From the NCBI RefSeq assembly GCF_017993425.1, contig NZ_JAGOMQ010000004.1, positions 1 to 64,000 of the forward strand: DNA of 64,000 bases, written 5' to 3'. Numbering within the stretch: position 1 is the first letter of the stretch; the number at the start of each line of letters is the position of its first letter. The stretch is from Amaricoccus sp. GTDB taxonomy: Bacteria > Pseudomonadota > Alphaproteobacteria > Rhodobacterales > Rhodobacteraceae. Below, in pieces: positions 1-64,000 of this stretch. A program made the translations under genes and the position numbers. The notes beneath the pieces are model-generated. The model worked only from the letters and a program-made list of their open reading frames with translations, was not told where the DNA came from and ran no database searches.

Positions 1-7
1 CCCCTTC

Positions 8-31
8 CCCCCGCCCCCCAAGGGGCGGGGG
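8..31. terminator. GC-rich hairpin near the window edge, possible terminator
   Basis: A 10-bp perfect stem (CCCCCGCCCC with GGGGCGGGGG) closes a CCAA loop. It lies about 110 bases past the stop of the minus-strand HAD gene. A second weak stem (CTGCCC/GGGCAG) lies just inside it. There is no T-run, so its role as a terminator is an inference from position only. Confidence 0.3.
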
Positions 32-139
32 AACCTGCCCGATAGGGGAAGGGCAGAAGGAAGAAGGAAGAAGGGGCGAGAGGCGCCGCGGCGGCGGATG
101 GCGACGGGCGGCCTGCTTCGGGCGGCGGCCCTGCCCTGC

Positions 140-814
140 TCAGCGGCGGCCGCCGACCTCGTCGATGTGCTCGAGGAGGTCGGCCGGGTCGTCGAAGACC
201 CGCATCGCGCCCGCCTCGCGCAGCTCGGCCGCGCCGTAGCCGCCGGAGAGCAGGCCGACGCCCAGCGCCCGCGCCCGCACCGCGGCCAGCATGTCCCAGA
301 CCGCGTCGCCCACCACCACCGCCGTCTCGATCGGCGCGCCGAGCTTCGCGGCGGCGGCGAGGAACAGGTCCGGATCGGGCTTGGCGTAGCGCACCATGTC
401 GCGGGTGACGATCGGCGTCGTCGCCGGGTCGAGCCCGAGCACCGCGAGGTTGACGCCGGCCGTCTCCATCCGCGCGCTGGTGGCGATCGCCCAGGGGATC
501 CCGGCCGCGCCCAGCCAGTCGAGGAGTTCCCGCGCCCCCGGCAGCGGCCGGATCTGCCCGGCGAAGCCGTGATAGGCCTCGGCGTGGAGCACGCGCAGCC
601 GCTCCACCCGCTCGGGCTCGACCGTGCCGCCGAGCTCGCGCACCAGCTGGTTCATGAAGAGCCCGCCGGACATGCCGATGCGGCGGTGGATGCGCCAGAC
701 CGAGAGGCCGATCCCCTCGGCGTCGAGCGCCGCCTTCCACGCCAGCACGTGCTGGTAGACGCTGTCGACGAGCGTTCCGTCCATGTCGAAGAGGAAGACC
801 GGCTCGATGCGCAT
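140..814 (-). CDS. HAD-superfamily phosphatase (phosphoglycolate/beta-phosphoglucomutase type)
   Basis: This 224-residue cytoplasmic phosphohydrolase has HAD motif I as DMDGT at residues 10-14, with D10 the expected nucleophile and D12 the acid/base. Motif II is the Thr/Ser in IATSAR. Motif III/IV is seen as YAKPDPDLF followed by VVVGDAVWDM. The helical stretch between motif I and II fits a C1-cap as in Gph or PgmB proteins. The ATG at 814 places motif I ten residues in, which is normal; the frame stays open far upstream only because of the high GC content. It is transcribed divergently from the P-type ATPase across a 120-bp gap. The substrate cannot be read from the sequence; small sugar phosphates or phosphoglycolate are typical for the family. 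Confidence 0.85.
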   Translation of the reverse strand: MRIEPVFLFDMDGTLVDSVYQHVLAWKAALDAEGIGLSVWRIHRRIGMSGGLFMNQLVRELGGTVEPERVERLRVLHAEAYHGFAGQIRPLPGARELLDWLGAAGIPWAIATSARMETAGVNLAVLGLDPATTPIVTRDMVRYAKPDPDLFLAAAAKLGAPIETAVVVGDAVWDMLAAVRARALGVGLLSGGYGAAELREAGAMRVFDDPADLLEHIDEVGGRR

Positions 815-934
815 TGGCGGTGCTCCCGGTTGGCGGCGCGTCGGCGGGCAGTCTTGCCGCTTCCCCCGCCGGACGCCAGCCTTCAAATTCCCCGCCGCAG
901 CCGGTAGGCCCAAGGGGGGCTGCCCGGAGGAAGC

Positions 935-3595
935 ATGGACGAGCGTCATCCCGACTGGCACGCGATCGAGGGCGCCGAGGCGCTGGCGGGCGCCGGCTCG
1001 CGGGCCGAAGGCCTGACGGCGGCCGAGGCGGCGCGCCGGCTCGGCGAGGTCGGGCCGAACGCGCTTCCCGCCGCGCCGCCGGCGCATCCGCTGTGGCGCT
1101 TCCTCGCGCAGTTCGACAACGCGCTGATCTACGTGATGCTGGCCGGCGCGGCGGCGGCCTCGCTCCTCGGCCACCTCGTCGACGCCGGGGTGATCCTGCT
1201 CGTCGTGGTGGTCAACGCCATCGTCGGCTTCGTGCAGGAGGGCCGCGCCGAGCAGTCGCTCCGCGCCATCCGCGACCTGATCGCCCCCCATGCCGCGGTG
1301 CTGCGCGACGGGGCGCGGCAGGTGGTGCGGGTCGAGGATCTCGTCCCCGGCGACGTGGCGCTGATCGAGGCGGGCGAGCGGGTGCCGGCCGACCTGCGCC
1401 TGTTGCGGGCGCGCGGGCTCAGCATCGACGAGGCGCTGCTGACCGGCGAGTCGGTCACCGCGGCGAAGCGCGAGGCGGCCGTCGCCGCCGACGCGCCCCT
1501 CGGCGACCGCGAGGGCATGGCCTTCTCCGGCACGCTGGTCGCCACCGGCCAGGGGACCGGCGTCGTCGTCGCCACGGGGCCGCGCACCGAGATCGGCCGG
1601 ATCAGCCGGATGCTGCAGGAGGTCGCGCCGGTGGAGACGCCGCTCCTGAAGCAGATCGAGCGCTTCGCGGCGGTGTTCACCCGGGTGGTGCTGGCGGCGG
1701 CCGCGGCGCTTCTGCTCTTCGCGGTGCTGGCGCGCGGCTTCGGCTGGGTGGAGGCGCTGATCGCCGTGGTGGCGCTGACCGTGGGCGTGGTGCCCGAGGG
1801 CCTGCCGGCCGTGCTGACCATCACCATGGCGATCGGCGTCCGGCGCATGGCGGCGCGCAAGGCCGTGGTGCGCCGGCTGCCGGCGGTGGAGACGCTCGGC
1901 GCCGTCTCGGTGATCTGCACCGACAAGACCGGCACGCTCACCCGGAACGAGATGACCGTCCGCCACGTGATCGTGCCCGGCCATGCGGTGGAGGTGGCGG
2001 GGTCTGGCTACGAGCCCGTGGGCGCGCTGGCGGGCGGCGACGGCGCCGTCGCGGCGCTCGGGCCGATCCTCGCCTGCGGGCTCCTCTGCAACGACGCGAC
2101 GCTGCGCCGCGAGGGCGACGCCTGGGTCGCGGTCGGCGACCCGATGGAGGGGGCGCTGGTCGCGCTCGCCATGAAGGCGGGGCTCGACCCGGCCGGGGCG
2201 CGGGCGGAGTGGGCGCGGCGCGACGAGATCCCCTTCGACGCGGCGCATCGCTACATGGCGACGCTGCATGCGGGGCCGGGGGGCGAGGGGCTCGTCCTCG
2301 TCAAGGGCGCGCCGGAGGTGGTGCTGGGGCTCGCCGGCGCGGCCGGGGGCCCGTGGGAGGCGCGGATCCGCGATCTCGCCGCCGGGGGCGAGCGGGTGCT
2401 CGGCTTCGCCGCCCGCCGGCTCGACGCCGCGCCGGGGCGGCTCGCGCCGGAGGAGGTGGCGGGGCGGGTGGAGTTCCTCGGGCTGATGGGCTTCCTCGAT
2501 CCGCCGCGTCCCGAGGCGGTGGCGGCGATCGCCGAGTGCCGCTCCGCCGGGGTGGCGGTGAAGATGATCACCGGCGACCATGTCGGGACCGCCGTCGCCA
2601 TCGGCCGCCAGCTCGGCCTCGACGACCGGATGGCGGCGATGACCGGCGCGGAGGTGGACGCGCTCGACGACGCCGCGCTGGCCGCGGCGGCGCCGGGGGT
2701 GGCGGTGTTCGCGCGGACGAGCCCGGAGCACAAGCTCAGGATCGTGCGCGCCCTGCAGTCCGACGGGGCCATCGTGGCGATGACCGGCGACGGGGTGAAC
2801 GACGCGCCGGCGCTGAAGCAGGCCGACGTCGGCGCCGCCATGGGCCGCAAGGGCGCCGAGGCGGCGCGCGAGGCGGCGGAGATGGTGCTCCTCGACGACA
2901 ACTTCGCCTCGATCGTCGCCGCGGTGGCCGAAGGCCGCACCGTCTACGACAACGTGCGCAAGGTGATCTCGTGGACGCTGCCGACCAACGGCGGCGAGGC
3001 GCTGGCGGTGGTGGCGGCGATCCTCGCCGGCTTCGCCCTGCCGATGAGCCCGACGCAGATCCTGTGGGTGAACCTCGTGCTGACGGCGACGCTCGGGCTC
3101 GTCCTCGCCTTCGAGCCGCCCGAGCCCGGGGTGATGGCGCGCCCGCCCCGCGACGCGCGGGCGCCGATCCTGTCGCCGTTCCTCGTCTGGCGGGTCGTGC
3201 TGGTCTCCGCGCTGATGGCGGGGGCGGCGCTCCTCGTGTTCTTCCTGGCGCTCTGGCGCGGGGAGGAGCTGGAATACGCCCGGACGCTGGTCGTCAACAT
3301 GGTCGTGGCGGCGGAAATCTTCTATCTCTTCAACGTGCGCTACCTGCACATGCGCTCGCTGACCTGGCGCGGCGCGCTGGGGACGCCGCCGGTGCTCGCG
3401 GCGATCGCCGTCGTCGTCGCGGCGCAGCTCGCCTTCACCTATGCGCCCTTCCTCCAGGCGATCTTCGACACCCGGCCCGTGTCCTTCGCCGACGGCGCGC
3501 TGGTCCTCGGGCTGGGGGTCGGGCTGATGCTGCTCCTCGAGGCCGAGAAGCTCGCCCTGCGCCGGCTCGGCCTCTTCCGCGAGCTCGGGGCCTGA
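935..3595 (+). CDS. P-type cation-transporting ATPase (P2-like, HAD-IC)
   Basis: This 886-residue inner-membrane ATP-driven cation pump has an N-terminal cation-ATPase domain (about residues 1-70). The actuator motif TGES is at 170-173, and the M4 ion-site motif VPEGLP lies near 290. The phosphorylation site DKTGTLT begins at D330, and the hinge motif GDGVND is at 618-623. A C-terminal bundle of six helices follows. The CPx motif and N-terminal heavy-metal domains are absent, so it is not a copper or zinc P1B pump. The family covers Ca2+, Na+/K+ and Mg2+ type pumps, and the ion cannot be assigned. The ATG at 935 has a GGAGG-like sequence just upstream. It stands alone, convergent with lipB. 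Confidence 0.92.
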   Translation: MDERHPDWHAIEGAEALAGAGSRAEGLTAAEAARRLGEVGPNALPAAPPAHPLWRFLAQFDNALIYVMLAGAAAASLLGHLVDAGVILLVVVVNAIVGFVQEGRAEQSLRAIRDLIAPHAAVLRDGARQVVRVEDLVPGDVALIEAGERVPADLRLLRARGLSIDEALLTGESVTAAKREAAVAADAPLGDREGMAFSGTLVATGQGTGVVVATGPRTEIGRISRMLQEVAPVETPLLKQIERFAAVFTRVVLAAAAALLLFAVLARGFGWVEALIAVVALTVGVVPEGLPAVLTITMAIGVRRMAARKAVVRRLPAVETLGAVSVICTDKTGTLTRNEMTVRHVIVPGHAVEVAGSGYEPVGALAGGDGAVAALGPILACGLLCNDATLRREGDAWVAVGDPMEGALVALAMKAGLDPAGARAEWARRDEIPFDAAHRYMATLHAGPGGEGLVLVKGAPEVVLGLAGAAGGPWEARIRDLAAGGERVLGFAARRLDAAPGRLAPEEVAGRVEFLGLMGFLDPPRPEAVAAIAECRSAGVAVKMITGDHVGTAVAIGRQLGLDDRMAAMTGAEVDALDDAALAAAAPGVAVFARTSPEHKLRIVRALQSDGAIVAMTGDGVNDAPALKQADVGAAMGRKGAEAAREAAEMVLLDDNFASIVAAVAEGRTVYDNVRKVISWTLPTNGGEALAVVAAILAGFALPMSPTQILWVNLVLTATLGLVLAFEPPEPGVMARPPRDARAPILSPFLVWRVVLVSALMAGAALLVFFLALWRGEELEYARTLVVNMVVAAEIFYLFNVRYLHMRSLTWRGALGTPPVLAAIAVVVAAQLAFTYAPFLQAIFDTRPVSFADGALVLGLGVGLMLLLEAEKLALRRLGLFRELGA

Positions 3596-3661
3596 CCGCT
3601 CAGGCCGCGGGCGCCGGCCCGGGGAACCTCTCGCTGCGCGCGAGGTCCGGGCCCGCCCTCG

Positions 3662-4324
3662 TCACCGGCCCCCAGTCGCCGCCCCGAACACCCCGGCGAA
3701 GCTCTCGCGCAGCGCCAGGTCGAGGTCGGGCATCGTCACCGGCAGGCCGAGGTCGACGAGGCTGGTCACCCCGTGGCCGCGGATGCCGCAGGGCACGATC
3801 CCGGAGAAATGCCCGAGGTCGGGCTCGACGTTGATCGCCACCCCGTGGAACGCCACCCAGCGCCGCAGCCGCACGCCGATCGCGGCGATCTTGTCCTCGG
3901 CCGGGCTGCCGTCCGGCGCCGGCGGCCGGTCCGGCCGCGCCACCCAGACCCCCACCCGCCCCGGCCGCCGCTCGCCGGTCACGTTGAACGCGGCCAGCGC
4001 CCGGATCACCCATTCCTCCAGCCGCCAGACATAGGCGCGCACGTCGCGGCCCCGCCGGTTGAGGTCGAGCATCGCGTAGGCGACCCGCTGCCCGGGCCCG
4101 TGATAGGTGTACTCGCCCCCCCGCCGCGCCGCGTAGACCGGGAACCGGTCCGGCGCCAGCAGGTCCGCCGGATCGGCCGAGGTGCCGGCCGTGTAGAGCG
4201 GCGGATGCTCCACGAGCCACACCAGCTCCGGCGCCGCGCCCGCGAGGATCGCCTCGACGCGCGCCTCCATCCCGGCCAGCGCCTCGGGATAGGGCGTGAG
4301 CCCGGGGCTCGTCCGCCACTCCAC
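3662..4324 (-). CDS. lipB: Octanoyl-[acyl-carrier-protein]:protein N-octanoyltransferase
   Basis: LipB moves the octanoyl group from acyl-ACP to the lipoyl domains of 2-oxoacid dehydrogenases and GcvH, the first step of lipoate synthesis. The 220-residue product shows the BPL/LipB fold: [11 protein letters not shown] near the N-terminus, the glycine motif [11 protein letters not shown], the catalytic lysine region EDKIAAIGV, and the acyl-thioester cysteine in [11 protein letters not shown]. The start is taken as GTG at 4324 (VEWRTSPGL). It gives the usual family N-terminus and has GGAG seven bases upstream. No ATG occurs nearby in this frame. It faces the P-type ATPase tail to tail and is divergent from the next gene. 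Confidence 0.92.
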
Positions 4325-4420
4325 GCTGGGGCTCCATTCACCTCGCGGCAAGTCCCGACTTTGTGATCCCGGCGTTTCATGCCAGGATTCCGCTTTGAGT
4401 CGGGATACGGAGGGGGTGTC

Positions 4421-5914
4421 GTGCGTATTCAACCCAAACTGCTTTCCAGCATTCTTGCGCTCGCCGTGGCGCTGCCCGTCGCGCCGATGGCGCGCGCCGA
4501 CGGCAGCGCCTTCGTCGGCGGCCTCGTCGGCGGCATCGTCGGCAGCGCGATCGGCAACGCCGCCACGCAGCGCCGCGAGACGGTGATCGTCCGCGAGCCG
4601 CAGACGCGCACGGTGGTCCGCCACGCGCCCGTCGTCAACACCTACGAGCGCGAGCAGAACCGCCAGGCGCAGGTCGCGCTCAACCATTTCGGCTTCCCGG
4701 CCGGCACGCCCGACGGCGTCATGGGCCGCAACTCCCGCTCGGCGGTGGCGCAGTACCAGTCCTTCGTCGGGCTGCCCGCCACCGGCTACCTCTCGGACTA
4801 CGACCGCGCCCAGCTGATCGCCGCCTACAACCGCGCGCTGGTCGGCGGACCGCAGAACCAGCAGATGATGGCCGCCTACGGCCAGGGCACGCGCGGGCTG
4901 CTGCTCGGCTACCGCGACGAGATGATGGGCGTGCCGATGCCCGGCGCGGGCGCCGCGCCCGGGGCCACGGTGATGGCCGCCGCCCCGCTCGTCGCCGCCC
5001 CCGTCGCCGCGATAGCCGCCGCGCCGATCGCCGCCGCGCCCGCCGCGCCGGCCCCCGCGCCCGCCCCGGCGGCGCCCATGCCCGAGCTCGCCGCGCCCGC
5101 GCCGGAGGCGGCGCCCGCGCCCGAGGCGCCCGTCGTCGAGGCGGCCGCGTCCGGCGGCGGCCTGCCGAACTTCATGACCGCGACCGCGCCCGACGCCTCG
5201 ATGGCGAGCGCCTGCAACCGGGTGAGCCTCGTCACCTCGACGAACGGCGGCTTCGTCACCGTCGCCACGCTCAAGGACCCCGGCTTCGCGCTGGAGGAGC
5301 AGTTCTGCCTCGCCCGCACCTACGCGATCGAGGACGGCGAGCGCCTGGCCGCCACGGTGCAGGGCGTGCCCGCCGCCGAGATCCGCGCCCGCTGCGAGGC
5401 CTTCGCCCCGGCGATGCGGCCCTATGTCGCGCAGCTCGCGGGCGAGCCCGCGGCCGAGGTGACCGCGGCGGTGCGCGACTTCATCGTCGAGACCGGCGCG
5501 CCGCCGGCGCAGATCGCCGCCAACGCCCGCATCTGCCTCGGCGTCGGCTACCGCACCGACAACGCCGAGCTGGCGCTCGGCTCGGCGCTGGTGCTGGCCG
5601 CCGCCGGCGAGGCCGCCTATGGCGAGCATGTCGGGCATCACCTGATGCAGGGCTTCGGCGTCGCCCGTCGCGCCGACCGCGGCGAGGTCTGGCTCGGCGA
5701 CGCCATCGCGGCGATGGAGGCGGGGGCGACCCCGGTCGTCGCGCCCGGCGCGCCGGAGCGGGTCGCGCTCCTCAACGCCGCGCTGACCGTCTCCGGCGGC
5801 GGCGAGGTCCTGAGCGACGCCGCAGCGCCCGCCGGCGCGGTGCCGACCTTCGTCATGCCGACGGCGAAGGCCGGCTCGAACTCAGCCGGCCTTCGCCGGC
5901 GTTTTGGCCCTTGA
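4421..5914 (+). CDS. Secreted protein with peptidoglycan-binding domain
   Basis: This 497-residue exported protein starts at GTG 4421, which has GGAGGGGGTG directly upstream and leaves a clean signal peptide ([19 protein letters not shown], cut after ARA). A glycine-zipper-like stretch ([16 protein letters not shown]) follows. A PG_binding_1 domain lies around residues 80-145 ([17 protein letters not shown], then [10 protein letters not shown]). An Ala/Pro-rich linker of about 60 residues leads to a C-terminal half I do not recognise. That half contains three or four cysteines that could form disulfides in the periplasm. A role at the cell wall is inferred from the binding domain. The last 18 or so codons overlap an intrinsic terminator hairpin, so the natural C-terminus may have been extended or altered. 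Confidence 0.75.
5862..5905 (+). terminator. Intrinsic terminator overlapping the 3' end of the preceding gene
   Basis: A perfect 15-bp stem (left arm 5862-5876, right arm 5884-5898) with a 7-base loop is followed by GCGTTTT. This is a good Rho-independent terminator, but it lies inside the open frame, whose stop codon is at 5912-5914. Confidence 0.7.
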
Positions 5915-5949
5915 GGCCCTGCCGGGGCTCTGCTACGAGCCCCGGCAGT

Positions 5950-6036
5950 GCGGTCGTGGCGGAATTGGTAGACGCGCAGCGTTGAGGTCGCTGTGGGCTA
6001 ACCCCCGTGGAAGTTCGAGTCTTCTCGACCGCACCA
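5950..6036 (+). tRNA. tRNA-Leu (anticodon GAG)
   Basis: A full cloverleaf of 87 bases includes an encoded CCA (6034-6036). The acceptor stem GCGGTCG (5950-5956) pairs with CGACCGC (6026-6032). The anticodon loop TTGAGGT at 5982-5988 gives GAG at 5984-5986. A long variable arm and the GTTCGAGTC T-arm fit a class II leucine tRNA. It lies 36 bases after the upstream gene's stop, behind the terminator. Confidence 0.97.
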
Positions 6037-6114
6037 TTTCTCTCTCTGGCGTCCGACGCGCTGCGGCCGGTTTCCCGCCGCGGCCGGCCGGTCTCCGCCG
6101 GCGCCGCAAAGGCC

Positions 6115-6507
6115 TCAGGCGCCGCCCGCCTTGCGCGCCGCCTCCGCCGAGCGGGCGGCGTAATGCTCCACCAGCGCCGCCATGTCCTCGAGCCGCAGCG
6201 GCGCGCGCAGCAGCCCGCGCGCGTTCGGCACCAGCTCGAAGATGGCGCTGTCCGAGAAGAACCCCCGCGCCGTCACCGCGATGATCGGGATCTCCGGATT
6301 GCGATAGGTGGCGAAGTCCGCCACCGCGATCGCCTCGCCGCCGTCGAGCTCCATGTCGAGCACCAGCGCGTCGAAGCCCTCCGCGCGCAGCGCGTCATAG
6401 GCCTCCTCGGCCGCGCCCGCGAGGACGCAGGCCATGCCCTGCCTCCCGAGGAACCCGGCCCAGATGCGCGCCAGATCCCGGTTATGCTCGACGATCAGTA
6501 CCTTCAC
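6115..6507 (-). CDS. Stand-alone response-regulator receiver protein, atypical pocket
   Basis: This 130-residue protein is a single REC domain with no output domain. The start is GTG 6507 (VKVLIVEHN), with GAGGAG seven bases upstream; longer starts in the frame lack a ribosome site and add unrelated residues. D51 in ALVLDMELDG is the expected phospho-acceptor, and the Thr of IIAVTA is the signalling residue. The acidic pair near the N-terminus is reduced to E7 and N9, and the invariant lysine of the usual KP motif is replaced (LLRAPLRL). Phosphorylation may therefore be weak or absent. No kinase gene is adjacent, so the partner is unknown. Confidence 0.8.
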   Translation of the reverse strand: MKVLIVEHNRDLARIWAGFLGRQGMACVLAGAAEEAYDALRAEGFDALVLDMELDGGEAIAVADFATYRNPEIPIIAVTARGFFSDSAIFELVPNARGLLRAPLRLEDMAALVEHYAARSAEAARKAGGA

Positions 6508-6662
6508 GAATGCTCCTCGCAGCGCAGCCGCCGCGTCCATGTGCGAACTATACACGAACGGCGGCGCTTTGAAAGCGACCGGCTCGAAACGATGCGTCGC
6601 AGGGGTTGCGCCCCGCGCAACGACGCGCAAGGGTCCCGCGCAAATCGAGGAGGGAGTCGGAC

Positions 6663-7841
6663 ATGAGCGAAGACATCGTCATCCTGGGCGCGGGCCGCAG
6701 CGCCATCGGCGGCTTCGGCGGCAGCCTCGCCGGCACGCCGCCGACCGCGCTCGCCGCCGCCGTGGCCAGGGCGGTGCTCGAGCGCGCCGGCGTCGAGGGC
6801 GGCCAGATCGGCCAGGTCTTCCTGGGCCACGTCATCAACACCGAGCCGCGCGACATGTACGTGAGCCGCGTCGCCGCGCTCGACGCCGGCATCCCCGACA
6901 GCGCCGGCGCGATGAACGTCAACCGCCTCTGCGGCTCGGGCGCGCAGGCGATCGCCTCGGCCTACCAGGTGCTGGCGCTCGGCGACTGCGACTTCGCGCT
7001 CGCCGGCGGGGTCGAGAGCATGTCGCGCTCGCCCTACGCGCTCCCCTCCGCGCGCTGGGGCCAGAAGATGGGCGACACCGCGGCGATCGACATGATGGTC
7101 GGCGCGCTGACCTGCCCGATGGGCACCGGCCACATGGGCGTCACCGCCGAGAACGTCGCCGCCGAGACCCAGATCACCCGCGAGGACCAGGACGCCTTCG
7201 CGCTGGAGAGCCAGAACCGCGCCGCCGCGGCGATCAAGGGCGGAAACTTCGCGAGCCAGATCATCCCGATCGAGGTCAAGGTGAAGCGCGACATGGTCGC
7301 CTGGGCCACCGACGAGCACCCCAAGGCGACGACGCTCGAGGCGCTGGCCAAGCTCCGGCCCGCCTTCAAGAAGGACGGCACAGTAACCGCCGGCAACGCC
7401 TCCGGCCTCAACGACGGCGCGGCCGCCGTGGTGGTCGCCCGCGGCGAGGCGGCGGAGAAGGCCGGCCTGAAGCCGATGGCGCGCATCCTCGGCTACGCCG
7501 TCGAGGGCGTGCCGGCCCGCACCATGGGCGTCGGCCCGATCGCCGCGGTCGGCAAGCTCCTGAAGAAGCTCGGGATGACCGCCGACCAGTTCGACGTGAT
7601 CGAGTCGAACGAGGCCTTCGCGGCGCAGGCGATCGCGGTCAACCGCGGCCTCGGCCTCGACGAGGCCAAGGTGAACCCGAACGGCGGCGCCATCGCCCTC
7701 GGCCACCCGCTCGGCGCCACCGGCGCGATCCTGACGGTGAAGGCGCTCTACGAGCTGGAGCGCACCGGCGGCAAGCTCGGCCTCATCACCATGTGCATCG
7801 GCGGCGGCCAGGGCATCGCGCTGGCGGTCGAGAAGGTCTGA
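6663..7841 (+). CDS. Acetyl-CoA C-acetyltransferase (thiolase)
   Basis: This 392-residue thiolase II condenses two acetyl-CoA to acetoacetyl-CoA or runs the reverse. That is the first step of polyhydroxybutyrate synthesis and the last step of ketone-body or short-chain fatty acid breakdown. C90 in NRLCGSGAQAI is the nucleophile. NEAFAAQAI, the His of GGAIALGHPLGATGA and the second Cys in CIGGGQGIA complete the active site. The start ATG 6663 (MSEDIVILG) follows GGAGGGAG and was preferred to an upstream in-frame ATG that adds basic residues. No phaB is next to it, so whether it is PhaA, AtoB or BktB cannot be decided. It is convergent with gabT. Confidence 0.93.
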   Translation: MSEDIVILGAGRSAIGGFGGSLAGTPPTALAAAVARAVLERAGVEGGQIGQVFLGHVINTEPRDMYVSRVAALDAGIPDSAGAMNVNRLCGSGAQAIASAYQVLALGDCDFALAGGVESMSRSPYALPSARWGQKMGDTAAIDMMVGALTCPMGTGHMGVTAENVAAETQITREDQDAFALESQNRAAAAIKGGNFASQIIPIEVKVKRDMVAWATDEHPKATTLEALAKLRPAFKKDGTVTAGNASGLNDGAAAVVVARGEAAEKAGLKPMARILGYAVEGVPARTMGVGPIAAVGKLLKKLGMTADQFDVIESNEAFAAQAIAVNRGLGLDEAKVNPNGGAIALGHPLGATGAILTVKALYELERTGGKLGLITMCIGGGQGIALAVEKV

Positions 7842-7889
7842 GCGCGATCCCGCGATACACGACGGCGGCGGCGGCGGCGAAGAGCCGGC

Positions 7890-7916
7890 GGCGCCGTCTC
7901 GCCTCCCGACGGCGCC
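7890..7916. terminator. Hairpin downstream of thiolase gene
   Basis: A perfect 9-bp stem (GGCGCCGTC at 7890-7898 with GACGGCGCC at 7908-7916) has a 9-base loop and lies 50 bases past the thiolase stop. There is no T-run. It probably helps end the plus-strand transcript or protect its 3' end. Confidence 0.4.
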
Positions 7917-7917
7917 C

Positions 7918-7945
7918 GCAGGTTGACATGCGCATGTCAACCTGC
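7918..7945. promoter_or_regulatory. 28-bp perfect palindrome
   Basis: Centred between 7931 and 7932, this palindrome has half-site GCAGGTTGACATGC. It sits two bases after the preceding hairpin, in the gap between the convergent thiolase and gabT genes. It could be an operator for a dimeric regulator, a bidirectional hairpin, or part of the thiolase terminator. No promoter next to it was recognised. Confidence 0.4.
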
Positions 7946-8053
7946 CCGACGCGGAGCGGTCGGGGCAGGGAGGGCGCAAGCTTCAAGTGAGTCGAACGGC
8001 GCCGCGAAATGCGGCGCTGATGACTGTGCAATGATCTCGGGCCGATCGGGGCC

Positions 8054-8077
8054 GATCCGGCCCCGCGGGGCCGGATC
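8054..8077. terminator. 24-bp palindrome between convergent genes
   Basis: A perfect palindrome with half-site GATCCGGCCCCG lies 64 bases beyond the gabT stop. It would form a strong GC-rich hairpin in either RNA, though the tight centre would open a few pairs. It is likely part of the gabT 3' end; no T-run follows. Confidence 0.35.
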
Positions 8078-8140
8078 GCGAGAAATCAACCACTTAGCGA
8101 ATTTTCACGCATGAACACCCCCCGTCCACGCGCGGCTTGC

Positions 8141-9415
8141 TCACGCCGCGCGGGCGGCGAGGATCGAGTCCTCGATGATGTCGAGCGCCTCGGTGAAGAC
8201 GTCGTCCTGAATGGTGATCGGAGCGAGGAAGCGCACCACGTTGCCGTTGACGCCGCAGGTCAGCAGGATCACCCCCCGGTCGAGCGCCGCGCGCCGCACC
8301 TTGTCGGTGAAGGCGGGCGCGGGCGCGCCGGTGGCGGGGTCCTTGAACTCGACCGCGTTCATGAAGCCGGGGCCGCGCACCTCGGCGATCTCCGGCACGC
8401 GGTCGGCCAGCGAGGCGAGGCGCTGCTTCAGCCGGGCGCCGAGCACCTCGGCCCGCTCGCAGAGCCCCTCCTCCTCGATGACGTCGAGCACGGCATGGGC
8501 GGCGGCCACCGCGATCGGGTTGCCGGCATAGGTGCCGCCGAGCCCGCCCGGGGCCGGCGCGTCCATCACCTCGGCCCGCCCGGTCACCGCCGCGAGCGGG
8601 AAGCCCCCGGCGAGGCTCTTGGCCATCGTCATCAGGTCCGGCGCGACGCCGTGGTGCTCCATCGCGAAGAGCTTGCCGGTCCGCGCGAACCCGGTCTGCA
8701 CCTCGTCGGCGATCAGCAGCATCCCGTGCTGGTCGCAGATCTCGCGCAGCGCCGTCATGAAGGCCGTCGGGGCCGGGTTGAACCCGCCCTCGCCCTGCAC
8801 CGGCTCGAGGATGATCGCCGCCACCCGCGCCGGATCGACGTCCGCCGCGAAGAGCCGCCGCAGCGCCGCGAGCGCGTCCTCGACGCCCACCCCCTGCGTC
8901 TCGGCCGGGAAGGGCGCGTGGAACACGTCGCCCGGCATCGCCCCGAAGCCGAGCTTGTAGGGCGCGACCTTGCCGGTCAGCGCCATGCCCATGAAGGTCC
9001 GGCCATGGAAGCCGCCCCCGAAGGCGACGACCGCCTGCCGGCCCGTATAGGCGCGCGCGATCTTCACCGCGTTCTCCACCGCCTCGGCGCCGGTGGTGAC
9101 GAAGATGGTCTTCTTGTCGAAGTCCCCCGGCGTCAGCCGGTTCAGCCGCTCGGCCAGCGCCACGTAGTTCTCGTAGGGCACGACCTGGTGGCAGGTATGG
9201 GTGAACCGGTCGAGCTGCGCCTTCACCGCCTCCATCACCTTCGGGTGCCGGTGCCCGGTGTTCAGCACCGCGATCCCGCCGGCGAAGTCGATGTAGCGCC
9301 GCCCCTCCTTGTCCCAGATCTCGGCGTTCTCGGCGCGGTCGGCGTAGATCTGCGTCGTCACGCCCACCCCGCGGGCGATGGCGGCGGCGCGGCGGTCGGC
9401 GAGGGCGGTGGTCAT
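8141..9415 (-). CDS. gabT: 4-aminobutyrate (GABA) aminotransferase
   Basis: This 424-residue PLP enzyme transfers the amino group of GABA (and often beta-alanine or 5-aminovalerate) to 2-oxoglutarate, yielding succinate semialdehyde. Class III aminotransferase signs are VTTGAEAVENAVKIAR near the PLP phosphate site, the Asp of LLIADEVQTGFARTG that binds the PLP ring, and the Schiff-base lysine in MTMAKSLAGGFPLAAV. The start ATG 9415 (MTTALADRR) follows AGGA. It is divergent from a regulator with a PuuR-like XRE-cupin core across a 109-bp gap containing two similar inverted repeats, which suggests control by that regulator. No gabD is adjacent. Confidence 0.92.
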   Translation of the reverse strand: MTTALADRRAAAIARGVGVTTQIYADRAENAEIWDKEGRRYIDFAGGIAVLNTGHRHPKVMEAVKAQLDRFTHTCHQVVPYENYVALAERLNRLTPGDFDKKTIFVTTGAEAVENAVKIARAYTGRQAVVAFGGGFHGRTFMGMALTGKVAPYKLGFGAMPGDVFHAPFPAETQGVGVEDALAALRRLFAADVDPARVAAIILEPVQGEGGFNPAPTAFMTALREICDQHGMLLIADEVQTGFARTGKLFAMEHHGVAPDLMTMAKSLAGGFPLAAVTGRAEVMDAPAPGGLGGTYAGNPIAVAAAHAVLDVIEEEGLCERAEVLGARLKQRLASLADRVPEIAEVRGPGFMNAVEFKDPATGAPAPAFTDKVRRAALDRGVILLTCGVNGNVVRFLAPITIQDDVFTEALDIIEDSILAARAA

Positions 9416-9433
9416 GCGAATCCTCCGGGAAAA

Positions 9434-9452
9434 CCTACATTCGGATTGCAGG
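9434..9452. promoter_or_regulatory. Operator-like site O1 (gabT side)
   Basis: CCTACA-N7-TGCAGG, 19 bp, one mismatch from a perfect inverted repeat. It has the same half-sites and spacing as O2, and its centre lies 28 bp from the gabT start codon. Confidence 0.5.
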
Positions 9453-9463
9453 GAATTTGATCG

Positions 9464-9495
9464 TGCATTTCCTACATTGTTTCTGTAGGAATGCA
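9464..9495. promoter_or_regulatory. Operator-like site O2 (regulator side)
   Basis: The core CCTACA-N7-TGTAGG (9471-9489) is a perfect inverted repeat. It sits inside a longer imperfect one: TGCATTTCCTACA against TGTAGGAATGCA. Its centre is 37 bp from that of O1 and 45 bp before the regulator start. It is a likely autoregulatory and gabT operator. Confidence 0.55.
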
Positions 9496-9524
9496 AGAGG
9501 CATCCCGGCCGGCGGCGGAGGCAC

Positions 9525-10361
9525 ATGGACGACAGCGCGCACCAGACCGTCGAAGATGGCGCGCGCGGGGCCGGCGTCTACCGCGTCTCCGACGTGGCGC
9601 GGATGATCGGGGTCTCCGCCTCGACGCTGCGGCTCTGGGAGATGCAGGGCCTGCTCGCGCCCCGCCGCACCGCGAGCGGCCAGCGCCGCTACGCCGAGGA
9701 CGACCTGGAGCGCGCCCGCCGCGTCGCCTGGATGCGCGGCGAGGGCGGGCTCGCGCCCCGGGCGATTCGCGCGGCCCTCGCCGGCCCGGCCGACGAGCCC
9801 GGCCCCGACGCCCCCGAGACCGGCGAGGCGCTCGGCCGCCGCCTGCGCGCGCTCCGCCACGCCGCCGGGCTGACGCTGGAGAAGGTCGCCGCCGAGGTCG
9901 GCGTCGCCCCCTCCGCCCTCTCGACGCTGGAGCGCACCTCCCGCGGCGTCAGCTTCGGCGCGCTCCACCGCATCGCCGCCTTCTACGACACCACCGTCTC
10001 GGCCCTGTCGCTCTCGCCCGGCCCGGCGACCGAGGTGGTCCGCGCCCGAACCTGGCGCACCTGGCCGGCGACCGTCCCCGGCGTCACCGTGCAGCTCCTC
10101 GCCGAGGGCCTGCGCCAGATGGACTGCCACCGCTTCGTGCTCGCCCCCGGCGCCGGGAGCGAGGGCGCCTACGCCCATGACGGCGAGGAATTCCTCCACA
10201 TCCTGTCCGGCCGGCTGGAGGTGACCCTCGACGGCGCCGACCGCCACGAGCTCGACCCCGGCGACTCGATCTACTTCGAGAGCCGCCGCCACCACGCCTG
10301 GCGAAACGCCAGCGACGGCGAGACCGTGCTCCTGTGGATCAACACGCCCCCGACGTTCTGA
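9525..10361 (+). CDS. MerR-XRE-cupin three-domain transcriptional regulator
   Basis: This 278-residue DNA-binding protein appears to carry two different helix-turn-helix domains. Residues about 18-85 are MerR-like (YRVSDVARMIGVSASTLRLW, then RRYAEDDLERA). Residues about 105-160 are an XRE/HTH_3 domain (LGRRLRALRHAAGLTLEKVA, then PSALSTLERTSRG). Residues about 185-275 are a cupin_2 sensor (HDGEEFLHILSGRLEV, then LDPGDSIYFESRRHHAWRN). The XRE-cupin part resembles PuuR-type regulators of putrescine and GABA use, which suits the divergent gabT. The MerR part is an unusual addition. The ligand is unknown; GABA, a polyamine or an amino acid is the natural guess. Autoregulation is likely through the shared gap. 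Confidence 0.85.
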   Translation: MDDSAHQTVEDGARGAGVYRVSDVARMIGVSASTLRLWEMQGLLAPRRTASGQRRYAEDDLERARRVAWMRGEGGLAPRAIRAALAGPADEPGPDAPETGEALGRRLRALRHAAGLTLEKVAAEVGVAPSALSTLERTSRGVSFGALHRIAAFYDTTVSALSLSPGPATEVVRARTWRTWPATVPGVTVQLLAEGLRQMDCHRFVLAPGAGSEGAYAHDGEEFLHILSGRLEVTLDGADRHELDPGDSIYFESRRHHAWRNASDGETVLLWINTPPTF

Positions 10362-10454
10362 CGCGGGAGACGCGGCGACACAGGGTTGCGCACGCGCAAC
10401 CCTGATCAACTGATTGAATTATATGATGTATTTTGAATCCCTTTACGCGATGGC

Positions 10455-10795
10455 CACACTGCACGACAGTGGAGAGGAAGCCCGGCCCCGAGGCTGGCCG
10501 CGACGGTGACGCCAGACGGATTTGACCCGTGGCAAATCCGTCTGCGATCGCCCCTGCGGGGGGCGAGCGCGATTCCGCGCTCGCCGGGGCGCTCACGGAC
10601 GGATGGCGCGCTCCCGGAGAAATCGGCGCCCCTCACGGCTTCCGCGCCAACGCGCTCCAGCCGTCGGCGCGGCGAAAGCCGTGCTTTCGCCTGTCGCGCC
10701 GGGCCTCGCGGGCAAGCCCGCTTCGGTCGGTCGGTCGGTCGGCCAGCGCGCGCGCCCCGTGGATCCAGCAGAGCAGACAGGTGTCGTGCAGTGTG
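10455..10795 (+). mobile_element. Repeat copy A: complete MITE-like element with TIRs and target duplication
   Basis: This 341-bp noncoding element has 14-bp perfect terminal inverted repeats: CACACTGCACGACA at 10455-10468 and its complement at 10782-10795. The same 9 bp, CGCGATGGC, flank it at 10446-10454 and 10796-10804 and look like a target-site duplication. The core at 10516-10730 is shared with three other places in the window. It contains nested hairpins: ACGGATTTG with CAAATCCGT, GGCGAGCGCG with CGCGCTCGCC, and GCGAAAG with CTTTCGC. A short CGGT run lies at the core's right end. No transposase is present, so it would need one in trans. It lies between the MerR-XRE-cupin gene and dapE. 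Confidence 0.75.
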
Positions 10796-10804
10796 CGCGA
10801 TGGC

Positions 10805-11058
10805 AATGAAGGTTGACGGCCACGCCAACCCCGGGAAGCCCCGCCCTCGCCGGATCCTTGCTCCGCAAGCCCCAAGGGGCCCTCACGGACCCCCTCCTGT
10901 GATAAGTCTGTATTTTCAATAACATAACTACCATAACACGCGTGATAGGCCCTTGCCGCCCGCCGCTCCGTCCCGATCCCCCGCCACGGATACCCCGCCG
11001 CGACGTTGCCGCGCCGGAGCGCCCGCGCTAGGGTCCGCGCGCATCCGATGAGGCAGCC
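10805..11058. other. AT-richer intergenic stretch before dapE
   Basis: No gene is seen. The segment around 10900-10945 (ATAAGTCTGTATTTTCAATA) is strikingly AT-rich for this genome, as is 10405-10440 on the other side of the element. The first may hold the dapE promoter. The second is probably the 3' region of the regulator gene, and both may mark an insertion-prone spot. Confidence 0.4.
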
Positions 11059-12204
11059 ATGACCGATCCCGTCGCGCTCACCGCCGAGCTGATCCGCTGC
11101 CCCTCCGTGACCCCGGAGGAAGGCGGCGCGCTCGCGCTCCTCGCCGCGCGCCTCGAGGCCGCCGGCTTCCGCGCTGTCCGCTGCGACCGCGGCGGCGTCG
11201 CCAACCTCTACGCCCGCTGGGGCGACGCCCGCCCCGTCCTCGGCTTCAACGGCCATACCGACGTCGTCCCGACCGGCGACCCCAAGGCCTGGCGCCACCC
11301 GCCCTTCGCCGCCGAGACCGCCGACGGCTGGCTCTACGGCCGCGGCGCCGCCGACATGAAGTCCGGCGTCGCCGCCTTCGTCGCCGCCGCGATCGACTTC
11401 GTCACGGCCACGCCCCCGGCGGGCTCCATCGCCCTCCTGATCACCGGCGACGAGGAGGCCGCCGCCGTCGACGGCACCGTGGCGATCCTCGACTGGATGG
11501 CGGCGAACGGCGAGGCGCTCGACCACTGCATCGTCGGCGAGCCCACCTCCGCCGAGCGCACCGGCGACGCCATCAAGATCGGCCGGCGCGGCTCGCTCAC
11601 CGCGCGCATCGCCGCCTACGGCAAGCAGGGCCACAGCGCCTATCCCGAGAAGGCGCTGAACCCGCTGCCCGCCCTCGTCCGCCTGCTCGACCGCCTCGCC
11701 GCGCGCAAGCTCGACGGCGGCACGAAGCATTTCGGCCCCTCGACGCTGGCGCTGACCACCGTCGACGTCGGCAACCCGGCCTCGAACGTCATCCCGGCCG
11801 AGGCCCACGCCACGCTCAACATCCGCTTCAACGACGCCCACAGCTCCGCCTCGCTCTCCACGTGGATCGAGGAGGAGGCCGACCGCGTCGCCGCCGAGTT
11901 CCGCACCGGGCTCGCCGTCCGCTTCGAGGTCTCCGGCGAGAGCTTCCTGACGAAGCCCGGGCCGTTCACCGACCTCGTCGTCCGCTCGGTCGCGGCCGAG
12001 ACCGGGATCACGCCGGCGCTCTCCACCACCGGCGGCACCTCCGACGCCCGCTTCGTCAAGGACCACTGCCCGGTGGTCGAGGTCGGCCTTCACGCGCCGA
12101 CCATGCACCAGACCGACGAGCGCGTCGCCGTCGCCGACATCGAGACGATGAAGCGGGTCCACGCCCGCATCCTCGCCGACTACTTCGCGGCGCCGCCGGC
12201 ATGA
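11059..12204 (+). CDS. dapE: Succinyl-diaminopimelate desuccinylase
   Basis: This 381-residue cytosolic dizinc peptidase (M20) hydrolyses N-succinyl-LL-diaminopimelate in lysine and peptidoglycan precursor synthesis. Visible motifs are [14 protein letters not shown] (metal His and catalytic Asp), [11 protein letters not shown] (bridging Asp), [13 protein letters not shown] (catalytic and metal Glu), the dimerisation domain with [20 protein letters not shown], and the late metal site MHQTDERV. The length is standard. The ATG at 11059 follows GAGGCAGCC. Its stop overlaps the next start by four bases (ATGA), so the two genes are translationally coupled. Other dap genes are not in view. Confidence 0.95.
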
Positions 12205-12842
12205 CCCGCCTCGAGATCATCTCCGACGTCGTCTGCCCCTGGTGCTACCTCGGCGCCGCCCAGCTCCTGCGCGCGCTGGAGGCGCGGGGCGCGAGCCCCT
12301 TCGCGCTGTCGTGGAAGCCCTACCAGCTCGACCCCGACATCCCGCCCGAGGGCCGCGACCGCGCCGCGCACATGACGGCGAAGTTCGGCGACCTCGCCCG
12401 GGTCGCGCCGGTCCACGCCCGGCTGGAGGAGGCCGGCCACGCCGTCGGCCTCGCCTTCGACTTCGCCGCGATCCGCCGCGCCCCGAACACCCTCGACGCC
12501 CACCGCGTCATCCGCTGGGCCGCCGCCGAGGGCCGGCAGACCGCGGTGGCCATGGAGCTCTTCCGCCGCTACTTCGAGGCCGGCGAGGACGTCTCCGACC
12601 CCGCCGTCCTCAGCGGCGCGGCCGCGACCGCCGGCCTCGACGGCGCGGCGATCGCCCGCCTCCTCGCCGGCGACGCCGACCGCGCCGAGGTGGCGGCAGA
12701 GGCCGAGGCCGCCCGCGCCATGGGCGTGACCGGCGTCCCCACCTTCCTCCTCGGCGGCCGCTACGCCGTCTCCGGCGCCCAGCCCGTCGAGGCCTGGACC
12801 CGCATCGCCGACGAGATCGAGGCCGCGACCCCGAGCCCCTGA
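12201..12842 (+). CDS. DsbA-family (FrnE-like) thiol oxidoreductase
   Basis: This 213-residue protein has the thioredoxin-fold core with an inserted helical domain typical of FrnE and 2-hydroxychromene-2-carboxylate isomerase relatives. The redox motif CPWC is at residues 12-15, straight after the first strand. The cis-proline motif is seen as [20 protein letters not shown] near the C-terminus. There is no signal peptide, so it is probably cytoplasmic and may act as a disulfide isomerase or glutathione-linked enzyme. It overlaps dapE by four bases, an arrangement common in related genomes without a known functional link. Confidence 0.88.
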
Positions 12843-13057
12843 GCGCGGTTCCGTGGGCGGGCCCGCCGCGCGCATCAGGCGGGAGGGCGGGGTCCCCACA
12901 GACCGACCCCGCGCGCCCCTGGCGCGGCAGGAGGGAGAGGAATCCCTTCAGATCGCCCTCGCTTCCTCGCGCGGCGGGAAGGCGAGGGTCTCGACAGCCC
13001 GGCCCCGCGCCGTTGGCGTGCGCGAGGGGGGCCCGCCCCTGACGTAGGAGAGGGGCC

Positions 13058-15997
13058 TTACAGACCCGCGAGACGGTCGCGCGCGGCGGCGAGGATGGCG
13101 ATCTCCTCCTCCAGCGCCTCCAGCCGGGCGCGGGCCTCGTCGACGACCTCCTCCGGCGCCCGCGCCACGAAGCCCGCGTTGCCGAGCTTGCCGCGCAGGC
13201 CCGCCGCCTCGCGCTCCTGCTTCTCGATCGTCTTCCCCAGCCGCGCCCGCTCCTCGGCGATGTCGATCACCTCGGCGAGCGGGATCGCGAAGGCGACGCC
13301 GCCCGCGGTCAGCGTCACCGCCCCCCGCGGCGCCTCGGCCGCGCGCTCGAACCGCTCCACCCGCGCCAGCCGCGAAACCAGCGCGCGGTTGCGCTCGAGC
13401 CACGCCGGATCGGCGGCGTCGACGGTGACGAGCGTCACCTTCGCGCCGGCCGGCACGTGCATCTGCGCCCGCACCGAGCGGATCTCCTCGACGAGCCCGA
13501 TCACGGCGTTCATCTCCGCGTCGGCCTGGGCGTCGATCAGCTCCGCCCCGAACGCCGGCCAGTCGGCCAGGGCCAGCGCGCCGTCGCGCGCGCCCGTCTG
13601 CCCCCACAGCGCCTCGGTGACGAAGGGCATGATCGGGTGCAGCAGGATCAGGCACTGCTCCAGCGCCCAGGCCATCGTCGCCCGCGTCTCCGCCGCCGCC
13701 GCCGGATCGGCGAGGAGGGGCTTGGCGAACTCCACGTACCAGTCGCAGACCTTGCCCCAGACATGCGCGTAGAGCGCCGCCGCGGCGTCGTTGAAGCGAT
13801 ACTCCTCCAGCGCCGCGTCGAGCGCGACGCGGAGCCGCCCGGTCTCGCCGACGATCCACTGGTTCGCCGTCAGCTGCACGCCCATCGGGTCGAAGCCCGG
13901 AACGGGGCGGCATTCGTTCATCTCCGCGAACCGCGCCGCGTTCCAGAGCTTGGTGCCGAAGTTGCGATACCCGGCGATCCGGTCCTTCGAGAGCTTCAGG
14001 TCGCGCCCCATGGCGGCCATGGCGGCGAGCGTGAAGCGCACCGCGTCGGCCCCGTACTCGTCGATCAGCTCCAGCGGGTCGAGCACGTTGCCGAGCGACT
14101 TCGACATCTTCTTGCCCTTCTCGTCGCGGACGAGGGGGTGGACGTAGACGTCGCGGAACGGCGCCTCGCCGACGAGGGCGAGCTGCATCATCATCATCCG
14201 GGCGACCCAGAAGAACAGGATGTCGAAGCCGGTGACGAGGACGGAGGTCGGATAGTAGCGCCGCAGATCCTCCGTCTCCTCCGGCCAGCCCAGCGTGCCG
14301 AGAGGCCAGATGCCGGAGGAGAACCAGGTGTCGAGCACGTCGGGGTCGCGCCGCAGCATGACGAAGGCGGCGTCGGCCTCCTCGGGGAACTCACCGGCGA
14401 CGTCGCCCTCCTCGCCCTCGAAGCGGACGATGACCCGCTCGCCCATGCGGGCGCGATACCAAGCCTCGGCATCCTCGCGCACCGCGTCGCGGCTGGCGGC
14501 GCAGAAGGCGCGGACCAGCCGGCCCTGCTGTCCGGCGAAGACATGCGGCTCGTCCGTGGGAGGCTCATCGCCGCTCTCGTGCGGCAGGCGGCCCTGCGGG
14601 TCGACCCAGTCGCCGTACCAGACCGGGATCTGGTGCCCCCACCAGAGCTGGCGCGAGATGCACCAGGGCTCGATGTTCTCCAGCCAGTGGAAATAGACCC
14701 TCTCCTGGTTCTCCGGCAGGATCCGCGTCCGCCCCTCGCGCACCGCCGCCATCGCCGGCCCGGCGAGCTTCTCGGCGTCGACGTACCACTGGTCGGTCAG
14801 GAACGGCTCGATCGCCACCTTGGAGCGGTCGCCATGCGGCACCGCATGGGTCTCGGCGTCGACGCCGTCGAGCCAGCCCTGATCCTTCGCCAGCGCCACG
14901 ATGGTCTCGCGCGCCTCGTAGCGGTCGGCGCCGTCGAGGTCGGCGAGCTCGTCGCCGCCGTCGATACCGCGCCAGAAATCCGCGTTGTCCCGGAGCGCGA
15001 TGCGCGCCCGGGTGTCCATGACGTTGATCGCCGCGAGCCCCGCCCGCTTGCCGACCTCCCAGTCGTTGAAGTCGTGCGCCGGGGTGATCTTCACCGCGCC
15101 GGTCCCCTTCTCCGGATCGGCATAGGCGTCCGCGACGATCGGGATCGACCGCCCGACCAGCGGCAGCCGCACGGTCCTGCCGATGAGGCCCGCATAGCGC
15201 GGATCCTCCGGATGCACCGCCACCCCGGTGTCGCCGAGCATGGTCTCCGGCCGCGTGGTGGCGACGACGAGATAGTCCCGCGTCTCGAACGCCGTCGGCC
15301 TGCCGTCCTCGTCGAAGGCGACCGGATGCTCGTAGGTCGCGCCCCCCTCCAGTGGATAGCGCAGCCGCCACAGGCTGCCCTTCTCCTCGACCTGCTCGAC
15401 CTCGAGATCGGAGATGGCCGTCTCGAAATGCGGATCCCAGTTGACGAGCCGCTTGCCACGGAAGATGAGCCCGCGCTCGTAAAGTGTGACAAAGGCCCGC
15501 AAAACCGCGTCGTGGAAGTTCCCTTCCTCGCCCGCTGGCGCCTGCGGCGCGCCCGACATGGTGAAGGCGTTGCGCGAGAGGTCGAACGAATCCCCCAGCC
15601 GCTCGCACTGGCGCAGGATCGTGCCGCCCGAATGCGCCTTCCACTCCCAGACCTTCGCGACGAAGGCCTCGCGGCCCATCTCGCGCCGGCTGGCGTTCCC
15701 CGCCTTCGCCAGCTCGCGCTCGACGACCATCTGCGTGGCGATGCCGGCATGGTCGAGCCCGGGCTGCCACAGCGTGTCGAAGCCCCGCATCCGCTTCCAC
15801 CGCGTCAGGATGTCCATCAGCGTGTGGTTGAAGGCGTGGCCCATGTGCAGGCTGCCGGTGACGTTCGGCGGCGGCAGCAGGATCGCGAACGCCTCCGCCC
15901 CCGGCCGGGCATGGGCGCCGGCCGCGAAGGCCCCGGCCTCGCGCCACAGCGCGCTGATCCGCGGCTCCTCGGCGGCGGCGTCGAAGGTCTTTTCCAT
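13058..15997 (-). CDS. valS: Valyl-tRNA synthetase
   Basis: This 979-residue class I synthetase charges tRNA-Val and edits misacylated threonine. The HIGH motif appears as [12 protein letters not shown] near residue 50 and the KMSKS motif as KKMSKSLGN near 630. The CP1 editing domain includes [19 protein letters not shown] and the [15 protein letters not shown] segment. An anticodon-binding domain and a C-terminal coiled-coil arm (long Glu/Arg-rich helix after residue 900) complete it. The ATG at 15997 is followed directly by the usual [14 protein letters not shown]-terminus. It is convergent with the DsbA-like gene and divergent from the SRAP gene. The 215-bp gap after its stop shows no gene. 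Confidence 0.97.
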
Positions 15998-16151
15998 TGC
16001 TTGGCCTCGGGATCGGCGGCGTCAGGGCGTGGGCGAACCTTCTAGCCCCCGCCCCCGCCGAGGAAAAGCCCCGCCTCCTCCGGACTCTCCTCGGGACGAT
16101 CGCGCCGGAGGCCCATCGCCAGCGGCGGCGGCGGCGGGTAAGGCTGGGGCC

Positions 16152-16793
16152 ATGTGCGGGCGCTACATGATCACCTCCTCCTTCGACGCGATGGCGTGCC
16201 TCTTCGAGGCGGACATCGGGCCGCTCGGCCCGGAGGAGGCGCGGCTGAACGTCAGCCCGACGGAGGCGATCCCGGCGGTCGTCCCGGTCGCGGGGGGACG
16301 GCGCATCGAGGCGATGCGATGGGGGCTGCCGCCGCCGTGGCGCAGCGCGCCGAAGCAGCCGCCGCTCCTGATCAACGCGCGGGCCGAGACGCTGGCGACG
16401 GCGCCCGCCTTCCGCGAGGCCGCACGCGAGCGGCGGTGCCTGATCCCGGCCGACGGGTTCTACGAGTGGAGCGGCGGGAAGGGCGCCCGCGTCCCGTGGT
16501 CGATCCGCCCGCGGGCCGGCGGGCCGATCGCCTTCGCCGGCGTCTGGCAGGCGTGGGGCCGACCCGGCGAGCGCATCCCGACCTGCGCCATCGTGACCTG
16601 CCCGGCCAATGCGAGGCTTGCGGCGATCCACGACCGGATGCCGGTGGTGATCGCGCCCGGCGACTTCGCCCTCTGGCTCGGCGAGGCGGGGAGGGGCGCG
16701 GCGCGGCTGATGGTTCCCGCGCCGGAGGAGGCGCTCGTGGCCGTGCCCGCCGACGCCGCCGCCCGCGTGGCGCTTGCGCGGCGGAACGGGTGA
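16152..16793 (+). CDS. SRAP/YedK family abasic-site DNA-protein crosslinking protein
   Basis: The 213-residue product begins MCGRY. After removal of Met, C2 is the residue that forms a thiazolidine crosslink with abasic sites in single-stranded DNA, protecting them from strand breaks. Other family marks are LNVSPTEAIPAV, the MRWGLPPPWR strand, LINARAETLATAPAF, CLIPADGFYEW and the His of IHDRMPVVI. The start is fixed by C2. It is divergent from valS over 154 bp. No LexA box was recognised before it, so SOS control is not shown. HMCES is the eukaryotic homologue. Confidence 0.93.
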   Translation: MCGRYMITSSFDAMACLFEADIGPLGPEEARLNVSPTEAIPAVVPVAGGRRIEAMRWGLPPPWRSAPKQPPLLINARAETLATAPAFREAARERRCLIPADGFYEWSGGKGARVPWSIRPRAGGPIAFAGVWQAWGRPGERIPTCAIVTCPANARLAAIHDRMPVVIAPGDFALWLGEAGRGAARLMVPAPEEALVAVPADAAARVALARRNG

Positions 16794-16858
16794 GAGGCTT
16801 GCGCGGTCGGGCGTTTCGGGGAAAGCTCGGGCGCGGGGACAGCAGGGGGGATCCAGAC

Positions 16859-17455
16859 ATGGCCGGATCGGCCGCCGGGCGCGGGGTTGCGCTCATGTTC
16901 GGGCTCGGGCTCGGGGTTCTGGCGGCCGTCGCGCCGGCGTGGGCGCAGCAGATGAGCCCCGAGGAGGAGCAGCGCTGCGTCTGGCAGTGCCTCGCCAACT
17001 CGCCGGGGGCGGACAGCCGGCAATACAACGACTGCGTGGAGCGGATGTGCGTGGCCCCGCAGGCGGCGCAGCCGCGGGCGGCGGCGCCGGCTCCGAAGGC
17101 GGCGTGGACCGCGGGGGGACGGCCGGGGACCGCGCAGTATGCGGGGGTCGAGATACCCGGGGGGAGGTCGCTCAGCTTCCTCTGCCAGGTCGGCGGCCAC
17201 GGCCTGCTGGCGATCGCCGGCATGGGGCGGAGCGCCGAGGACGTGGGCGTCGCGATCGACGGGCGGGGCGTCGCCCTGCCGTTCGTCGCGGAGAAGGGCA
17301 TCCTCTACACCGCCGCCTCGGCGCCGCTCCTGCGCTCGCTTATGGCCGGCGGCGGGGCGCAGGTCCGCACCCGGGCCGGCACGGCGAGCTTCCCGCTCGC
17401 CGGCTCCGGCGCCGCCATCCGCCAGGCCGCCTCGGCCTGCGGGATGAAGCTCTAG
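16859..17455 (+). CDS. Secreted cysteine-containing protein of unknown function
   Basis: This 198-residue protein has a clear signal peptide (VALMFGLGLGVLAAVAPAWA, cut before QQ). The mature N-terminus has a compact cysteine pattern, CVWQCLANSPGADSRQYNDC then ERMC, followed by a short Ala/Pro linker. The C-terminal half (about 95-198) contains two more cysteines and hydrophobic strands typical of a small periplasmic domain. I do not recognise a family with confidence. The ATG at 16859 has GGGGGG about 7-12 bases upstream. It follows the SRAP gene by 65 bp and may be cotranscribed with it. Confidence 0.75.
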   Translation: MAGSAAGRGVALMFGLGLGVLAAVAPAWAQQMSPEEEQRCVWQCLANSPGADSRQYNDCVERMCVAPQAAQPRAAAPAPKAAWTAGGRPGTAQYAGVEIPGGRSLSFLCQVGGHGLLAIAGMGRSAEDVGVAIDGRGVALPFVAEKGILYTAASAPLLRSLMAGGGAQVRTRAGTASFPLAGSGAAIRQAASACGMKL

Positions 17456-17545
17456 GCCCTGGCTCCGGCGCGGTAGCCTCGCACACGCGCGAAAGGGTCG
17501 TATCCGCGTTTTTGTTTATGGAGGAGCCGGCGAAACCGGGTTCCG

Positions 17546-19669
17546 TCAGGCCGGGGCCGCGGCCGCGTCGGGGGGGACGTCGCGGGGGACGAAGACGCCG
17601 GCGGCGTCGGGCTCCATGTCGAGATGGCGGCGGTGGAAGGCGAGGAGCGTGCTGCGGTGGCCGATCGAGACGATGGTCGTCCCGGGCAGCCGCTCGCGCA
17701 GGATGCGGTAGACCGCCTCCTCCATCGGCTCGTCGAGCGCCGCGGTCGCCTCGTCGAGGAAGAGCCAGTCCGGTCGCGCGAGGAGCGCCCGCACCACCGC
17801 GACGCGCTGCTGCTCGCCGCCGGAGAGCGCCTGGCTCCACAGCGCCGTCTCGTCGAGCCGCGGGACGAGGTGGCCGAGGCCGACGGCGCGCATCGCCGCC
17901 TCGATCTCCGCCCCCTCGACGCTGTCGGGCCGGGCCGGATAGGCGAGCGCGCCGCGCAGCGTGCCGAGCGGCAGGTAGGCGCGCTGCGGCAACAGCATGA
18001 CGCTCTCGTCGCGCGGCGCGCCCACCTGGCCGCTGCCGAAGGGCCAGATCCCCGCCAGCGCGCGGAACAGCGTCGACTTGCCCGACCCGGAGGGGCCGGT
18101 GACGATCGCGCTCTCGCCCCGCGCGAGGCTGAGCTCCGGCACCCGGGCGATGGCGTGGCCGTCGGGCAGCCGCAGCGTCAGGTCGGCGACGGTGAAGGCG
18201 TCTCCGGCCGCCGCGCCGAGCGCGATCGGCTGCGCCCCGGCGATAGCGCGGGCCTCGACCAGCGCCCGGCGGAAGCCGTTGATACGGTTGACCGCCGCCT
18301 TGTAGAGCGCCAGCGTCTCGTAGAGATCGAGGAAGATCGAGAAGCCCGACTGCACCCGCGAGAACGCCCCCGCGGTCTGCTGCAGCCCGCCGAGCGAGCC
18401 CACCCCGGCGAAATAGGCGGGCGCGACCAGCACGTAGGGCAGCACGTCGGTCATCTGGCTGATCGAGAAGCTGAAGATGCGCAGGTCGCGGGTGGTGCGC
18501 ACGAGGCTGTAGGTCGCCTCGACCTGGCGGTCGTACTTGGCGTAGAGGGCGGCCTTCTCCGCTTCCTCGCCACGCAGGAGCGCCACCTGCTCGCTGAACT
18601 CGCGCATCCGGGCCATGCCGAAGCGGAAGTCGGCCTCGGTGCGCTCCTTGTTGTAGTTCTTCTGGATCAGCGGCCGACCGATCAGGTGCCCGACCACGGT
18701 GGCCAGGGCCGCGTAGGCGATGCAGACCCAGACGAGGAAGCCGGGGACGGCGGTCAGCCACTCCAGGAAGGGATGGCCCTCCTCGACGCGGAAGCGCCCC
18801 GAGAGGTCCCAGAGCAGCTGCACGAAGGCGGCGAGCGAGAGGAAGGTCGAGAACAGCGAGGACGAGATCGAGTAGGTGTTGGTGACGTAGGTGCGGATGT
18901 CCTCGGAGATGCGCTGGTCGGGGTTGTCGGCGATCTCGCCGACGAACTGGATGCGGTAGTGGCGCTCGTCCTCCAGCCAGTCGGCGACGTACTCGCGCGA
19001 CATGTGCCGCCGCCAGCGGATCAGCATGTACTGGCCGAGCAGATACTCGACGACCGAGAACACCACCCACTGGCCGGCGAGGAACAGGAAGGTGGTGACG
19101 AGGAGCCAGAACGCCGCCTCGTCCATGTTCTGGAAGCTGTCGAAGAGCGCCCCCTGCCAGGTGTTGAAGAGGATGAGCAGGTAGGTCTGGACGAAGTTGA
19201 TCAGGATGATCACTAGGAGGAACGCGCGGCCGATGGCCCCTTCGCTGAGCGGCAGGACCGGGAGGTAGCGCAGCCGGCTGGGATCGCGGCTGGAGAAGTA
19301 GTGCTCGGAGAGGCCGATCGTCTCGTGGATGAGCGGCAGCCGCGCCATGACCATGACGGCGCCCGCGAAGACGGTGAAGGCGAGCGCGAGGAAGGGCTTC
19401 GGCTGAAGCGTCTGCATCCAGCCCGGCGTCCATTCCGGCAGGCCGCCGTTGCCGAAGACGATGAAGCCGAGCGCGAAGGCGGCGAAGGCGACGGCGTAGC
19501 CGGCGACGAACATGCGCAGGTAGGTGATGATCCCCGCGGCGCGCCAGGTGAGCAGCGCCATGACGACGCCGGACCAGATCACGTATTGCGGGATCGCCTC
19601 GGGGCTCGCGACGTGGGTCGCGGCCATGCCGGCCGTCAGGGCGGCGACGATGACGCTCAGCAGGATCAT
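17546..19669 (-). CDS. ABC transporter, fused permease-ATPase of the SbmA/BacA-YddA type
   Basis: This 707-residue inner-membrane half-transporter probably acts as a homodimer. Residues 1 to about 450 hold six to eight membrane segments with the ABC_membrane_2/SbmA signature (FNTWQGALFDSFQNMDEAAF, then DNPDQRISEDIRTY). Residues 480-707 form the ATPase: Walker A TGPSGSGKST, signature LSGGEQQRV, Walker B WLFLDEATAALDE, H-loop SIGHRS. Relatives import peptides, antimicrobial peptides, cobalamin or very long-chain acyl compounds; the substrate is not evident. The ATG at 19669 with AGGAA ten bases upstream was preferred to a TTG 20 codons earlier. No partner gene is adjacent. Confidence 0.9.
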   Translation of the reverse strand: MILLSVIVAALTAGMAATHVASPEAIPQYVIWSGVVMALLTWRAAGIITYLRMFVAGYAVAFAAFALGFIVFGNGGLPEWTPGWMQTLQPKPFLALAFTVFAGAVMVMARLPLIHETIGLSEHYFSSRDPSRLRYLPVLPLSEGAIGRAFLLVIILINFVQTYLLILFNTWQGALFDSFQNMDEAAFWLLVTTFLFLAGQWVVFSVVEYLLGQYMLIRWRRHMSREYVADWLEDERHYRIQFVGEIADNPDQRISEDIRTYVTNTYSISSSLFSTFLSLAAFVQLLWDLSGRFRVEEGHPFLEWLTAVPGFLVWVCIAYAALATVVGHLIGRPLIQKNYNKERTEADFRFGMARMREFSEQVALLRGEEAEKAALYAKYDRQVEATYSLVRTTRDLRIFSFSISQMTDVLPYVLVAPAYFAGVGSLGGLQQTAGAFSRVQSGFSIFLDLYETLALYKAAVNRINGFRRALVEARAIAGAQPIALGAAAGDAFTVADLTLRLPDGHAIARVPELSLARGESAIVTGPSGSGKSTLFRALAGIWPFGSGQVGAPRDESVMLLPQRAYLPLGTLRGALAYPARPDSVEGAEIEAAMRAVGLGHLVPRLDETALWSQALSGGEQQRVAVVRALLARPDWLFLDEATAALDEPMEEAVYRILRERLPGTTIVSIGHRSTLLAFHRRHLDMEPDAAGVFVPRDVPPDAAAAPA

Positions 19670-20132
19670 GGGCACAGGGTTCCTCGCTCGGGGTCCGCGA
19701 GGTTTGGTTCGGCGCTTGTCGCCTGTCAACGCGGCGAGGGCCGCGCGCGGGTCACGGGGTGGTCAGGACCGCGGGAGCGACGCGCGCCGGAGGCCGCCGG
19801 GCGGCGGATCGAGGCGGCGGAGCGCCGGCCGTTCGGGCCTTGCGTACGCCGGCCTTGCGTACGCCGCGCCGGACGATGCCGGGCGGCAGATCGGGCCTTG
19901 CGCTGCACCGCGCCTTCCGGGAGGCCCGCTGCCGCGCTTCCGCCCGGGGGCCGAGCTTTCGTGCGCGGTCGCCGCCGACGGCGATCTCGTCCTTTGGGCG
20001 CGGCCAGCACCCCGGCCAGCGCCGCCTCGAGCCCCTCCCTGCCGCGATGCATCCCTGCCCCTCCCGTCGCCGGCGCACGCCGGCTTGGCCGATCGCCACC
20101 GGGCCGCGGGGCTGCGCCTCTCCGTCGCGCGC
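19670..20132. other. 463-bp gap without a recognised gene, with 15-bp tandem repeat
   Basis: No convincing gene is seen on either strand; open frames here have the arginine/alanine-rich composition of noncoding GC-rich DNA. GGCCTTGCGTACGCC occurs twice back to back at 19836-19850 and 19851-19865. The ABC transporter promoter should lie near 19700. Confidence 0.5.
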
Positions 20133-20909
20133 TCACCATCGCCCCGTCAGCGCGGCGAGCGCGACGCGGCCGCGGAGCGCGAACTCGGACGGGTCGAGCC
20201 CGCCCTCGATCGCCAGCGCCGGGCGGCGGAGCGCGGCGCGCAGCACCGGCCCGGCGGGGGCCGCGGGCAGGAGCGCCGGCAGCGCCGCGGCGGGGAGCGC
20301 CCGCCGCCCGGCGCGGGCGCGGGCCAGCCAGCCGAGGGCGGCGCGCGCCAGCCGCTCCGCCGTCGCCGCGCCCTCGGGCAGCGGCCGGCGCCCGAGCGCG
20401 CGCAGCCGGGGCGCGGCGCGCAGGAACGCCGCCGCGGCGGCGGCGCGACCGGCGGCGCGGGCCGTCGCCTCCGCGGCCTCCGGCGCGCCGAGATGACGGG
20501 CGGCGAGCCACATCAGCCCGCCGCCGGTGTCCTCGAGATAGGCCGCGAGCGCGGCCTCGTTGGCGAAATCCTCGCGGTCGCAATCCCATTCCCGCGCCGC
20601 CGCCATCGCCCGGAGCGGCGCCTCGGGCAGGGCGGAGGCGCGGATCGTCGCGGCGAGGGGGGCGCAGACCTCGTGCGCCCGCGGCGGCGCCCCGGAGAAG
20701 ATCTCGCCCAAGGCGTCGTCCCACCAGCGCAGGCGGATCTGCCCGAGCAGCGGCTCGGAGGCGGCCCAGGCGGCGCGCGCCAGCTCCAGGTTGAAGGCGT
20801 AGAGCGCCATCAGCCCGTCGCGGGCCGGGCCGGCGGGGGCCGCCTGCGCGGTGCGGAACCGCTCCGGGTCGCCGCGCGCGACCAGCGCCGCGCAGTCCGC
20901 CGCCGTCAC
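20133..20909 (-). CDS. Squalene/phytoene synthase-like protein (NDUFAF6-like)
   Basis: The 258-residue product matches the SQS_PSY fold: LYAFNLELARAAWAASEPLLGQIRLRWW, then EWDCDREDFANEAALAAYLE. The first Asp-rich prenyl-diphosphate motif is not conserved, and the second survives only in part (DCDRED). Short forms like this are related to NDUFAF6, an assembly factor for respiratory complex I, rather than to carotenoid enzymes. No crt or hpn genes are near. It may therefore be a noncatalytic member. The C-terminus is very Ala/Arg-rich. It lies 30 bp beyond cimA on the same strand and may be read through from it. Confidence 0.75.
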   Translation of the reverse strand: MTAADCAALVARGDPERFRTAQAAPAGPARDGLMALYAFNLELARAAWAASEPLLGQIRLRWWDDALGEIFSGAPPRAHEVCAPLAATIRASALPEAPLRAMAAAREWDCDREDFANEAALAAYLEDTGGGLMWLAARHLGAPEAAEATARAAGRAAAAAAFLRAAPRLRALGRRPLPEGAATAERLARAALGWLARARAGRRALPAAALPALLPAAPAGPVLRAALRRPALAIEGGLDPSEFALRGRVALAALTGRW

Positions 20910-20939
20910 GGGGCGCTCATGCCGCGCTCGTGGGGACGC

Positions 20940-22613
20940 TCACGCCGGCGGCGCCCCCTCGGAGACCAGCTTCCACAGGATGGCGTCCTGCAGCGCCTGG
21001 AAGCTCGCGTCGACGATGTTGGCGCTCACCCCCACCGTCGACCAGCGCCGGCCCTGCCCGTCCTCGCTGTCGATGAGGACGCGCGTCACCGCCTCGGTGC
21101 CGCCGGAGGTGATGCGCACCTTGAAGTCGACAAGCTTCATGTCCTCGATACAGGCCTGATACGGCCCGAGATCCTTGGCGAGCGCGCGGCTGAGCGCGTT
21201 GACCGGGCCCTGGTCGGCATGGGTCAGCGGGTCCTGGCTCTCGGAGACGCTCATCACCCGCTGGTCGCCGAAGCGCGCCACCACCACCGCCTCGGAGACG
21301 GTGATCGTCTCGTCGCGCGCGTTCCGCCGCCGCTCCACCGTCACCCGGTAGCGCTCGACGTCGAAGAACCGCGGGAGGATGCCGAGCATCTCGCGCGCGA
21401 GGAGCTCGAACGAGGCCGAGGCGCTGTCATAGGCGTAGCCGCGGTCCTCGCGCGCCTTCACCTCGGTCAGGATCGCGGCGAGCCGGGGATCGCCCGCCTC
21501 GACGTGGATCCCTGCCTTGCCGAGCCGGCTGCGCAGGTTCGAGAGCCCCGCCTGGTTCGACATCGGGATCAGCCGGGCGTTGCCGACGAGCTTCGGCTCG
21601 ACATGCTCGTAGGTCGCCGGGTCCTTCAGCACCGCGCTGGCGTGCAGCCCCGCCTTGTGGACGAAGGCCGAGGCCCCGACATAAGGCGCGCTCGCATCGG
21701 GCGCGCGGTTCAGGATCTCGTCGAGCGCGCGGCTCGCCCGGGTCAGCCCGGCGAGCTTGCAGCGGGTGACGCCGATCTCGAAGCGGCTGGCGTAGGGCTC
21801 CTTGAGGAGCAGCGTCGGGATCAGCGTGGTCAGGTTGGCGTTGCCGCAGCGCTCGCCGAGCCCGTTCAGCGTCCCCTGCACCTGCCGCGCCCCGGCGTCG
21901 ATCGCGGCGAGCGAGCAGGCCACGGCGTTGCCGGTGTCGTCATGGGTGTGGATGCCCAGCCGCTCGCCGGGGACGCCGGCGGCGATCGCCGCCGCGGTGA
22001 CGGCGCCGACCTCGCCCGGCAGCGTGCCGCCGTTGGTGTCGCAGAGCACCACCCAGCGCGCCCCCGCCGCCAGCGCCGCCTTGAGGCAGTCGACCGCATA
22101 GCCCGGGTTCGCCCGGTAGCCGTCGAAGAAGTGCTCCGCGTCGAACAGCACCTCGCGCCCCTGCCCGACCGCATGGGCGACGCTCTCGCGGATGTTCGCG
22201 AGGTTCTCGTCGAGCGTGATCCCGAGCGCCGTCTCGACATGGAAGACATGGGTCTTGCCGACGAGGCAGACCGCGCCGGTGCCGGCGTTCAGCACCGCCG
22301 CCAGCACGTCGTCGTTCGCCGCCGACCGCCCCGCGCGCTTGGTCATCCCGAAGGCGGTCATCGTGGCCCGGTCGAGCCGCGGCGCCGCCTCGAAGAACCC
22401 GCTGTCGGTCGGATTGGCCCCCGGCCAGCCGCCCTCGACGTAGTCGACGCCGAGCGCATCGAGCTCCCGCGCGATCCGCGTCTTGTCCTCGACGGAGAAA
22501 TCCACGCCCTGCGTCTGCTGCCCGTCGCGGAGCGTGGTGTCGTAGAGATAGAGCCGTTCCCTGGCTGCGGCGTCCGCGCCCGCGGGCGCGAGCGTCTCGG
22601 CTAGCTCGCTCAT
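20940..22613 (-). CDS. cimA: Citramalate synthase
   Basis: This 557-residue member of the LeuA/HOMT family condenses acetyl-CoA with pyruvate to (R)-citramalate, an entry to isoleucine that bypasses threonine. The catalytic TIM barrel (about 20-300) begins [18 protein letters not shown] and has the metal site [19 protein letters not shown] and [16 protein letters not shown] linker and a regulatory alpha-beta domain (LeuA dimer type, about 420-550) follow, the site of isoleucine feedback in homologues. The sequence fits the CimA subgroup better than isopropylmalate or homocitrate synthase. Its ATG overlaps the cysS stop (ATGA), so the two are cotranscribed. Confidence 0.92.
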
Positions 22614-23995
22614 TTTCTCAGGCCCTCCAGCTTCGCCGGATCGAAATCGGGACCGAGATCCCAGTCGCTGGGCGCGTCCGGGCGGTCCATCACCTTCACG
22701 CCGGCCGCGACCAGCCCGTCCCGAAGCTCGTCCGCCCTACGGAAGTCACGCGCCGTCCGCGCCTCGCGGCGCAACTCCAGAAGCTCCCGCACCGCCGGCT
22801 CGTACTCGGCTTTGAGCGCGCCGAGATGTCCGAGCGCCGTGCCCGCATCCGCCCGAAGGTCGAAGCCGAGGAGCGCGAGCGAGGCCCGCAACTCGGCAAG
22901 GCGGCCGCTCCGGGCAAGCTGATGCAAGGCGGTGATCCCCGCCGGCGTGTTCAGGTCGTCGGCCAGCGCCTCCACGACCTCGGGGGCGGGGTCGGCATCC
23001 TCCTCGACGTCGGTCAGGCCGGTCGCCCAGCCGCGCAGGATCGTCTCGGCCTCGGCGGTCTTCTTCTGCGTCCAGTCGATCGGCTGGCGGTAGTGCGTCG
23101 ACAAAAGCACGAAGCGGATCACTTTTCCCGCGATTTTCCGGTCGAGAAGGTCACGGACCGTGAAGAAGTTGCCGAGAGACTTCGACATCTTCTCGCCCTC
23201 GACGTTCAGCATCCCGTTGTGCATCCAGATGCGGGCGAAGCCCTCATCCGGGTGGGCGCAGGCGGACTGCGCCAGCTCGTTCTCGTGGTGGGGGAAGGCG
23301 AGGTCCACGCCGCCGCCGTGGATGTCGAAGGTTCCGCCCAGCAAGGCCCGCGCCATGGCGGAGCACTCGATGTGCCAGCCGGGGCGGCCGCGGCCCCAGG
23401 GCGAGTCCCAGCCGGGCGTGCCTTCGCCCGACGGCTTCCACAGCACGAAGTCCATCGGGTCGCGCTTGTAGGGCGCCACCTCGACCCGGGCGCCGGCGCG
23501 CATGTCCTCGAGCGACCGCCGCGCCAGCTTGCCGTAGTCCGCGTAGCTGCCGACCGAGAAGAGCACGTGCCCCTCGGCGGCGTAGGCGTGGCCGCGCTCG
23601 ATCAGGAGCGCGATCATGGCGATCATGCCGCCGATATGCTCGGTCGCGCGCGGCTCGAAGGTCGGGCGGAGCGCGCCGAGGGCGTCCATGTCCTCGTGAT
23701 ACCAGCGCGTCGTCTCGGCGGTGATCGCGCCGATCTCGCGGCCGCTCTCGCGGGCGCGGGCGATGATCTTGTCGTCGACGTCGGTGATGTTGCGCACGTA
23801 GGTGACGTTCCCTGCGCCGCAGACGTGGCGGAGCAGGCGGAAGAGCGTGTCGAACACCACCACCGGACGGGCGTTGCCGATATGGGCGCGGTCGTAGACG
23901 GTGGGGCCGCAGACATACATCGACGCCTTGCCCGGGACGACCGGGTCCAGCCGGACCTTGGCGCGGGTGCGGGTGTCGTAGAGCGTGATGTCCAT
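22610..23995 (-). CDS. cysS: Cysteinyl-tRNA synthetase
   Basis: This 461-residue class I synthetase charges tRNA-Cys. The zinc/active-site segment is [18 protein letters not shown], with HIGN as the HIGH motif. Further zinc ligands lie in [10 protein letters not shown] and [11 protein letters not shown], and KMSKS is seen as [12 protein letters not shown]. The DALR and C-terminal anticodon domains follow. The start [10 protein letters not shown] at 23995 is the normal N-terminus. The frame stays open upstream through repeat copy B, but those codons are not part of the family. It is the first gene of a cysS-cimA pair. Confidence 0.96.
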
Positions 23996-24187
23996 GTGCG
24001 GGTCCCCGGGGCGAAGCGGCGGGGTATCACGTCGCGGAAGAAACGGAAAGCGCGCGGCTTCGGGCGGCGAGGCAGCGCATCTCGCGAGGCGGTTTTCACT
24101 TCGAGGTTCCGTCGCCCCCGAACCGCTCCGAACAGTTCGGCATACACCTGTCCGCCTTCCCAAGGGGTTTGGTGAGCCGCTGGGCCG

Positions 24188-24403
24188 CCGACCGAAGCGG
24201 GCTCTGCCCGCGAGGCCACGGCGCGACAAGCGAAAGCACGGCTTTCGCCGCGCCGACGGCCGGAGCGCGGTGGCGGGGAGGCCGTCAGGGGTCGAGATTT
24301 CTCCGGAAGCGCGCAATCCGTCCGTGGTCGCCCCGGCGAGCGCGGAATCGCGCTCGCCCCCCGAGGGGCGATCGCGGACGGATTTGCCACAGGTCAAATC
24401 CGT
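24188..24403 (-). repeat. Repeat copy B: core of the dispersed hairpin element
   Basis: This 216-bp core is homologous to 10516-10730 in reverse orientation, with the same nested hairpins. Similarity continues a little on each side (GGCCGCGACGGTGAAGCCA on the complement, and ACACCTGTC near 24143-24151). Clear terminal inverted repeats and a target duplication were not found, so the ends seem eroded. It fills the 509-bp gap between cysS and the Sua5 gene; the rest of that gap shows no gene. Confidence 0.8.
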
Positions 24404-24504
24404 GTGGCTTCACCGTCGCGGCCCATTCATCCCGGTCCGCGGCTTCACCCGAAATGCGGGCGCCGCCCGCTCTGCGCCGGCCGTCGCAACCCGCACCCGC
24501 GCCG

Positions 24505-25473
24505 TCACCCGCGCGGGGCGGCGGCGCGGCGCAGGCGGTCGTTGATGGCGCGGCCGAGACCCGCCTCGGGGATCCGCGCCACCGCGATGCGGGCGCGGCC
24601 GGCGGCGGCGGCCAGCGCGTCGAGATCGCGCAGGCAGGCGAAGAGGCGCGCCGCCGCCTCGTCGAGGTCGCCGGCCTCGGAGAGGTTGAGCCCCGGGTCG
24701 CCCACCGGCCCCGGCCCGAAGCCGAGCCAGGCCTCGTCCGGCTCCGGCGCGGCGGCCCCGAGCCGGAGCGCGGCGCGGGGCGCGTAGTGCGAGGCGAGCT
24801 GGCCCGGGGCGGTGATCCCCTGCCCCGCCCCCGCGAGCGGCCGGCCGAGCGCCGCCTCGATCGCCTCGACGGGCAGGCCGCCGGGCCGCAGCAATCGCGG
24901 CGCGCCGTCGGCGAGGCCGACGATGGTCGATTCGACCCCGACCGGGCAGGGTCCGCCGTCGAGCACCGCGGCGATGCGCCCGCCCAGGCCCTCCAGCACA
25001 TGCGCCGCCGTCGTCGGGCTGACCGTGCCCGAGGGATTGGCCGAGGGGCCGGCCAGCGGCCCGCCGAAGGCGTCGAGCAGCGCCCGGGCCAGCGGATGCG
25101 CGGGCGCGCGCAGCGCCACGCTCCCCAGGCCGGCCGTCACCGCCGCGGCGAGGCCCGCGTCGGGCCGGCGCGGGACCACCAGCGTCAGCGGGCCGGGCCA
25201 GAACCGCTCCGCGAGCGCCAGCGCCTCCGGCCCCAGCTCGGCCAGCGGCGCGGCGGCGGCGACGCCGGCGACGTGGACGATCAGCGGATTGAACGCCGGC
25301 CGCCCCTTGGCGGCGAAGATTCCGGCGACGGCGCGATCGCTGCGGGCGTCCGCGCCGAGGCCGTAGACCGTCTCGGTCGGAAAGGCGACCAGCGCGCCCG
25401 CGGCGAGCAGGTGGGCGGCGGCCCGCACCCCGTCGGGGTCGGCCGGAAGAAGGACGGCGTTGCGGTCCGTCAT
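24505..25473 (-). CDS. L-threonylcarbamoyladenylate synthase (Sua5/YrdC family)
   Basis: This 322-residue enzyme makes threonylcarbamoyl-AMP from threonine, bicarbonate and ATP for the t6A37 modification of ANN-decoding tRNAs. The YrdC domain (about 10-200) shows LVAFPTETVYGLGADARSD, AAKGRPAFNPLIVHV, and the PSANPSGTVSPTTAAHV substrate loop. A linker and a Sua5 C-terminal domain follow (from about 225; HYAPRAALRLG), so it is the long Sua5 type rather than the short TsaC. It is divergent from the acyl-CoA dehydrogenase gene across 116 bp. Confidence 0.93.
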   Translation of the reverse strand: MTDRNAVLLPADPDGVRAAAHLLAAGALVAFPTETVYGLGADARSDRAVAGIFAAKGRPAFNPLIVHVAGVAAAAPLAELGPEALALAERFWPGPLTLVVPRRPDAGLAAAVTAGLGSVALRAPAHPLARALLDAFGGPLAGPSANPSGTVSPTTAAHVLEGLGGRIAAVLDGGPCPVGVESTIVGLADGAPRLLRPGGLPVEAIEAALGRPLAGAGQGITAPGQLASHYAPRAALRLGAAAPEPDEAWLGFGPGPVGDPGLNLSEAGDLDEAAARLFACLRDLDALAAAAGRARIAVARIPEAGLGRAINDRLRRAAAPRG

Positions 25474-25589
25474 GACGCGGCGTCTCGCTTGTTCCCGCCC
25501 GCCCGCTCGCCTAGGCTCCCGCGGCGGCGGCCCCTCTTAGCGGCGCGGGAGCGGCGCCGGAAGCGGAAAGACGCGCCGGAGAGACGCCG

Positions 25590-27269
25590 ATGGCCTACCG
25601 AGCCCCTGTCGCCGAGATGCGCTTCCTGCTCGGCCCGGTCCTCGACGCCGGGCGGCTGACCGGGACCGACCGCTTCGCCGAGGCGACGCCCGAGACGGTG
25701 GACGCGATCCTCGCCGAGGCGGGCAAGCTCGCCGAGACCGCGCTCGCCCCCACCCGCCGCGCCGGCGACGAGACCCCGGCGCGGCTGGAGAACGGCGTGG
25801 TGCGCACCTCGCCGGGCTTCGCGGAGGCCTACCGCGCCTATGCCGAGGGCGGCTGGGTCGGCCTCGCCGCCAGCCCCGAGCACGGCGGCATGGGCCTGCC
25901 GCTGACGCTCGCCACCTGCGTCGGCGAGATGGCCTCGGCGGCCAACCTCGCGCTGTCGCTCTGCCCGCTGCTCAGCCAGGGCGCGATCGAGGCGCTGGAG
26001 AAGCACGGCTCGGCGGAGCTGCAGGCGCTCTACCTGCCGAAGCTCGTCTCCGGGACCTGGACCGGCACGATGAACCTGACCGAGCCGCAGGCCGGCACCG
26101 ACGTCGGCGCGGTGTGCTCGCGCGCCGAGCCGGGGCCGGACGGGACGTGGCTGGTCACCGGGCAGAAGATCTTCATCACCTGGGGCGACCACGACGTCGC
26201 CGGGAACGTCTGCCACCTCGTCCTCGCCCGCCTGCCGGACGCCGCGCCCGGCACCCGGGGCCTGTCGCTCTTCCTCGTGCCGAAGCGCATTCCCGACGCC
26301 GACGGCGAGCCGGGCCGCGCCAACGCGCTGCGCGTCGTCTCGCTCGAGCACAAGCTCGGCCTCCACGGCAGCCCGACCTGCGTGATGTCCTACGAGGGCG
26401 CGACCGGCTGGCTGGTCGGGGCGCCGCATGGCGGCATGGCGGCGATGTTCACCATGATGAACAACGCCCGCCTCGGCGTCGGCGTGCAGGGGGTGGGCGT
26501 CGCCGAAGCCGCGTATCAGGCGGCCCTCGCCTATGCCCGCGAGCGCCGGCAGGGCCGCTCGCCCGACGCGGACGAGCCCGGCATCGCCGGCTTTCCCGAC
26601 GTCCGCCGGATGCTCGCCGCGATGCGCGCGGCGACGGTGACGGCGCGGGCGATCGCGCTCGACTGCGCCCTCTCGCTCGACATGGCCGCCGCCACCGGCG
26701 ATCCCGCCTGGGCGGCCCGCGGCGCGCTGCTCACTCCGATCGCCAAGGCCTTCGGCACCGATGTCGGCTGTGAGGTCGCCGCGCTCGCGGTGCAGGTCCA
26801 TGGCGGCATGGGCTATATCGAGGAGACCGGCGTCGCGCAGTTCTACCGCGACGTCCGCGTCACCCCGATCTACGAGGGCACCAACGGCGTGCAGGCGATG
26901 GACCTCGTCGGCCGCAAGCTCGCCGACGGCGGCGTCGCGGCGCGCGCGCTCCTCGCCGAGATCGCCGCGACCGCGGCGCAGGAGCCCGAGGGCCGCCTCG
27001 CCGCCGCCGCCGACGCGCTCGCGATCGCCACCGACTGGATGCTCGCCGCCGCGCCGGACGATCGCTTCGCCGGCGCCGTCCCCTACCTGCGCGCCTTCGC
27101 GCTGACCCTCGGGGGGCACTACCTCGTTCGCGCCGCCGCCGCGGACCCGGGCGGCTGGGCGGCGCTGTGCGATTTCCACCTGCGCCGCAACCTGCCCGAG
27201 GTCGCCGCCCTCTGCGCCGCCGCCAGCGAGGGCGCGGCGGGGCTCTACGCCATCGACTTGGGCGCGTGA
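25590..27269 (+). CDS. Acyl-CoA dehydrogenase, DmdC/FadE-like long form
   Basis: This 559-residue FAD enzyme introduces a 2,3 double bond into an acyl-CoA. It has the N-terminal helical domain, middle beta domain (TGTMNLTEPQAGTDVG, then GQKIFITWGDHD), and C-terminal domain with the catalytic glutamate expected at E429 in YEGTNGVQAMDL. About 150 extra C-terminal residues place it with the large forms that include DmdC (methylmercaptopropionyl-CoA dehydrogenase of DMSP breakdown). No dmdB or dmdD genes flank it, so the substrate is not settled. Its stop overlaps the next start (TGATG). ETF genes are not in the window. Confidence 0.88.
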   Translation: MAYRAPVAEMRFLLGPVLDAGRLTGTDRFAEATPETVDAILAEAGKLAETALAPTRRAGDETPARLENGVVRTSPGFAEAYRAYAEGGWVGLAASPEHGGMGLPLTLATCVGEMASAANLALSLCPLLSQGAIEALEKHGSAELQALYLPKLVSGTWTGTMNLTEPQAGTDVGAVCSRAEPGPDGTWLVTGQKIFITWGDHDVAGNVCHLVLARLPDAAPGTRGLSLFLVPKRIPDADGEPGRANALRVVSLEHKLGLHGSPTCVMSYEGATGWLVGAPHGGMAAMFTMMNNARLGVGVQGVGVAEAAYQAALAYARERRQGRSPDADEPGIAGFPDVRRMLAAMRAATVTARAIALDCALSLDMAAATGDPAWAARGALLTPIAKAFGTDVGCEVAALAVQVHGGMGYIEETGVAQFYRDVRVTPIYEGTNGVQAMDLVGRKLADGGVAARALLAEIAATAAQEPEGRLAAAADALAIATDWMLAAAPDDRFAGAVPYLRAFALTLGGHYLVRAAAADPGGWAALCDFHLRRNLPEVAALCAAASEGAAGLYAIDLGA

Positions 27270-28315
27270 TGGAGGACGGCGCCCCCGGACACCTGCGCTT
27301 CCCCTTCGAGCCGCCCGCCCCCGGCGCGGCGGTCAAGGTCGCCGAGGGCGTGCTCTGGCTGCGCCTGCCCGCCTTCGCCAGGCCCGACCACGTCAACGTC
27401 TACGCCCTCGACGACGGCGACGGCTGGACGATCGTCGACGCCGGGCTCGACGACCCGCCCACCCGCGCCGCCTGGGGCGCGCTGCTGATCGGCCCGCTCG
27501 CCGGGCGCCCCGTCCGCCGGCTGATCGTCACCCACCACCACCCCGACCATGTCGGGCTCGCCGGCTGGTTCCGCGCGGCCCTCGGCGCCGAGACCTGGAT
27601 CACCCGCACCGCCTGGCTCTACGCGCGGATGCTCAGCCTCGACGTGCAGGACCGCCCGACGCCCGAGGCCCTCGCCTTCTGGCGCGCCGCCGGCATGGCG
27701 CCCGACCTCCTCGCCGCGCGCGCCGGGAGCCGGCCGGTCAACTACGCCGACATGATCGCGCCGCTGCCCCTCGGCTTCCGCCGCATCGCCGAGGGCGACG
27801 AGATCGACGCCGGCGGCCGGCGCTGGCGCGTCGCCATCGGCGACGGCCACGCGCCGGAGCACGCGACGCTCTGGGGGATCGACCACGACCTCGTCCTCGC
27901 CGGCGACCAGATCCTGCCCGGCATCACCCCGAACCTCGGCGTCTACGCCAGCGAGCCCGACGCCGACCCGGTCGGGGCGTGGAACGAGAGCTGCCGCCGC
28001 CTCGCCGACCTCGCCCGGCCGGAGCAGCTCACCCTCCCCGGCCACGGCCGGCCCTTCCTCGACCCCAGCCGCCGCCTCGCGGCCCTCCTCGCCGACAGCG
28101 CCGACGCCGGCGAGCGCCTGCTCGCCGCGCTCGACGCGCCCCGCTCCGCGGCGGAGTGCTTCGACGCCCTCTACCGCCGCCCCATCGGCGCGGGCGAGTA
28201 CGGCCTCGCCCTCGCCGAGGCGGTGGGCCGGCTCAACCACGCCCGCGCCCTCGGACTGGTCGAGCGCGCCGCCGACGCCAAGGGCGTCTGGCGCTGGCGC
28301 CGATTAGGGGCCTGA
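27269..28315 (+). CDS. Metallo-beta-lactamase fold hydrolase
   Basis: The 348-residue protein has the MBL dimetal motif THHHPDH at residues 88-94, the later metal ligands in GDGHAPEHA and VLAGDQILPG, and the final His in LTLPGHGRP. A C-terminal winged-helix-like region (about 280-345; AAECFDALYRRPI) is typical of the LACTB2/glyoxalase-II-like subgroup. The ATG overlaps the acyl-CoA dehydrogenase stop by one base, so the two proteins are probably made together. A thioester hydrolase role next to an acyl-CoA enzyme is plausible but inferred. Confidence 0.88.
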   Translation: MEDGAPGHLRFPFEPPAPGAAVKVAEGVLWLRLPAFARPDHVNVYALDDGDGWTIVDAGLDDPPTRAAWGALLIGPLAGRPVRRLIVTHHHPDHVGLAGWFRAALGAETWITRTAWLYARMLSLDVQDRPTPEALAFWRAAGMAPDLLAARAGSRPVNYADMIAPLPLGFRRIAEGDEIDAGGRRWRVAIGDGHAPEHATLWGIDHDLVLAGDQILPGITPNLGVYASEPDADPVGAWNESCRRLADLARPEQLTLPGHGRPFLDPSRRLAALLADSADAGERLLAALDAPRSAAECFDALYRRPIGAGEYGLALAEAVGRLNHARALGLVERAADAKGVWRWRRLGA

Positions 28316-28383
28316 CAGCCCGCCGCGGCCAAGCTAGAAGATCGGGAATCCCCGCGGGGAGCGCCAGACGAAGGAGCCGAGAC

Positions 28384-28572
28384 TTGGCCGACCACAGCCA
28401 CGCCCATGCCCCCGCCCACCAGCACGCCCACGGACACGCCCCCGCGCACGTCCACGGCTCGGCAGACGTCGCCGAGCACCAGAAGATGTTCGAGAACTTC
28501 GCCCGCTTCTGGGTCTACGTCTTCGGCGCGGCGGCGGCCGTCCTGATCTTCCTCGCGATCTTCAACTCCTGA
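28384..28572 (+). CDS. aa3-type cytochrome c oxidase subunit IV
   Basis: The 62-residue protein has a His/Ala-rich N-terminus (HAHAPAHQHAHGHAPAH) and the conserved helix start ADVAEHQKMFENFARFWVY, then one membrane span. This is the bacterial COX IV-2 family of the alphaproteobacterial aa3 oxidase. The start is TTG 28384 with GGAG seven bases upstream; no ATG or GTG gives the right N-terminus. It lies apart from the catalytic cox genes, as is common. The histidine run may bind metal, which is not established. Confidence 0.88.
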   Translation: MADHSHAHAPAHQHAHGHAPAHVHGSADVAEHQKMFENFARFWVYVFGAAAAVLIFLAIFNS

Positions 28573-28606
28573 TCCCGTCGCTCCCGAGTCCGACGTCGGC
28601 ACGCCG

Positions 28607-29860
28607 GTGACGCCGCTCGCCCGCTTCGGCGCGGCGAGCGGGCTCACCAATCTCGGCGACGGCGTCGCGACCGTCGCCTGGGCCTGGGTCGCCTCGCTGC
28701 TGACCCGCGACCCGCTGCTCATCTCGCTGGTCGCCGTCGCGCTGCGCTTGCCCTGGGCGCTGTTCGCGCTGCCGGCGGGCGTCGTCGCCGACCGCGTCGA
28801 CCGCCGGCGGCTGATCCTCGCGATGGACATCGTCCGCGCCGCCGCCTTCGCCGCCGCGGCGCTCGCGCTCTGGGCGGCGCTGCCGCTGCCGCCGGCGCCG
28901 GACCGCGGGCTCGCCGTGCCCTCCGCCTTCGCCGCGCTGGTCGCGGCGGCGGCGCTGGTCGGCGCGGGCGAGGTGTTCCGCGACAACGCCGCCCAAACCA
29001 TGCTGCCGAGCCTCGTGCCTCACGACCGGCTCGAGCGCGCCAACGGCCGGCTCTGGAGCGTCGAGCTCGTCGGCAACGCCCTCGTCGGCCCGGCCCTCGG
29101 CGCCTTCCTCGTCGCCATCGCCGCGCCCGCGCCTTTCGCCGCCAACGCCGCCGCGTACGCCGCCGCGGCGCTGGCGGTCGCCAGCATCGCCGGCCGCTTC
29201 CGCCCCGCCGCCGAGGCGCCGCGCGCCTGGCGGCGCGAGCTCGGCGAGGGCTTCGCGTTCCTGCGCGCCGCGCCGCTCCTGCGCACGCTCGCCTGGCTGA
29301 CCGGGTTCTGGAACCTGTTCTTCCAGATGGTGTCGATCGCGCTGGTGCTCCACGTGCAGGAGAACCTCGGCATGGGGGCGCGCGCCTACGGCCTCGTCCT
29401 CGCCGCCGGCGCGTTCGGCGGCATCGCCGGCAGCCTCGCCGGGGCGCGCGTGGTCGCCCGGCTAGGGCCGGGGCCGACGGCGCAATGGATGCTGCTCGCC
29501 TCGGCCCCCGCCTTCGTCGCCATCGCCCTCGCCCCGGGGCCGCTCGCGCTGGCGCTGGCGCTCATGGCCTTCGAGTTCACTGGCCTCGTCTGGAACGTCG
29601 TCTCGGTGTCGTACCGCCAGCGCGCCATCCCCGACCGCCTGCTCGGCCGGGTCAACAGCCTCTACCGGCTGCTCGCCTGGGGGATGATGCCGGTCGGCCT
29701 CCTCCTCTCCGGCCTGATCGTCCGCGCCGCCGGAACCGTCCTGCCCCATGCCGCCGCGCTCGCCGCGCCCTTCCACGTCGCCGCCGCCGGCGCGCTCATC
29801 CTCGCCTTCGCCGGCTGGCGCGCCCTCGGCCGCGGCTTCGCCGCCGTCCGCCCGAAATAG
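28607..29860 (+). CDS. MFS transporter (EntS/MFS_3 type)
   Basis: This 417-residue inner-membrane protein has about twelve predicted helices. Family signs include FGAASGLTNLGDGVATVA at the N-terminus, the loop motif GVVADRVDRRRL between helices 2 and 3, and EVFRDNAAQTMLPSLV with LERANGRLWS, typical of MFS_3/EntS exporters. The start is taken as GTG 28607 (MTPLARFGAASG). It has no strong ribosome site but is the first start before the conserved segment. It follows COX IV by 34 bp and is convergent with the BCCT gene. The substrate is unknown; the family exports siderophores and drugs. Confidence 0.88.
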   Translation: MTPLARFGAASGLTNLGDGVATVAWAWVASLLTRDPLLISLVAVALRLPWALFALPAGVVADRVDRRRLILAMDIVRAAAFAAAALALWAALPLPPAPDRGLAVPSAFAALVAAAALVGAGEVFRDNAAQTMLPSLVPHDRLERANGRLWSVELVGNALVGPALGAFLVAIAAPAPFAANAAAYAAAALAVASIAGRFRPAAEAPRAWRRELGEGFAFLRAAPLLRTLAWLTGFWNLFFQMVSIALVLHVQENLGMGARAYGLVLAAGAFGGIAGSLAGARVVARLGPGPTAQWMLLASAPAFVAIALAPGPLALALALMAFEFTGLVWNVVSVSYRQRAIPDRLLGRVNSLYRLLAWGMMPVGLLLSGLIVRAAGTVLPHAAALAAPFHVAAAGALILAFAGWRALGRGFAAVRPK

Positions 29861-29864
29861 AGAA

Positions 29865-29883
29865 GGCCGCGCCCCGCGCGGCC
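29865..29883 (+). terminator. Hairpin after MFS gene
   Basis: A perfect 8-bp stem (GGCCGCGC with GCGCGGCC) and 3-base loop begin four bases after the MFS stop codon. There is no T-run; it is probably a stabilising or Rho-assisted end. Confidence 0.4.
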
Positions 29884-29948
29884 AGCGTCACGTATTCCCG
29901 GAGCGCCTGCGCGGAGGGCGAGGGGCCCCTCCGAAGGCCCTTGCTTGG

Positions 29949-29992
29949 GATCGGGGCACGCCGGCCCTCGTGAGGGCCGGCGCGTCCCGATC
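29949..29992. terminator. Long hairpin between convergent MFS and BCCT genes
   Basis: The arms at 29949-29969 and 29972-29992 form 21 pairs with one mismatch and one G-T wobble. The loop is only two bases, so the top pair or two would open. It is nearly symmetric, so it would fold in RNA from either strand. It lies 19 bases beyond the BCCT stop. No T-run occurs on either side. Confidence 0.6.
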
Positions 29993-30010
29993 GACACGGG
30001 GTCGATCAGG

Positions 30011-31573
30011 CTACTTCGTCACCGTATCGGCACCGGTCTCCCGCCGGCCGCCCCGCTCGACGCCCTGTCCCTCGAGCTCGTCCATCAGCGCGTGCCAGAG
30101 CGACACGCAAAGCCCCCCCATGACGACGAGGAAGGGCGCCGCCGCGATGATCGCCGCGGTCTGCAACCCGCCGAGCCCGCCCATGACGAGGAGCACCGAG
30201 GCCGAGGCGCCGGCCATGACGCCCCAGAGGACGACGACGCGGCTCGCCGGCTCGGTCGTGCCGCGCTCCGACAGCATCCCCATCACCACCGAGCCCGCAT
30301 CCGCGCCGGAGACGAAGAAGATCGCCACGAGGAACATCGCCACGAAACAGGTGAGCCCCGCCATCGGATACTGGTCGAGCAGCGCGAAGAGCGAGATCGG
30401 CGCGCCCTGGGTTTCCACCGCCTCGACGAGGCCGCCCGCGCCGGCGAGCTCCGAATAGAGCGCCGCGCCGCCCATGATGGTGAACCAGATGAACGTCACC
30501 ACGCTCGGGATCAGCAGCACGCCGATGACGAACTCGCGGATCGTCCGCCCGCGCGAGATGCGGGCGATGAAGACGCCGACGAAGGGCGCCCAGCTCACCC
30601 ACCAGGCCCAGTAGAAGATGGTCCAGCCGGCCAGCCAGTCGCCGTCACTGAAGGCGGCGGTCTTGAAGGACATGCTGACGAGGTTCGAGAGATAGTCCCC
30701 GAGCGCCTCGGGCAGGGTGTTGAGGATGAAGGTCGTCGGCCCGACCAGCGACAGGAAGACGAGGAGCAGGACGGCGAGCACCATGTTGAAGTTGCTGAGG
30801 AACTGGATGCCCTTGCCGACGCCGGAGACGGCCGACAGGATGAACATCACCGTCAGGACGGCGATGATGGTGAGCGCGATCCCGTTCGACTCGCCGGTGC
30901 CCCACAGGAAGTTCATGCCGCTGTTGATCTGCTGCGCCCCGAGCCCGAGCGAGGTCGCGGTGCCGAAGAGCGTCGCGATGATCGCGAGCGTGTCGATCGC
31001 CTTGCCGAGCGGCCCGCGCGCGGCGTCGCCGAGCAGCGGCGTGAACGCGCTCGAGATCAGCACCGGCAACCCGCGCCGGAAGCTGAAATAGGCGATGGCC
31101 AACCCGGTCACGGCGTAGATCGCCCAAGGGTGCAGCGCCCAGTGGAAGTAGGAATACTGCATGGCGAGGAGCGCGGCCTCGCGGCTCTGAGGCGCCGCGA
31201 GGCCGTGCGGGGGCTTGGCGAAGTGCGAGATCGGCTCGGCGACGCCCCAGAACATCAGCCCGATGCCCATGCCCACGCTGAACATCATGCAGACCCAGGA
31301 GACGGTAGTGAACTCCGGCTCCTCGTCGTCGCGCCCGAGCTTGACATTGCCGAAGCGGCTGGCGGCGAGGAACACCGCGAAGGCGAGGAAGACCGCGGTC
31401 GAGACCACGAAGGTCCATCCAAACCCGTCGATGATGAACGACAGGACGGCGCCGGCGACGGTGGCGAGGCTGTCGGGGCCGAGCGTGCCCCAGAGAACGA
31501 AGCTGCCGGCGATCGCGACCGATGGCCAGAACACCAGCGGGTCGATGTCGGCAAGGCGCTTGGGCTTGTTCAT
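30011..31573 (-). CDS. BCCT family betaine/carnitine/choline transporter
   Basis: This 520-residue sodium- or proton-coupled symporter imports a quaternary ammonium compound such as glycine betaine or choline for osmoprotection. About twelve helices are seen. The BCCT signature WAWWVSWAPFVGVFIARISRGRTIREF spans the substrate-site tryptophans, and the Gly-rich helix GMGIGLMFWGVAEP lies near residue 95. A long regulatory C-terminal tail is missing; only about 25 polar residues follow the last helix, so osmosensing by the tail is unlikely. The ATG at 31573 has AGGGA nine bases upstream. No bet genes are adjacent. Confidence 0.93.
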   Translation of the reverse strand: MNKPKRLADIDPLVFWPSVAIAGSFVLWGTLGPDSLATVAGAVLSFIIDGFGWTFVVSTAVFLAFAVFLAASRFGNVKLGRDDEEPEFTTVSWVCMMFSVGMGIGLMFWGVAEPISHFAKPPHGLAAPQSREAALLAMQYSYFHWALHPWAIYAVTGLAIAYFSFRRGLPVLISSAFTPLLGDAARGPLGKAIDTLAIIATLFGTATSLGLGAQQINSGMNFLWGTGESNGIALTIIAVLTVMFILSAVSGVGKGIQFLSNFNMVLAVLLLVFLSLVGPTTFILNTLPEALGDYLSNLVSMSFKTAAFSDGDWLAGWTIFYWAWWVSWAPFVGVFIARISRGRTIREFVIGVLLIPSVVTFIWFTIMGGAALYSELAGAGGLVEAVETQGAPISLFALLDQYPMAGLTCFVAMFLVAIFFVSGADAGSVVMGMLSERGTTEPASRVVVLWGVMAGASASVLLVMGGLGGLQTAAIIAAAPFLVVMGGLCVSLWHALMDELEGQGVERGGRRETGADTVTK

Positions 31574-31941
31574 GCAATCGTTCCCTGGCTGCTGGGGTGG
31601 AGAATGGCGGCCCGGCCTTGGCATGGGCGGCCGGACGGACCGCGCCCAGACTGCGCCCATCGCGCCCCGCGCCGGTGCGGGTTTGCGACCAATTTGCGAC
31701 ACAAAGCGAAGCCGAGCGCGCCGCAGCGCAAAAAACTCCGCTGCGGCGCCGTCCCGGCGCGCGCCGCCTCCGCAAGATCGCCCTCCGACTACCCCCTTCG
31801 GCCGGCCGCCCGAACTTCAGCCCAAGTTCGACGACGCCGAGGCCGAAGGGTCGTGGTGGCCGGGCGGGCTTGCCGGCTCCATATGACTTGGGTGATCTTA
31901 ACGCGTGAACACCCACGCGCGGCGGGACCGCCGAAACGAAA
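31574..31941. other. Gap between BCCT gene and infB terminator
   Basis: No gene is recognised. The region should hold the BCCT promoter (minus strand). Open frames here are composition artefacts without homology-like motifs or ribosome sites. Confidence 0.4.
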
Positions 31942-31966
31942 ACCGGCAGCCCGATGGGCTGCCGGT
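31937..31966 (-). terminator. Rho-independent terminator of the rimP-nusA-infB operon
   Basis: On the minus strand a perfect 11-bp stem (31956-31966 with 31942-31952) and a 3-base loop are followed by TTTTCGTTT. It lies 26 bases after the infB stop codon. Confidence 0.85.
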
Positions 31967-31992
31967 CATCCGGATCGTCAGGCCAGACCGCG

Positions 31993-34530
31993 TCAGGCGA
32001 GCGTGCGCTCGACCTTCTCGGTCTCGAAGATCTCGATGACGTCCGCCTCGCGGATGTCGTCGTAGTTCTCGAAGGCCATGCCGCATTCCTGCCCGGCCAG
32101 CACCTCGCGCACTTCGTCCTTGAAGCGCTTCAGCGTCTTCAGCTTGCCCTCGTGGATCACCACGTTGTCGCGCAGCAGGCGGACGCCCGCGGCCCGGCGC
32201 GCCACGCCCTCGGTGACCACGCAACCCGCGACCTTGCCGACGCCGGTGATCTTGAAGACCTCCTTGATCCGCGCATAGCCGACGAACTTCTCGCGGATCT
32301 CCGGGCTGAGCAGGCCCGAGGCCGCCTTCTTCACGTCGTCCACGAGGTCGTAGATGATCGAATAGTAGCGGATCTCGACGCCCTTCTGGTTCGCGCTCTC
32401 GCGCGCCGGCGCGTTGGCGCGGACGTTGAAGCCGATGATCGGCGCGCCCGAGGCCTCGGCCAGCGTCACGTCCGACTCGGTGATCGCGCCCACGCCCGAA
32501 TGCAGCACGCGGATGCGCACCTCGTCGGTGGAGATCTTCTCCAGCGCCTGCACGATCGCCTCGGCGGAGCCCTGCACGTCGGACTTCACGACGACAGGCA
32601 GCTCCTTGACGTCCTTGTCGGCCTTGGCCTTCGCCAGGAGCTGGTCGAGCGTCGTCGCCGAGCCGGCCGCCGCGCGCTTGTCGCGGGCGAGGCGGGCGCG
32701 GTAGTCGGCGATCTCGCGGGCCTTCGCCTCGTCGGCGACGACGTTCAGCACGTCGCCCGCCTCAGGCGTGCCGTTGAGGCCGAGCACCTCGACCGGAACC
32801 GAGGGGCCGGCCGCGTCGACGCGCTCGCCCTTGTCGTTGATGAGCGCGCGCACCTTGCCCCACTGCTCGCCGACGACGAAGATGTCGCCGCGCCTGAGCG
32901 TGCCCTTCTGCACCAGCACCGTGGCCACGGGCCCGCGGCCGACGTCGAGCTTCGCCTCGATGACGGCGCCCTCGGCCAGACGGTCCGGGTTCGCCTTGAG
33001 GTCGAGCAGCTCGGCCTGCAGCGCGATGTCCTCGAGCAGCGTGTCGAGCCCCTTGCCGGTGACGGCCGAGACCTCGACGTCGAGCGTCTCGCCGCCCATC
33101 TCCTCGACCACCACCTCGTGCTGGAGGAGCTGGGTGCGCACCTTGCGCGGATCGGCGGCCGGGCGGTCGATCTTGTTGATCGCGATGATCATCGGCACGC
33201 CGGCGGCGCGGGCGTGGCTGATCGCCTCGATCGTCTGCGGCATGACGCTGTCGTCGGCCGCCACGACCAGGATGACGATGTCCGTCACCTGCGCGCCGCG
33301 GGCGCGCATCGAGGTGAACGCGGCGTGGCCCGGCGTGTCGAGGAAGGTGATCAGCTGCCCGCCCTCGGTCCGCACCTGATAGGCGCCGATGTGCTGGGTG
33401 ATGCCGCCCGCCTCGCCCGAGACCACGTTGGTCTTGCGGATCGCGTCGAGGAGCGAGGTCTTGCCGTGGTCGACATGGCCCATGATCGTCACGATCGGGG
33501 CGCGCGGCTGCTGGTTCGCCTCGTCGTCGCCGGAGGCCTGGACGATCACGTCCTCGACGTCCGATTCCGACCGGCGCACCACCTTGTGGCCGAAATCCTC
33601 GACGATCAGCGTCGCGGTGTCCGCGTCGATGGTCTGGTTCTGCGTCGCCATGATGCCGTTCTGCATCAGCGCCTTCACCACGGCGGCGACCCGCTCCGCC
33701 ATGCGGTTGGCGAGCTCCTGCACCGTGATCGCGTCCGGCACCTGCACCTCGCGCACCACCTTCTCGCGCTCGCCGTGGCCGCCCGTCATCCGGCGCTTGT
33801 CGCGCTCCTGGCGGCGGCGCATCGCGGCGAGCGAGCGCTGGCGGCCCTCCTCGTCGGTGGCGTTGGCGATGGTGAGCTTGCCGGCGCGGCGGCGCTCGTC
33901 GTCCTTGGCGCGCGTCGGCTTCTTCTCGTCGACGACGGCCTTCAGCGTCGCCTTCTTGGCCCCGCCGCCGCCCGGCGCACGTCCGGCCTCGGCGCGGGCG
34001 GCCTGCGCCTGCGCCGCGGCGGTGTCGACGGGCGCCGGGGCCGCGCCGCGCGCCGCCGCGGGGGCGGGCCGCGCGGCGGCGCTGGCGGCGGCCTTCGCCG
34101 CGGCGGCCGCGGCCTCCTCGGCGGCGGCGGCGGCGCGCTGCTCGCGGATCTCGCGCTCGCGCTCCTCGCGCTCGGCGGCGTCCTTCTCGGCGCGCAGCCG
34201 CGCCAGCTCGGCGTCGCGGGCCGCGGTCGCCTCGCGCTCCTTGCGGACGCGCTCGGCCTCGGCGGCCTTGGCGGCCTCGACGGCCTTCAGCCGCCGCTCG
34301 AACTCGGCCTCGGACAGGTTCTGGGCGACGGCGCCGCGCGGATTGGCGGCCGTGGCCTGGGCGGCGCCCGGCTTCGGCACGACGACCCGCTTGCGCTTCG
34401 TCTCGACCGTCACCGACTTGGTGCGGCCGTGGCTGAAGCTCTGCTTCACGTGGTGGGTCTCCGTTCCGCCGGCGCCGCGCAGTCCGAGCGGCTTGCCCCG
34501 GCTGCGGTCGCTGTCCTTGATGTCCGTCAT
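31993..34530 (-). CDS. infB: Translation initiation factor IF-2
   Basis: This 845-residue GTPase brings fMet-tRNA to the 30S subunit and promotes subunit joining. The N-terminal third is a low-complexity Ala/Glu/Arg-rich coiled coil (about 85-230). An IF2_N domain and the G domain follow: P-loop GHVDHGKT at 351-358, switch [14 protein letters not shown], then beta-barrel domains and the C-terminal fMet-binding domain. The ATG at 34530 overlaps the stop of the YlxR/L7Ae gene, so translation is coupled. It is the last gene of the operon, before a strong terminator. Confidence 0.97.
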
Positions 34531-35219
34531 TCCGTCGTCTGCCTTTCCGCGCGGAGGCGTTCCCCCGCCGTTCGATCGTCCGCCGAATCGTCCATGGCGC
34601 CGTCCGCCGACGGCGCGTCGTAGTAGAGGCTGCCCCTGACGCCTGCAAGCCGTCGGGCCTCGTCGCCGATGCGTTTCGCGAGGCCCCCCTCGAGCACGGC
34701 GGCATGTATCACACTATCGCGGGCGAATGCCAAACCCAATTCGTCCGCGGTGAGGCAGGTCACATGGCTGCTCCCGCCCGCCGGCGGCCGCAGCGCGGCC
34801 TTGCCGCGCGCTGATCCGTCCGACGCCTGAACGAGGAGCGCGGCCTTGCCCCCGACCAGCGCCTCCTTGACCTTCTCGAGCCCCGCGACCGCCTGCCCCG
34901 CCTTGCGGGCCAGCGCGATCAACTCGACCACCCGCCGCGCCAGGCCGTCCTCGACCAGGGCCGCGAGATCCGCGGGCGCCGAGACCTGCCGGCGCGCCGC
35001 CTTGGCGAAATGGCCCTTCGCCGCCGCCGCCGCAAGGGCCTTCGCGTCGGCCGTGACATAGAGGCCACGGCCGGGCAACTTTCCGGCGAGGTCCGGCACG
35101 ACCGCGCCGTCCGGCGCGATCACGAAACGCACGAGCCCGGCCTGCGGCGCGCTCGCGCGCGTCACGATGCAGCGCCGCTCGGGCGCCTCGCGGTCCTTCG
35201 GCCGGCCGCCGCGCGTCAC
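34527..35219 (-). CDS. RNA-binding protein, YlxR (DUF448) fused to L7Ae-like domain
   Basis: The 230-residue protein lies between nusA and infB, where ylxR and rplGA/ylxQ are separate genes in Bacillus; here both are one chain. Residues about 10-85 are DUF448 (PERRCIVTR, then [13 protein letters not shown]). Residues about 105-195 are L7Ae/L30e-like ([24 protein letters not shown], then [24 protein letters not shown]). The start GTG 35219 has GAGGG eight bases upstream and begins just before DUF448. Related proteins bind RNA or act with RNase P and nucleoid control, so a role in RNA metabolism is likely. It overlaps infB by four bases. Confidence 0.88.
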
Positions 35220-35230
35220 GTCGTCGTCCC

Positions 35231-36853
35231 TCAGGCGTCCTTCTCCTCTTCGCCTTCCGCCGCCTCGCCCTCGGCGGCCTCCGCCTCCGCCTCCAGCTCG
35301 GACGGATCGACCCAGCCGAGCTGCACGCGGGCGTTCATGATCAGCGTCTGCGCCTCCTCGAGGCTCATGTCGAACTTCTCGAGCAGGCCCTCGTCCTTCA
35401 CCCGCTTGCCCTCGGCGTTCGTGGTGAACCCGCCCGCGAGCTCCCAGTCGGCGCAGCGCGCGAACTCCTCGAGGTTGAGGACGCCGTCCTCGGCCAGCCG
35501 CTCGATCATCTGCGGGGTCAGCCCCTCGAAGTCGAACAGGTCCTGCTGCACCCCGAGCTCCTTCGCCCGCTCGATGGCGCGCGCGTTGATCTCGTCGAGG
35601 CTCTCCCGCGCCCGGGCCTGCAACTCCTCGGCCGTGGTCTCGTCGAAGCCGTCGATCGAGGTCAGCTCGTCGAGATCGACATAGGCGATCTCCTCCAGGT
35701 TGGCGAAGCCCTCGGCCACGAGCAGCTGCGCCACCATCTCGTCGACGTTCATCGTCTCCATGAAGAGCTGCGTGCGCTCGGCGAACTCCGCCTGCCGCCG
35801 CTCGCTCTCCTGCGCCTCGGTCAGGATGTCGATGTCGAACCCGGTGAGCTGGCTCGCCAGCCGCACGTTCTGCCCGCGCCGCCCGATCGCCAGCGACAGC
35901 TGCTCGTCGGGCACCACCACCTCGATGCGCTCGCTGTCCTCGTCGAACACGACCTTGGACACCTCGGCCGGCTGCAGCGCGTTCACGAGGAACGTCGCCG
36001 GGTCCTGGTTCCACGGGATGATGTCGATCTTCTCGCCCTGGAGCTCGGCCACCACCGCCTGCACGCGGGAGCCCCTCATGCCGACGCAGGCGCCGACCGG
36101 GTCGATCGAGTTGTCGTAGGAGATGACGCCCATCTTCGCCCGGCTGCCCGGGTCGCGGGCGACCGCCTTGATCTCGATGACGCCGTCGTAGATCTCCGGC
36201 ACCTCCATCTTGAAGAGCTCCGCCAGGAACTCCGGCGCCGTCCGGCTCAGGAAGATCTGCGGCCCCCGCGTCTCGTGCCGCACGTCGCGCACCAGGGCCC
36301 GCACCCGGTCGCCGTTGCGGAAGGCCTCGCGCTGGATCAGCTGGTCGCGGCGCAGGATCGCCTCGCCCCGGCCCACGTCGACGATGACGTTGCCGTATTC
36401 CGTCCGCTTGACGATGCCGTTGATGATCGTCCCGGCGCGGTCCTTGAACTCCTCGTACTGGCGCAGCCGCTCGGCCTCGCGGACCTTCTGCATGATCACC
36501 TGCTTCGCCGACTGCGCGGCGATGCGGCCGAAATCCATCGGGGGCAGGCTGTCGGTCAGGTAGTCGCCGATCCCGGCGTCCGGCTTGATCGCCTTCGCGT
36601 CCTCCAGCGTGATCTCGGTGAAGAAGTTCTCCACCTCCTCGACCACGTGGCGATACCGCGTCATGTGCAGCTCGCCCGACTTCGGGTCGATCTTCGCGCG
36701 GATGTCGTACTCGGCGCCGTAGCGCGACCGCGCGGCCTTGCCGAGGCTGTCTTCCATCGCCTCGATGACGAGCGCCGGGTCGATCATCTTCTCCCGGGCG
36801 ACCGCATCGGCGATCTGCAGGAGCTCGAGCCGGTTGGCGGAGGTCACGCTCAT
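35231..36853 (-). CDS. nusA: Transcription termination/antitermination factor NusA
   Basis: This 540-residue factor binds RNA polymerase and nascent RNA, controlling pausing, termination and antitermination. Domains in order are the N-terminal polymerase-binding domain (1-130; [20 protein letters not shown]), S1 (about 140-205), and two KH domains ([19 protein letters not shown], then [18 protein letters not shown]). Two C-terminal acidic helix-hairpin-helix repeats (about 370-500) and an acidic tail complete it. The length matches alphaproteobacterial NusA. Its start overlaps the rimP stop by four bases. Operon membership is the classical order. Confidence 0.97.
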
Positions 36854-37455
36854 TTCACTTCCTCGTCCTCGTCACGGGTTGTCTCCTCGTCGTCCACTTC
36901 GATCTCGTCGAACTGGCTCTCGTCTATCTCTCCGGGCTCGAACCCGGCCGCCTTGCGCCCCGCGAGGCTCTCGGCGATCAGCGCATCCGTCAGCACCAGC
37001 TTCGCGTCGGCGAGGAGGTCGAAGGAGAGGCCGATGGTCCCCTCCGGGATCTCCACCAGCACCTCGCCGTCCTGCACCCCCGCCAGCACGCCCTTGAAGC
37101 GCTTCCGCCCGTCGATGGCCTCCGCGGTCTCGATCTTGACCTCGTAGCCCTCGTAGCGCTCGAAGTCCTTGAGCCGGGTCAGCGGCCGGTCGATGCCGGG
37201 CGAGGACACCTCCAGCACGTACTCGCCGCTGATCGGATCCTCGACGTCGAGCACGGCGGACACCGCCCGGCTGATCCGCGCGCAGTCGTCGACCTCGATC
37301 CAGCCCTCGGGCCGCTCGGCCATGATCTGCACCGTGCTGCGCTTGCCGCCCATCAGCCGCAGCCGCACCAGCTCGAAGCCCATGCCCTCGATGGTGGGCT
37401 GGACGATGCCGGCGAGGCGCTTGTCGATGGCGGCTTTGGCGATCAGGTCGGCCAA
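36850..37455 (-). CDS. rimP: Ribosome maturation factor RimP
   Basis: RimP assists late 30S subunit assembly. The 201-residue protein has the alpha-beta N-domain ([20 protein letters not shown], then [16 protein letters not shown]), the [11 protein letters not shown] hinge motif, and the C-terminal SH3-like barrel ([20 protein letters not shown]). It ends in an acidic tail of about 35 residues, longer than in E. coli. It is the first gene of the rimP-nusA-ylxR-infB operon. A short leader with a terminator-like hairpin precedes it. Confidence 0.95.
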
Positions 37456-37471
37456 GGCGGACTCCGGAACG

Positions 37472-37493
37472 AAAAAACGGGCGCGCGGCCCGT
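37472..37493 (-). terminator. Terminator-like hairpin in the rimP leader (possible attenuator)
   Basis: On the minus strand ACGGGC pairs with GCCCGT around a 5-base loop, directly followed by six T. It sits between the predicted rimP promoter and the rimP start at 37455, so it would stop transcripts before the operon unless prevented. Confidence 0.6.
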
Positions 37494-37546
37494 TGAACTT
37501 TCCGGTGGAAGGGACCCGAGAGGATCAACCTGCCGCTGATGAGGGC

Positions 37547-37575
37547 GATATAGGCCCGCGCGCGGCGGGATGCAA
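37547..37575 (-). promoter_or_regulatory. Predicted sigma-70 promoter of the rimP operon
   Basis: TTGCAT (37570-37575), a 17-bp spacer, then TATATC (37547-37552), read on the minus strand. It predicts a start near 37540 and a leader of about 85 bases. Confidence 0.5.
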
Positions 37576-37616
37576 GGACAATCGCCAGGAGGGCCTTGGC
37601 GTCACCGCCGGACCGG

Positions 37617-37934
37617 CCAACTTCACGACTCTGCCCGCCCGCAGGACAAAGAACCGTCGACCGACCGAAGCGGGCTTGCCCGCGAGGCCACGGCGCGACA
37701 AGCGAAAGCAAGGCTTTCGCCGCGCCGACGGCTGGAGCGCGGTGGCGCGGAAGCCGTGAGGGGCGCCGATTTCACCGAACCACGCAATCCGTCCGTGAGC
37801 GCCCGGCGAGCGCGGGATCGCGCTCGCCCCCCGCGGGGCGATCGCGGACGGATTTGCCGCGGGTCAAATCCGTCTGGCTTCGGGCGTTGCGGCCAACCTT
37901 CGGGCCGGGACCCTCTCCACCGTCGTGCAGCGCG
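37617..37934 (-). repeat. Repeat copy C: near full-length dispersed element, ends decayed
   Basis: The core at 37661-37873 matches copy A in reverse. Homology continues outward to CGTCGTGCAGCGCG at 37921-37934, which differs from the copy A terminal repeat at three of fourteen bases. The other end, CCAACTTCACGACT at 37617-37630, matches at ten of fourteen. No target duplication is visible, so this is an older copy. It lies between the rimP promoter and the Fe-S protein gene. The AT-rich run just beyond 37934 is outside the element. Confidence 0.7.
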
Positions 37935-37996
37935 CGAAAAAACGATACATTTCAAACATTTGATCCGTGTCACACTGTGGGACGCCCCAAAACCGC

Positions 37997-38644
37997 TCAC
38001 CCCCGGTGGAACGAAGCCATGTGGAACGCCGACTGCTCCGCCGCCCGCAGCCCCGCCCCCACCGGGCAGGCGCGCCGCACCGCGCAACCCCGCCCGAGGC
38101 AGTCCGCCCCCTCCGCCCCGTCCAGAAACCCGTGGCAGGCGGCGATGTCGTAGCCCGCCCCGGTCATCGCCCCCGCCGGGCAGGCGGTCAGGCAGGGCCG
38201 CGCGCAGGCGTCGCAGGGCCGCGCCGCCGGGGCCGGCAAGTCGAGCCGCGCCGCGAAGGCGAGCGCCCCGCGATACGAGACGAAGAGCCCGAGCCGGGCA
38301 TGGACCAGCAGGCCCACCGGCGCCTCCCAGGCCATCCCGCTCGCCCGCGCCCAGCGGGTGAACGGCCGCCAGGGCGGCCCGCCGAACGGAAAGAGCGCCG
38401 TCGCCCCCAGCCGCGCCGCGAGCCCCCCGATCACCCGGCGCGACCAGCGGTCCAGCGGATCCGGCCGCCCATCCCCGAATTCCGGCCCGGCGCGGAAGCG
38501 GTCCCAGAACCCCCGCCCGTCCGGGCAGAGGAGCACGATCGTCCCCGTCCCCTCCGGCGCCCCGTCCTCCGGCCCGGGATGCAGCCCGCCGCCGGCGACC
38601 AGCCCCTCGGCCGCCGCCGCCCCGGCCACCCCGGCCCAGCGCAA
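37997..38644 (-). CDS. Ferredoxin-like 4Fe-4S protein
   Basis: The 215-residue protein has a C-terminal iron-sulfur region with cysteine motifs CDACARPCLTACP, a single C in IAACHGFLD, and CLGRGCAVRRACP. Before it come WSRRVIGGLAARLGATALFP and VGLLVHARLGLFVSYRGALA, which recall the ends of epoxyqueuosine reductase (QueG). The cobalamin-binding part of QueG is missing. Similar short proteins are found next to argB in related bacteria, with unknown function. The start is uncertain: TTG 38644 with GGAG nine bases upstream is used here, and a GTG five codons later is possible. It follows argB by five bases. Confidence 0.7.
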   Translation of the reverse strand: MRWAGVAGAAAAEGLVAGGGLHPGPEDGAPEGTGTIVLLCPDGRGFWDRFRAGPEFGDGRPDPLDRWSRRVIGGLAARLGATALFPFGGPPWRPFTRWARASGMAWEAPVGLLVHARLGLFVSYRGALAFAARLDLPAPAARPCDACARPCLTACPAGAMTGAGYDIAACHGFLDGAEGADCLGRGCAVRRACPVGAGLRAAEQSAFHMASFHRG

Positions 38645-38649
38645 CCGCC

Positions 38650-39525
38650 TCAGCTCCGGATCAGCGTGCCCGCGCCATGGGCGGTGAAGAGCTCGAGCAG
38701 CACCGCATGCGGCGCCCGCCCGTCGAGGATCACCGCCGCGGTCACGCCCCCTTCCACGGCGGCGAGCGCCGTCTCGGTCTTCGGGATCATCCCCCCCGAG
38801 ATCACCCCGGAGGCGATCAGCCCGCGCGCCTCCTCGGCGGTCAGGTCGGTCAGCACCACCCCCGCGGCGTCCTTCACTCCGGCGACGTCGGTCAGCAGCA
38901 GCAGCCGGTCCGCCTTCATCGCCGCCGCGATCGCCCCGGCCGCGGTGTCGCCGTTGACGTTGTAGGTCTCGCCCCGCCGCCCCACCCCGAGCGGCGCCAC
39001 CACCGGGATGAAGTCCGAGCCGAGGAAGATCCGCAGCACCTCCGGGTGCATCTCCACCGGCTTGCCCACGAAGCCAAGGTCCACCCCGCCGCCGCCGAGG
39101 TCCTTCTCGCAGACCATCAGGCTCGCATCCTTGCCCGAGAGCCCGACCGCCTTGCCGCCCTGCCGGTTGATCGCCGCGACGATCCCCTTGTTGATCCGGC
39201 CCGACAGGACCATCTCGACCACCTCGACGGTGGCCTCGTCGGTCACCCGCTTGCCGTCGACGAAGCTCGACGAGATCGCCAGCCGCTTCAGCATGTCGTT
39301 GATCATCGGCCCGCCGCCATGGACAACGACCGGATGGACGTTGCACTGCTTCATCAGCACCACGTCGCGGGCGAACTCGTCCATCGCCGCGGCCGAGCCC
39401 ATGGCGTGGCCGCCGAGCTTGATGACGATCGTCGCGCCGTCGTAGCGCTGGAGATACGGCAGCGCCTCGCTCAGCGTGCGCGCGGTCGCGATCCAGTCGC
39501 GCGTCTGGGCGGATGACTTCTCCAT
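38650..39525 (-). CDS. argB: N-acetylglutamate kinase
   Basis: This 291-residue amino-acid kinase phosphorylates N-acetyl-L-glutamate, the second step of arginine synthesis. Motifs are [12 protein letters not shown] (ATP phosphate loop), [12 protein letters not shown] (substrate loop), [23 protein letters not shown], and [29 protein letters not shown]. The N-terminal helix ([21 protein letters not shown]) found in arginine-sensitive hexameric enzymes is present, so feedback inhibition by arginine is expected. The ATG at 39525 follows a GGGGGGA-like site. It is divergent from the SPOR-like pair. Confidence 0.96.
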
Positions 39526-39613
39526 GGGGGGAACGCTCCTGCGCAGAGGTCGTTGTCCGGGGTCGGCGCGGGGCTTACACTCGGCGCCCGGGCTCGACAA
39601 GGAGTCGCCGCGC

Positions 39614-40129
39614 ATGCGCAAGGCCGTCCTCACCCTTCTCGCCGCGCTGGCCGCCGGCGCCGCGGCCGCGGCCTCGCCGGGCGTCGACCAGACCTGCGTG
39701 AACCGCTTCCGCGCCTACGACACCGCCACCACCACCTTCTCCAACACCGACTGGGGCCGCTACGGCTCGATCGCGCCGGCGATCAGCCGCGCCATCCAGC
39801 GCCTGCGCGCCGGAAACTGCATCACGAACTGGGACGACGTCGCGCTGATGCCGACCGTCGAGCGCGAGCTCCGGGGCAAGCTCAAGGGCGAGCACGGCGC
39901 GCCGATCCGCCCGATCGCGGTGATGGTCGGCATCGTCGGCGGCTTCTCCGAGGAGCTGCAGGCGCGGCAGTTCTTCTCCGCCCTCGGCTACCGGGTCCGC
40001 AGCCAGGGCGCGCCCTATCTCGGCCGGCGCATCTTCATCGGGCCGTTCGCCACCGAGGGCGGCCTCGCCGAGGCGCTGGCGGTCGCGGTCGAGGCCGGCT
40101 TCGTCGGGCCCTACCCGAAGCTCTTCTGA
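39614..40129 (+). CDS. Periplasmic SPOR-like domain protein
   Basis: The 171-residue product has a signal peptide ([17 protein letters not shown]) and one domain of about 75 residues at the C-terminus. That domain contains [32 protein letters not shown] and [19 protein letters not shown]. The pattern of a repeated beta-alpha unit ending in a GPF strand resembles SPOR domains, which bind denuded septal peptidoglycan; this is an inference. Two cysteines in the middle part (VDQTCVNRF and GNCITNW) may pair. The next gene encodes a paralogue, starting at the last base of this stop codon (TGATG). Confidence 0.72.
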
Positions 40130-40680
40130 TGCGCCGCGCCGCCGCCCTCGCGCTGGCGGCCCTGACGCTGGCCGGTTGCGCCGGCGGCATCCCGCCGCAG
40201 AGCCGCGACCGCTCGGCCTGCGTCGGGCTGTTCCGGCAGTTCGACATCTACGCCAACGCCATGCCCAACGAGGCGCGCGACCCCTGGACGGGACGCGAGC
40301 GCACGCCGTGGCCGCTCTTCCAGTACCGCCAGCTCCTCGTGCAGAACGGCTGCACGACCCGGCCGGACGACCTCGCCCGCCTCGACGCCGTCGCCGCCGC
40401 CCGCAAGGCGGCGGGCTGGCGGCTCGCCGACAGCGGCCCGCCGGCGCCCTATCCGGGCAGCGTCCATGCCGGCACGGTGACGAGCGACGCCGAGGCGGCG
40501 CGCGCCGTCGCCTTCTTCGAGGGGCTCGGGATCCGCGCGACCAGCATCGGGGCCCCGGGCCTCGGCCGGCGGGTGTTCATCGGCCCGTTCCGCAGCCAGG
40601 GCGCGGTCGGCGAGGCGATCCGGCTCGCCGCCGAGGCGGGCTTCGTCGCGCCCTACGCCTCGCAGTTCTACCGGTTCTGA
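40129..40680 (+). CDS. SPOR-like lipoprotein, paralogue of the upstream gene
   Basis: The 183-residue protein has a lipobox LAGC with the lipidated cysteine at C17. The C-terminal segment (AVAFFEGLGIRATSIGAPGL, then GRRVFIGPFRSQGAVGEAI) aligns with the same part of its neighbour, and both share a cysteine pair placed similarly (SACVGLFRQFDIYANAM and QNGCTTRPDDLA). The two arose by tandem duplication and then split into a soluble and a membrane-anchored form. Its ATG overlaps the previous stop by one base. The GPF-type domain again suggests a cell-wall link, not proved. Confidence 0.75.
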   Translation: MRRAAALALAALTLAGCAGGIPPQSRDRSACVGLFRQFDIYANAMPNEARDPWTGRERTPWPLFQYRQLLVQNGCTTRPDDLARLDAVAAARKAAGWRLADSGPPAPYPGSVHAGTVTSDAEAARAVAFFEGLGIRATSIGAPGLGRRVFIGPFRSQGAVGEAIRLAAEAGFVAPYASQFYRF

Positions 40681-41087
40681 TGGCCGGGCCGCGCCTCCTC
40701 TCCGGCGGCAACCCGCAGATCCCGAAGGGCCACGGCGACGCCCCGGTGCAGGCCTACATCGCCGCCATGCCGGGCTGGAAGCAGACGGTGGGCCGCCGGC
40801 TCGATGCGCTCATCGTCGCCGCCGTCCCCGGCGTCCGCAAGGCGGTGAAGTGGAACTCGCCGCTTTACGGCATGGACGGCGAGACCTGGTTCCTGAGCTT
40901 CCACTGCTTCGAGCGCTACGTGAAGGTCGCCTTCCACCGCGGCGCGCGCCTGGACCCGCCGCCGCCGGTCGCCTCGAAGCACCCGGAGGTCCGCTACCTC
41001 CACATCCACGAGGGCGAGGAGATCGACGCGGGCCAGCTCGGTGACTGGGTCCGGCAGGCGAGCCGCCTCCCTGGCGAGCGGATGTGA
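40680..41087 (+). CDS. DUF1801 protein (YdhG-like), first of two
   Basis: The 135-residue cytoplasmic protein carries the DUF1801 fold: VQAYIAAMPGWKQTVGRRLD, AVPGVRKAVKWNSPLYGMDG, FLSFHCFERYVKVAFHRGA. The family is widespread and of unknown biochemistry. The start ATG shares its first base with the stop of the upstream lipoprotein gene, and its own stop overlaps the next start. The four genes from 39614 therefore read as one tightly packed operon, though no functional link between SPOR-like and DUF1801 proteins is known. Confidence 0.82.
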   Translation: MAGPRLLSGGNPQIPKGHGDAPVQAYIAAMPGWKQTVGRRLDALIVAAVPGVRKAVKWNSPLYGMDGETWFLSFHCFERYVKVAFHRGARLDPPPPVASKHPEVRYLHIHEGEEIDAGQLGDWVRQASRLPGERM

Positions 41088-41479
41088 CGATGGCGGGGGA
41101 GCCCACCGCCTCGGAGCGCATCGACGCCCGCATCGCCGGGCTGGCGGACTGGCGGGGCGCCATGCTCGCGCGTGTCCGGGCGCTGATCCGGGAAGCTGAC
41201 CCCGAGGTGGTAGAGGAATGGAAGTGGCGCGGCGTGCCGGTCTGGTCGCACGACGGCATCCTCTGCACCGGCGAGACCTACAAGGCGGTCGTCAAGCTCA
41301 CCTTCGCGAAGGGAGCGGCGCTGCCCGACCCGTCCGGGCTCTTCAACGCCAGCCTCGACGGCTCCGTCCGCCGCGCCATCGACCTCCGCGAGGGCGACGA
41401 CCCCGACCCGGAGGCCTTCCGCGCCCTGATCCGCGCCGCCGTCGCCCTCAACGCCGCGAAGCCCTCCCGGCGCCGCTGA
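41084..41479 (+). CDS. DUF1801 protein, second of two
   Basis: The 131-residue protein shows VRALIREADPEVVEEWKWRGVPVW and ILCTGETYKAVVKLTFAKGAAL, a DUF1801 arrangement similar to the gene before it but diverged. The start is GTG 41084, overlapping the previous stop as GTGA; an ATG two codons later is equally possible. The function is unknown. It ends the four-gene operon, 88 bases before the stop of the convergent sugar permease gene. Confidence 0.8.
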   Translation: MTMAGEPTASERIDARIAGLADWRGAMLARVRALIREADPEVVEEWKWRGVPVWSHDGILCTGETYKAVVKLTFAKGAALPDPSGLFNASLDGSVRRAIDLREGDDPDPEAFRALIRAAVALNAAKPSRRR

Positions 41480-41567
41480 CCGGCGCGGAGAAATGTCGCA
41501 CGGTGCGACAGGGGTCAAGACGCTGGATTCAATCAGGAATGAAAATTTGGTGGCCTCGCGGCCGGGA

Positions 41568-42548
41568 TCAGGCGGGCTGACGGCCGTAGAGGAGGAGCAT
41601 CCCGATGATCACGGCGCCGTAGATCAACTGCCGGCCGGCTTCCTCGATCTGCATCACCGAGAGGATGGATTGCAGGAGCGTGATCAGGATGACGCCGGCC
41701 ACGGTGCCGAGGTACGAGCCGCGGCCGCCGAGGACGTGCGTGCCGCCAAGGACGACCGCGGCGATGGCGGGCAGCAGGTAGGCGTCGCCCATCGACTGCG
41801 CCGCCTTGGAGGCGTAGCCGGCGAGGAGCACGCCGCCGAAGGCGCTGAGGGCGCCGGCGATCACGAAGGCGAGGAGCACCACGCGGCGGGTGTCAACGCC
41901 GGAGAGATAGACGGCGCGCTCGCGGTTGCCGATGCCGTAGACGGCGCGGCCGAAGGTGGTCCGGGTCAGCACGAAGACCGCGCCCGCTCCGATCAGGATC
42001 CAGACGAGCACCGAGTTGGGGACGCCGGGGACGAGGAAGCCCGTGGCGAGCCAGCGCATCGCCGGCGAGGCGCTGTCCTGCGGCGAGAACCCGCCGGTGT
42101 AGACGACCATCAGGCCTTGCGCGACGGCGTTGGTGGCGAGCGTCACGATCATCGAGGGGATGCGCAGGTAGGCCACCCCGAGGCCGTTCACGAGGCCGAT
42201 CAGCGCGCCGCAGAGGACGCCGAACGGCACGGAGAGGATCTCGCCGGTGAGCCCGTAGGCGGCGGCCGCGCTCGCCATCATCGCGCCGGTGGAGACCACC
42301 CAGGGCACCGAGAGGTCGATATGGCCGAGCAGGATGACGAGCATCGTGCCGGTGGCGATGACGCCGAGGAAGGAGGCGACCTTCAGCTGCTGCATCAGGT
42401 AGGGGAAAGAGAGGAAGTTCGGGGAGTAGAGGCTGCCGAGGAGCAGCAGGAGCAGGATGCAGCCGAACGAGATCAGCACCGCGGGATCGGCCCGGCGGAG
42501 CGGACCGGGCAGGCGGGCGCGCAGGCCGGCGGGGGCGGCGTCGCGCAT
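41568..42548 (-). CDS. Sugar ABC transporter permease (RbsC/YjfF type)
   Basis: This 326-residue inner-membrane permease has eight to ten helices and the BPD_transp_2 pattern: LGHIDLSVPWVVSTGAMMAS, then GRGSYLGTVAGVILITLLQS near the end. The coupling region AVYLSGVDTRRVVLLAFVIAGALSAFGG faces the ATPase. The start ATG 42548 shares one base with the stop of the other permease (TAATG). The two permeases form the heterodimeric channel of the import system whose ATPase and binding protein are encoded upstream. The sugar is unknown; pentoses or galactofuranose-like sugars are typical. Confidence 0.92.
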   Translation of the reverse strand: MRDAAPAGLRARLPGPLRRADPAVLISFGCILLLLLLGSLYSPNFLSFPYLMQQLKVASFLGVIATGTMLVILLGHIDLSVPWVVSTGAMMASAAAAYGLTGEILSVPFGVLCGALIGLVNGLGVAYLRIPSMIVTLATNAVAQGLMVVYTGGFSPQDSASPAMRWLATGFLVPGVPNSVLVWILIGAGAVFVLTRTTFGRAVYGIGNRERAVYLSGVDTRRVVLLAFVIAGALSAFGGVLLAGYASKAAQSMGDAYLLPAIAAVVLGGTHVLGGRGSYLGTVAGVILITLLQSILSVMQIEEAGRQLIYGAVIIGMLLLYGRQPA

Positions 42549-43528
42549 TATTCGAACCAGTCCAGACGGTTGCGGACGCGGAGGAGGCCGAAGGCGCCGA
42601 GGCTGACCGCGAGCGCCAGCACGACGCCCTGGAAGAGCGGCTGCCAGAGCGGGTCGAGGTCGAAGACGAAGAGCAGATCGCCGATGGTGCGGAAGGCGAG
42701 CGCGCCGAAGATCGCGCCCACGGCGCTGCCGCGGCCGCCGGAGAGGGCGACGCCGCCGAGGACCACCGCGGCGATCGAGTAGAGGGTATAGGCGTTGCCG
42801 GAGGCGTAGGCGGCCTCGCCGGTGTAGGAGTAGAAGGTGAGGAAGAGCCCGCCGAGCGAGGCGAAGAGGCCGGCGAGGGTGTAGGCGGCGAACTTCGCCC
42901 GGCGGATCGGCATCCCGGACATGTAGGCGGCGACCTCGGAGGAGCCGGCGGCGTAGGCGGCGCGGCCGAGGACGGAGCGGCTGAACGGGACCCAGATCGC
43001 CAGGGTGGCGAGCCCGAGCCCGACGAGCGCCGCGGGGACGACGCCGAGGACGCGGCCGGTGAGCGCGTCGGCGAGGCCCTCGTTGACCGAGCCGCCGGGG
43101 AAGGGGCGCAGCAGCAGCGCGAGGCCGTAGAAGATCGCGCTGGTGGCGATGGTGGTGACGATCGGCTGGAGCCGGCCGTAGATGACGATCAGGCCGTTGA
43201 GCGCGCCGCAGGCGAGGCCGGCGCCGAGGACGGCGAGAACGCCCAGGCCGGTCTGGAACGGGGTTCCGACGACGAGCCAGGAGGCGAGGCAGTTTGTCAG
43301 CACGAGGACCATGCCGACGGAGAGGTCGATGCCGGCGGTGATGACGACGAGGGCCTGGGCGACGGCGACGAAGGCGAGGAGGGTGGCCTTGTTCGAGGCG
43401 GTCTGCACCACGTTGGCGGTGAAGCCGGCGGGGTGGTTGGAGACGTAGATCACGAACATGACGGCGAAGATGGCGACCGCCATCAGCGCGCCGCGGCTCT
43501 CGGCGAGCCAGTAGCGCCAGTCCCTCAC
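42548..43528 (-). CDS. Sugar ABC transporter permease (RbsC/YtfT type)
   Basis: This 326-residue permease is of the same family as the next gene. Its helices include VVITAGIDLSVGMVLVLTNC, and the coupling loop is VAAYMSGMPIRRAKFAAYTLAGLFASLGG. The C-terminal signature is VVLGGVALSGGRGSAVGAIF. It begins the permease part of the operon, 619 bp after the ATPase gene, an unusual distance caused in part by repeat copy D. With that insertion its expression may depend on readthrough or on a promoter inside the gap. Confidence 0.92.
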   Translation of the reverse strand: MRDWRYWLAESRGALMAVAIFAVMFVIYVSNHPAGFTANVVQTASNKATLLAFVAVAQALVVITAGIDLSVGMVLVLTNCLASWLVVGTPFQTGLGVLAVLGAGLACGALNGLIVIYGRLQPIVTTIATSAIFYGLALLLRPFPGGSVNEGLADALTGRVLGVVPAALVGLGLATLAIWVPFSRSVLGRAAYAAGSSEVAAYMSGMPIRRAKFAAYTLAGLFASLGGLFLTFYSYTGEAAYASGNAYTLYSIAAVVLGGVALSGGRGSAVGAIFGALAFRTIGDLLFVFDLDPLWQPLFQGVVLALAVSLGAFGLLRVRNRLDWFE

Positions 43529-43830
43529 GGGGCGACTCCCGGTGGAATTGGCGCTGTCTTGGGTTTGGGGGAGAAGTAGCGGGAAGGCTTGGGTTTTTCG
43601 GAGCTGGAAACGGGCTGGAATGCGGCTGGAATCCGGCTTGCCATTTCGAGCTTCCGGGCAGGTCTAGGGGCCGTCCGGTCGCCGGAGGCGCCCGGCCGGG
43701 CCGGGCTCGGGCGCCGGAGGCCGGAGCCGCCGGGGTCTGCGGAGGGCATCGGCGCGCCGGACTCGGGGCGATCGCAGATCCCGGCTGAAACGGCGGATCG
43801 GGTCGGAACAGGGCGTGACCTCGAAGCCCG
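43529..43830. other. GC-rich gap between repeat copy D and the permease genes
   Basis: No gene is seen. The sequence is rich in C/G runs around 43680-43735 and could fold strongly. It is the leader of the downstream permease pair (minus strand), so any secondary promoter would lie here or within the repeat. Confidence 0.4.
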
Positions 43831-44046
43831 ACGGATTTGACCCGTGGCAAATCCGTCCGCGATCGCCCCTGCGGGGGGCGAGCGCGTCGCCGCGCTCGCC
43901 GGGGCGATCACGGACGGATGGCGCGCGACGGGGAAATCTTCACCCCCCACGGCCTCCGCGCCAACGCGCTCCAGCCGTCGGCGCGGCGAAAGCCGTGCTT
44001 TCGCTTGTCGCGCCGTGGCCTCGCGGGCAGAGCCCGCTTCGGTCGG
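43831..44046 (+). repeat. Repeat copy D: core inserted in the sugar ABC operon
   Basis: This 216-bp core is closely similar to copy A in the same orientation, with all hairpin arms kept (ACGGATTTG/CAAATCCGT, the GGCGAGCGCG arm, GCGAAAG/CTTTCGC). Terminal repeats and a target duplication were not found. A short hairpin (TGCCGG/CCGGCA) lies just right of it. It lies between the ATPase gene and the two permease genes, antisense to the operon's direction of transcription. Confidence 0.82.
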
Positions 44047-44147
44047 CTGGATGCCGGCTTCATCCGGCACGGGCAGGCAGGCGCCGGCGATGCTGGCGCG
44101 CCGGGCCGCCGGGCGCGACCTCTGGGCGAGGGGAGCAGGCGCAGGGG

Positions 44148-45656
44148 TCATGCCGCGGTCTCCGGGATGTTGAGGGCGCTGGCGATCAGGGCGCGCTCGG
44201 TGATCTCGTGGCCGGCGAGCTCGCGGATCACCGCGCCGTCGTACATGACGAGCACGCGGTCGCAGCAGCCGATCAGCTCGGCGTAGTCGGTCGAGTAGAA
44301 GAGGATCGCCGCGCCCGCGTCGGCGAGGCGGCGGAGGAGCTGGTAGATCTCCTGCTTGGTGCCGACGTCGATGCCGCGGGTCGGGTCGTTGAGCAGGATG
44401 ATGCGCGGGCGGTTCGCCAGCCACTTGGCGATCACCACCTTCTGCTGGTTGCCGCCGGAGAGCGCGCCTACGGGCACGTCGGGGCTCGCGGCCTTGATGG
44501 CGAGGAGCTTCGTCATCTCGTCGATCAGCCCGGCCTCGGCGGCGCGGTCGACGATCCCGCGCGGCGCGATGCGATCGAAGGCGGCGAAGCCGAGGTTCTC
44601 GCCGACCGTCATCGGCAGCATCAGGCCCTCGGTCTTGCGGTCCTCGGGGATCAGCGCCATGCCGAGGCCGCGGGCGCGGACCGGGCTCGCGATGCGCTCG
44701 GGGCGGCCCTCGACCTCGACGCCGCCGCGGAGGTCGCGCAGCACCCCGAAGAGCCCGAGCAGCAGCTCGCGCTGGCCCTGCCCGTCGAGCCCGCCGAGGC
44801 CGACGACCTCGCCGCGGCCCACCTCGAAGGAGACGTCGCGCAGCCGGTCGGTGGCGAGCCCGCGCGCGGCGAGCACGGTCTCCGGCAGGCCGACGCGCGG
44901 CCGGCGCGGCGGGAAGACGTGGCTGTACTCGCGGCCGATCATCATCTCGACCACCTCCTGGTCGGTGCGCGCGCCGGCGGCGTAGGTGGCGACGTTGCGG
45001 CCGTTGCGGAACACGGTGCATTCGTCGGCCAGCGCCTCGATCTCGTGCATCCGGTGCGAGATGTAGACGAGCGCCAGCCCCGCGTCGCGGAGCCGCTTCA
45101 GCACGCCGAACACCTTGTCGACGTCCGCCGCGGTCAGCGCCGAGGTGGCCTCGTCGAGGATGAGGATGCGCGGGCGCTGCGCGAGCGCCTTGGCGATCTC
45201 GACCATCTGCCGGCGCGACAGCGGCAGGTCCTTGACCAGCGCCAGCGGGTGGATGTCGGCGGCGCCGGCGCTCGCGAGCGCCGCCTCGGCCAGCCGGCGC
45301 TGGGCGCGGCGGTCGATCATGCCGAGGCGGGTGGGCGGGCGGCGGATGACGATGTTGTCGGCGACCGACAGGTCGGGGATCAGCGACAGCTCCTGGAAGA
45401 CGCAGACGATGCCGGCGTCGCTGGCCGCGGCCGGCGAGGGGAAGGAGACGGCGCGGCCGTCGAGCGTCATCGTGCCGGCGTCGGGCTGCACGACGCCGGA
45501 CATGATCTTGATCAGCGTCGACTTGCCGGCGCCGTTCTCGCCGAGGACGGCGTGGATCGCCCCGGCGCGGACGGCGAGCTCGGCGTCGGCGAGCGCCACG
45601 ACGCCGCCGTAGCGCCGGGACACGCCCTCCATGCGAAGGAGCGGCTGGTCGGGCAT
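44148..45656 (-). CDS. Sugar ABC transporter ATP-binding protein (RbsA/XylG type)
   Basis: This 502-residue protein has two ATPase halves. The first has Walker A LGENGAGKST, signature LSRRQMVEI and Walker B ILILDEATSAL. The second has a degenerate Walker A (LGGLDGQGQREL), the signature LSGGNQQKV and a Walker B of LLNDPTRGIDV. This is the usual carbohydrate-uptake-2 pattern, in which only the first site is fully catalytic. The ATG is at 45656. It follows the binding-protein gene after a 143-bp spacer containing a strong hairpin. Confidence 0.94.
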   Translation of the reverse strand: MPDQPLLRMEGVSRRYGGVVALADAELAVRAGAIHAVLGENGAGKSTLIKIMSGVVQPDAGTMTLDGRAVSFPSPAAASDAGIVCVFQELSLIPDLSVADNIVIRRPPTRLGMIDRRAQRRLAEAALASAGAADIHPLALVKDLPLSRRQMVEIAKALAQRPRILILDEATSALTAADVDKVFGVLKRLRDAGLALVYISHRMHEIEALADECTVFRNGRNVATYAAGARTDQEVVEMMIGREYSHVFPPRRPRVGLPETVLAARGLATDRLRDVSFEVGRGEVVGLGGLDGQGQRELLLGLFGVLRDLRGGVEVEGRPERIASPVRARGLGMALIPEDRKTEGLMLPMTVGENLGFAAFDRIAPRGIVDRAAEAGLIDEMTKLLAIKAASPDVPVGALSGGNQQKVVIAKWLANRPRIILLNDPTRGIDVGTKQEIYQLLRRLADAGAAILFYSTDYAELIGCCDRVLVMYDGAVIRELAGHEITERALIASALNIPETAA

Positions 45657-45768
45657 GGGCTCGCTCCCCTCGGGCGGGCGGAGGAGGGACCGCGACGGAG
45701 GCGGCCCTCGGGACTGCTGGTCGGGCCGCCCCGCGGGCGACCCTCGGGGTTGCCGGCGGGGTTGCCGG

Positions 45769-45792
45769 CGGGGCCGCCGGGCGGCGGCCCCG
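45769..45792 (-). promoter_or_regulatory. Intra-operon hairpin after the binding-protein gene
   Basis: A 10-bp stem (CGGGGCCGCC with GGCGGCCCCG) and 4-base loop lie seven bases past the binding-protein stop. Such hairpins often stabilise the upstream message, giving more binding protein than transporter. A direct repeat, GGGGTTGCCGGC twice, adjoins it. Confidence 0.5.
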
Positions 45793-45799
45793 GGGGCGG

Positions 45800-46939
45800 C
45801 TACTGGTTCTCCTTGGTCTGGCCCATGATCTCCTGCGCAGTGAAGTTGATGTCGCAGGTCGGGAAGGAGTTGCCGACGAAGAAGTTGTCCGATTCCGCCG
45901 GGTAGTAGTCCTGGTTCTCGACGAAGTTCGGGTCCTCGACGATGGCGGTGGGCAGGCGGACCGACTGCGGCACCACCTGGCCGTCGAGCGCCGCGAGCGC
46001 GACCTTGATCGCCACCGCCACCTGCGCCGGGCCGGTGCCGGCCGAGGAGCATTTCAGCCCGTCGGCGGCGTACTGGGCGCAGAACTTGCGGAAGCCGTTC
46101 TCGGTCTCGCCCCCGAAGGGCACCATCGGGTGCTTGGCGTCGAGCATCGCCTGCACGATGCCGGTGTCGCCGCCCTGGCCGGTGATCCCGACGAAGGGGC
46201 CGTTGGTGGCGATGGCGTCGGCGGTGGCCTTCTGGGCGGTGGGGTCGTCCCACTTGCCCATGACCTCGGTCACCTCCCAGGTCTTGCCGGTGGCGGCGAG
46301 CGCCTCGTGGACGCCGTCGTGGCGGTCGGTGTCGACCGAGGTTCCCGCGACGCCGCGGACCTCGAGCACCTTGCCGCCCTCGGGGATGTGGGTCGCGAGC
46401 CAGGCGCCCCAGAGCTGCCCGAGGCCCTTCTGGTCGACGTTGACGTTGATCGCGTCGGTGGTGTCGAGGATGTTGTCGAAGGCGACGAGGACGACGCCCG
46501 CCTCCTTGGCGCGCTTGATGACCGGGCCGAAGGCGGTCGGGTTCTGGGCGTTGACGACGATGGCGTCGTAGCCCGAGTCGATGAAGTTGTTGATCGCCGA
46601 GATCTGCGCCGGCACGTCCTCGCCGGTGGAGACGACCTTGAACTCCTTGAGCTGCGCCGCGACCTCGGGCTGCGCCGCGTAGGCCTTGGCGGTCTGGATC
46701 ATCTGGATGCGCCAGGTGTTGGCGATGTAGCCGTTGGCGAGCGCCACCCGGTACGGGCCTTCCTTCTTCGGGAACTGGAAGAACTGCGTGTCGCTGGCCC
46801 AGGGCACCATGCATTCCGGGTCCGAGGCGGGACCGGCCACGACCTCGGGGGCGGCCGCCGCCGCGCCGGCGATGGCCGAGAGGACGGCGGTGGAGATGCA
46901 TACGCCGAGAAGACGCCTGCGGGCGCCGGATGCTGTCAT
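45800..46939 (-). CDS. Sugar ABC transporter periplasmic binding protein
   Basis: The 379-residue product has a signal peptide (ARRRLLGVCISTAVLSAIAG, cut near AAAAPE) and a type I periplasmic binding fold of the RbsB family (Peripla_BP_4). Family strands are RVALANGYIANTWRIQMIQT, GYDAIVVNAQNPTAFGPVI, VVLVAFDNILDTTDAINVNV and GPFVGITGQGGDTGIVQAM. The sugar is unknown. Cysteines C78 and others suggest a disulfide. The ATG at 46939 has GAGGAC upstream. It is the first gene of the importer operon, ahead of the ATPase and the two permeases. Confidence 0.93.
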   Translation of the reverse strand: MTASGARRRLLGVCISTAVLSAIAGAAAAAPEVVAGPASDPECMVPWASDTQFFQFPKKEGPYRVALANGYIANTWRIQMIQTAKAYAAQPEVAAQLKEFKVVSTGEDVPAQISAINNFIDSGYDAIVVNAQNPTAFGPVIKRAKEAGVVLVAFDNILDTTDAINVNVDQKGLGQLWGAWLATHIPEGGKVLEVRGVAGTSVDTDRHDGVHEALAATGKTWEVTEVMGKWDDPTAQKATADAIATNGPFVGITGQGGDTGIVQAMLDAKHPMVPFGGETENGFRKFCAQYAADGLKCSSAGTGPAQVAVAIKVALAALDGQVVPQSVRLPTAIVEDPNFVENQDYYPAESDNFFVGNSFPTCDINFTAQEIMGQTKENQ

Positions 46940-47049
46940 GGTTTGTCCTCCCAATCGCGGCTTTTCCGCCGCTTTCCCCGCCGTGGGAGGGTGGCCGCCG
47001 ACCGGCCGTCGCCCGTCTCTCGGGCTTGGGTTTGCGCCCACCCCCTGGC

Positions 47050-47065
47050 AGTTAAATCGTTACCA
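47050..47065. promoter_or_regulatory. Possible LacI-family operator upstream of the sugar importer
   Basis: AGTTAAATCGTTACCA is an imperfect inverted repeat centred on CG, 111 bp before the binding-protein start. The pattern TGGTAA-N4-TTAACT (complement) resembles LacI/GalR operators common before such operons. No regulator gene is adjacent. Confidence 0.35.
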
Positions 47066-47167
47066 CAGGCCGGAAGCCTGTCAATGACGGCGGAAGGGCC
47101 GCGCCGGGCGGCGGGACGGGGTCCGGCAGGGGGTGGAGGGCGCCGCGGCCGAGGCGCGCGCGGCGGG

Positions 47168-47242
47168 TGGCAGCCCCTACGGGAGTCGAACCCGTCTTTC
47201 CAGATTGAGAATCTGGCGTCCTAACCGATAGACGAAGGGGCC
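47168..47242 (-). tRNA. tRNA-Glu (anticodon CTC)
   Basis: This 75-base tRNA has an encoded CCA at 47168-47170 on the minus strand. The acceptor GGCCCCT pairs with AGGGGCT, with G1-U72. The anticodon loop TTCTCAA gives CTC, complementary to 47207-47209. It is almost identical to the second gene 41 bases away. Confidence 0.96.
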
Positions 47243-47283
47243 ACGGCCGCGCTCACATAGCGCCTCTCCCCGGCAGGGGCAAG

Positions 47284-47358
47284 TGGCAGTCCCTACGGGA
47301 GTCGAACCCGTCTTTTCAGATTGAAAATCTGACGTCCTAACCGATAGACGAAGGGACC
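47284..47358 (-). tRNA. tRNA-Glu (anticodon TTC)
   Basis: This 75-base tRNA has an encoded CCA at 47284-47286. The acceptor GGTCCCT pairs with AGGGACT. The anticodon loop TTTTCAA gives TTC. It differs from its neighbour mainly in compensating acceptor and anticodon-stem bases, so the pair arose by tandem duplication. It lies between recJ and the CTC gene on the same strand and may be cotranscribed with both. Confidence 0.96.
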
Positions 47359-47421
47359 GGAGGCGCTGGCGCGCTGTGTAAGGCGGGCCTCCCGGTCGAT
47401 CAAGGGCATTCTCGGGGCGGC

Positions 47422-49176
47422 TCACGCCGCGGCGCCGCCTGCCGGCGCGGCGTCCTCGATATGCAGCTTCACCCGGCGGCGGCCGCCCCAGTCGTCGAGC
47501 TCGAGGCGCCCCGCGAGGTGGACGCGGGCGCCGACGGCGGCGGCGAGGAAGGCGCCGAGCGGGCCTTCGGCGGCGCGGAACGCCACCGCGTCGAGCCGCG
47601 CCGCGCCGTCGGCGAGCGTGAGGCCGAGATGCCCCCCGGCCATGCGGCGCAGCCCGGCGAGCCGCGCCTCGGCGACGACGACGCGCGGGGCCGGGGCCTC
47701 GGCGCCGTAGGGGCCGGCGGCGAGGATCGCCTCGGCGAGCGCGAGGTCGGCGGCGGGGGGGACGAGCCCGGTCACCCGCAGCGGCCGGCCGGTCTCCGGG
47801 GCCGCGGCGGCGCGGGCGACGAGCGCGGCGAGCCGCTCCATCGCCGGGGCGAGCTGGCCGCGGGCGAGGCTGACGCCGGCCGCCATGCGGTGCCCGCCGC
47901 CCTTCTCGATCAGCCCCTCGGCGGCGAGCCGGGCCACCGCGGCGCCGAGGTCGACGCCGGCGATCGAGCGGCCCGAGCCCTTGCCGGCCTCGCCGGCGAA
48001 GCCGACGACCAGCGCCGGGCGGCCGAAGGCCTCCTTGAGCCGCGCCGCGACGATGCCGACGACGCCGGGGTGCCAGCCGTCGCCGGCGGCCCAGACCAGC
48101 GGGCCGTCGACGCCGTTCGCCTCGGCCGCCGCCAGGGCGCGGGCCAGCACCTCGGCCTCGATCGCCTTGCGCTCCAGGTTCAGCTGGTCGAGCCGCTCGG
48201 CGAGCGCCGCGGCCTCGTGCGGATCGGCGGTGGCGAGGAGCCGCGCGCCGAGGTCGGCCGCGCCGACGCGGCCGCCGGCGTTGACCCGCGGCCCGAGCAC
48301 GAAGCCGAGCGAATGCACGCCGGGCGCCGTGACGAGCCCCGCCGCCTCGGCGAGCGCGGCGACGCCCGGGCGCAGCCGGCCGCGCATCAGTGCGAGGCCC
48401 TGGCGGACGAAGGCGCGGTTGAGGCCGACGAGGGGGGCCACGTCGGCGACCGTCGCCAGCGCCACGAGGTCGAGGAGCGGCATGAGGTCGGGCCCCGGCG
48501 CGCCCTCGGCCCGCATCAGCCGGTTGACCGCGACGAGGGTCAGGAACACCACGCCGGCGGCGCAGAGATGGCCGAGCTCGCCCGTCTCGTCCTGGCGGTT
48601 GGGGTTCACCACGGCGAGCGCCGCCGGCAGCGTCGCGGCGGCCTGGTGGTGATCGAGGACGATCACGTCGCAGGCCGCGGCGGCCACCGGCTCGTGGCTG
48701 AGCGTGCCGCAGTCGACGCAGATTATCAGGTCGTGCGCCCGGCCGAGCGCGGCCATCGCGGGGACGTTCGGCCCGTAGCCCTCGTCGATGCGGTCGGGGA
48801 CGTAGAGCGTCGCGTCGCGGCCCTGCGCCCGCAGCCAGGTCAGGATCAGCGCCGCCGAGGCCCCGCCGTCGACGTCGTAGTCGGCGAAGACCGCGATCCG
48901 CTCGCCCCGGCGCGCCGCCCGGTGGATGCGCGCCGCCGCCGCGTCCATATCGCGGAGGCGCGACGGGTCGGGCATCAGGTCGCGCAGGGTGGGGGCGAGA
49001 TGCGCCTGCGCCTCGTGCGGCGCGACGCCGCGGGCCGCCAGCACCCGGCCGACGATCTCCGGCAGGCTGGCCGCCTGCGCGATCGCGGCGCCGAGACGCT
49101 CGGTCCGCGGGTCGGGGCCCTCCCAGCGGCGGCCGGTTGCGGAGCGATCGACATGCAGGAAGGCGGGATCGGACAT
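47422..49176 (-). CDS. recJ: Single-stranded-DNA-specific exonuclease RecJ
   Basis: This 584-residue 5'-3' exonuclease acts in recombination and mismatch repair. The DHH-phosphoesterase motifs are seen as AVFADYDVDGGASAALIL, IICVDCGTLS and VIVLDHHQAAATLPAALAVV. The DHHA1 domain appears as AGKGSGRSIAGVDL and KGGGHRMAAGVSL, followed by an OB fold at the C-terminus. The length is close to the family norm. The ATG at 49176 gives MSDPAFLHVDRS, a usual alphaproteobacterial N-terminus. The two tRNA-Glu genes lie directly downstream. Confidence 0.95.
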   Translation of the reverse strand: MSDPAFLHVDRSATGRRWEGPDPRTERLGAAIAQAASLPEIVGRVLAARGVAPHEAQAHLAPTLRDLMPDPSRLRDMDAAAARIHRAARRGERIAVFADYDVDGGASAALILTWLRAQGRDATLYVPDRIDEGYGPNVPAMAALGRAHDLIICVDCGTLSHEPVAAAACDVIVLDHHQAAATLPAALAVVNPNRQDETGELGHLCAAGVVFLTLVAVNRLMRAEGAPGPDLMPLLDLVALATVADVAPLVGLNRAFVRQGLALMRGRLRPGVAALAEAAGLVTAPGVHSLGFVLGPRVNAGGRVGAADLGARLLATADPHEAAALAERLDQLNLERKAIEAEVLARALAAAEANGVDGPLVWAAGDGWHPGVVGIVAARLKEAFGRPALVVGFAGEAGKGSGRSIAGVDLGAAVARLAAEGLIEKGGGHRMAAGVSLARGQLAPAMERLAALVARAAAAPETGRPLRVTGLVPPAADLALAEAILAAGPYGAEAPAPRVVVAEARLAGLRRMAGGHLGLTLADGAARLDAVAFRAAEGPLGAFLAAAVGARVHLAGRLELDDWGGRRRVKLHIEDAAPAGGAAA

Positions 49177-49477
49177 GGCGCCGTCATGCCCGCACCGGAC
49201 GCCGGAGGCCAGCGCCGAGTGGCGGCGGGATGCGCTCCGCTCGCCAAGATGTTGGACTTCTTCGGGAACGCATTTGATCGGATCGTGGTTGCGAGGATTT
49301 TTCGCTCTCGTGGAAATTTACTCCATCTTTAATTCCGTTGACACCAACGCGAGTATCCTAATATCGAGTTAATGCGACGAGAAGGGTCGTCGCCATGACC
49401 AATGCGCAGCGGATTTCGCCGTGCGCATGGTTGTGGATAGTTGCGCAATGCATTCTTGAAGACCGAAGGGGTGGACT
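49177..49477. other. AT-rich leader of the RTX-like gene
   Basis: The 301-bp gap between recJ and the RTX-like gene is strongly AT-rich from 49250 to 49380 compared with its surroundings. No gene is convincing within it; a short open frame from 49395 overlaps the next gene in another frame and lacks a ribosome site. Confidence 0.5.
49338..49364 (+). promoter_or_regulatory. Possible promoter of the RTX-like gene
   Basis: A perfect TTGACA (49338-49343), a 15-bp spacer and TAATAT (49359-49364). The spacing is slightly short. It would give a leader of about 105 bases. Confidence 0.35.
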
Positions 49478-52270
49478 ATGGCTACAATCAACGGGACCAA
49501 CGGGAACGACCAGATACCCGGACCCATTTTCAACGTCGACGTTTCGGGCGATGACATCATCGACGCGAAGGGCGGTCACGACACGGTAAACGCCGGCGAC
49601 GGCGCCGACGAGGTTCGCGGGGGAACCGGGAACGACACGCTCAATGGCGAGGGCGGCGACGACGTCTTCGTCGGCGACGCCGGCGACGGGTTCGACCAGT
49701 TCTTCGGCGGCGACGGGTTCGACGAGATCCGCTGGAACGGCATCGTCGGCTTCGCCGCCAGCTTCGGCCCCGCCAACGGCGTCGAGAAGATCACCGCGAG
49801 CGGGATCCTGGGCAACGGCTCGAACAATATCCTCGACTTCACCGGCGTCACGCTGGATCTCGGCCCCGCAGGCGAGATCAACGGCGGCGCCGGGCACAAC
49901 ACCATCATCGGCTCGAGCGCGGCTGACATCATCCGCGGCGGCGGCGGCAACGACACCCTCCGCGGCGAGGGCGGCGGCGACCTCTTCGTCGGCGACGCCG
50001 GCGACGGGTTCGACCAGTTCTTCGGCGGCGACGGGTTCGACGAGATCCGCTGGAACGGCATCGTCGGCTTCGCCGCCAGCTTCGGCCCCGCCAACGGCGT
50101 CGAGAAGATCACCGCGAGCGGGATCCTGGGCAACGGCTCGAACAATATCCTCGACTTCACCGGCGTCACGCTGGATCTCGGCCCCGCAGGCGAGATCAAC
50201 GGCGGCGCCGGGCACAACACCGTCATCGGCACGAGCGCGGCCGACATCGTCCGCGGCGGCGGCGGCAACGACACCCTCCACGGCGCAGGCGGCGACGACC
50301 GCTTCGTGGGCCAGAGCGGCGACGGCTTCGACCAGTTCCACGGCGGCGAGGGCACGGACAGGATCGAGTGGGCCGGCGAGCTCGGCCTGATGAACAGCTT
50401 CGGCCCCGCCAACAGCATCGAGGTCATCAAGGCCGATGCGATCCGGGGCTACGCCTCCACCGTCCTCGACTTCAGCCGCACGGCCTTCGAGGATGTGACG
50501 CTCGTGCGGGGCGACAACGATGTGGCCGGGCAGGGCGTGGGCCACAACACCATCGTCACCTCGCTGTCGCGCATCGACGGCCTCGTCTATGACGGCGGCG
50601 GCGGCAACGACAAGGTGACCGTGACCCTCGCGCCGGACGACTTCTCCGGTTCGGGCTTCGGTCCCACGAGGGGACTGATCAAGGACATCAGCGAGTCGCG
50701 CACGGCGGATTTCGACAGCGGCTTCACCTTCGACGACAGCCTCGGGCTGAGGGTCGAGGACTTCGAGCAGGGGCTGAGCTACGGCTGGTTCACCCTGGCC
50801 GGCGCGCTGGCCACGGCGCCGCTCGCCAACGTCAAGCTCGCGATCGGCACGATCTCCGGCACGGCCGGAAACGACGTGCTGATCAGCACGACCAACAACC
50901 TCGACACCTACCTCGCCGGGGCGGGCGACGACCTCATCGTCCATGCGACCGGCGGCGTGGACCGCTTCGTCACCGGCGCCGGCGACGACACCATCGTCGT
51001 GGTCGGCGACCGCGGCGGACGGATCAACGACACGGCCGACACCGCGACCCCCGATACGGGGCTCGACCAGATGTTCGTCGTCGACGGGACCAGGTTCAGC
51101 CTCGGCGGCCACCTGCGCGGCATCGAGCACATCGAGTTCCTCGACGCGGCCGGCGCCGGCGAGATCGCGACGAACGGCACGGGCATCCAGCCCGACTTCA
51201 CCCACACCACGCTCGTCGGCGTAAACCTCGTGAAGGGGGCCAACAACAGCGACATCTTCATCACCGCCAGGGAGCATCACGACGTCGGCGGCGGCGTGAT
51301 CACCTACGACGGCGGCAACTCCGTCCCGTATGACAGGATCACCGTCAGCCTCGGCGACTTCACCCAGCTCGGCGCCGGCAACGGCCTGCGGACCGACCTC
51401 GAGCAGCTTCTCTCGGCGCCGAACAACGTCTCCATCAACGGCTTCACTTTTGACACGGCCTTCGATGGTTTCGGCCTGCGTATCCAGAACATCGGCGACA
51501 ACCGCTCGCCGGTGAAGCTCGACGCCAACGCCGTGAAGCTCGGCTACATCGGGCATGACGGGGAGCTTGTCCAGGTCGCGCCGACGGCCGCCAACGTGAT
51601 CTTCGCGACCGTCTCCGGCAACGACACCAAGGACGGGACCGCCGGCAACGACATCTGGCTTCGGGGAGCCAACCAGAGCACCTTCAACGGCGGGGATGGC
51701 GACGACCTGATCGTCGGCTTCTCGGGATTCGGCTCGGTGGGCCTCGCCCGGCTGGACGGCCAGAACGGCAGCGACACCTATCTGCTGGCGCAGCAGGGCG
51801 CCCGGATCGAGGACACCGGCGGCGCCGGCGACCACGACCGCATCCTCGCGGTCAGGGACGGTCATCTCGCGGTCAGCGGATTGCTGAAAGGCATCGAGGA
51901 GATTAACGCCAACGGCTTCGCGGGCGTGGAGCTCCGCGGGTCGGCGTCGGGCGACGAATTCTTCCTGCAGGACACCTTGCTGATCGGCATCGACACGGTG
52001 AGGACGGTCGGGAGCGTGAACCGCGATACGGTGCATACGAACAGCGCCGGCAAGGGCCATGTCACCTACGACGGCGGCGGAAACGCCGGCGACGTCCTGA
52101 ACTTCTACCTGACGGAAGCTCAGGCGGACGATGCCGACGTTCTGACCGAGATCCAGGCGTTCAAAGCCGTGGGCGCCAACGACAACAACGACTGGACCTT
52201 CAACGAGCTGGACTTCTCGATCATCGACTTCGCGACCGTGAGGTTCTGGGACGGCGACACGCTGGTCTGA
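49478..52270 (+). CDS. RTX-like calcium-binding, probably type I secreted protein
   Basis: This 930-residue acidic, glycine/aspartate-rich protein begins MATINGTNGNDQI, without a Sec signal, as in type I secreted RTX proteins. Nonapeptide-like calcium repeats (GGTGNDTLN, GGGGNDTLRGEGGGD) lie in three successive modules of 106 residues starting near G48, 154 and 260. Modules 1 and 2 are almost identical, even in DNA. Later single repeats occur ([32 protein letters not shown]). No enzymatic domain is recognised. The C-terminus ends in WTFNELDFSIIDFATVRFWD and may be the secretion signal. No type I exporter genes are adjacent. The ATG at 49478 follows AAGGGGTGGACT. Confidence 0.82.
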   Translation: MATINGTNGNDQIPGPIFNVDVSGDDIIDAKGGHDTVNAGDGADEVRGGTGNDTLNGEGGDDVFVGDAGDGFDQFFGGDGFDEIRWNGIVGFAASFGPANGVEKITASGILGNGSNNILDFTGVTLDLGPAGEINGGAGHNTIIGSSAADIIRGGGGNDTLRGEGGGDLFVGDAGDGFDQFFGGDGFDEIRWNGIVGFAASFGPANGVEKITASGILGNGSNNILDFTGVTLDLGPAGEINGGAGHNTVIGTSAADIVRGGGGNDTLHGAGGDDRFVGQSGDGFDQFHGGEGTDRIEWAGELGLMNSFGPANSIEVIKADAIRGYASTVLDFSRTAFEDVTLVRGDNDVAGQGVGHNTIVTSLSRIDGLVYDGGGGNDKVTVTLAPDDFSGSGFGPTRGLIKDISESRTADFDSGFTFDDSLGLRVEDFEQGLSYGWFTLAGALATAPLANVKLAIGTISGTAGNDVLISTTNNLDTYLAGAGDDLIVHATGGVDRFVTGAGDDTIVVVGDRGGRINDTADTATPDTGLDQMFVVDGTRFSLGGHLRGIEHIEFLDAAGAGEIATNGTGIQPDFTHTTLVGVNLVKGANNSDIFITAREHHDVGGGVITYDGGNSVPYDRITVSLGDFTQLGAGNGLRTDLEQLLSAPNNVSINGFTFDTAFDGFGLRIQNIGDNRSPVKLDANAVKLGYIGHDGELVQVAPTAANVIFATVSGNDTKDGTAGNDIWLRGANQSTFNGGDGDDLIVGFSGFGSVGLARLDGQNGSDTYLLAQQGARIEDTGGAGDHDRILAVRDGHLAVSGLLKGIEEINANGFAGVELRGSASGDEFFLQDTLLIGIDTVRTVGSVNRDTVHTNSAGKGHVTYDGGGNAGDVLNFYLTEAQADDADVLTEIQAFKAVGANDNNDWTFNELDFSIIDFATVRFWDGDTLV
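49665..50221 (+). repeat. 318-bp direct tandem duplication inside the RTX-like gene
   Basis: Positions 49665-49903 are identical to 49983-50221 over 239 bases, at a period of 318 bp (106 codons). The unit continues with a few differences on both sides. A third, diverged unit follows. Confidence 0.95.
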
Positions 52271-52298
52271 CCGCGGGCGCGCCCTTCGGGCCGAAGGC

Positions 52299-52318
52299 GG
52301 CTGCCCCTCGGGGCGGCC
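52299..52318. terminator. Hairpin between convergent RTX-like gene and membrane-protein gene
   Basis: GGCTGCCCC pairs with GGGGCGGCC (one G-U), lying 28 bases after the RTX stop and just beyond the stop of the minus-strand gene. There is no T-run. It may serve both directions. Confidence 0.45.
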
Positions 52319-52319
52319 G

Positions 52320-52613
52320 TCACTTTTCCCGGGGGCCCTGCGGCAGATCGTCGCGCCAGACGTGGCGGTCGGGGACCGGGGCGGGGCCGGGCTCCGGCAG
52401 GATCCGCATCAGCCGCTGCAGGCGGCGGACGCCGGACCAGAGGCCGATCGCGGCGACGCCGAGCCAGATCAGCAGGAACGGCGCCAGCCCGAGGTCGCCC
52501 GAGAGAAGGGCGCCCCCGAGCATCCACAGCACGATCAGGATCGCTGCGGTCCAGAGCACGAGCCAGACCGCCATGAAGACGATCGGCCCCCGCCGGGACC
52601 GCCCTTCGGTCAC
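52320..52613 (-). CDS. Small membrane protein of unknown function downstream of glpX
   Basis: The 97-residue protein has two predicted membrane helices (VFMAVWLVLWTAAILIVLWM and FLLIWLGVAAIGLW) and a basic then Pro-rich tail that is probably cytoplasmic. The start is GTG 52613, overlapping the glpX stop as GTGA, which indicates coupled translation. I do not recognise a named family. Its link with fructose bisphosphatase is by position only. Confidence 0.7.
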   Translation of the reverse strand: MTEGRSRRGPIVFMAVWLVLWTAAILIVLWMLGGALLSGDLGLAPFLLIWLGVAAIGLWSGVRRLQRLMRILPEPGPAPVPDRHVWRDDLPQGPREK

Positions 52614-53578
52614 TGGTTGCGCTGGCGGTAGATGATCCGGCGCAGCGACCCGGTCTTGGAGCGCATCAGGATGGTCTCGGTCTCCAGCCACTCGCCGTCG
52701 CGGCTGGCGCCCTTGACCACCGAGCCGTCGGTCACCCCGGTCGCGGCGAAGATGACGTCCTGGGTCACCATCTCGTCGCGGGTGTAGATGCGGTCGAGAT
52801 CCTCGATCCCGGCCTTGCGGGCGCGCTCGCGCTCGGCGTCGTTGCGGAACAGGAGCTTGCCCCACATCTGCCCGCCCATGCACTTGAGCGCCGCGGCGGC
52901 CAGCACGCCCTCGGGGGCGCCGCCGGAGCCCATGTACATGTCGATGCCGGTCGTCTCCGGCTCGGCGCAGTGGATGACGCCGGCGACGTCGCCGTCGGTG
53001 ATCAGGCGGATGCGCGCGCCGGTGGCGCGGATCTCGGCGACGAGCTTCTCGTGCCGCGGCCGCTCCAGCACGCAGACCATGATCCCGCTGGCGTCGACGC
53101 CCTTGGCCTTCGCCAGCGCCGCGATCCGCTCGGTGGGGGTCATGTCGAGGCTGACGACGTCGACGGCGTAGCCGGGCCCGACCGCGAGCTTCTCCATATA
53201 GACGTCGGGCGCATGCAGCATCGAGCCGCGCGGGCCCATGGCGATCACCGCGAGCGCGTTCGGCATGTCCTTGGCGGTGAGCGTGGTGCCCTCGAGCGGG
53301 TCGAGCGCGATGTCGACCGCCGGCCCCTTGCCCGAGCCGACCTCCTCGCCGATGAAGAGCATCGGCGCCTCGTCGCGCTCGCCCTCGCCGATGACGACGA
53401 CGCCCTGGATGTCGAGGAGGTTCAGCTGCGTCCGCATCGCGTCGACCGCGGCCTGGTCGGCGGCCTTCTCGTCGCCGCGCCCGATCAGCTTGGCCGCGGC
53501 GATCGCGGCCTGCTCGGACACGCGCGCGAGGCCGAGCGACAGCATCCGGTCCGCGAAGATCACATCCGTCTCGCTCAT
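52610..53578 (-). CDS. glpX: Class II fructose-1,6-bisphosphatase
   Basis: This 322-residue enzyme dephosphorylates fructose 1,6-bisphosphate (and in some bacteria sedoheptulose 1,7-bisphosphate) in gluconeogenesis. GlpX marks are IGRGDEKAADQAAVDAMR, VVIGEGERDEAPML (metal Glu), the VDIALDPLEGTTLTAKDMPNALAV metal/substrate loop and GSGGAPEGVLAAAALKCMGG. It is related to the lithium-sensitive phosphatase fold, not to class I Fbp. The ATG is at 53578. It is followed by a small coupled membrane-protein gene. No glycerol genes are near despite the name. Confidence 0.94.
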   Translation of the reverse strand: MSETDVIFADRMLSLGLARVSEQAAIAAAKLIGRGDEKAADQAAVDAMRTQLNLLDIQGVVVIGEGERDEAPMLFIGEEVGSGKGPAVDIALDPLEGTTLTAKDMPNALAVIAMGPRGSMLHAPDVYMEKLAVGPGYAVDVVSLDMTPTERIAALAKAKGVDASGIMVCVLERPRHEKLVAEIRATGARIRLITDGDVAGVIHCAEPETTGIDMYMGSGGAPEGVLAAAALKCMGGQMWGKLLFRNDAERERARKAGIEDLDRIYTRDEMVTQDVIFAATGVTDGSVVKGASRDGEWLETETILMRSKTGSLRRIIYRQRNQ

Positions 53579-53816
53579 CTACGCCGCGCCTCTTCTACTC
53601 GGGGATCCGGCTCGGTCTTAGGCGAAGCCGCGGCCCGGGCGCAAGACCGATGCGGCGGCGGGACGCCGGCGAGCCGCTCGCGGCCCGGGCGGATGTCCCT
53701 CCGGCCGCGGCTTGTCGATCGGTCACGACGTGCCGGTCTCGCGGGGGGGATTGCCGGCGCCGCAGGGAAGTTCGGCGCGAACCTCCTCTATCGACGCCAG
53801 CTCGGACGCCGCAGCG

Positions 53817-54120
53817 TCAAAATCCGCGGGCGGCGCGCTCCGGCGCGTTCTCGCGGAGATAGGCGCAGGGGATCTCTGTCCCCCGGATGTGGTCGCGGTC
53901 GCTGTCCTGCGCGATCCGTTCGAGGGCCTGGATCGCGCCGAGGCGCACCTGGACGTTTGGGACCGTGCGTGTGCCCGCCTCCCGGTCGCCGTAGACCATC
54001 GCCGGGGCGCCCGCTGGCGGAAGCAGGAGCTGGAGGTCGCTCTCCTCGCCACCGTCGAGGGTGCAGCGCGCCACGCGCCAGAACGTGTCGGCCTGCTTCT
54101 CGGCGCACCCCCGCCCAAGG
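53817..54120 (-). pseudogene. Remnant of a membrane-anchored pentapeptide-repeat-type protein
   Basis: On the minus strand, within the 598-bp gap between rpoH and glpX, an open stretch reads TVPNVQVRLGAIQALERIAQ then DSDRDHIRGTEIPCAYLREN. From memory this pattern is the conserved region after the N-terminal membrane segment of a group of alphaproteobacterial proteins that continue into pentapeptide repeats. Here there is no good start (only a GTG at 54074), no membrane segment before it, and a stop 11 residues after it. Usual residues also look changed. The fragment is therefore probably a decayed gene piece. A short functional protein is less likely. The remaining gap shows no gene. Confidence 0.5.
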
Positions 54121-54176
54121 ACACGCGACGCTACGAGCGCCGGCGCATCGGCCCAAGGCGCGCGCAGGCGCAGGCG

Positions 54177-55073
54177 TCAGTTCACCGTCGGCACCATGCC
54201 GCGCTCGGCCGCGAGCTCGCGCATGCGCTTCTGCAGCTTCTCGAAGGCGCGCACCTCGATCTGGCGGATGCGCTCGCGGCTGACGTCGTATTCCTTGCTG
54301 AGGTCCTCCAGCGTCACCGGCTCGTCCTTGAGCCGGCGCTCGGTCAGGATGTGGCGCTCGCGCTCGTTGAGGCCGGCCATCGCCTCGAGGAGCAGCGCCT
54401 GCCGGTTCTCCAGCTCGTCGCGCTCGGCATAGGCCATCGCCTGGTCGGCGTCCTCGTCCTCGAGCCAGTCCTGCCACTCGGCCGTGCCCTCGCCGTCGCC
54501 CTTGATCTGGGCGTTGAGCGAGCTGTCGCCGCCGGACATCCGGCGGTTCATCGAGATGACCTCGTCCTCGGAGACGTTGAGGTCGTGGGCGATCCGCGCC
54601 ACGTTCTCGGGGCGCAGCTCGCCCTCCTCGATGGCGCCGATCTTGTTCTTGGCCTTGCGCAGGTTGAAGAAGAGCTTCTTCTGCGCCGCGGTGGTGCCCA
54701 TCTTCACGAGGCTCCACGACCGCAGGATGTACTCCTGGATCGAGGCGCGGATCCACCACATCGCGTAGGTGGCGAGGCGGAAGCCCTTCTCCGGGTCGAA
54801 GCGCTTGACCGCCTGCATCAGCCCGACATTGGCCTCGGAGATCACCTCGGCCGTCGGCAGGCCGTAGCCGCGATAGCCCATGGCGATCTTGGCGGCGAGG
54901 CGCAGGTGGCTCGTCACCAGCTGGTGCGCGGCCTCCTTGTCGCCGTGGTCGACCCAGGCCTTGGCGAGCATGTATTCCTGCTCGGGCTCGAGCATCGGAA
55001 ACTTGCGGATCTCGGACAGATAGCGCGACAGCCCCTGCTCGGGCGACGGCGCCGGCAACTTGGCGTAGCTCAC
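54177..55073 (-). CDS. rpoH: RNA polymerase sigma-32 factor (heat shock)
   Basis: The 298-residue sigma factor directs transcription of heat-shock and, in Rhodobacter relatives, singlet-oxygen-response genes. Region 2 has GFRLATYAMWWIRASIQEYI. The diagnostic RpoH box is QKKLFFNLR. Region 4 has VTLEDLSKEYDVSRERIRQI. Many alphaproteobacteria hold two RpoH proteins; which type this is cannot be told here. The ATG at 55073 follows GGAGGGAGTTCC. It is transcribed on its own, 58 bp after the rluD stop. Confidence 0.96.
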   Translation of the reverse strand: MSYAKLPAPSPEQGLSRYLSEIRKFPMLEPEQEYMLAKAWVDHGDKEAAHQLVTSHLRLAAKIAMGYRGYGLPTAEVISEANVGLMQAVKRFDPEKGFRLATYAMWWIRASIQEYILRSWSLVKMGTTAAQKKLFFNLRKAKNKIGAIEEGELRPENVARIAHDLNVSEDEVISMNRRMSGGDSSLNAQIKGDGEGTAEWQDWLEDEDADQAMAYAERDELENRQALLLEAMAGLNERERHILTERRLKDEPVTLEDLSKEYDVSRERIRQIEVRAFEKLQKRMRELAAERGMVPTVN

Positions 55074-55118
55074 GGAACTCCCTCCGGGCGGGCTCGGACC
55101 CCCCGCCTCTTAACGCAT

Positions 55119-55146
55119 AGTATAGGTCTCTCTACGAAACCTTAAA
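55119..55146 (-). promoter_or_regulatory. Weak candidate promoter for rpoH
   Basis: TTTAAG (55141-55146), a 16-bp spacer and TATACT (55119-55124) on the minus strand. The AT-rich patch is distinct from its surroundings, but the -35 match is poor. It overlaps the end of rluD. Confidence 0.3.
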
Positions 55147-56181
55147 CGCCCCAGGGCCCCCGTTCCGTCGCAAATGCGTTAACAGTTCCGCGAGATCCGC
55201 GGGCGGATCGGCCTCGAAGCGCATATCTGCGCCGGTTCGCGGATGGCGGAATCCCAGCGAGGCGGCGTGCAGCGCCTGCCGCGGGAAGCCCGCCAGCACC
55301 GGATCGGACGAGCTGCGCCGCCGCGCATAGACGGCGTCGCCGACGAGCGGGTGCCCGGCATACGAGAGATGCACGCGGATCTGGTGGGTGCGGCCGGTCT
55401 CCAGCCGGCACTCGACCAGCGCGGCCTGCGGCGCGCCGGGCGGGCCGAAGCGCTCCAGCACGCGGGCGCGCGTCACGGCGTGCTTGCCGCCCTCGGCGAG
55501 CACCGCCATGCGCTTGCGGTCGGCCGGGTTCCGGCCGACGCGGGTATCGAGCCTCAGGACGCCGCCCGGCTCCCAGGCGATCCCGGGCAGGCCGGCGAGC
55601 CGCGGGTCGGCCGGGTCGGGGGCGCCCCAGGTGACCGCCAGGTAGCGCCGCTCCAGCGTGTGGGCGGCGAACTGCGCGGCGAGCCCCTGATGGGCGGCGT
55701 CGTTCTTGGCGGCGACGAGGAGGCCGGAGGTGTCCTTGTCGATGCGGTGGACGATGCCCGGACGGATGCGCCCCCCGACGCCGGAGAGGCTGGCGCCGCA
55801 ATGGTGCAGGAGCGCGTTGACGAGCGTGCCGGCCTCGGCCCCCGGCGCGGGATGGACGACGAGCCCGGCGGGCTTGTCGATCACGATCAGGTCCTCGTCC
55901 TCGTAGGCGACGGCGACGGGGATGTCCTCGGCCTCGGCGAGCGTCGGGGCAGGCGGCGGCAGCGCCACGTCGACCGCCTCGCCGCCCGCCACGCGCAGCT
56001 TGGGGTCGCGGAGCGGCGCGCCGGTGTCGGCGGCGCGCACGGCCCCCTCCTCGATCAGCCGCTGCAGCCGGGTGCGGCTCAGCCCCAGCCCGTCTGGCGC
56101 CCCGGCCGCCAAGGCCTTATCAAGCCTTTCGCCGGGCAGATCCGGCACGACGATGCGCAGCGTTTGGGAAGGCAGCGACAT
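55132..56181 (-). CDS. rluD: Ribosomal large-subunit pseudouridine synthase (RluA/RluD family)
   Basis: The 349-residue enzyme has an N-terminal S4 RNA-binding domain (about 15-80; ERLDKALAAGAPDGLGLSRT, then RLQRLIEEGAV). The catalytic domain has the Asp motif HRIDKDTSGLLVAAK and the later strands LECRLETGRTHQIRVHL-type (here VECRLETGRTHQIRVHLSYA). The S4 domain and length suit RluD, which modifies helix 69 of 23S rRNA at 1911, 1915 and 1917; RluC is the alternative. The start ATG shares CATG with the start of the divergent membrane-protein gene. It precedes rpoH on the same strand. Confidence 0.92.
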   Translation of the reverse strand: MSLPSQTLRIVVPDLPGERLDKALAAGAPDGLGLSRTRLQRLIEEGAVRAADTGAPLRDPKLRVAGGEAVDVALPPPAPTLAEAEDIPVAVAYEDEDLIVIDKPAGLVVHPAPGAEAGTLVNALLHHCGASLSGVGGRIRPGIVHRIDKDTSGLLVAAKNDAAHQGLAAQFAAHTLERRYLAVTWGAPDPADPRLAGLPGIAWEPGGVLRLDTRVGRNPADRKRMAVLAEGGKHAVTRARVLERFGPPGAPQAALVECRLETGRTHQIRVHLSYAGHPLVGDAVYARRRSSSDPVLAGFPRQALHAASLGFRHPRTGADMRFEADPPADLAELLTHLRRNGGPGAFKVS

Positions 56182-56521
56182 GTCGGCTTCGACCTCCGGC
56201 AGCGACGACGGCGGCGCCGAGCCCCCGGGCCTGCGCCGGCTGCGCCGGCTGGTGACCGGGCTCACCCTGACCCTGATCCTGGGCGTCATAACGGTGGTCG
56301 CGCTCCTTGTCATCCGCCTGTCGGCGCTCTCCCCCGCGCAGCCGCTGCTGCCGCCCGCGCTGTCGCTGCCCGCCGGCGAGAGCGCCCAGGCGGTGACCTT
56401 CGGCGCCGGCTGGGTCGCGGTGGTGACGGTGGACGCCGGGCGCCGCGAGCGCATCCGCGTCTTCGACGCCGGCGGCGGCGCGGAGATCGCCGCGCTGGAA
56501 ATCGGCCCGGGCGCGCCCTGA
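56180..56521 (+). CDS. DUF6476-like single-span membrane protein
   Basis: The 113-residue protein has a polar N-terminus, one membrane helix (VTGLTLTLILGVITVVALLV) and a periplasmic tail with short beta strands ending in RERIRVFDAGGGAEIAALEI. This layout matches a small family (DUF6476) found beside rluD in Rhodobacterales; the function is unknown. Its ATG at 56180 overlaps the rluD ATG on the other strand, both lying in the palindrome CATG. It is followed by dnaG 42 bp later. Confidence 0.78.
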   Translation: MSASTSGSDDGGAEPPGLRRLRRLVTGLTLTLILGVITVVALLVIRLSALSPAQPLLPPALSLPAGESAQAVTFGAGWVAVVTVDAGRRERIRVFDAGGGAEIAALEIGPGAP

Positions 56522-56528
56522 CGAATCC

Positions 56529-56557
56529 TTGCCAAGCGCCGCCCCCGACCCGATATT
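56529..56557 (+). promoter_or_regulatory. Predicted dnaG promoter, possibly leaderless
   Basis: TTGCCA (56529-56534), a 17-bp spacer and GATATT (56552-56557). Seven bases further is 56564, the A of the dnaG ATG. A GAATC (GANTC) site at 56523-56527 touches the -35 element. Confidence 0.45.
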
Positions 56558-56563
56558 GCGGCG

Positions 56564-58522
56564 ATGTCCCTCCCGCCCGGCTTCCTCGACGAGCTCCGAG
56601 GCCGCGTCTCGTTGGCGCGGGTGATCGGGCGGAAGGTCTCCTGGGAGCCGCGCAAGACCAACGCCGCCAAGGGGGATTTCTGGGCCGCCTGCCCGTTCCA
56701 CCAGGAGAAGTCGGCCTCGTTCCACGTCGACGACGCCAAGGGGTTCTACTACTGCTTCGGCTGCCACGCGAAGGGCGACGCGGTCACCTTCCTGCGCGAG
56801 AGCGAGAACCTCGACTTCATGGCGGCCGTCGAGCGCCTCGCGGCCGAGGCCGGCATGGCGATGCCCGCCCGCGACCCCGCGGCCGCCGCCCGCGAGACGG
56901 TCCGCGCCGGGCTCGCCGAGGCGATGGAGGCCGCGGTCCGCTTCTACCGGATGAGCCTCGCCGCCGCCGCCGCAGGCGAGGCGCGCGCCTATCTCGAGCG
57001 CCGCGGCGTCACGGCGGAGACGCAGGGCCGCTTCGAGCTCGGCTATGCCGGCCGCGACCGCCACGCGCTCTTCCGCGCGCTGACCGGCAAGGGCTTCACG
57101 CCGGCCGTGCTGGTCGAGGCCGGGCTCTGCCGCCGGCCCGAGGAGGGCGGCGAGCCCTACGACCTCTTCCGCGACCGCATCCTCTTCCCGATCCGCGACG
57201 GCCGCGGCCGCGCCATCGCCTTCGGCGGCCGCGCCATGGCCGCCGACGCCCGCGCCAAGTACCTCAACAGCCCGGAGACGCCGCTCTTCGACAAGGGGCG
57301 CAACCTCTACAACCTCGGCCCCGCCCGCGCCGCCGCCGGCAAGGCGGGCGGGCTCGTGGTCGTCGAGGGCTACATGGACGCGATCGCGCTCACGCAGGCG
57401 GGGATCGGCCATGTCGTCGCGCCGCTCGGCACCGCGATCACCGCCGACCAGCTCCAGCTGATGTGGCGGGTCGCCGACGAGCCGGTGGTGGCCCTCGACG
57501 GCGACGCCGCCGGGCAGGGCGCGGCGCAGCGCCTCGTCGACCTCGCGCTGCCGCTCCTCGCCGCCGGCAAGGGCCTGCGCTTCGCGCTGATGCCGCCGGG
57601 GCAGGACCCCGACGACGTCGCCCGCGCCGGGGGCGCCGCCGCGGTCGAGGCGCTGCTCGCCGCGTCGCGCCCCATGGTCGACCTGCTCTGGGAGCGCGAG
57701 ACCGCCGAGGCGGGGGCGCTCGACAGCCCCGAGCGCCGCGCCGCGCTCGACGCCCGCCTGCGCGCCCACCTCGCCCGCATCGCCGACCCCTCGCTCCGCG
57801 CCCACTGGCAGGCCGAGATCCGCGCCCGCCGCGCCGCGCTCTTCGCCCCTGCCCCGCGCCCTGCGTCGGCCCGCGCGGCGCGCGCGCCTCGCGGCCCCGG
57901 CGGCAAGCGCGGCGCGCCGCCCCCGCCGCCGGTCGGGGCCGGGCCGACGACGCGCGCCTCGCTGCTCGCCCGCCCGGAGGCCGCCGCCGAGGCCGAGGCG
58001 CGGATGCAGGAGACGCTGATCCTCGCCGGCTGCCTCGCCCACCCGGCGATCGCGGCGCGCTTCGAGCACGCCCTCGACCGCATCGAGTTCCTCTGCGCCG
58101 ATCTCGCCGGCATCCGCGACGCGCTCCTCGCCGCCCTCGCCCGCGCGCCCGACGACCCCGCCGCCGCCGTGGCGGCGCGCCTCGGCTTCGACCCGCGCCC
58201 GCGGCTCCGCGCCACCGGCACGCTGCCCGCGGCGCGCCACCTCGCCGACCCGGCCCTCGCCGAGCGCGCCGTCGCCGAGGCGCTCGACCGCCACGCCGCC
58301 GCCGGGGGCCGGGCCGCCGAGACCCGCGACGCCGAGCGCGCCGTCGCGGGGACCGCCGACGAGGGCGTCACGTGGCGCCTGCGCGAGGCCGCCGAGGCCG
58401 CCCACGCGGCCGTCACCCGTCCCCTCGCGGAGGCTGTTTCCGAATCGGAGGACGAATCCGCGCTGAGCCAGGGGTTGCAAAACATGATCGACGGACAGAT
58501 CTGGAGAAAGCGTCACCCCTGA
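56564..58522 (+). CDS. dnaG: DNA primase
   Basis: This 652-residue primase makes RNA primers for replication. The CHC2 zinc site uses C43, H46, C64 and C67 (CPFHQEK, then YYCFGCHAKGD). The polymerase core has ERRGVTAETQGRFELGYAGR and AIAFGGRAM. The TOPRIM acidic residues lie in LVVVEGYMDAIAL and VVALDGDAAGQGAAQRLVDL. An Ala/Arg-rich linker leads to the C-terminal DnaB-binding domain. No Shine-Dalgarno sequence precedes the ATG, in line with a leaderless transcript. rpoD follows after 84 bp, the conserved macromolecular-synthesis order. Confidence 0.96.
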   Translation: MSLPPGFLDELRGRVSLARVIGRKVSWEPRKTNAAKGDFWAACPFHQEKSASFHVDDAKGFYYCFGCHAKGDAVTFLRESENLDFMAAVERLAAEAGMAMPARDPAAAARETVRAGLAEAMEAAVRFYRMSLAAAAAGEARAYLERRGVTAETQGRFELGYAGRDRHALFRALTGKGFTPAVLVEAGLCRRPEEGGEPYDLFRDRILFPIRDGRGRAIAFGGRAMAADARAKYLNSPETPLFDKGRNLYNLGPARAAAGKAGGLVVVEGYMDAIALTQAGIGHVVAPLGTAITADQLQLMWRVADEPVVALDGDAAGQGAAQRLVDLALPLLAAGKGLRFALMPPGQDPDDVARAGGAAAVEALLAASRPMVDLLWERETAEAGALDSPERRAALDARLRAHLARIADPSLRAHWQAEIRARRAALFAPAPRPASARAARAPRGPGGKRGAPPPPPVGAGPTTRASLLARPEAAAEAEARMQETLILAGCLAHPAIAARFEHALDRIEFLCADLAGIRDALLAALARAPDDPAAAVAARLGFDPRPRLRATGTLPAARHLADPALAERAVAEALDRHAAAGGRAAETRDAERAVAGTADEGVTWRLREAAEAAHAAVTRPLAEAVSESEDESALSQGLQNMIDGQIWRKRHP

Positions 58523-58531
58523 ACCGCATTG

Positions 58532-58546
58532 CGAATCACTGATTCG
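58532..58546. promoter_or_regulatory. Inverted repeat with two GANTC sites upstream of rpoD
   Basis: CGAATCA-C-TGATTCG, a perfect 7-1-7 repeat. It contains GAATC (58533-58537) and GATTC (58541-58545), both targets of the alphaproteobacterial CcrM methylase. Two more GANTC sites lie at 58442 and 58454 in the end of dnaG. Confidence 0.45.
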
Positions 58547-58606
58547 TCCGCGAAAACGAAAGCCGCCCGGGCTTGCGCAACCTAGGCGTGCATCAGGAGC
58601 CTCCCC

Positions 58607-60655
58607 ATGGCCGGAAAAGACGACGGCAAGAAGCCTGAGGAAGGGGCCGAGCCCCCGGGCTCGATGCTCGACATGAGCCAGGCCGCGGTCAAGAAGATGA
58701 TCGCGACAGCGAAGGCGCGCGGCTACATCACGCTCGACGAGTTCAACGAGGTCATGCCCCAGGACCAGGTGAACTCGGAGCAGATCGAGGACGTGATGGC
58801 GATGCTCAACGAGATGGGCATCAACGTCATCGACGCCGAGGAGGGCGAGGAGGAGGAGCGGCCCGCCGCCGCCGAGGCCGAGCCGGAATCGGGCTCCCGC
58901 GAGCTCGCCATGCCCGCCGTCGCCGGCGAGGCGCTCGACCGCACCGACGATCCCGTCCGCATGTACCTGCGCGAGATGGGCTCGGTCGAGCTCCTGTCCC
59001 GCGAGGGCGAGATCGCCATCGCCAAGCGCATCGAGGCGGGGCGCAACACCATGATCGCCGGGCTCTGCGAGAGCCCGCTCACCTTCCAGGCGATCACGGT
59101 GTGGCGCGACGAGCTCCTCGACGAGGCGATCATGCTGCGCGACGTGATCGACCTCGAGACCACCTTCGGCCAGTCGATGGAGGCCGACGACGTCGAGGTC
59201 GTGCTGCCGGGCGCGGAGCCCGCCGAGCCGCGCGCCGAGGCGCCGCGGCCCCAGCCCTCGGCCCGCCCCGAGCCCGCCCGCGCCGCGCAGGCGCAGGACG
59301 AGGACGACCCCGACCTCGACATCACCGACGTCGGCGGCGCTCCCGTGCGCGAGGAGGAGCCCGACGAGGACGAGGAGGCCGGCGCCCTGTCGCTCGCCGC
59401 CATGGAGGCGGCGCTGAAGCCGCAGGTGCTGGAGACGCTCGACCGCATCGCCTCCGACTATTCCCGCCTCGCCGAGATGCAGGACAGCCGCATGTCGGCG
59501 ACCCTGAACCAGGACGAGAGCTTCACCTCCACCCAGGAGCGCGAGTACCAGCGCCTGCGCGGCGAGATCGTCGAGCTCGTCAACTCGATGCACCTGCACA
59601 ACAACCGCATCGACCAGCTCGTCGACCAGATCTACGGCATCAACCGCAAGATCATGTCGCTCGACGGCGGCATGGTGAAGCTCGCCGACCAGGCCCGGGT
59701 CAGCCGGCAGGAGTTCCTGCAGGAATACCGCGGCGCCGAGCTGGAGCCCGGCTGGCTGGAGCGCGTCGGCCGGCTGCGCTCGCGCGGCTGGGACCAGCTC
59801 GCCTCCCGCTACCGCGACAAGGTCGAGGAGATCCGCCACGAGATGGCCGAGGTCGGCCAGTATGTCGGCCTCGACATCTCCGAGTTCCGCCGCATCGTCG
59901 CGCAGGTGCAGAAGGGCGAGAAGGAGGCCCGGCAGGCCAAGAAGGAGATGGTCGAGGCGAACCTCCGCCTCGTGATCTCCATCGCCAAGAAGTACACGAA
60001 CCGCGGGTTGCAGTTCCTCGACCTGATCCAGGAAGGCAACATCGGCCTGATGAAGGCCGTCGACAAGTTCGAGTACCGCCGCGGCTACAAGTTCTCGACC
60101 TACGCGACGTGGTGGATTCGCCAGGCGATCACCCGCTCGATCGCGGACCAGGCCCGCACGATCCGCATCCCGGTCCACATGATCGAGACGATCAACAAGC
60201 TGGTCCGCACCGGCCGCCAGATGCTGCACGAGATCGGCCGCGAGCCGACGCCCGAGGAGCTGGCCGAGAAGCTGCAGATGCCGCTCGAGAAGGTCCGCAA
60301 GGTGATGAAGATCGCCAAGGAGCCGATCAGCCTCGAGACGCCCATCGGCGACGAGGAGGATTCGCAGCTCGGCGACTTCATCGAGGACAAGAACGCCATC
60401 CTGCCGCTCGACAGCGCCATCCAGGGCAACCTGAAGGAGACCACCACCCGCGTCCTCGCCTCCCTCACCCCCCGCGAGGAGCGCGTCCTGCGGATGCGCT
60501 TCGGCATCGGCATGAACACCGACCACACGCTGGAGGAGGTCGGCCAGCAGTTCAGCGTCACCCGCGAGCGCATCCGCCAGATCGAGGCGAAGGCGCTCCG
60601 GAAGCTGAAGCACCCGAGCAGGAGCCGGAAGCTCAGGAGCTTCCTCGACCAGTAG
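58607..60655 (+). CDS. rpoD: RNA polymerase primary sigma factor (sigma-70)
   Basis: This 682-residue housekeeping sigma factor has region 1.1 near residues 25-75 ([20 protein letters not shown]). Region 1.2 is [21 protein letters not shown] long acidic non-conserved region (about 190-270) follows. Regions 2-4 include [20 protein letters not shown] (2.3-2.4, melting and -10 recognition), [18 protein letters not shown] (3) and [20 protein letters not shown] (4.2, -35 recognition). The ATG at 58607 follows AGGAGCC. The gap before it holds a GANTC pair in an inverted repeat. Confidence 0.98.
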
Positions 60656-60658
60656 GAT

Positions 60659-61189
60659 TCAACCGGGGGGGTAGACGACGGTCCCGTCCGGCCGGATCAC
60701 CGCCCCCGGCGTCAGCCGGGCGGCCTCCGGCCCGCCCTCGCCGAGGATGTGGAACACCGTCTCGCCGCGGGCGATCAGATGATCGGCGACGATGCGGCGG
60801 TGGCAGCGCCACCAGACGGCCTCGGCACACATCACCGCCGTGCGGCGCTCGCGGCCGCAGGCGATCAGCGCGTCGAGTCCGACCGCGAACGGCGCCGTCA
60901 GCGCATAGTCGGCATAGTTGTGGAAGCTCTGGTTGAGCCAGAGGCCGTTGACCTCCGGCGGCGTCGCCGCCTTGCCGCGGAGGCCGCCGAGCGCCGCCAT
61001 GTGCTCGTAGCCGAGGCCGACGGCGGCCAGCGACCCGGGGAGGCTGTCCCGGTTGAACTGCGGATTGGCGCGCGACCGCGGCACCGTCCGCACATCCGCG
61101 ACGAACCCGACCCCGGCGGCCTCGAGGAGATCGACGAAGTCCGCGAGGCTGCGGTTGGAATGGCCGATGGTGAAGAACGGGAGCGCCAC
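60659..61189 (-). CDS. DUF488 family protein
   Basis: The 176-residue cytoplasmic protein shows the DUF488 pattern: [20 protein letters not shown] at the start, [30 protein letters not shown], and the cysteine/histidine pair in [20 protein letters not shown]. The family's biochemical role is unknown. It is convergent with rpoD, only three bases separating the stops, and is followed upstream by the Tudor-like small gene on the same strand. Confidence 0.88.
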
Positions 61190-61198
61190 GCCCCGGCG

Positions 61199-61411
61199 TC
61201 AGCGGATCAGCGTCAGAGCCCCGCCCTTGTGGGCGGCGACATGGTCGGTCCGGTCGCTCCTGATCTCATACTGCGGCTCGTCCTCCGAGGCGTGGCGGAC
61301 ATGGCCCTTGTAGTCGAAGTCGCTGGTATGGATGGCGATGACCGTCCCCGACACCCGGCCCGCCTCGGAGTTCCACGCGACATGGTCGCCGATCCTGAAC
61401 CTCTCGCTCAT
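61199..61411 (-). CDS. DUF2945 small Tudor-like protein
   Basis: The 70-residue protein reads MSERFRIGDHVAWNSEAGRV, then SGTVIAIHTSDFDYKGHVRH, then SEDEPQYEIRSDRTDHVAAH with KGGALTLIR. It is a compact SH3/Tudor-like barrel (hypervirulence-associated/DUF2945 family). The function is unknown in bacteria. The ATG at 61411 was chosen over upstream in-frame starts because the conserved segment begins there. It ends nine bases before the DUF488 start and is likely cotranscribed with it. The 212-bp gap before it shows no gene. Confidence 0.85.
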   Translation of the reverse strand: MSERFRIGDHVAWNSEAGRVSGTVIAIHTSDFDYKGHVRHASEDEPQYEIRSDRTDHVAAHKGGALTLIR

Positions 61412-61623
61412 CGTCTCCCCCGTCCGACCCCTTCCGACCCCTTCCGACGTAGCGCGCCGGCGCCGGCCGGCGAGGCGGCAGGCTCCCTGCGCCATCCCTT
61501 CGAGCGAACCGGCAAGCCGGAGCCGCTCCGGGGCGATCTCGCCGGCTTCCGGGTCCCGCCGCATCACCACCATGGCGATCGAGGTCGCGCAATGCCGCTA
61601 TCACTGCTGACCGCCCTGCCTGG

Positions 61624-62061
61624 CTAGGAACGGGGCGCCTCGGCGAGGCCTCTCGCCCAGGCCTCGATGGCGGCGGCGGGTTGGGCGCCGGCCTGGCGGG
61701 CGAGCTCGCGGCCGGCGCGGAAGGCGATCAGCAGCGGGATGCCGCGGATGGCGAAGCGGGCCGAGACCGCCGGGTGCGCCTCGGTGTCGAGCTTGGCGAA
61801 GCGGACGCGCGGGCGCAGCGCGGCCGCGGCCTTGGCGAACTCGGGGGCCATCATCCGGCACGGGCCGCACCACGCCGCCCAGAAGTCGACGACGAGCGGC
61901 AGGTCGTCGCGCATCGCCTTGTCGAGGACGCCCGGGTCGATCGCCCGCACCCGCCCGTCGACGAGCGGCGCGCCGCAGACCCCGCATTTCGGCCAGGCGC
62001 CCAGCCGGTCGTCCGGCACGCGGTTCGCCTGGCCGCAGTCGAGGCAGGTCAGCCTTGCCAT
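61624..62061 (-). CDS. trxC: Thioredoxin 2 with zinc domain
   Basis: The 145-residue thiol reductase has an N-terminal zinc ribbon with C6, C9, C26 and C29, and a thioredoxin fold with the active site WCGPC at C65 and C68. The cis-proline is seen as IRGIPLLIAFRAG. TrxC reduces cytosolic disulfides, is often induced by oxidative stress, and its zinc region tunes redox potential. No OxyR site was recognised. The gene is divergent from the VOC protein gene across 94 bp. Confidence 0.95.
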   Translation of the reverse strand: MARLTCLDCGQANRVPDDRLGAWPKCGVCGAPLVDGRVRAIDPGVLDKAMRDDLPLVVDFWAAWCGPCRMMAPEFAKAAAALRPRVRFAKLDTEAHPAVSARFAIRGIPLLIAFRAGRELARQAGAQPAAAIEAWARGLAEAPRS

Positions 62062-62155
62062 CTTCGTCCTCCGCTCCCCCGAGGATAGGTCCGCCGGCCC
62101 CCGCGCGAAAGCCCGTCCCCTTCCCCGCGGGCGCCGGCGGGTCTAGGCTCCCGCC

Positions 62156-62533
62156 ATGATCGACCACACCGGAATCAGCGTCGCCGACCTCAAGCGCTCG
62201 CTCGCCTTCTACGACGCGGCGCTCGCCCCGCTCGGGATCGGCCGGGTGATGGCCTTCCCGGACGAGGGCGAGCCCGTCGGCGTCGGCTACGGCGCGAACG
62301 GCAAGCCGTTCTTCTGGGTCGGCGCGCATGGCCCGCGCTCCGGGCCGATCCACGTCGCCTTCGCCGCCGCCGACCAGGCCGCCGTGCGGGCCTTCCACGC
62401 CGCCGCCCTCGCCGCCGGCGGGACCGACAACGGCGCGCCCGGCCTGCGGCCCGACTACCACCCGACCTATTACGGCGCCTTCGTCCTCGACCCGGACGGC
62501 AACAACGTCGAGGCCGTCAACCACGGCTTCTGA
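62156..62533 (+). CDS. VOC-family (glyoxalase-like) protein
   Basis: The 125-residue protein contains the two beta-alpha-beta-beta-beta units of the vicinal oxygen chelate fold. The metal-type His comes in MIDHTGISVADLKRSLAFYD, the second in PIHVAFAAADQAAVRAFHAA, and the last strands in YYGAFVLDPDGNNVEAVNHG. The two histidines and the late Glu give a usual metal triad. The substrate is unknown: lactoylglutathione lyase, fosfomycin resistance and dioxygenase relatives share the fold. Confidence 0.88.
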   Translation: MIDHTGISVADLKRSLAFYDAALAPLGIGRVMAFPDEGEPVGVGYGANGKPFFWVGAHGPRSGPIHVAFAAADQAAVRAFHAAALAAGGTDNGAPGLRPDYHPTYYGAFVLDPDGNNVEAVNHGF

Positions 62534-62663
62534 GGCGGCGCAGACCCCCTGCCCCCCCTGAACCCGCCGCCGCGGCGCCCGGCGGCGCAGCGATGGAACC
62601 CGGCGCGCCGGATCGGCGTTGTCCCGCCGATCTGCAACCAATCGGCAACCCAAGAGGTCTGAC

Positions 62664-62741
62664 ATGAAGGGCGTCCTGGCCTGGATGATCGGCATCCCGA
62701 TCCCCATAATCATCATCCTCTACCTGATGAACGTCTTCTGA
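62664..62741 (+). CDS. Conserved-looking 25-residue membrane peptide
   Basis: A very short gene encodes MKGVLAWMIGIPIPIIIILY then LMNVF. AGAGG lies six bases before the ATG. It is almost wholly one hydrophobic helix with a GIPIP kink and a single lysine at the N-terminal side. I recall near-identical peptides in other alphaproteobacteria, which supports it as a real small protein rather than chance; the function is unknown. It lies 131 bp after the VOC gene and 134 bp before ftsW. Confidence 0.6.
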   Translation: MKGVLAWMIGIPIPIIIILYLMNVF

Positions 62742-62875
62742 CCCCGCGCCCCCGACCGATTCGCGAAAGGCTGGCCTTTCCCGCGCATTCCGACTAGACT
62801 GCGCCGCAACGAGCCCGGACCGGAGACAATCCGGCCGGCGAGAGGCGGTGCAGGCGGAATGGAGGGCAGGCTCCC

Positions 62876-64000
62876 TTGACCGAGATGGTCTATGGCGCGG
62901 CCCCGGCGAAGCCGGGCGAGCCGATCCTGCCGCACTGGTGGCGCACCGTCGACCGCTGGTCGCTCGCCGCCATCCTCGGCCTCTTCCTCGCCGGGATGCT
63001 GCTCGGCCTCGCCGCCTCGCCGCCGCTCGCGGTGAAGAACGGCCTCCCCGCCTTCCACTACGTCACCCGCCAGGCCGCCTTCGGCGCCATGGCGCTGGCC
63101 ACGATGGTCGTCGTCTCGATGCTGTCGCCGGCCACCCTGCGCCGGCTCGGCGTCCTCGCCTTCGCCGGCTCCGTCGTCGCGCTCGCGCTCCTGCCGGCGC
63201 TCGGCACCGACTTCGGCAAGGGCGCGATCCGCTGGTACTCGCTCGGCTTCGTCTCCGTGCAGCCCTCGGAGTTCCTGAAGCCCTCCTTCGCCATCTTCGC
63301 CGCCTGGCTGATGGCCGCCTCCTACGACGTCTCCGGCCCGCCGGGACGCCTCCTCTCCTTCGTCGTCGCCGTGGCGCTGACCGCGACGCTGGCCCTCCAG
63401 CCCGACTTCGGCCAGGCCGGCCTGATCATCGCCACCTGGGGGCTCATGTACTTCGCCGCCGGCGCGCCGGTCCTCCTGCTCGGCGGCGTCGGCGCGGGGG
63501 TGATCGGCGCGGGCTGGTTCGCCTACCACAATTCCGAGCACGTCGCCCGCCGCATCGACGGCTTCCTCGCCTCCGAGGTCGATCCGCGCACCCAGATCGG
63601 CTACGCCACCAACGCCATCCAGGAGGGCGGCTTCCTCGGCGTCGGCCCCGGCAACGGCCAGGTGAAGTGGATCCTGCCGGACGCCCATACCGACTTCATC
63701 ATCGCCGTCGCCGCCGAGGAGTTCGGCCTCATCCTCTGCGTCGTCATCATGGCGCTCTACCTCACCGTCGTCGTCCGCTCGCTGCTGCGCCTCGTCGGCG
63801 AGCGCGACCCGTTCATCCGCCTCGCCGGCACCGGCCTCGCCGTGCTCCTCGGCATGCAGTCGCTCATCAACATGGGCGTCGCGGTCCGCCTCCTGCCCGC
63901 CAAGGGCATGACCCTGCCGCTCATCTCCTACGGCGGCTCGTCGCTGATCGCCGCCGGCCTCGGCCTCGGCGTGCTGCTGGCGCTGACGCGCAAGCGGCCG
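62876..64000 (+). CDS. ftsW: Cell-division lipid II polymerase/flippase FtsW (partial, runs off the window)
   Basis: The SEDS-family protein polymerises septal peptidoglycan with its partner penicillin-binding protein. 375 codons are present and the frame is open at the window end. The start is TTG 62876 with GGAGGG nine bases upstream, giving MTEMVYGAAP, a usual N-terminus in Rhodobacterales; an ATG three codons on is the alternative. About ten helices are seen, with IRWYSLGFVSVQPSEFLKPS, LALQPDFGQAGLIIATWG and the end motif KGMTLPLISYGGSSLIAAGL. The last of these, and the division-cluster style, favour FtsW over RodA. The murG and murC genes would be expected beyond the edge. Confidence 0.9.
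   Translation, partial: MTEMVYGAAPAKPGEPILPHWWRTVDRWSLAAILGLFLAGMLLGLAASPPLAVKNGLPAFHYVTRQAAFGAMALATMVVVSMLSPATLRRLGVLAFAGSVVALALLPALGTDFGKGAIRWYSLGFVSVQPSEFLKPSFAIFAAWLMAASYDVSGPPGRLLSFVVAVALTATLALQPDFGQAGLIIATWGLMYFAAGAPVLLLGGVGAGVIGAGWFAYHNSEHVARRIDGFLASEVDPRTQIGYATNAIQEGGFLGVGPGNGQVKWILPDAHTDFIIAVAAEEFGLILCVVIMALYLTVVVRSLLRLVGERDPFIRLAGTGLAVLLGMQSLINMGVAVRLLPAKGMTLPLISYGGSSLIAAGLGLGVLLALTRKRP

What the first reader, a model, noticed from the sequence alone, without database searches (positions are those of the whole stretch)
10446..10804. A MITE-like element with perfect TIRs and a 9-bp target duplication
Copy A is 341 bp long, starts and ends with CACACTGCACGACA and its exact complement, and is flanked on both sides by CGCGATGGC. 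These are the hallmarks of a cut-and-paste insertion, yet the element encodes no transposase. I do not recognise it as a named element. The perfect ends and duplication suggest movement recent enough that an active transposase with the same ends may exist elsewhere in the genome.
Basis: seen in the sequence. Interest (0 to 1): 0.75.

Follow-up and report, generated by a model that had tools for sequence, protein, structure and literature searches.

The report
Mini-transposon family that targets palindromes
This 341-letter gene-less stretch is one of at least 90 copies of a small element in an Amaricoccus-like bacterium; they were likely moved by the enzyme of a separate jumping gene that has the same ends, and over half of them sit at about the same distance from a short palindrome.

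Summary
It is one of 90 two-ended copies (at most 4 mismatches per end) among 140 core copies examined in the genome. 67 of the 90 carry 8-10 bp target duplications (1.1% in shuffled pairs); one other copy has empty sites in its own genome and in a congener.

The predicted mobiliser is an IS4-family insertion sequence with the same 13-bp ends. In congener G007, 4 of 4 left ends pair with a right end through a perfect 9-bp duplication, and one copy has an open 368-aa IS4 transposase frame.

Three things go beyond an ordinary MITE. (1) 50 of 90 copies have a perfect palindrome centred 58-64 bp from one end (4.8% at random positions); 44 of these 50 share one motif with an IHF-type site. Some copies of the IS show the same spacing, on other palindromes in congeners. 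(2) The interior is a ~225-bp structured repeat with compensatory changes, found in 6 of 11 genus genomes and seen without these ends in sister species. (3) The same core also sits between a second set of ends.

New variant of a known kind. Movement and palindrome recognition are inferred, not shown by experiment.

The parts
10446..10454 (.). left 9-bp target duplication CGCGATGGC
10455..10468 (+). left terminal inverted repeat CACACTGCACGACA; its first 13 bp fit the ends of the IS4-family IS (CACACTRCACGAC)
10455..10795 (+). 341-bp non-autonomous element, end type A
10508..10732 (+). structured core (model R1, 224.7 bits; this sequence is one of the 15 the model was built from); compensatory changes in several hairpins across copies
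10782..10795 (-). right terminal inverted repeat
10796..10804 (.). right 9-bp target duplication
10381..10404 (.). perfect palindrome CAGGGTTGCGC-AC-GCGCAACCCTG, stem 11, centre 62 bp from the element's left end: the inferred target landmark; about 20 bp after the stop codon that ends at 10361
37659..37881 (-). another core copy with decayed type-A ends (best left end at 37921-37934 has 3 mismatches)
24186..24411 (-). core copy whose left flank resembles a decayed type-B end (by eye)
43823..44048 (+). core copy whose left flank resembles a decayed type-B end (by eye)
8083..8115 (-). T-type palindrome/IHF-like target motif (4 mismatches) with no element next to it (unoccupied)
9525..10361 (+). 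upstream gene: by eye a helix-turn-helix plus cupin-type regulator (no family search made)
11059..12204 (+). downstream gene: dapE-like by recall (no family search made); its relatives place the genome next to Amaricoccus

Best explanation
The window element is one of at least 90 two-ended copies of a non-coding element that were likely moved in trans by the transposase of an IS4-family insertion sequence that has the same 13-bp ends, shows 9-bp target duplications like theirs, and in part of its copies sits at the same distance (about 60 bp) from a palindrome. Shown in sequence: the shared ends, the duplications, an empty site for one copy, the spacing to a palindrome for 50 of 90 copies and for some copies of the IS, and a structured core that is seen without these ends in sister species and with a second set of ends in this one. 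Inferred: the transposase pairs the two ends, cuts the element out, and captures target DNA about 51-60 bp from the axis of a palindrome (directly, through a cruciform, or through a bound host protein, with IHF-type bending between the two); the core spread as cargo after being enclosed by IS ends, and ends were probably swapped by recombination between cores.
For: Ends: the IS left ends on contigs C8, C19, C22, C23 and C101 and right ends on C24, C65 and C99 start CACACTACACGAC. Duplications: 67 of 90 two-ended copies have 8-10 bp with at most 1 mismatch (41 perfect, 36 of these 9 bp) against 1.1% of shuffled flank pairs; the IS in congener G007: 4 of 4 left ends match one of 7 right ends by a perfect 9-bp repeat, 3 right ends unmatched. 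Transposase: open 368-aa frame in G007, NF033591 IS4 at 193 bits (cut-off 152) and PF01609. Empty site: the copy on C46 is missing in its own genome (L174, 78 of 89 columns) and in G007 (L285, 74 of 91 bases without gap), each with one 8-base target that differs at one base. Targeting: palindrome (stem at least 6) centred 58-64 bp from an end in 50 of 90 copies; random window positions 4.8%; six other 7-bp distance windows 1 to 10 of 90. A 26-base motif with an IHF-type site lies in a flank of 49 of 90 copies (at most 8 mismatches), 46 of them at 30-35 bp; 2,000 random window positions never came below 10 mismatches. The IS shows it too: the C8 and C19 copies have the same motif at 33 and 32 bp (2 of 8 own-genome ends); in relatives 6 of 15 IS ends, in G007 and G004, have a stem of at least 6 at 60-62.5 bp, on other palindromes, against 3.1-3.5% of random positions; two of the six are the two sides of one insertion.
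Against: No complete IS copy is assembled in the own genome: only ends at contig breaks and 78 residues of the transposase, so a working enzyme there is not shown. In the own genome only 1 of 15 left/right end pairings gives a duplication, and it is 8 bp; in G004 two left ends and one right end do not match. 23 of 90 copies show no duplication; tandem copies explain a part (of the 70 not in tandem 15 show none). 40 of 90 copies lack a palindrome at 58-64 bp; 44 of the 50 that have one share a single motif, and among the 41 copies without it only 6 have a palindrome there (15%, all with stem at least 7, against 1.5-2.9% at random positions); a wider window (54-67 bp, looser loops) gives 12 of 41 against 13.5%. 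With a stem of at least 7 the overall count is 9 of 90 against 1.5-2.7%. 9 of 15 relative IS ends and 6 of 8 own IS ends lack the spacing. Ends and IS share only 13-14 bp. The nulls come from window positions (also AT-rich ones), not from matched intergenic sites across the genome.
Confidence: 0.87

Rival explanations
1. The copies are moved by some other enzyme, for example the Tn5-like IS behind the type-B ends or an unassembled IS, and the shared 13-bp ends with the IS4 element are a coincidence of related ends.
For: No intact IS4 gene is assembled in the own genome; a second IS4-type element with other ends lies at C67:371-1862.
Against: Type-B ends (CTACGGCATTCACAC) are unlike type-A ends, and none of 10 type-B copies shows the palindrome spacing (best stem 5), while the IS with A ends shares ends, duplication length and, in part of its copies, spacing.
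Confidence: 0.07
2. It is a REP/BIME-type palindromic repeat spread by a RAYT tyrosine transposase, not a DDE-transposon derivative.
For: The interior is a chain of hairpins, one of them ending in CGTC; alphaproteobacterial CGTC repeats are described as lacking a dedicated transposase (PMC3733652, passages seen).
Against: Y1_Tnp (PF01797) is found in 0 of 11 genus genomes while the control rings in 5 of 14 named genomes; inverted ends with 9-bp duplications are not expected of RAYTs (recalled).
Confidence: 0.03
3. The core is a functional RNA or regulatory element kept by selection (for example 3'-end processing or termination), and the transposon ends only help it to spread.
For: Compensatory changes: 12 pairs against 6.8 in shuffles, 38 cells against 12.2; 6 of 11 genus genomes carry it. 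Of 82 A copies with enough flank 39 lie between convergent genes, 33 in tandem, 2 between divergent genes, 5 inside an ORF, 3 undecided; the window's own gaps are 6 convergent, 16 tandem and 5 divergent of 27 (rough gene calls).
Against: The count of further pair types does not exceed shuffles (29 against 28.1). No Rfam family reaches its threshold in the element. Copy numbers swing from 0 to at least 150 between congeners. Paired arms can also be kept by DNA-level processes, and tolerance of insertion explains the location.
Confidence: 0.3
4. The palindrome motif is not a target but part of a larger unit that was copied together with the element.
For: 57 of 70 distinct motifs in the fetched stretches lie next to an A end (the sample is biased towards cores).
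Against: The duplication lies between motif and element; the motif is on either side (left 26, right 21, both 1, neither 42 of 90); 13 of 70 motifs have no recognisable A end (several of these abut a core with decayed ends), one of them at 8083 in the window; palindromes of other sequence occur at the same spacing, also beside the IS in congeners.
Confidence: 0.06

Closest known systems
Bacterial MITEs of type II (ends shared with an IS, interior not), for example RUP with IS630-Spn1 (PMC10969869, PMC2229807; passages seen)
   Same: Short, non-coding, inverted ends, target duplications, many copies, ends match an IS, a transcript would form stable stem-loops.
   Different: GC-rich, mostly 9-bp duplications with IS4-family ends, spacing to a palindrome; one core shared by two sets of ends and by copies without them in sister species.
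ISRm22, an IS4-family element of Sinorhizobium meliloti that inserts into REP palindromes (PMC1525189; abstract and passages seen)
   Same: IS4 family, palindromic target, alphaproteobacterium.
   Different: ISRm22 inserts at the axis of the palindrome with 6-bp repeats; here the insertion is about 60 bp from the axis with mostly 9 bp duplicated, and the palindrome's sequence varies.
CGTC-type REP repeats of alphaproteobacteria (PMC3733652; passages seen)
   Same: Hairpin repeats without a dedicated transposase; hairpin 1 of the core ends in CGTC.
   Different: Those are single short stem-loops or dimers of them; the core here is about 225 bp with several hairpins. The link is a lead only, not tested.
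Tn5/IS50 group of IS4 (recalled)
   Same: 9-bp duplication; the type-B IS has a transposase part matching NF033590 (IS4) at 130 bits, below the cut-off of 160.
   Different: The type-A transposase matches another IS4 model (NF033591).

Membership tests
MITE (non-autonomous DDE element) | terminal inverted repeats and no transposase gene | tested here: met
   28 of 90 copies have identical 14-bp ends, 29 differ at one base, 33 at two to five
MITE (non-autonomous DDE element) | target duplication of one length | tested here: met
   67 of 90 copies, mostly 9 bp, some 8 or 10, against 1.1% in shuffled pairs
MITE (non-autonomous DDE element) | many dispersed copies | tested here: met
MITE (non-autonomous DDE element) | autonomous element with the same ends | tested here: met
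   ends only in the own genome; end-to-end element with open transposase frame in congener G007, with other sequence inserted between its left end and the gene
MITE (non-autonomous DDE element) | mobilised in trans | not testable with these tools
   needs a transposition assay
IS4 family (the presumed mobiliser) | IS4 transposase profile above curated cut-off | tested here: met
   NF033591 193.1 bits, cut-off 152; PF01609 51.1 bits, cut-off 23; protein of congener G007
IS4 family (the presumed mobiliser) | Y-(2)-R-(3)-E-(6)-K signature (recalled) | tested here: met
   YRKRWAIECLFGDTK read by eye in the translation
IS4 family (the presumed mobiliser) | duplication of about 9 bp or more (recalled) | tested here: met
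   4 of 4 G007 left ends paired by perfect 9-bp repeats; the single own-genome pair has 8 bp
REP/RAYT system | Y1 tyrosine transposase in the genome | tested here: not met
   PF01797 in 0 of 11 genus genomes
known Rfam RNA family | score above gathering threshold | tested here: not met

The most novel reading that the evidence does not exclude
An IS4-family transposition system that chooses targets by shape rather than letters: it measures about 60 bp from the axis of whatever palindrome a species carries between its genes (TTCACG|CGTGAA, GTATCACG|CGTGATAC, GCTAACACG|CGTGTTAGC, GTCCCCA|TGGGGAC, TGTCCCGC|C|GCGGGACA and others), across an IHF-type bend, and has packaged a genus-wide structured repeat as cargo, which a second IS family packaged independently.
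Probability: 0.35. Interest if true: 0.78.

Novelty: new variant of a known kind. Interest (0 to 1): 0.62.

Why it matters
It gives a bacterial MITE with a named, testable mobiliser, a precise empty site, and a measurable target rule (a set distance from a palindrome, seen with different palindromes in congeners). That rule could explain how such elements reach harmless intergenic landing places. The core shows that one structured repeat can be enclosed by two different sets of transposon ends, a route by which REP-like repeats without a transposase of their own could be mobilised; for alphaproteobacterial CGTC repeats PMC3733652 leaves that open (passages seen).

Tried and rejected
Plasmid collection searched with the element and with an uninterrupted target repeat: no match (records very near this genome may be left out there). 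Viral contigs searched with an exact form of the target motif: none. Rfam on the element: three weak hits below threshold. An IS1595-family element first looked like a second carrier of the same ends; reading C65 showed that it is nested inside the IS4-type IS near its right end, with an 8-bp repeat AATTTAAG read by eye, so it does not share the ends. A further end-like stretch on C17 (L164, CACATTGCACGACG) was translated but not followed up. RAYT rejected. Empty site for the window copy: not shown, because in the two nearest relatives read (L059, L060) the sequence upstream of the downstream gene differs. Five other copies (L010, L157, L186, L195, L197) align across the junction with L202, but loosely (71-79%, with gaps in the two printed), and I do not count them as empty sites. 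The type-B IS on C67 shows no duplication at its flanks (by eye). Ends of core copies in sister species: looked for by eye, no consistent inverted ends seen. Not in print: searches with Amaricoccus plus MITE (0 papers), IS4 plus MITE (6 listed), palindromic MITEs, other ends wording, Amaricoccus and transposases, target wording (and 98 with 0 papers); I saw listings and starts of abstracts, and nothing there describes this family. Only the held open-licence library was searched.

Full report
Observation. The finding is exact: 9-bp repeats CGCGATGGC at 10446-10454 and 10796-10804, 14-bp perfect inverted ends at 10455-10468 and 10782-10795, element of 341 bp. The genome, contig C17 of an unnamed 4.24-Mb assembly, belongs next to Amaricoccus: the best relatives of the downstream gene are Amaricoccus MAGs at 87% and 78%.

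Copies. The element DNA finds many near-full copies in its own genome, the best 97% identical (only 40 candidates were scored). The 14-bp end occurs 163 times with up to one mismatch against 1 for the reversed control. From the stretches fetched (and search loci) I collected 140 distinct core copies: 90 have type-A ends on both sides (at most 4 mismatches in 14 each), 10 type-B ends on both sides, 25 one recognisable A end (8 of these at contig ends), 1 one B end, 14 neither.

Insertion. Of the 90 A copies, 41 have a perfect duplication (36 of 9 bp, 3 of 8, 2 of 10), 26 one mismatch, 23 none; shuffled flank pairs give 1.1%. 20 of 90 abut another copy or IS end at 7-10 bp; among the 70 others 55 have the duplication. 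The copy on C46 has an empty site in its own genome (L174, 78 of 89 columns) and in congener G007 (L285, 74 of 91 bases, no gap), each with one copy of the 8-base target at one mismatch.

Mobiliser. At several contig ends of the own genome the same 13 bp open a different sequence: five left ends that run into a frame beginning MSHRAVAALSR, and three right ends CACACTACACGACTCCC. Homologous ends occur in congeners G003, G004 and G007. In G007 one copy spans left to right end (3,856 bp, because other sequence with, by eye, transposase-like frames lies between its left end and its gene) with an open 368-aa IS4 transposase frame. All 4 G007 left ends pair with one of 7 right ends through a perfect 9-bp repeat; 3 right ends find no partner. 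In G004 two left ends and one right end do not match, and in the own genome 1 of 15 left/right pairings matches, over 8 bp (C23 with C65). Both sides of that IS are type-A elements, and their outer flanks also match over about 9 bp by eye, so a MITE-IS-MITE array in one target is likely, though the contigs are not joined in the assembly. A relative of this transposase at E of at most 1e-20 is found in 4 of 61 genomes searched, the own genome and G007 included.

Target choice. 49 of 90 copies have, in one flank, GTGAAAATTcgCTAAGcCATTGATTT with up to 8 mismatches, 46 of them 30-35 bp from the element end; 2,000 random window positions never came below 10 mismatches. In the hits it points the same way towards the element and lies on either side of it. 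Its complement holds the IHF consensus WATCAANNNNTTR (recalled): a perfect match lies 30-45 bp from an end in 43 of 90 copies, against one in the 64-kb window. The motif overlaps the palindrome TTCACG|CGTGAA. Over all 90 copies, 50 have a perfect stem of at least 6 centred 58-64 bp from an end; the null is 4.8%, and six other distance windows give 1 to 10 of 90. Of these 50, 44 are among the 49 with the motif; of the 41 copies without it 6 have another palindrome there, all with stem at least 7, one of them the window copy. That is 15% against 1.5-2.9% at random or AT-rich window positions, but a wider window gives only 12 of 41 against 13.5%. The IS shares the spacing in part: two of eight own-genome IS ends have the motif at 33 and 32 bp, and in the relatives 6 of 15 IS ends (in G007 and G004; none for the one G003 end; two of the six are the two sides of one insertion) have a stem of at least 6 at 60-62.5 bp, on other palindromes, against 3.1-3.5%. 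In the 10 type-B copies the best stem there is 5. Of 70 distinct motifs in the fetched stretches 57 are followed by an A end, 51 of them at 32-35 bp, and 13 are not; the sample is biased towards cores. The motif was not found in 80 named loci of relatives, in the plasmids or in viral contigs.

Core. The interior about 225 bp also occur without type-A ends: two degenerate copies in the window and 11 in congener G006 that were aligned. Across 15 sequences the hairpins keep pairing: 96.1% of cells paired, 12 pairs with changes on both sides (6.8 in shuffles), 38 such cells (12.2), and 37-48% pairing when slid; the number of further pair types does not exceed shuffles. The structure was derived from the same alignment, which favours it. 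With the model, 6 of 11 genus genomes have copies: own at least 150, G006 25, G007 21, G003 16, G004 4, G005 4, none in five. In a spread of 120 family genomes, 3 others have one or two weak matches. The exact A end occurs 0 to 4 times in each of the ten other genus genomes, so the packaging of the core in these ends looks special to this species.

Second ends. Ten core copies carry other ends, CTACGGCATTCACAC on the left and CTAGCGAATTCACAC on the right (allowing mismatches), 8 of 10 with 9-10 bp duplications at no more than 1 mismatch (shuffled 11%). A 1,492-bp element on C67 has such ends (CTACGGCATTCACAC and CTACCGGATTCACAC) around a transposase in two overlapping frames that matches an IS4 model below its cut-off; its flanks show no duplication. 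A copy on C101 has one A end and one B end, and by eye some B copies sit inside the second hairpin of another core. Swapping of ends by recombination between cores is my inference.

Known and new. Bacterial MITEs with IS ends are known, and so is an IS4 element that inserts into REP palindromes at their axis (PMC1525189, abstract and passages). I found no description of an offset of about 60 bp from palindromes of changing sequence, nor of one structured core in two sets of ends, in the searches listed under Tried and rejected. The mobilisation, the role of IHF and any function of the core remain untested.

Noticed in passing
L213:about 128-2140 (own genome, C65): An IS1595-family insertion sequence (PF12762 and PF12760) with a further open frame downstream of its transposase (by eye), nested in the right end of the IS4-type IS with an 8-bp repeat AATTTAAG.
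   Followed up: partly
L202:785-941; flanks of L197, L186, L010: Another interspersed repeat of about 160 bp in this genome: target palindrome plus a right part with a GGTTGACATGCGCATGTCAACC-like palindrome; several A elements seem to sit in its middle.
   Followed up: partly
window 24186-24411, 37659-37881, 43823-44048: Three more core copies in the window with decayed ends.
   Followed up: yes
L279, L284, L285, L302 (G007 and G004, assignment inferred from the order of loci): Species-specific versions of the core with very different letters but a similar hairpin layout; how they spread is unknown.
   Followed up: no
L145, L231 (G007), L289 (G003, assignment inferred): GTCCCCATGGGGAC palindromes recur in congeners near IS ends and a core; their function is unknown.
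   Followed up: no
L152, L181, L305, L200, L005 (own genome): Tandem copies of the element with nearly the same 8-9 bp between and outside them in some cases, as if a second insertion hit the duplication of the first.
   Followed up: partly
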